Shown here piece after piece: positions 1 through 12,213 of a DNA stretch of 12,213 nt; within the stretch, counting starts at the first letter, position 1; each line of letters starts with the position of its first letter. The stretch is from NCBI GenBank assembly GCA_037147175.1, contig JBAWVS010000062.1, forward strand, positions 1 through 12,213, read 5' to 3'. The DNA comes from a bacterium. GTDB lineage: Bacteria > Cyanobacteriota > Vampirovibrionia > Gastranaerophilales > UBA9971. Below the pieces are notes generated by a model. That model worked only from the letters and a program-made list of their open reading frames with translations. It was not told the DNA's origin and searched no databases. The position numbers and the translations under genes are program-made.

Positions 1-56
1 AATACAAATTTTTAGAATTAAAAACTCGTCAAAAAATTAGTTTTTAGAGATGCCCC
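1..56. mobile_element. Right end of a TA-flanked MITE/IS630-type element inserted in rep
   Basis: The right terminal inverted repeat is GTTTTTAGAGATGCCCC at 40-56. It is an imperfect reverse complement (13 of 17) of TGGGCACTCCTAAAAAC at 12160-12176. It is followed by TA at 57-58, matching the TA at 12158-12159 that precedes the left end. All three forward frames carry stops here, so no transposase reading frame is visible. Treated as circular, the element runs 12160-12213 plus 1-56, 110 bp in total, and would be non-autonomous. TA duplication is typical of the IS630/Tc1/mariner group; the family assignment is inference. If the ends do not abut, a larger element could lie between them. Confidence 0.7.
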
Positions 57-759
57 TAAGCAGGAAACAATTACAGATAAACTAGGGATTTCTTTGAGTA
101 GTGTTAAGAGAGCAGTAAAAGAACTTTCTAAGGCGAATATAATCATCATAGAGCTAAAATTTTCTAATAGATATAATCTAACTCCAACTTTTTTCGACCT
201 GCTTAATATGACACCTGATGCAGTCCAAATTGAACCGTTAAAGTGTCAAAATGAAACGAATCATGTAGTAACAGAAAAAGAACTAAATAAAAAAACAGAA
301 AAAACTTTTATTTTTAAAAATCTTTTAGAATTAGCAAAAACTAATACTGTCGCATACTATGAACAAATTTTAAATCTTTCGGATCAGGATAAAGAACATT
401 TATGCAAGATAAAACTTGGTAGAATGTCTTTAACAGATTTTCAAAAAACTAACCTCAATAAGTTTATTATGCTCTCGGATAGTGAAATTATCGCTATAAA
501 TAATAAGGAGCCTTATTTTAGGCAAGAGAACATAGACATTTATTACAATCAGAGAATGTCAAAAATCAGAGAATTTCAAGAGCAACCACAAAAACAGGAG
601 GAAAATATCCTGAAAAATGAAAAAGAAGAAACTTTAGCAATGTTGAAAGCAGGATACAAAGCATTTAGCAACAATAAAGCACACTTAATATCTTTCTTAA
701 ATAGGAATAAAGGTAAAATGGAACATTTTAAAATTACTGAACTAGATTTATGTTGTTAA
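57..759 (+). pseudogene. 3' part of disrupted HTH_36-type replication initiator-like gene
   Basis: The open frame resumes at the TA flanking the insertion and reads PKQETITDKLGIS, followed by SLSSVKRAVKEL, the recognition half of a winged helix-turn-helix. This is followed by a charged, probably helical C-terminal region. It is the missing continuation of the 53-codon piece at 12000-12158; joined, they make a 286-aa protein. A TTG at 94 has AGGG six bases upstream and could restart translation, giving 221 aa without the first helices of the DNA-binding domain. HTH_36 proteins of this architecture are common plasmid replication or regulatory proteins. The role as initiator is inferred from the family and from its position next to the control region. 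Stop codons upstream (13-15 and 19-21) lie inside the inserted element. Confidence 0.72.
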
Positions 760-943
760 AAAGTATTTTAGCAAGTACTGGGATGCCCTACGGTGAAAGT
801 TTAGAGCGTTCCCTTTGTATTCCTGTGTCCTGATGAAATTAACCGCCTTTAAAGCAGCTCTTTTTTATAGTGGTAATAATCTATTTGAAAAAGTTTTGAA
901 ATAACAGGGAAAAACACTCTAAGCGAACCGACATTTTTCAGGG

Positions 944-977
944 TTATTTTTAAGATAAATATTTATTTTAAAAATAA
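944..977. repeat. 34-bp near-perfect palindrome
   Basis: The left arm TTATTTTTAAGATAAAT (944-960) and right arm ATTTATTTTAAAAATAA (961-977) are reverse complements at 16 of 17 positions with no spacer. The one mismatch is a G-T pair on the plus strand. It could extrude as a cruciform, act as a dimeric protein site or form an RNA hairpin. It is not followed by a T run, so an intrinsic terminator is unlikely. Confidence 0.8.
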
Positions 978-1110
978 GGTATGCCTTCTATTCCTTTTCC
1001 GTGGTGGGTAATTTTGTATCAAATGCCCTATGTTGTCTGTCTAATGAACCAATAAATTAAATAAAATTTGCCAAAAACGACTATGTAATACTTGTAAGCA
1101 ACTGGTGAAA

Positions 1111-1192
1111 TACTATAAAATTATTACACATGTAGCAGTCAGTGTGCGTGTTTAGGTGCTTGAGGTATTGCTTGAAATTTTTACTATAAAAT
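1111..1192 (+). repeat. Pair of TACTATAAAAT direct repeats
   Basis: An identical 11-mer TACTATAAAAT occurs at 1111-1121 and 1182-1192, each preceded by a GAAAT sequence. They lie in the non-coding region and contain TATAAA, so they may be duplicated promoter -10 regions or weak iterons. There are only two copies, so the meaning is uncertain. Confidence 0.4.
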
Positions 1193-1333
1193 CTCAAAAT
1201 CTCATATGGTTGCTGAAGCTATTTTAAAAAGTACATCCGCAAAGGCACATGCTTGTTTTTATAAACAAAGGTGATATAAGGTACTTCAGAGGCTCATAAT
1301 TTAATGTTTAGGTCAGGATATATACTTTCATCC

Positions 1334-1507
1334 ATGAAGAATTATAAGTTGTTTCCTGCTTCTTCTATTCGTTTTAAATTTAATGCAAGGTTGTATTGTA
1401 ATAATAATTTAAGTTTTACAGGGCAAAACAACATATTTGTTTTTATAAATCTTATTCAAAGTCATCAAAATCATCGAATTCAATATCATCAGCATCATCC
1501 CAAGTAA
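1334..1507 (+). pseudogene. Possible truncated gene remnant with LSFTG motif
   Basis: A short frame from ATG 1334 (or 1304) encodes about 30 residues starting MKNYKLFPAS and ending in NNNLSFTG. The LSFTG also occurs near the N-terminus of the 481-aa protein at 8082, and a PSFRG variant occurs in the phosphatase at 7525. After about 1450 the frame runs antisense through the end of the gene on the other strand and becomes low-complexity (His/Gln/Asn), so the C-terminal part is probably not real. The ribosome binding site is weak. It is best read as the 5' stub of a gene cut off by whatever placed the minus-strand operon here; a real small peptide cannot be excluded. Confidence 0.35.
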
Positions 1508-2831
1508 AATCATCTTCAAGTTGATCTATATCTTCCGACATACCCTGACGGGGATAATTATTGTCTTCTTCATCTGCATCGGTGCAAGTATCTTCTTCAG
1601 GAATAACGGCGATACTTCCTTTTGGTATAGAGGGTTCGTATAATGAAGGGTTATAATCAGGGTTGTATGATACTGGAGCATTTACTAAATCACATAACTC
1701 ATTGTAGTAACATACATTTTTTTTATTCTTATGGATAAAAGGCTCTACTACTTTATTTATTTCAGAATTTGTATACCCCAAATCTTTTAATAGCATTTTT
1801 AAGTATAGTAAATCATCCTTATCCAAATCCATAAAAGGTAATATTCTTTTATAATAAGGAGTATTTTTAGAAAAAGCTTTTGTATCTGTTGTGGATGCAA
1901 GTTCATTACAAAAAATGCTGCTATTAAGCTGTTCTGTGAATACGGCATCTAATTTATCATACAAATTTCCACGCTTTAGGCAATCTGTTACTATTCTTAA
2001 AGAAAGTTTCCTGTTTTTCTTTCCAGTGTCAACAAGCCTTTCATAAATATAGCCGACACTTTTTGAGGTATAAGCCAGTTCTATTCTAAGTAAGTTTAAA
2101 TTTTCATTCAATGTAAGGGTATTGGTAACTTTATTATAATGATCTTGTAGCAATTCCGCTTCTTCATTGCTTAACTGTTCTCTTAGCTTTATTTTTCCGT
2201 ATCCCCTTTTGTAGAGCTGAAATTTTTTATCATAGAACTTTATTATCTTTGAAAAAGTGTAGTGTTTCTCGTCATTTTTTGCCAGCCTATGGAAATAACA
2301 ACTATCACTTTCTATACTTTGGTGCAGTACAGGAGAAAAACAATCTTTATACGGAATTTCTGTAAGCAGCATGGGAACATAAGAATTTGAAACGTGGTTA
2401 TTAACCATAAATGTTTTAGTCAGATGCATCTCTGTAATTTGAAAGCCTTTGATTAAGTTACTTCCGACAAGAATATCCAAATCAACTATTCCGAGTTTTT
2501 TCAACAAATTCAAAAAGACATCATTCGGGATCATCTGTAAATTTATTGTATCTTTTTCTCTGTATGCCCTTGTAGGATTGAAGTTAATATATAACCTGCC
2601 ATATCTTCTATAACAGAAGTAGTCGTATTCAGGGAAATATATACTTAGAATTTTGTTGTAGGTCTTCTCTAGCTGCCTTATGGGCTTATCCTTCGGGTTA
2701 ATAAATTCGTTATTCAGATTATTTTCAGCCAGTAAGTTTTCTATCGAAATATAACCGTTTTCCAAGTAAAGCTTCATATCCGCTTCACTTATCATAATTT
2801 TAAATTTATCAATAATAACCTTATTCAGCAT
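1452..2831 (-). CDS. Phage_CRI/rolling-circle Rep-like protein with acidic tail
   Basis: A 459-aa protein. The chosen ATG at 2831 has AAAGG eight bases upstream and overlaps the stop of the preceding gene by 11 bp, so the two are translationally coupled. Residues about 75-260 have the look of filamentous-phage replication initiators: a central block around GFQITEMHLTKTF (129-141), a basic/aromatic KIIKFYDKKFQLY segment (195-207), and NLLRIELAY (246-254) like the ILRYEL strand of that family. I did not find an unambiguous HUH motif. Residues 411-459 are extremely acidic, with about half Asp/Glu, and end DDFDDFE. The role in DNA replication is inference from these resemblances and from the plasmid context. 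It could be the working initiator now that the HTH-type rep gene is broken. An unrelated nucleic-acid-binding protein remains possible. Confidence 0.5.
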   Translation of the reverse strand: MLNKVIIDKFKIMISEADMKLYLENGYISIENLLAENNLNNEFINPKDKPIRQLEKTYNKILSIYFPEYDYFCYRRYGRLYINFNPTRAYREKDTINLQMIPNDVFLNLLKKLGIVDLDILVGSNLIKGFQITEMHLTKTFMVNNHVSNSYVPMLLTEIPYKDCFSPVLHQSIESDSCYFHRLAKNDEKHYTFSKIIKFYDKKFQLYKRGYGKIKLREQLSNEEAELLQDHYNKVTNTLTLNENLNLLRIELAYTSKSVGYIYERLVDTGKKNRKLSLRIVTDCLKRGNLYDKLDAVFTEQLNSSIFCNELASTTDTKAFSKNTPYYKRILPFMDLDKDDLLYLKMLLKDLGYTNSEINKVVEPFIHKNKKNVCYYNELCDLVNAPVSYNPDYNPSLYEPSIPKGSIAVIPEEDTCTDADEEDNNYPRQGMSEDIDQLEDDFTWDDADDIEFDDFDDFE

Positions 2832-4275
2832 CAATGCAACCTTTGAAATAAGTAACAAAATCTGTAATAGCTCTTTCTTTTGCCTTAGCACGTTTTTTAT
2901 TTAAACTTTTAGCGTATCGGCTTATATCTTCAAAATATTTAAAATAATTTTTGTAATTTCTATTATCGAGCTTTTCCATTTCCGCATTAAGATGTTCTTC
3001 ATTAAGTTTGTTCCAAAAAAGTACCAAAATAGCATCATTGTTTAGTGAATATTTTTTATCTTTTTTCTTTATTAATCCGCATCGAGATAAAAATGTCCTG
3101 TCGCAATGGAAAAAAGATTTTTTTATGGAAGCAAAATCATTTCCATATTCTGCACAACCATAAAGTAAACTAAAATAAATAAATTCATTAAAATCTTTCT
3201 GTAATTTATCTTCCCCTTTATTTAACAGCTCAAATATATATTCAGCTGTAGTAACAGGCAAATCCCAAATACCTTTAATATTATTAGAGCTTATAACTCG
3301 TAATATTAAACACATATTACGTTCCGCACTGTTAGCAGTAACTTTTTTAATGATGAGATTTATATTGCTTCTCTTGGTATGATAAAATCCTGTGTTTTCC
3401 TTATCATTATAGATTTTGTCATCAAACCCATAGATCAAAGACTGTTTTTCATAGATGCAGGAAGCCGTCTCTTTTTCTCCACGTAACTTAATTTGAGAGA
3501 GTTCAGCGAAATAGTCATTATAGAAGAACTTTGAAGAATTAAGTATATTTCTAACCAAAATACTGGTGACTTTGGTATTAGTTACTTTTATGTTGGCTTT
3601 TTGAACTATATTTGTAACCAAATTCACATCGGAAGTAATGCAATTAAACAAATTAGGCGGTGGTACAAGATTATTTTCATTGACATAGTCGGCAGCATAG
3701 TCATCCAAATACCGTAACCACTCCATGAACACTAATATTGTCAGCAGGTCTGAAAAATACCTGTAATCTATTTTCTCAAGGACTTTTTTGTCAACTTCCC
3801 TGTATTTTTTAATATTGATTCTGTAATACAGGTTGTTGATGTAATCTCCTGCTTCAGGATGGGTATGTCTGCTTTTTGTTTGATTTTTTAAGCTGGGAAT
3901 TATCTTGATGTACTGAAACAGGTATCTGTCTTCAAAATGATTTATAAACTTATCCAAGCTTTCTTTTTTTATCAAAGATAAAAATCTACTTAAAATTATT
4001 TCATTACCGTCTTCATACAGGGATTTTAAGAAAGTAAACGGCTTATCAAACCTCTCCTGATATAATTTATTTTCTTTGTTGCTGTAACTACAACTGTTAT
4101 ACCAGCTATATGAATTTGAAAGCATCTTTTTAGCGGAATCGAAATCAATAGATATTTTTGTATCTTCCGATAATAAAATAGAGCAGTCTTTCCCAATAAT
4201 AAATTCATCATCTACTATTATATCAATAGAATCAACAAGAAATTTACTGCTGGATATAGAAGAAACATTAGTCAT
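2821..4275 (-). CDS. Unrecognised 484-aa protein, partner of the Rep-like gene
   Basis: No family was recognised. It is soluble-looking, with no signal peptide and no membrane segment, and is mixed helical with many Asn/Lys/Tyr. Towards the C-terminus, a segment around residues 375-415 (FHCDRTFLSRCGLIKKKDKKYSL) has the shape of a winged-helix recognition helix and wing. This is followed by a helical, basic stretch (SLNKKRAKAKERAI) that suggests nucleic-acid contact. Its stop codon overlaps the start of the Rep-like gene, so the two form a tight operon and probably act together. The ATG at 4275 lacks a clear Shine-Dalgarno; AT-rich TATAAA and TATAAT sequences lie just upstream, so a short leader is likely. 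The function is unknown; a DNA-binding accessory of replication is the simplest guess from position alone. Confidence 0.75.
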   Translation of the reverse strand: MTNVSSISSSKFLVDSIDIIVDDEFIIGKDCSILLSEDTKISIDFDSAKKMLSNSYSWYNSCSYSNKENKLYQERFDKPFTFLKSLYEDGNEIILSRFLSLIKKESLDKFINHFEDRYLFQYIKIIPSLKNQTKSRHTHPEAGDYINNLYYRINIKKYREVDKKVLEKIDYRYFSDLLTILVFMEWLRYLDDYAADYVNENNLVPPPNLFNCITSDVNLVTNIVQKANIKVTNTKVTSILVRNILNSSKFFYNDYFAELSQIKLRGEKETASCIYEKQSLIYGFDDKIYNDKENTGFYHTKRSNINLIIKKVTANSAERNMCLILRVISSNNIKGIWDLPVTTAEYIFELLNKGEDKLQKDFNEFIYFSLLYGCAEYGNDFASIKKSFFHCDRTFLSRCGLIKKKDKKYSLNNDAILVLFWNKLNEEHLNAEMEKLDNRNYKNYFKYFEDISRYAKSLNKKRAKAKERAITDFVTYFKGCIDAE

Positions 4276-4531
4276 AGTTTATATATTTTATACTAAATAA
4301 TGATAAACAAACATTATATTCAAATACTACTTAAAATTTATATATACTTTTAAAAAAAACAATACTGTATGTAAAGACATATTAAGGATATAAAGATTGT
4401 ACTAACAAAAGATTGTTGTTAATTGCAACTATTATTAAGATGTATATTCAAACCTCTTTTATTATTTAAACATGTTTTAAAATAACTTTCAATCCCCCAT
4501 GCGATGTATGTTAATAAATATTTACATAATT
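4276..4531. other. AT-rich intergenic region, no gene seen
   Basis: It lies upstream of the Rep-like operon and downstream of the toxin gene. It should contain the operon promoter; TATAAA and TATAAT boxes on the minus strand sit within 60 bp of the ATG at 4275, but no good -35 was found. An imperfect inverted repeat with ten-base arms (TATGTTAATA at 4507-4516, TATTTACATA at 4519-4528, one mismatch) lies just beyond the toxin stop. It has no T run, so it is not a standard terminator. Confidence 0.4.
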
Positions 4532-4816
4532 TTATTTTTTAGGGAATTTCCTTGATGTATGAATCACTCTAAGGATTTCTAAAGCCTCCTCCTTTATTCT
4601 GTAAGGAATTATATAGGGTAAATCCGCCATTACAAATTCTCTTGTGCCTAATATTCGTCCTTTTCTGCCAATGCTAGGATTATTTACAATTATAGTTTCA
4701 ATTTTTTCAAGTATTGTAAGGGCTACCTCTACTGCTGCTGTAGGGTTATCTTTAAAAATATATGCTTCAATATCATCTAAGTCCCGATCGGCTGCAGGTG
4801 TAATTATAATTTTCAT
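4532..4816 (-). CDS. ParE/RelE-family toxin
   Basis: A 94-aa protein with the typical layout of ParE/RelE toxins: an N-terminal strand and helix (MKIIITPAADRDLDDIEAYI), a long helix with the NPSIGRKG turn near residues 46-53, and the C-terminal strand block ending ILRVIHTSRKFP. Family members either inhibit DNA gyrase (ParE) or cleave mRNA on the ribosome (RelE). The sequence alone does not decide which, though the YRIKEEALEILRVIHTSRKFP end looks ParE-like. It starts one base after the stop of the antitoxin gene, so expression is coupled to it. On a plasmid the pair would kill or arrest plasmid-free daughters (addiction). The length is normal and no key feature seems missing. Confidence 0.88.
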   Translation of the reverse strand: MKIIITPAADRDLDDIEAYIFKDNPTAAVEVALTILEKIETIIVNNPSIGRKGRILGTREFVMADLPYIIPYRIKEEALEILRVIHTSRKFPKK

Positions 4817-4817
4817 A

Positions 4818-5066
4818 CTATAGAGCTGCCTTTTTGTTCAACCACTTAGCCTTAATATCTTCATAAGGTATAAATTCGCCGTTATCAGCTTGCTTTATTC
4901 CTTCTTGAATAGCTGCTATCTGCCACGATTGTATATCTATATAATTATCAATAGCTTCCAAGACAAGAGTAGATTTATTTCTGTCTGTAGCATCCGCTAA
5001 TAGTTCAAGTTTTGTTTTTGTTTCTTCTGGAAGTCTTAAAGAGATCATATTTTTATTAGTAGCCAT
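4818..5066 (-). CDS. Ribbon-helix-helix antitoxin
   Basis: An 82-aa protein. Residues 1-48 form a ribbon-helix-helix DNA-binding domain (ISLRLPEETKTKLELLADA, then NKSTLVLEAIDNYI), the usual N-terminus of CopG/RelB/ParD antitoxins. Residues 49-82 (WQIAAIQEGIKQADNGEFI and onward) form the toxin-binding tail, a pattern commonly found with ParE/RelE toxins. A strong GGAGG lies seven bases before the ATG. The gene is first in the operon, as is normal for such pairs, and should repress its own promoter. The upstream repeats described separately are candidate sites. Confidence 0.88.
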   Translation of the reverse strand: MATNKNMISLRLPEETKTKLELLADATDRNKSTLVLEAIDNYIDIQSWQIAAIQEGIKQADNGEFIPYEDIKAKWLNKKAAL

Positions 5067-5081
5067 AAATTACCTCCATGT

Positions 5082-5115
5082 TTGTATTACATTAATATCA
5101 TTGTATCACATTATA
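5082..5115 (-). promoter_or_regulatory. Promoter and candidate operator of the toxin-antitoxin operon
   Basis: On the minus strand a TATAAT (5115-5110) is followed by two near-identical nonamers, GTGATACAA (5109-5101) and GTAATACAA (5090-5082), spaced 19 bp start to start. They lie between the -10 box and the GGAGG of the antitoxin gene, where ribbon-helix-helix antitoxins normally bind. No good -35 was found. The assignment as operator is inference. Confidence 0.45.
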
Positions 5116-5316
5116 TGGAAAGTTCAATATATAGAAATTCTGAAAAATTTCGGAGGTATATCTAATAACGATGAGGTATACCTCTTTAAAATTAGCTCTA
5201 TCACCATTAATTATAGTCTTTTGACGTATAGATATATGCTCATACATATGTAATAATATAATTACAGGGATTACAAGTATTATAATAAAGTAGAGTGATA
5301 TTAACGCCATATTCAT
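5098..5316 (-). CDS. Possible small one-TM membrane protein (doubtful)
   Basis: A 72-codon frame with a strongly hydrophobic N-terminal segment (residues 3-23, ALISLYFIIILVIPVIILLHM) followed by a basic, soluble tail. This would suit a small inner-membrane protein. There is no Shine-Dalgarno before the ATG, and the frame runs through the antitoxin promoter region and the palindrome at 5173. In AT-rich DNA a hydrophobic frame can arise by chance, so this is a weak candidate. Confidence 0.22.
   Translation of the reverse strand: MNMALISLYFIIILVIPVIILLHMYEHISIRQKTIINGDRANFKEVYLIVIRYTSEIFQNFYILNFPYNVIQ
5173..5184. promoter_or_regulatory. Perfect 12-bp palindrome GAGGTATACCTC
   Basis: GAGGTATACCTC is a perfect palindrome. 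A half-copy, GAGGTATA, occurs 20 bp upstream at 5153-5160. The pair lies in the divergent region between the toxin-antitoxin operon and the antirestriction gene and could bind a dimeric regulator. No protein can be assigned to it. Confidence 0.45.
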
Positions 5317-5402
5317 TAAGATTCTAATTTTATAAATTCATATAAAAAGCCGCTTCATATTATCCATAATACGTATTCATATTGAATTACGGAGGTATTT
5401 CT

Positions 5403-6287
5403 ATGCAAACAAATGAAATTAAGGCAAAAATTACTGCTGAAATTATCGAAAGCCTTAAAACTAATCAAAGTTTATGGTCAAAAGCTTGGAAGCCATGCCA
5501 GCCTCAAAATTATGAAAGTAAAAAAGCGTATTCAGTTATTAACAATTTAATCTTAACTTTAAAATCAATGAATCGTAACTATGAATCACCATACTGGTTG
5601 ACATTTAAGCAGGTGGACAAGTTAGATCACAGTGTCTTGAGAGGTGAAAAGTCTACAATGATAGTTTTCTATTCTCTGATAGACTCAAAAAATACTAATG
5701 AAGACGGGGAAAAGAAAAAAATACCACTGCTAAAGTATTATAACGTCTTTAACTTGGATCAGACAACTTTAAAAAATAAAGTAAATATTAATGAAACTAT
5801 TGATCCTGCATTAAGAAGTAACGATATAGAACAAGTTATAAATACTTTTGATTGTCCTATAGTATACGCTGCACAGGATAGGGCTTGTTATAGACCAGTA
5901 GAAGACAAAATTTACTTACCGACTAAAGGACAATTTAAAACAGTACATGGCTATTACGCTACAGCTATGCATGAAATAGCACACGCTACAGGTCATGAAT
6001 CAAGATTAAATAGAAAACTCATTAATTCTTTTGGTTCTAGTGAGTACGCTAAAGAAGAATTAACAGCAGAAATTTCAAGTATGTTTATATTAGCCAAATA
6101 TGGCATAGATAGTAAAGAAATAACCAGTAATAATGTTGCTTACATTAATTCATGGCTTAAAATTCTTGAGAATGACAGCAATTTTATCTTTACCGCAAGT
6201 AAACAAGCAGGTGAGATTCTCGAATACATAACAAAAGATAGTAATAAAATTACTGAAAATACAGAACTGGAATTAATAGCCGCATGA
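5403..6287 (+). CDS. ArdC-type antirestriction protein (ssDNA-binding, zincin-like)
   Basis: A 294-aa protein. The start at 5403 is preferred over the ATG at 5382 because GGAGG lies seven bases before it. The N-terminal half (about 1-150) matches the ArdC N-terminal ssDNA-binding domain: a helical start, W25 to W29, NLILTLKSM, and a YWLTFKQ...GEKSTMIVF core. The C-terminal half is a zincin-like metallopeptidase domain with HEIAH at 190-194, a downstream GH (197-198), and EELTAE (218-223) supplying the likely third zinc ligand. ArdC proteins protect incoming plasmid single strands from host restriction during transfer. No conjugation genes accompany it here. It is followed after about 60 bp by the small beta-flower gene, with a stem-loop between. 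Confidence 0.85.
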   Translation: MQTNEIKAKITAEIIESLKTNQSLWSKAWKPCQPQNYESKKAYSVINNLILTLKSMNRNYESPYWLTFKQVDKLDHSVLRGEKSTMIVFYSLIDSKNTNEDGEKKKIPLLKYYNVFNLDQTTLKNKVNINETIDPALRSNDIEQVINTFDCPIVYAAQDRACYRPVEDKIYLPTKGQFKTVHGYYATAMHEIAHATGHESRLNRKLINSFGSSEYAKEELTAEISSMFILAKYGIDSKEITSNNVAYINSWLKILENDSNFIFTASKQAGEILEYITKDSNKITENTELELIAA

Positions 6288-6291
6288 AGTA

Positions 6292-6307
6292 AGGGGGAAA
6301 TCCCCCT
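6292..6307 (+). terminator. G/C-rich stem-loop after the antirestriction gene
   Basis: AGGGGG (6292-6297), loop AAAT and CCCCCT (6302-6307) form a perfect six-base-pair stem five bases after the stop codon. No T run follows, so it may be a mRNA 3'-end stabiliser or attenuator rather than a full terminator. Confidence 0.5.
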
Positions 6308-6345
6308 GCTATCCTCTTACAGCAACTAAAAAGGAGAACTAAAAA

Positions 6346-6534
6346 ATGAAAAAAACTTTAAGAAGCAGAAGCGGAAATTTAATCGGTTTTATCAAAGAAG
6401 ACTCTTCGGGGAACAAAGAAATCAGATCTAAAAACGGGAATTACTTGGGAAAATTTAACGAAAAAGAGAATAAAACTTACAACAAAAACGGCAAGTTTAT
6501 CGGCATCGGTGATTTTTTGACGAACTTATTATGA
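6346..6534 (+). CDS. Small 4-fold-beta-flower-like protein
   Basis: A 62-aa protein made of three related units: RSRSGNLIGFI (7-17), RSKNGNYLGKF (27-37) and YNKNGKFIGIG (45-55), each a G-N/K-x-x-G turn between short strands. This repeat pattern matches, as I recall it, the small 4-fold beta flower family that is frequent on plasmids and in phages and whose biochemical role is unknown. An AAGGAG lies about ten bases before the ATG. The sequence has no signal or membrane segment and is basic. It may share a transcript with the upstream antirestriction gene. Confidence 0.7.
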   Translation: MKKTLRSRSGNLIGFIKEDSSGNKEIRSKNGNYLGKFNEKENKTYNKNGKFIGIGDFLTNLL

Positions 6535-6561
6535 TCTGGGACTTTTCAATGCTGCTAAAAA

Positions 6562-6606
6562 CTATATAACGAATACGAACATTTATTTTATGTTAAATTA
6601 TATAAC
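6562..6606. repeat. TATATAAC direct repeats, candidate resolvase site
   Basis: TATATAAC occurs at 6562-6569 and 6599-6606, 37 bp apart. Between them is a short dyad, AACAT then ATGTT, separated by seven bases. Resolvases of this family usually act at a res site directly upstream of their own gene, and this is the only repeat structure in that stretch. The assignment is inference. Confidence 0.3.
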
Positions 6607-6613
6607 AAAAAGG

Positions 6614-6643
6614 TTTAACTTTTATTAGCCATGGGTATATAAT
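6614..6643 (+). promoter_or_regulatory. Putative promoter of the resolvase gene
   Basis: TTTAAC (6614-6619) and TATAAT (6638-6643) are 18 bp apart, about 50 bp before the resolvase start codon. The -10 box is perfect and the -35 box matches TTGACA at three of six positions. Confidence 0.5.
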
Positions 6644-6694
6644 AAATATCAGGATATTGAGTTTTCATTATGCAATCAAGAAATGAGGCGGAAA

Positions 6695-7312
6695 ATGTCA
6701 AAAACTTATGCTTACTTAAGAGTTTCAACTTTAATTCAAGATACCGAAAAAAACAAGGGCGATATTTTACGTTTTGCTAACGATAAAAAACTCGGTAACG
6801 TAGAATTTATTGAAGAAACTGTAACAGGTACGAGCAATTATAAAGATAGGCTGCTAGGATCGCTTATATGCGATTTAAAAAGCGGTGATGTGCTGATTGT
6901 TCCTGAACTTTCACGCCTCGCTCGTAGCATCTCTCAGATTCTTGAAATCATAGACCTGTCAAAACAAAAGAATTTTACCTTGTACAGCCTTAAAGAAAAC
7001 TTTTGCTCTGATGATAAATCAATCACTTCTGTAATTACCAGCACTATTTTTGGGCTTGTTGCACAAATAGAAAGGGATTTAATTTCACAGCGTACTAAAG
7101 AAGCTCTTAGAGCCAAGAAAGAAGCTGGTATGATGTTAGGAAGACCTAAAGGCAGGGGTAAAAGCAAATTAGATATTCATAAAGAAGAGATTGAAGCTAT
7201 GATAAAAACGGGTGTTCCCAAAACTAAAATAGCAAAAAAATACGGTACACTTCCTTATAACCTTTATAACTGGTTGAAAATGAATGAGATAGATTACAAA
7301 GAGCTGGTATAA
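6695..7312 (+). CDS. Serine resolvase/invertase
   Basis: A 205-aa serine recombinase. The ATG at 6695 is preferred over 6683 because GAGGCGG immediately precedes it. The N-terminal catalytic domain has the nucleophile in YLRVST (Ser11), ELSRLARS (near residues 71-78) with the conserved arginines, and the GLVAQIERDLISQRTKEAL long E-helix (about 125-143). The C-terminal domain is a helix-turn-helix (VPKTKIAKKYG...YNLYNWL). The size fits the small resolvase/invertase group. On a plasmid such enzymes typically resolve multimers or invert a segment. A candidate site lies directly upstream. The gene ends inside the stem of a hairpin terminator. Confidence 0.93.
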   Translation: MSKTYAYLRVSTLIQDTEKNKGDILRFANDKKLGNVEFIEETVTGTSNYKDRLLGSLICDLKSGDVLIVPELSRLARSISQILEIIDLSKQKNFTLYSLKENFCSDDKSITSVITSTIFGLVAQIERDLISQRTKEALRAKKEAGMMLGRPKGRGKSKLDIHKEEIEAMIKTGVPKTKIAKKYGTLPYNLYNWLKMNEIDYKELV

Positions 7313-7324
7313 GTCCAGCTCTTT
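7298..7324 (+). terminator. 10-bp stem-loop over the resolvase stop codon
   Basis: AAAGAGCTGG (7298-7307) and CCAGCTCTTT (7315-7324) pair perfectly, with the stop codon in the seven-base loop. A moderately T-rich stretch follows (CAATATTTCTTAGTTTT). It is a probable intrinsic terminator with a weak U tract. Confidence 0.65.
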
Positions 7325-7463
7325 CAATATTTCTTAGTTTTATCTTTATTAGACACGCTATGATCGATTTTAAGGCATGTTTTATACTGGCGTGGTATAT
7401 TTTAAAGGTGTATGGAAGCTGCTTGCTAAAATTTTTTCGGAAAAGATTGTAACAAATTATAAC

Positions 7464-7471
7464 GGGGGGGG
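7464..7471 (+). repeat. Run of eight Gs upstream of the phosphatase gene
   Basis: A GGGGGGGG tract stands alone in very AT-rich DNA, 53 bp before the ATG at 7525 and about 35 bp upstream of a TATAAA box (7507-7512). Homopolymer G tracts in promoters are known phase-variable switches. Whether this one varies in length cannot be seen from one sequence. Confidence 0.6.
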
Positions 7472-7524
7472 TAAATTTTAGCAACTTTTTATATTCACGT
7501 GCTTTGTATAAATATTAGTAAAAT

Positions 7525-8079
7525 ATGGAATATAAACAAATGCTATTAAATTCACACTACAGTTACAACCCGCAAATATATTTGAAACCTTCTTTTAGAG
7601 GGGTATCCTCAAGTATTAAAAATTTCCAAAAAGTGGATGATTGTCTATATAGAGGGGGTAATCCAACTCTGGAACAATTACGACAGCTAAAAAAGCAAGG
7701 GTTCTCAACTATTGTCAGTTTTAGAACAGGTTATCAGGGCAACGAATTTGATGAAGCTCAGGCTGTTAAAGCTTTAGGAATGAAACATATACATCTTCCT
7801 TTTATTTCTTGGGATAATCCGCCTGAAAATCACGTTAGCACATTCTTTGCTAATATAGAACAAGCAAAAAGTAAAGGAGAAAAAGTTTTTATACATTGTA
7901 CTCACGGAAAAGATAGAACAGGACTTTTTTCTGCTATGTATAAATTAACCTATGGTCTTGACAACATTGACGACTGTATTAGGGAAATGTTTAAATTAGG
8001 ACATAATGCAACGGAAAATCCCAACTTAATTCCATACTTAAGAAATTTTGCACAGAAGTTACCACAAAGGAGAATATAA
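7525..8079 (+). CDS. Atypical dual-specificity/tyrosine phosphatase
   Basis: A 184-aa protein. It carries the cysteine-phosphatase signature HCTHGKDRTG with nucleophile Cys125 and Arg131 (C-x5-R), and a likely general acid Asp97 in SWDNPP. Upstream, LYRGGNPTLEQLRQLKKQGF and TIVSFRTG match the small atypical dual-specificity fold (Siw14/PFA-DSP-like) as I know it. Substrates in this broad family include phosphotyrosine and inositol phosphates; which applies here is unknown. Residues 1-30 precede the domain and contain PSFRG, a motif shared with the neighbouring protein. There is no hydrophobic signal peptide and no clear Shine-Dalgarno. A TATAAA lies just upstream, so the mRNA may be nearly leaderless. 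It is two bases from the next gene, so they form an operon. Confidence 0.85.
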   Translation: MEYKQMLLNSHYSYNPQIYLKPSFRGVSSSIKNFQKVDDCLYRGGNPTLEQLRQLKKQGFSTIVSFRTGYQGNEFDEAQAVKALGMKHIHLPFISWDNPPENHVSTFFANIEQAKSKGEKVFIHCTHGKDRTGLFSAMYKLTYGLDNIDDCIREMFKLGHNATENPNLIPYLRNFAQKLPQRRI

Positions 8080-8081
8080 TA

Positions 8082-9527
8082 ATGAAAGTGAATCCAAGCT
8101 TAGTTTGCAAACAGCAAAACAATCTCAAAAACTCAAATAGCCAAGTTCAAAAAAACTTTAACGAAACCAATGACAGCCATTCTGAGATTAATTTAAACTT
8201 ACAACCGAATGCGCATTTAAATAAACTGTCTTTTACAGGAAGTTTAAATAAAGGCATTGAAAGTGCAGAAGTTTTTGTCGGAAAATTTTTAAAAACCGAA
8301 AGTCCAATTGAATCAGCTAAGTTATTATTAGGAAGGTATCCTGAACTAAGCTGGCTAACTGGTTCTGTGAATGCAACTCCAGAAGGTGTTGCCAAAACAA
8401 GTAAATCTATATCCGAAGCCATTTTTGGTAAACAACATACGGAATTTGACAGGACATTAACGGGAATAGAAACAATAAAATGGGTTCTTAAAGGTGATTA
8501 TGAACAATTTACAAAATGCCAAAAGCCCGAAGTTAAATTAACCCGTGAAAATTTTGACCATTTAAAAAGATATACTCACGAAGTGTTACCGAAGCCAGAA
8601 GATGTAGATGCAATGATTGGATATACAGTTATTAATGATTTAGGGAAAATCAAGTCTGTTGTAAGCGACATTCAGCAAAAAACGGGCATTCATGCCGTAG
8701 ACCACGATGATATATTATTATACGCTCTTAAACACACACCTGAAGAAGTACCTACGTTTAAAAGACTTTCTCCCGAACACAAAGATACAGTAGTAAGAAG
8801 CTTAGAACCTCAATTTAATATTGGACAATTTTTACAAGCTGAGAATCTCCCCGCAAATTTAACAGGATTAAAAAATCTCGACCCTAAAGCAATGGATTAT
8901 TATTTAACACACGCTGTTTATGATATTGCAGGAGCAGCAGGACATGTTAATCCTGACGGTTCTGTAGTTATGACAAATCCTCTTTATGAAGGCTTCAAAC
9001 AGGGAATTAATTCAATAAAAAGACTGTCTAACGGAGAATCAGAAGCTACGGTCTATAATAGCTTTATGCAAGCAAAAGCAGAAGCATTACAAATGCCATT
9101 TGATACTCCAAAAGACAAGGCTTTGGCAAAATTGGCAGTTTTATCAAGAGCAGGAAGTACAGGCGAAGCCAAAACAATAAGAAATGTCTTTGAATCTTTA
9201 TCTGATGAACATCAAAAAACATTAACCACCCATTTAAATAGAACGGGTATTGAAGACAAAGGGATTCTTTTATACTATGCTCCAGCATTTCTACAAAATT
9301 TAAAAGGTGCTTTAAAAGAACAACCAGAGCAAGCTTTACAAAAAGGATTCTCAACACTGGCTGAACTTTATCAAAGAGCGGACAAAATGGCTGATAAACC
9401 TAAAGGGGTATTTACTGTATTAATTTCGGATATTGCTAAAACAGCAAAAGAAGCTCCAGAGAAATTATTACCAGAAAATATTTCTTTAAAACCTGTAGGT
9501 GATAATGCAGAAGCAATAATAGCATAA
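8082..9527 (+). CDS. 481-aa helical protein with NDLGK and DHDD motifs, uncertain family
   Basis: It starts two bases after the phosphatase stop, with AAAGGAG ten bases before the ATG. Residues 1-48 are polar and disordered-looking, followed by LSFTG (49-53), then a mostly helical body. In the middle are motifs reminiscent of HD phosphohydrolases, although the first His is Asn: VINDLGK, then about 20 residues later VDHDDILLYAL, then YDIAGAAGHV. Between them is FNIGQFLQAENLPANL. From memory this block resembles a domain described mainly in fungi (DUF6829-like); I could not verify this. There is no signal peptide or membrane segment. Coupling to a phosphatase suggests a shared pathway, possibly phosphate-ester or nucleotide metabolism, which is inference. 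The last 15 residues are low-complexity. Confidence 0.6.
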   Translation: MKVNPSLVCKQQNNLKNSNSQVQKNFNETNDSHSEINLNLQPNAHLNKLSFTGSLNKGIESAEVFVGKFLKTESPIESAKLLLGRYPELSWLTGSVNATPEGVAKTSKSISEAIFGKQHTEFDRTLTGIETIKWVLKGDYEQFTKCQKPEVKLTRENFDHLKRYTHEVLPKPEDVDAMIGYTVINDLGKIKSVVSDIQQKTGIHAVDHDDILLYALKHTPEEVPTFKRLSPEHKDTVVRSLEPQFNIGQFLQAENLPANLTGLKNLDPKAMDYYLTHAVYDIAGAAGHVNPDGSVVMTNPLYEGFKQGINSIKRLSNGESEATVYNSFMQAKAEALQMPFDTPKDKALAKLAVLSRAGSTGEAKTIRNVFESLSDEHQKTLTTHLNRTGIEDKGILLYYAPAFLQNLKGALKEQPEQALQKGFSTLAELYQRADKMADKPKGVFTVLISDIAKTAKEAPEKLLPENISLKPVGDNAEAIIA

Positions 9528-9568
9528 TATTTTTAAGAATTTTTTATTGATCCTCTAGCAATTTTTAT

Positions 9569-9838
9569 TTATAGATTCTCAAAAGCATTTATTTTCAGGC
9601 ATTGTTCCAGCTCATAACGCTCTAGGTGGCTTCTTAATAGAAATCCCATTATCAAAGAGCTAGAAATTACGTCTTTTACGCTGATACCAACATTCTTTCT
9701 TGCCCTGTCCAGTAGTTCCGCATAGTCATTTATTGCTTCAAGTACCTGTGGATCAATTCTATCCACCATTAACTTCTCATTTTTCTTAGTCTTCTCAAGG
9801 CTTGTAAAGAATTTCTTTATTTGTTTTCTTAAGCTCAT
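9569..9838 (-). CDS. Small helical protein, unknown
   Basis: An 89-aa protein when started at the ATG 9838; a TTG five codons upstream is also possible. The Shine-Dalgarno is weak (GGGG). The sequence has a basic N-terminal helix (SLRKQIKKFFTSLEKTKKNEK) followed by a helix-rich region (VDRIDPQVLEAINDYAELLDRARKNVG) and ISVKDVISSSLIMGFLL, a layout that could suit a small DNA-binding or regulatory protein. No family was recognised. It converges on the 481-aa gene, with 41 bp between stop codons. A TATAAA box lies upstream on the minus strand. Confidence 0.55.
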   Translation of the reverse strand: MSLRKQIKKFFTSLEKTKKNEKLMVDRIDPQVLEAINDYAELLDRARKNVGISVKDVISSSLIMGFLLRSHLERYELEQCLKINAFENL

Positions 9839-10015
9839 TTTATTTAACCCCAATGATAATGGTAATATACTTAATTTATACCCTTCAGCGGGATTTTTTA
9901 AACAATCTTCAGGGTGCTGGAAAAATTATTTACCAAAACATCTTGTAAAAATCCTCAAATATGTAATAATAATAATATAAAGAAACAAAATTTAAAAATT
10001 AAAGTCTTAAATAAA

Positions 10016-10079
10016 AAGTCCTTTGCATGCGAAAGTTGGGATCTTTCCACTGTCTGAAAAGACTAGCTACAAAGGGCTT
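10016..10079. ncRNA. Compact three-way-junction structure at the DUF3800 3' end
   Basis: On the plus strand AAGTCCTTTG (10016-10025) pairs with CAAAGGGCTT (10070-10079), using one G-U pair. It encloses GAAAG/CTTTC (10031-10035/10043-10047) and GTCT-GAAA-AGAC (10052-10063), with a GNRA tetraloop. On the minus strand the same helices form with one C-A mismatch and are followed at once by CTTTTTATTT, which would make a branched intrinsic terminator for the DUF3800 gene. The terminator reading is the more conservative. A plus-strand structured RNA is supported by the G-U pair and the tetraloop. No known riboswitch or ribozyme core was recognised. Confidence 0.45.
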
Positions 10080-10840
10080 ATTTTATTAATATCAAACTTG
10101 TTTTTCTGGTTATAAATATTGTTCGGCTTGTTGTTATAGTCATAAATATCTGATATTGAATCAATTTTATCCTCAACAACATTTAAAAACCTTGTTTCAT
10201 TTTTGACATAAGCTCTGTATAACGCCCAGTTCATATAATCTATAATCTGTAAGCAAGGCTCATCAGAAGGTATTTGAACGAATACATCAATATTGTTATC
10301 TATTTGAACATTAAATTTGTTCTCAAAAGCAAGTTTAGCTGATAAAATAGCATTTTCAAAATGTATTTGTCTTGTCTTATTGTCTTTTTTAGAAAAATAA
10401 ATTTTGTTTTGCTGATTTTTATGTAAATTATTTTCAAAAAGCTTTGATACCAAGTCAAAATAGAACAAATCTTGATTCTTTTTGTGTCTATTCTTAAATA
10501 TTTCTTCATGTTTTCGAGCAACAACAAACTCGGCTTTAAAATCCAGTTCCTTTAATTTATCGAAAACAAACATCCGTATTTCAGGAATGTCGTTTTTGGC
10601 ATGAAAGCTTAAAGCTGTAGACTTTAAAGAGGGTATCCCTTGAAAATATGGGTTATTAATAACTTGTTGTCTTAATTTTTCTAATTCTGTTCTCAGTAAA
10701 GAGGGGCTTTTAGTTTTTATCAAACCTAATATTAAAATTGGGGAACATCCATCTTGTCCAAGTATTAGTTCATTTTTACCGTTATAAAAAGTTGCATCAC
10801 CTGATTCATCAACGAAGAAATATTTTGTTTTTTCACTCAT
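10067..10840 (-). CDS. DUF3800 protein
   Basis: A 257-aa protein matching the DUF3800 pattern: N-terminal YFFVDESGD (7-15), an RNase H-like first strand with paired acids; FHAKND in the middle; and a C-terminal QIIDYMNWALYR block, equivalent to the conserved Q-x-x-D-x-x-x-W segment. These proteins are predicted nucleases of the RNase H fold. They are frequent in phage, plasmid and defence neighbourhoods, but their substrate is not established. AAAGG lies eight bases before the ATG. A TATAAT box (10896-10891) and a palindrome mark its own promoter. Its last codons form one arm of the structure at 10016-10079. Confidence 0.85.
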   Translation of the reverse strand: MSEKTKYFFVDESGDATFYNGKNELILGQDGCSPILILGLIKTKSPSLLRTELEKLRQQVINNPYFQGIPSLKSTALSFHAKNDIPEIRMFVFDKLKELDFKAEFVVARKHEEIFKNRHKKNQDLFYFDLVSKLFENNLHKNQQNKIYFSKKDNKTRQIHFENAILSAKLAFENKFNVQIDNNIDVFVQIPSDEPCLQIIDYMNWALYRAYVKNETRFLNVVEDKIDSISDIYDYNNKPNNIYNQKNKFDINKISPL

Positions 10841-10890
10841 AAAGTTGCCTTTGATTCTCTGTTTGCTTAAAAAATTAAATCTCTATTGAT

Positions 10891-10924
10891 ATTATACTAA
10901 AAACAAATAATATTGATAGTATCA
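10891..10924 (-). promoter_or_regulatory. Promoter and palindromic operator candidate for the DUF3800 gene
   Basis: A perfect minus-strand TATAAT lies at 10896-10891. The perfect palindrome TGATAGTATCA (10914-10924) overlaps the expected -35 position, and ATTGATA occurs twice (10885-10891 and 10912-10918). The -35 box itself is poor, so activation or repression through the palindrome is plausible. Confidence 0.45.
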
Positions 10925-10956
10925 GACAGTAGCTCAAGGGCTGCCTTAATTTCGTT

Positions 10957-11217
10957 TTAAGGGTTATTGTTTTGTATCAATTCGTTCTTATGCAATCTTG
11001 TAAGCTTCTTAATCCTGTATTCTTCTTTCATAGCTTCGGATTTTGTTAAATATTCTTTGCTGTAAACAATTTTAACAGGCTTATTTGCTCTAGTGAATTT
11101 TGAAGCTGTGCCGTTCAGATGACATTCAAATCTTTTTTCGGGATCATCTGTATAACCACAATAAAGTTTATTATTAATGGTTAGTAAAATATATGTGTAA
11201 AACTTTTTATTTGGCAT
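10957..11217 (-). CDS. GIY-YIG nuclease-like protein (YhbQ/UPF0213 type)
   Basis: An 86-aa protein. It has YTYILL (8-13) and LYCGYTDDPEKRFECHLNG (18-36), the GIY-YIG motif with its arginine, then the ASKFTRANKPVKIVYSKEY block, which matches the YhbQ/UPF0213 single-domain group. The ending EEYRIKKLTRLHKNELI is also typical. GIY-YIG enzymes cut DNA by single-strand nicking. YhbQ-type proteins act on branched or damaged DNA in some species, but the role here is unknown. It starts four bases after the stop of the HTH/coiled-coil gene and so is probably co-transcribed. The length is normal for the family. Confidence 0.88.
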   Translation of the reverse strand: MPNKKFYTYILLTINNKLYCGYTDDPEKRFECHLNGTASKFTRANKPVKIVYSKEYLTKSEAMKEEYRIKKLTRLHKNELIQNNNP

Positions 11218-11221
11218 GGAT

Positions 11222-11764
11222 TTATTTTCCGAACTTTAACCCGAAAAATGATTTTTGTTTAAGCTGTTGGTTTTCAGCTTCAAGTTGATCTATTTTATCT
11301 TTATTTCTTTCATTTTCAAGTTTTAATTTAAAAAATTCTTCTTTCCAATAGTCTAAGTCTTTTTCTTTTTGTAATAAATTGTCTGTCAATAGCATTGTTT
11401 GACCAGCTTTGACACTATAGTCATTGACCTGACTTTGTAAGCTAACAACAGTATCAACAAGCTTATTGATTGTTTCCAATGGATTTAATTGTATAGATTG
11501 GCTTTGGACTGATTTATTATAGTCATTGTCTGTCAATATTTCTTTACCTTCTACGTCAATGACATTAGAAGTGTCTGTCATTTTACCATAATTTTTTTTA
11601 AGCTCTTCAATCCTAGAAGCAGTAAGCAAAATAACTGTCATTTTACGGTTATTGACTATCCTGTCAGATACATTGACATCACCCCTTTCAATCATTCTGT
11701 AAACTGTCTTAGGCTGAACCCCCAAAATGATTGCTAATTCTGAAACCTTGTATTCGTTTTCCAT
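11222..11764 (-). CDS. HTH and coiled-coil protein, possible plasmid regulator/partition protein
   Basis: A 180-aa protein. The ATG at 11764 has AGGG eight bases upstream. A longer frame from 11857 would run through the rep promoter region and is less likely. Residues 1-50 are a MerR/excisionase-like helix-turn-helix (YKVSELAIILGVQPKTVYRMIERGDV). Residues about 85-175 are a coiled coil with heptad-like spacing (ETINKLVDTVVSLQSQV, then KLKLENERNKDKIDQLEAEN and on to QQLKQ). This layout recalls KfrA-type plasmid proteins, which repress their own genes and help plasmid partition; that link is inference. It diverges from rep, and ATTGAC repeats run through the gene and its upstream region, so it may bind them. 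Confidence 0.72.
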   Translation of the reverse strand: MENEYKVSELAIILGVQPKTVYRMIERGDVNVSDRIVNNRKMTVILLTASRIEELKKNYGKMTDTSNVIDVEGKEILTDNDYNKSVQSQSIQLNPLETINKLVDTVVSLQSQVNDYSVKAGQTMLLTDNLLQKEKDLDYWKEEFFKLKLENERNKDKIDQLEAENQQLKQKSFFGLKFGK

Positions 11765-11827
11765 AATTCTTACCCTGTATATTGACTGACATTTAACCGC
11801 CAAAGTAGACAAAATATAGTTATTGAC
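11423..11827. repeat. Cluster of seven ATTGAC/GTCAAT motifs
   Basis: ATTGAC occurs at 11423, 11651, 11672, 11781 and 11822 on the plus strand, and GTCAAT at 11532 and 11555. Longer matches include GTTATTGAC (11648 and 11819) and ATTGACATC (11672 and 11822). A 12-mer, CTGTCATTTTAC, is repeated exactly 60 bp apart at 11575 and 11635. Seven hexamers in about 410 bp is far more than chance. Most lie inside the HTH/coiled-coil gene. Confidence 0.6.
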
Positions 11828-11850
11828 ATCTACAAATATATGTATATCAT
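11823..11850 (+). promoter_or_regulatory. Putative rep promoter
   Basis: A perfect TTGACA (11823-11828) is followed after 16 bp by TATCAT (11845-11850), one mismatch from TATAAT, pointing at the rep start at 12000 with a leader of about 140 bases. The TTGACA itself is part of one of the ATTGAC repeats, so the repeat-binding protein could block it. Confidence 0.6.
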
Positions 11851-11867
11851 GAGACATGATTTAAATC
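11846..11867. promoter_or_regulatory. Two overlapping palindromes at the rep promoter start site
   Basis: ATCATGAGACATGAT (11846-11860) is a perfect dyad with six-base arms and a three-base centre. GATTTAAATC (11858-11867) is a perfect ten-base palindrome overlapping it. They cover the -10 box and expected transcription start of the rep promoter, the classical position for a repressor operator. Confidence 0.6.
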
Positions 11868-11881
11868 AAAAACTTTACAAA

Positions 11882-11908
11882 CAAAAAAAGCACTTCCGAA
11901 GAAGCACT
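11882..11908 (-). terminator. UUCG-loop intrinsic terminator on the minus strand
   Basis: Read on the minus strand, AGTGCTTC-TTCG-GAAGTGCT pairs throughout, with two G-U wobbles and the very stable C(UUCG)G loop, and is followed by seven Ts. On the plus strand the wobbles become mismatches, so the minus orientation is favoured. It lies upstream of the HTH gene and inside the rep leader. Confidence 0.7.
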
Positions 11909-11931
11909 CTTTTATTAAATCTGATAACTTT

Positions 11932-11959
11932 ATTATAAGACTTCTTCTGGAATTTGCAA
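11932..11959 (-). promoter_or_regulatory. Minus-strand promoter inside the rep leader
   Basis: TTGCAA (11959-11954) and a perfect TATAAT (11937-11932) are 16 bp apart. Transcription would start near 11925 and meet the UUCG terminator within 20 bases. This would give an RNA of about 45 bases antisense to the rep leader, with readthrough into the HTH gene. Confidence 0.5.
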
Positions 11960-11976
11960 GAGTTTCGTATGCAAAT
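11952..11976. promoter_or_regulatory. Hairpin/operator just before the rep ribosome binding site
   Basis: ATTTGCA (11952-11958) and TGCAAAT (11970-11976) are perfect inverted repeats around an 11-base loop, ending about seven bases before the GGAGG of rep. It could modulate translation of rep or bind a dimeric repressor. Confidence 0.5.
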
Positions 11977-11999
11977 ATTTTTGGAGGATTAAAGGAACA

Positions 12000-12200
12000 A
12001 TGCAAAATGCGGCATTACTACAGCAAAAACCGACACAATTCAAATTAAGTAAGATTACCTTACAAAGTTTATGCAGGTTCGATATAAGCCCTACGGCGAA
12101 GCTTGTATTGCTTTATTTAGTAGACTGCTACAACCCTGCTAAAAGTTATATCTTTCCTATGGGCACTCCTAAAAACATAAAAATTTACAATATGGTATAA
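12000..12200 (+). pseudogene. 5' part of disrupted HTH_36-type replication initiator-like gene
   Basis: The ATG at 12000 has GGAGG and AAAGGA upstream. Codons 1-53 encode the N-terminal half of a winged helix-turn-helix protein (SPTAKLVLLYLVDCYNP is the typical first helix of HTH_36), ending in YIFP at 12158. The element inserted at the TA then supplies 13 foreign codons and a stop at 12198-12200, giving a 66-aa product with no recognition helix. The rest of the gene is at 58-759. Such proteins commonly initiate plasmid replication. The insertion implies loss of function unless the C-terminal piece restarts or an intact copy exists elsewhere. Confidence 0.75.
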
Positions 12201-12213
12201 TTAACCTGTTAAT
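12160..12213. mobile_element. Left end of the TA-flanked element in rep
   Basis: It begins with the left terminal repeat TGGGCACTCCTAAAAAC (12160-12176), preceded by TA. ATTAAC and GTTAAT at 12200-12213 form an inverted repeat that extends across the window ends (GTATAATTAAC at 12195-12205 against GTTAATAATAC at 12208-12213 plus 1-5, 10 of 11). This supports the ends being directly joined. No transposase coding is seen. Confidence 0.65.

Follow-up and report, generated by a model that had tools for sequence, protein, structure and literature searches.

The window, all 12,213 nucleotides of a linear contig (C62) from a 109-contig, 2.66-Mb draft genome (G000), carries half of a single HTH_36 gene at each end, and each half abuts a short segment of a mobile element. 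This raises the questions of what the element is, how long it may be, and what kind of molecule the contig represents. The reading that we favor, at a probability of about 85%, is that the HTH_36 gene of a circular or tandemly repeated 12-kb replicon has been interrupted by a multi-copy element of the IS5 family, which may be a complete insertion sequence (IS) or a short nonautonomous derivative. The features concerned are as follows.

12000 to 12156, forward strand: first half of the HTH_36 gene, from its ATG through codons 1 to 52 plus 1 nt (tblastn with C55 and C92; Pfam HTH_36 positions 3 to 26)
12157 to 12160, forward strand: left copy of a probable 4-bp target duplication, CTAT (from the sequence and the 4-bp rule of related elements)
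12161 to 12213, forward strand: left-hand 53 nt of the element, with terminal inverted repeat (TIR) GGGCACTCCTAAAAAC, truncated by the contig end
1 to 55, forward strand: right-hand 55 nt of the element, with TIR GTTTTTAGAGATGCCC at the outer end, truncated by the contig start
56 to 59, forward strand: right copy of the probable target duplication, CTAA (from the sequence and the empty sites in paralogues)
56 to 759, forward strand: remaining half of the HTH_36 gene, through the stop codon (tblastn; Pfam HTH_36 positions 26 to 55)

An HTH_36 gene divided between the contig ends

A first-pass annotation of this DNA reported that rejoining the halves gives an in-frame protein of 286 aa, and this is confirmed: the joined flanks form an open frame of that length through IFPKQETITDKLG, which the element interrupts in codon 53, and tblastn finds in the same genome an uninterrupted paralogue of exactly 286 aa (C55, 16034 to 16891), which is 85% identical to the reconstructed protein from end to end. 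A second uninterrupted paralogue in this genome (C92, 612 to 1481; tblastn) is 69% identical. Both have CTAA at the insertion position and thus provide empty sites at paralogous loci. The Pfam HTH_36 profile is likewise split at position 26, with positions 3 to 26 in the first half and 26 to 55 in the second; each half alone scores below the PF13730 cutoff, and the intact C55 protein matches PF13730 over positions 3 to 55 with 48.1 bits (cutoff, 25). The uninterrupted full-length paralogues and the split profile together leave a negligible likelihood that the halves are natural separate genes or that their in-frame junction arose by chance. The annotation had itself allowed that the halves might be unrelated genes, or that relatives might show no insertion polymorphism; neither holds, as the halves form one gene in the paralogues and empty sites are found at paralogous loci.

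The two contig ends belong together, and a transposable element splits an HTH_36, replication-initiator-like gene. Because the gene halves lie at opposite contig ends, C62 most likely derives from a circular molecule or from tandemly arrayed copies. The earlier description of an insertion splitting a rep gene holds as regards a real insertion and a split HTH_36 gene, both borne out by the paralogues and Pfam, and the replication initiator role is only probable. Matches of the C55 paralogue to replication-initiation families in PHROG are weak to moderate (best, 3.5e-9), and the HTH_36 protein has only two weak matches in the plasmid collection and no relative in the viral contigs.

Contig ends within a repeat and the length of the element

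Among 52 sampled contig ends (longest shared stretch, 55 nt within the first 70 nt), 30 have an exact stretch in common with another contig end, ranging from 33 to 55 nt and mostly from 50 to 55 nt, and an equal number of interior control stretches gave 0 sharing pairs. De Bruijn assemblers that use a k of roughly 55 end their contigs in this manner at repeats, and the contig ends here are such breaks. The window starts exactly 55 nt before the outer end of the element, and the last 53 nt of contig C9 (60,541 bp) are identical to window positions 3 to 55 (53/53) up to its final base; the repetition of the element is why C62 terminates within it. The C9 flank next to these 53 nt begins with TA, and this contig end is consistent with at least one further copy of the element that shares two flanking bases, TA. 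The left edge has no second occurrence in the rest of the G000 contigs examined, and its multi-copy state would follow only from the ending of the contig there.

As the contig breaks some 55 nt into an element with multiple copies, any sequence between the edges is absent from the window. The complete, self-contained 110-bp element described in the first-pass annotation is thus not established: the window is a linear contig that starts in a repeat shared with another contig end, and the "110-bp element" amounts to some 53 to 55 nt from each edge, 108 bp when joined across the two ends of a contig that is linear and breaks at a repeat. The full length may lie anywhere between about 105 bp and about 1.3 kb, with nothing between the edges if the element is about 105 to 108 bp long, and more than 1 kb if it is a complete IS. 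We note that a short "element" obtained by joining contig ends can be an assembly artifact, and a length of about twice the assembler k is a warning sign.

The contig ends could also flank two different copies of the element, as in a plasmid integrated between two chromosomal copies, in which case the two gene halves would not stand on either side of one element in any single molecule. A further copy exists, as seen at the C9 end, and recombination between copies could integrate a plasmid; however, the gene halves would still derive from one insertion, given the reading frame and the CTAT/CTAA flanks, and no examined contig joins C62 to chromosomal DNA. We consider this arrangement very unlikely.

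A probable IS5-type element and its probable 4-bp target duplication

The inverted repeats noted earlier, TGGGCACTCCTAAAAAC at 12160 and GTTTTTAGAGATGCCCC at 40 to 56, do match at 13 of 17 positions. Compared with the 16-nt TIR GGGCATCTCTAAAAAC, the right end is identical (16/16) and the left end agrees at 13 of 16 positions. Such terminal repeats (GGGCAYCTCTAAAAAC) characterize a group within the IS5 family, whose members include elements of 1,303 bp (L142, 8379 to 9681) and 1,296 bp (L129, 6626 to 7921) in two viral contigs, both with GGGCAYCTCTAAAAAC TIRs at each end (up to two mismatches) and each coding for an IS5-family DDE transposase (NF033581; 286 and 273 bits, respectively; cutoff, 140). 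In a genome of the same family (G006), a search for the TIR pattern that tolerated one mismatch gave 70 occurrences, against 0 for the reversed control, and the TIRs bound MITEs of 155 to 189 bp; a MITE of about 99 bp with these TIRs is present in viral contigs L131 and L135. Scanning the genome collection with the right edge recovered only the MITEs of RA.bin105. The exact edge patterns have no match in the viral contigs, and the window has none in the plasmid collection. As for the other copies and empty sites for which the first-pass annotation had proposed a search, the C9 end supplies the right edge and the paralogous loci supply the empty sites, but among 383 genomes of the order the exact edges match nothing besides the window itself.

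The MITE family of G006 (RA.bin105; L074 to L081 and L084 to L092) is large and its GC-rich core comes in two versions; no transposase matching the MITE TIRs was found in that bin.

The 4-bp sequences flanking the element, CTAT (12157 to 12160) and CTAA (56 to 59), are identical at three of four positions. The MITEs in G006 have duplications of 4 bp adjoining GGGC that are mostly exact (TTAA, TTGA, TTAT, ATTA, and TTTA), and those of the viral-contig elements are TTAA (L142) and CTCT (L129). As these relatives duplicate 4 bp, we read the window duplication as CTAT/CTAA, with CTAA ancestral, and by analogy it most likely belongs to the 4-bp type made by the IS5 group concerned. The exact TA target proposed earlier is not supported: TA is a subset of the 4-bp duplication and is not what the family typically duplicates, and in AT-rich DNA agreement over 2 nt carries little weight.

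Searches of the examined contigs of G000 and its close relatives turned up no transposase bearing these TIRs; eight small contigs of G000 (C102 to C109) read as N. The PF01609 and PF13359 transposases of G000 and its relatives are without these TIRs, as is an IS5-like fragment at the start of C2. Contigs of multi-copy insertion sequences are often missing from bins, and the IS itself may be unbinned, hidden in the contigs that read as N, or absent.

Within the IS5-family reading, the element could be a full-length IS of about 1.2 to 1.3 kb, with its transposase-bearing middle collapsed and outside the bin, and we give this an even chance. The same TIRs bound the 1.3-kb IS5 elements in L142 and L129, collapsed IS ends are a usual reason for contig breaks, and the left edge contains a TATAAT-like box of the sort that would precede a transposase gene, although TATAAT is weak evidence in AT-rich DNA and the contigs examined contain no such transposase. 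The odds are somewhat below even that the element is instead a nonautonomous MITE of about 105 to 108 bp, mobilized by an IS5-type transposase, with contig ends that meet or overlap by 3 nt. A MITE would be a complete noncoding element of roughly 100 to 400 bp with both TIRs. MITEs with the same TIRs are abundant in G006, a ∼99-bp one occurs in L131 and L135, and no IS transposase with these TIRs is seen in the bin; the last 3 nt of the window are also the same as the first 3 (AAT), which would suit a 105-bp element. An overlap of at least 3 nt has a 3.4% probability by chance and is slight evidence, however, any longer repeat would give contig ends of the same appearance, and apart from the TIR, the left 53 nt show no resemblance to the MITEs of G006.

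For the favored IS5-family insertion, whichever its length, an IS5-group DDE transposase acting in cis or in trans would have inserted the element at CTAA in codon 53, duplicating these 4 bp; if the element is noncoding, the transposase would have been supplied from elsewhere. Cutting the HTH domain at codon 53 presumably inactivates the gene, with loss of the protein, and the plasmid would then persist by means of another initiator, perhaps the uninterrupted paralogue of the same genome. Such an event is a typical and common mobile-element insertion, and IS5-type insertions in plasmid replication genes are of an ordinary kind.

Plasmid context and relationship to known systems

The window codes for a ParE/RHH toxin-antitoxin pair, an ArdC-like anti-restriction protein, and a serine recombinase, with which a circular source fits a plasmid. 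Two large uncharacterized proteins without a family match are encoded at 1452 to 2891 (479 aa) and 2821 to 4275 (484 aa), and replication with a broken HTH_36 gene possibly depends on another plasmid initiator (perhaps among these two), on help in trans from C55, or on a mixed population that includes intact plasmids. The contig enters the element unbroken at the insertion point, and this hints that molecules with an empty site (TTTCCTAAGCAG) are scarce in the population that was sampled. It is conceivable, but unlikely, that a fixed MITE or IS insertion silenced the initiator of the plasmid and that the C55 paralogue (85% identity) supplies the initiator in trans; the plasmid would then be a parasite of another replicon, and a dependence on a paralogous initiator would be of mild interest.

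Several other loci are recorded here as observations. The window genes at 8082 to 9527 and 7525 to 8079 code for a dual-specificity phosphatase-like protein and, after it, a 481-aa protein that matches no family. In C55 (locus L230), a plasmid-like module with HTH_36, a 94-aa protein, and a HigB-like protein sits beside chemotaxis-type genes and is perhaps an integrated plasmid; the DNA of the 94-aa protein gene is 95% identical to window positions 9584 to 9904. Contig C92 (L083; 4,104 bp) has HTH_36, GIY-YIG-like, and coiled-coil/HTH genes in an order like that of the window end, and 36-nt direct terminal repeats, but its start is common to C11, C18, and C93 and its circularity is therefore uncertain. 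An apparent CRISPR-like array whose repeat contains ATTATAACATATTTGAAAAGACGGTAGATTCAAAAC lies in C13 (L127, 1100 to 1300), just past a transposase at the contig start.

Among known systems, the split gene resembles the HTH_36 (PF13730) replication-initiation proteins of plasmids and phages, in that each window half fits its part of PF13730 and the intact paralogue matches PHROG replication-initiation families, but it differs in being broken in codon 53. The element shares the 16-nt TIR GGGCAYCTCTAAAAAC and probably a 4-bp target with the IS5 family (NCBIfam NF033581, transpos_IS5_4; L142 and L129), whereas no transposase is visible in the window. Like the MITEs of G006 (RA.bin105, JAKLDH01), it has the TIR, AAAAAATT adjoining the right TIR, and probably a 4-bp duplication abutting GGGC; the G006 MITEs, in contrast, are 155 to 189 bp long with a GC-rich hairpin core, and the 53 nt on the left side of the window element match none of them beyond the TIR.
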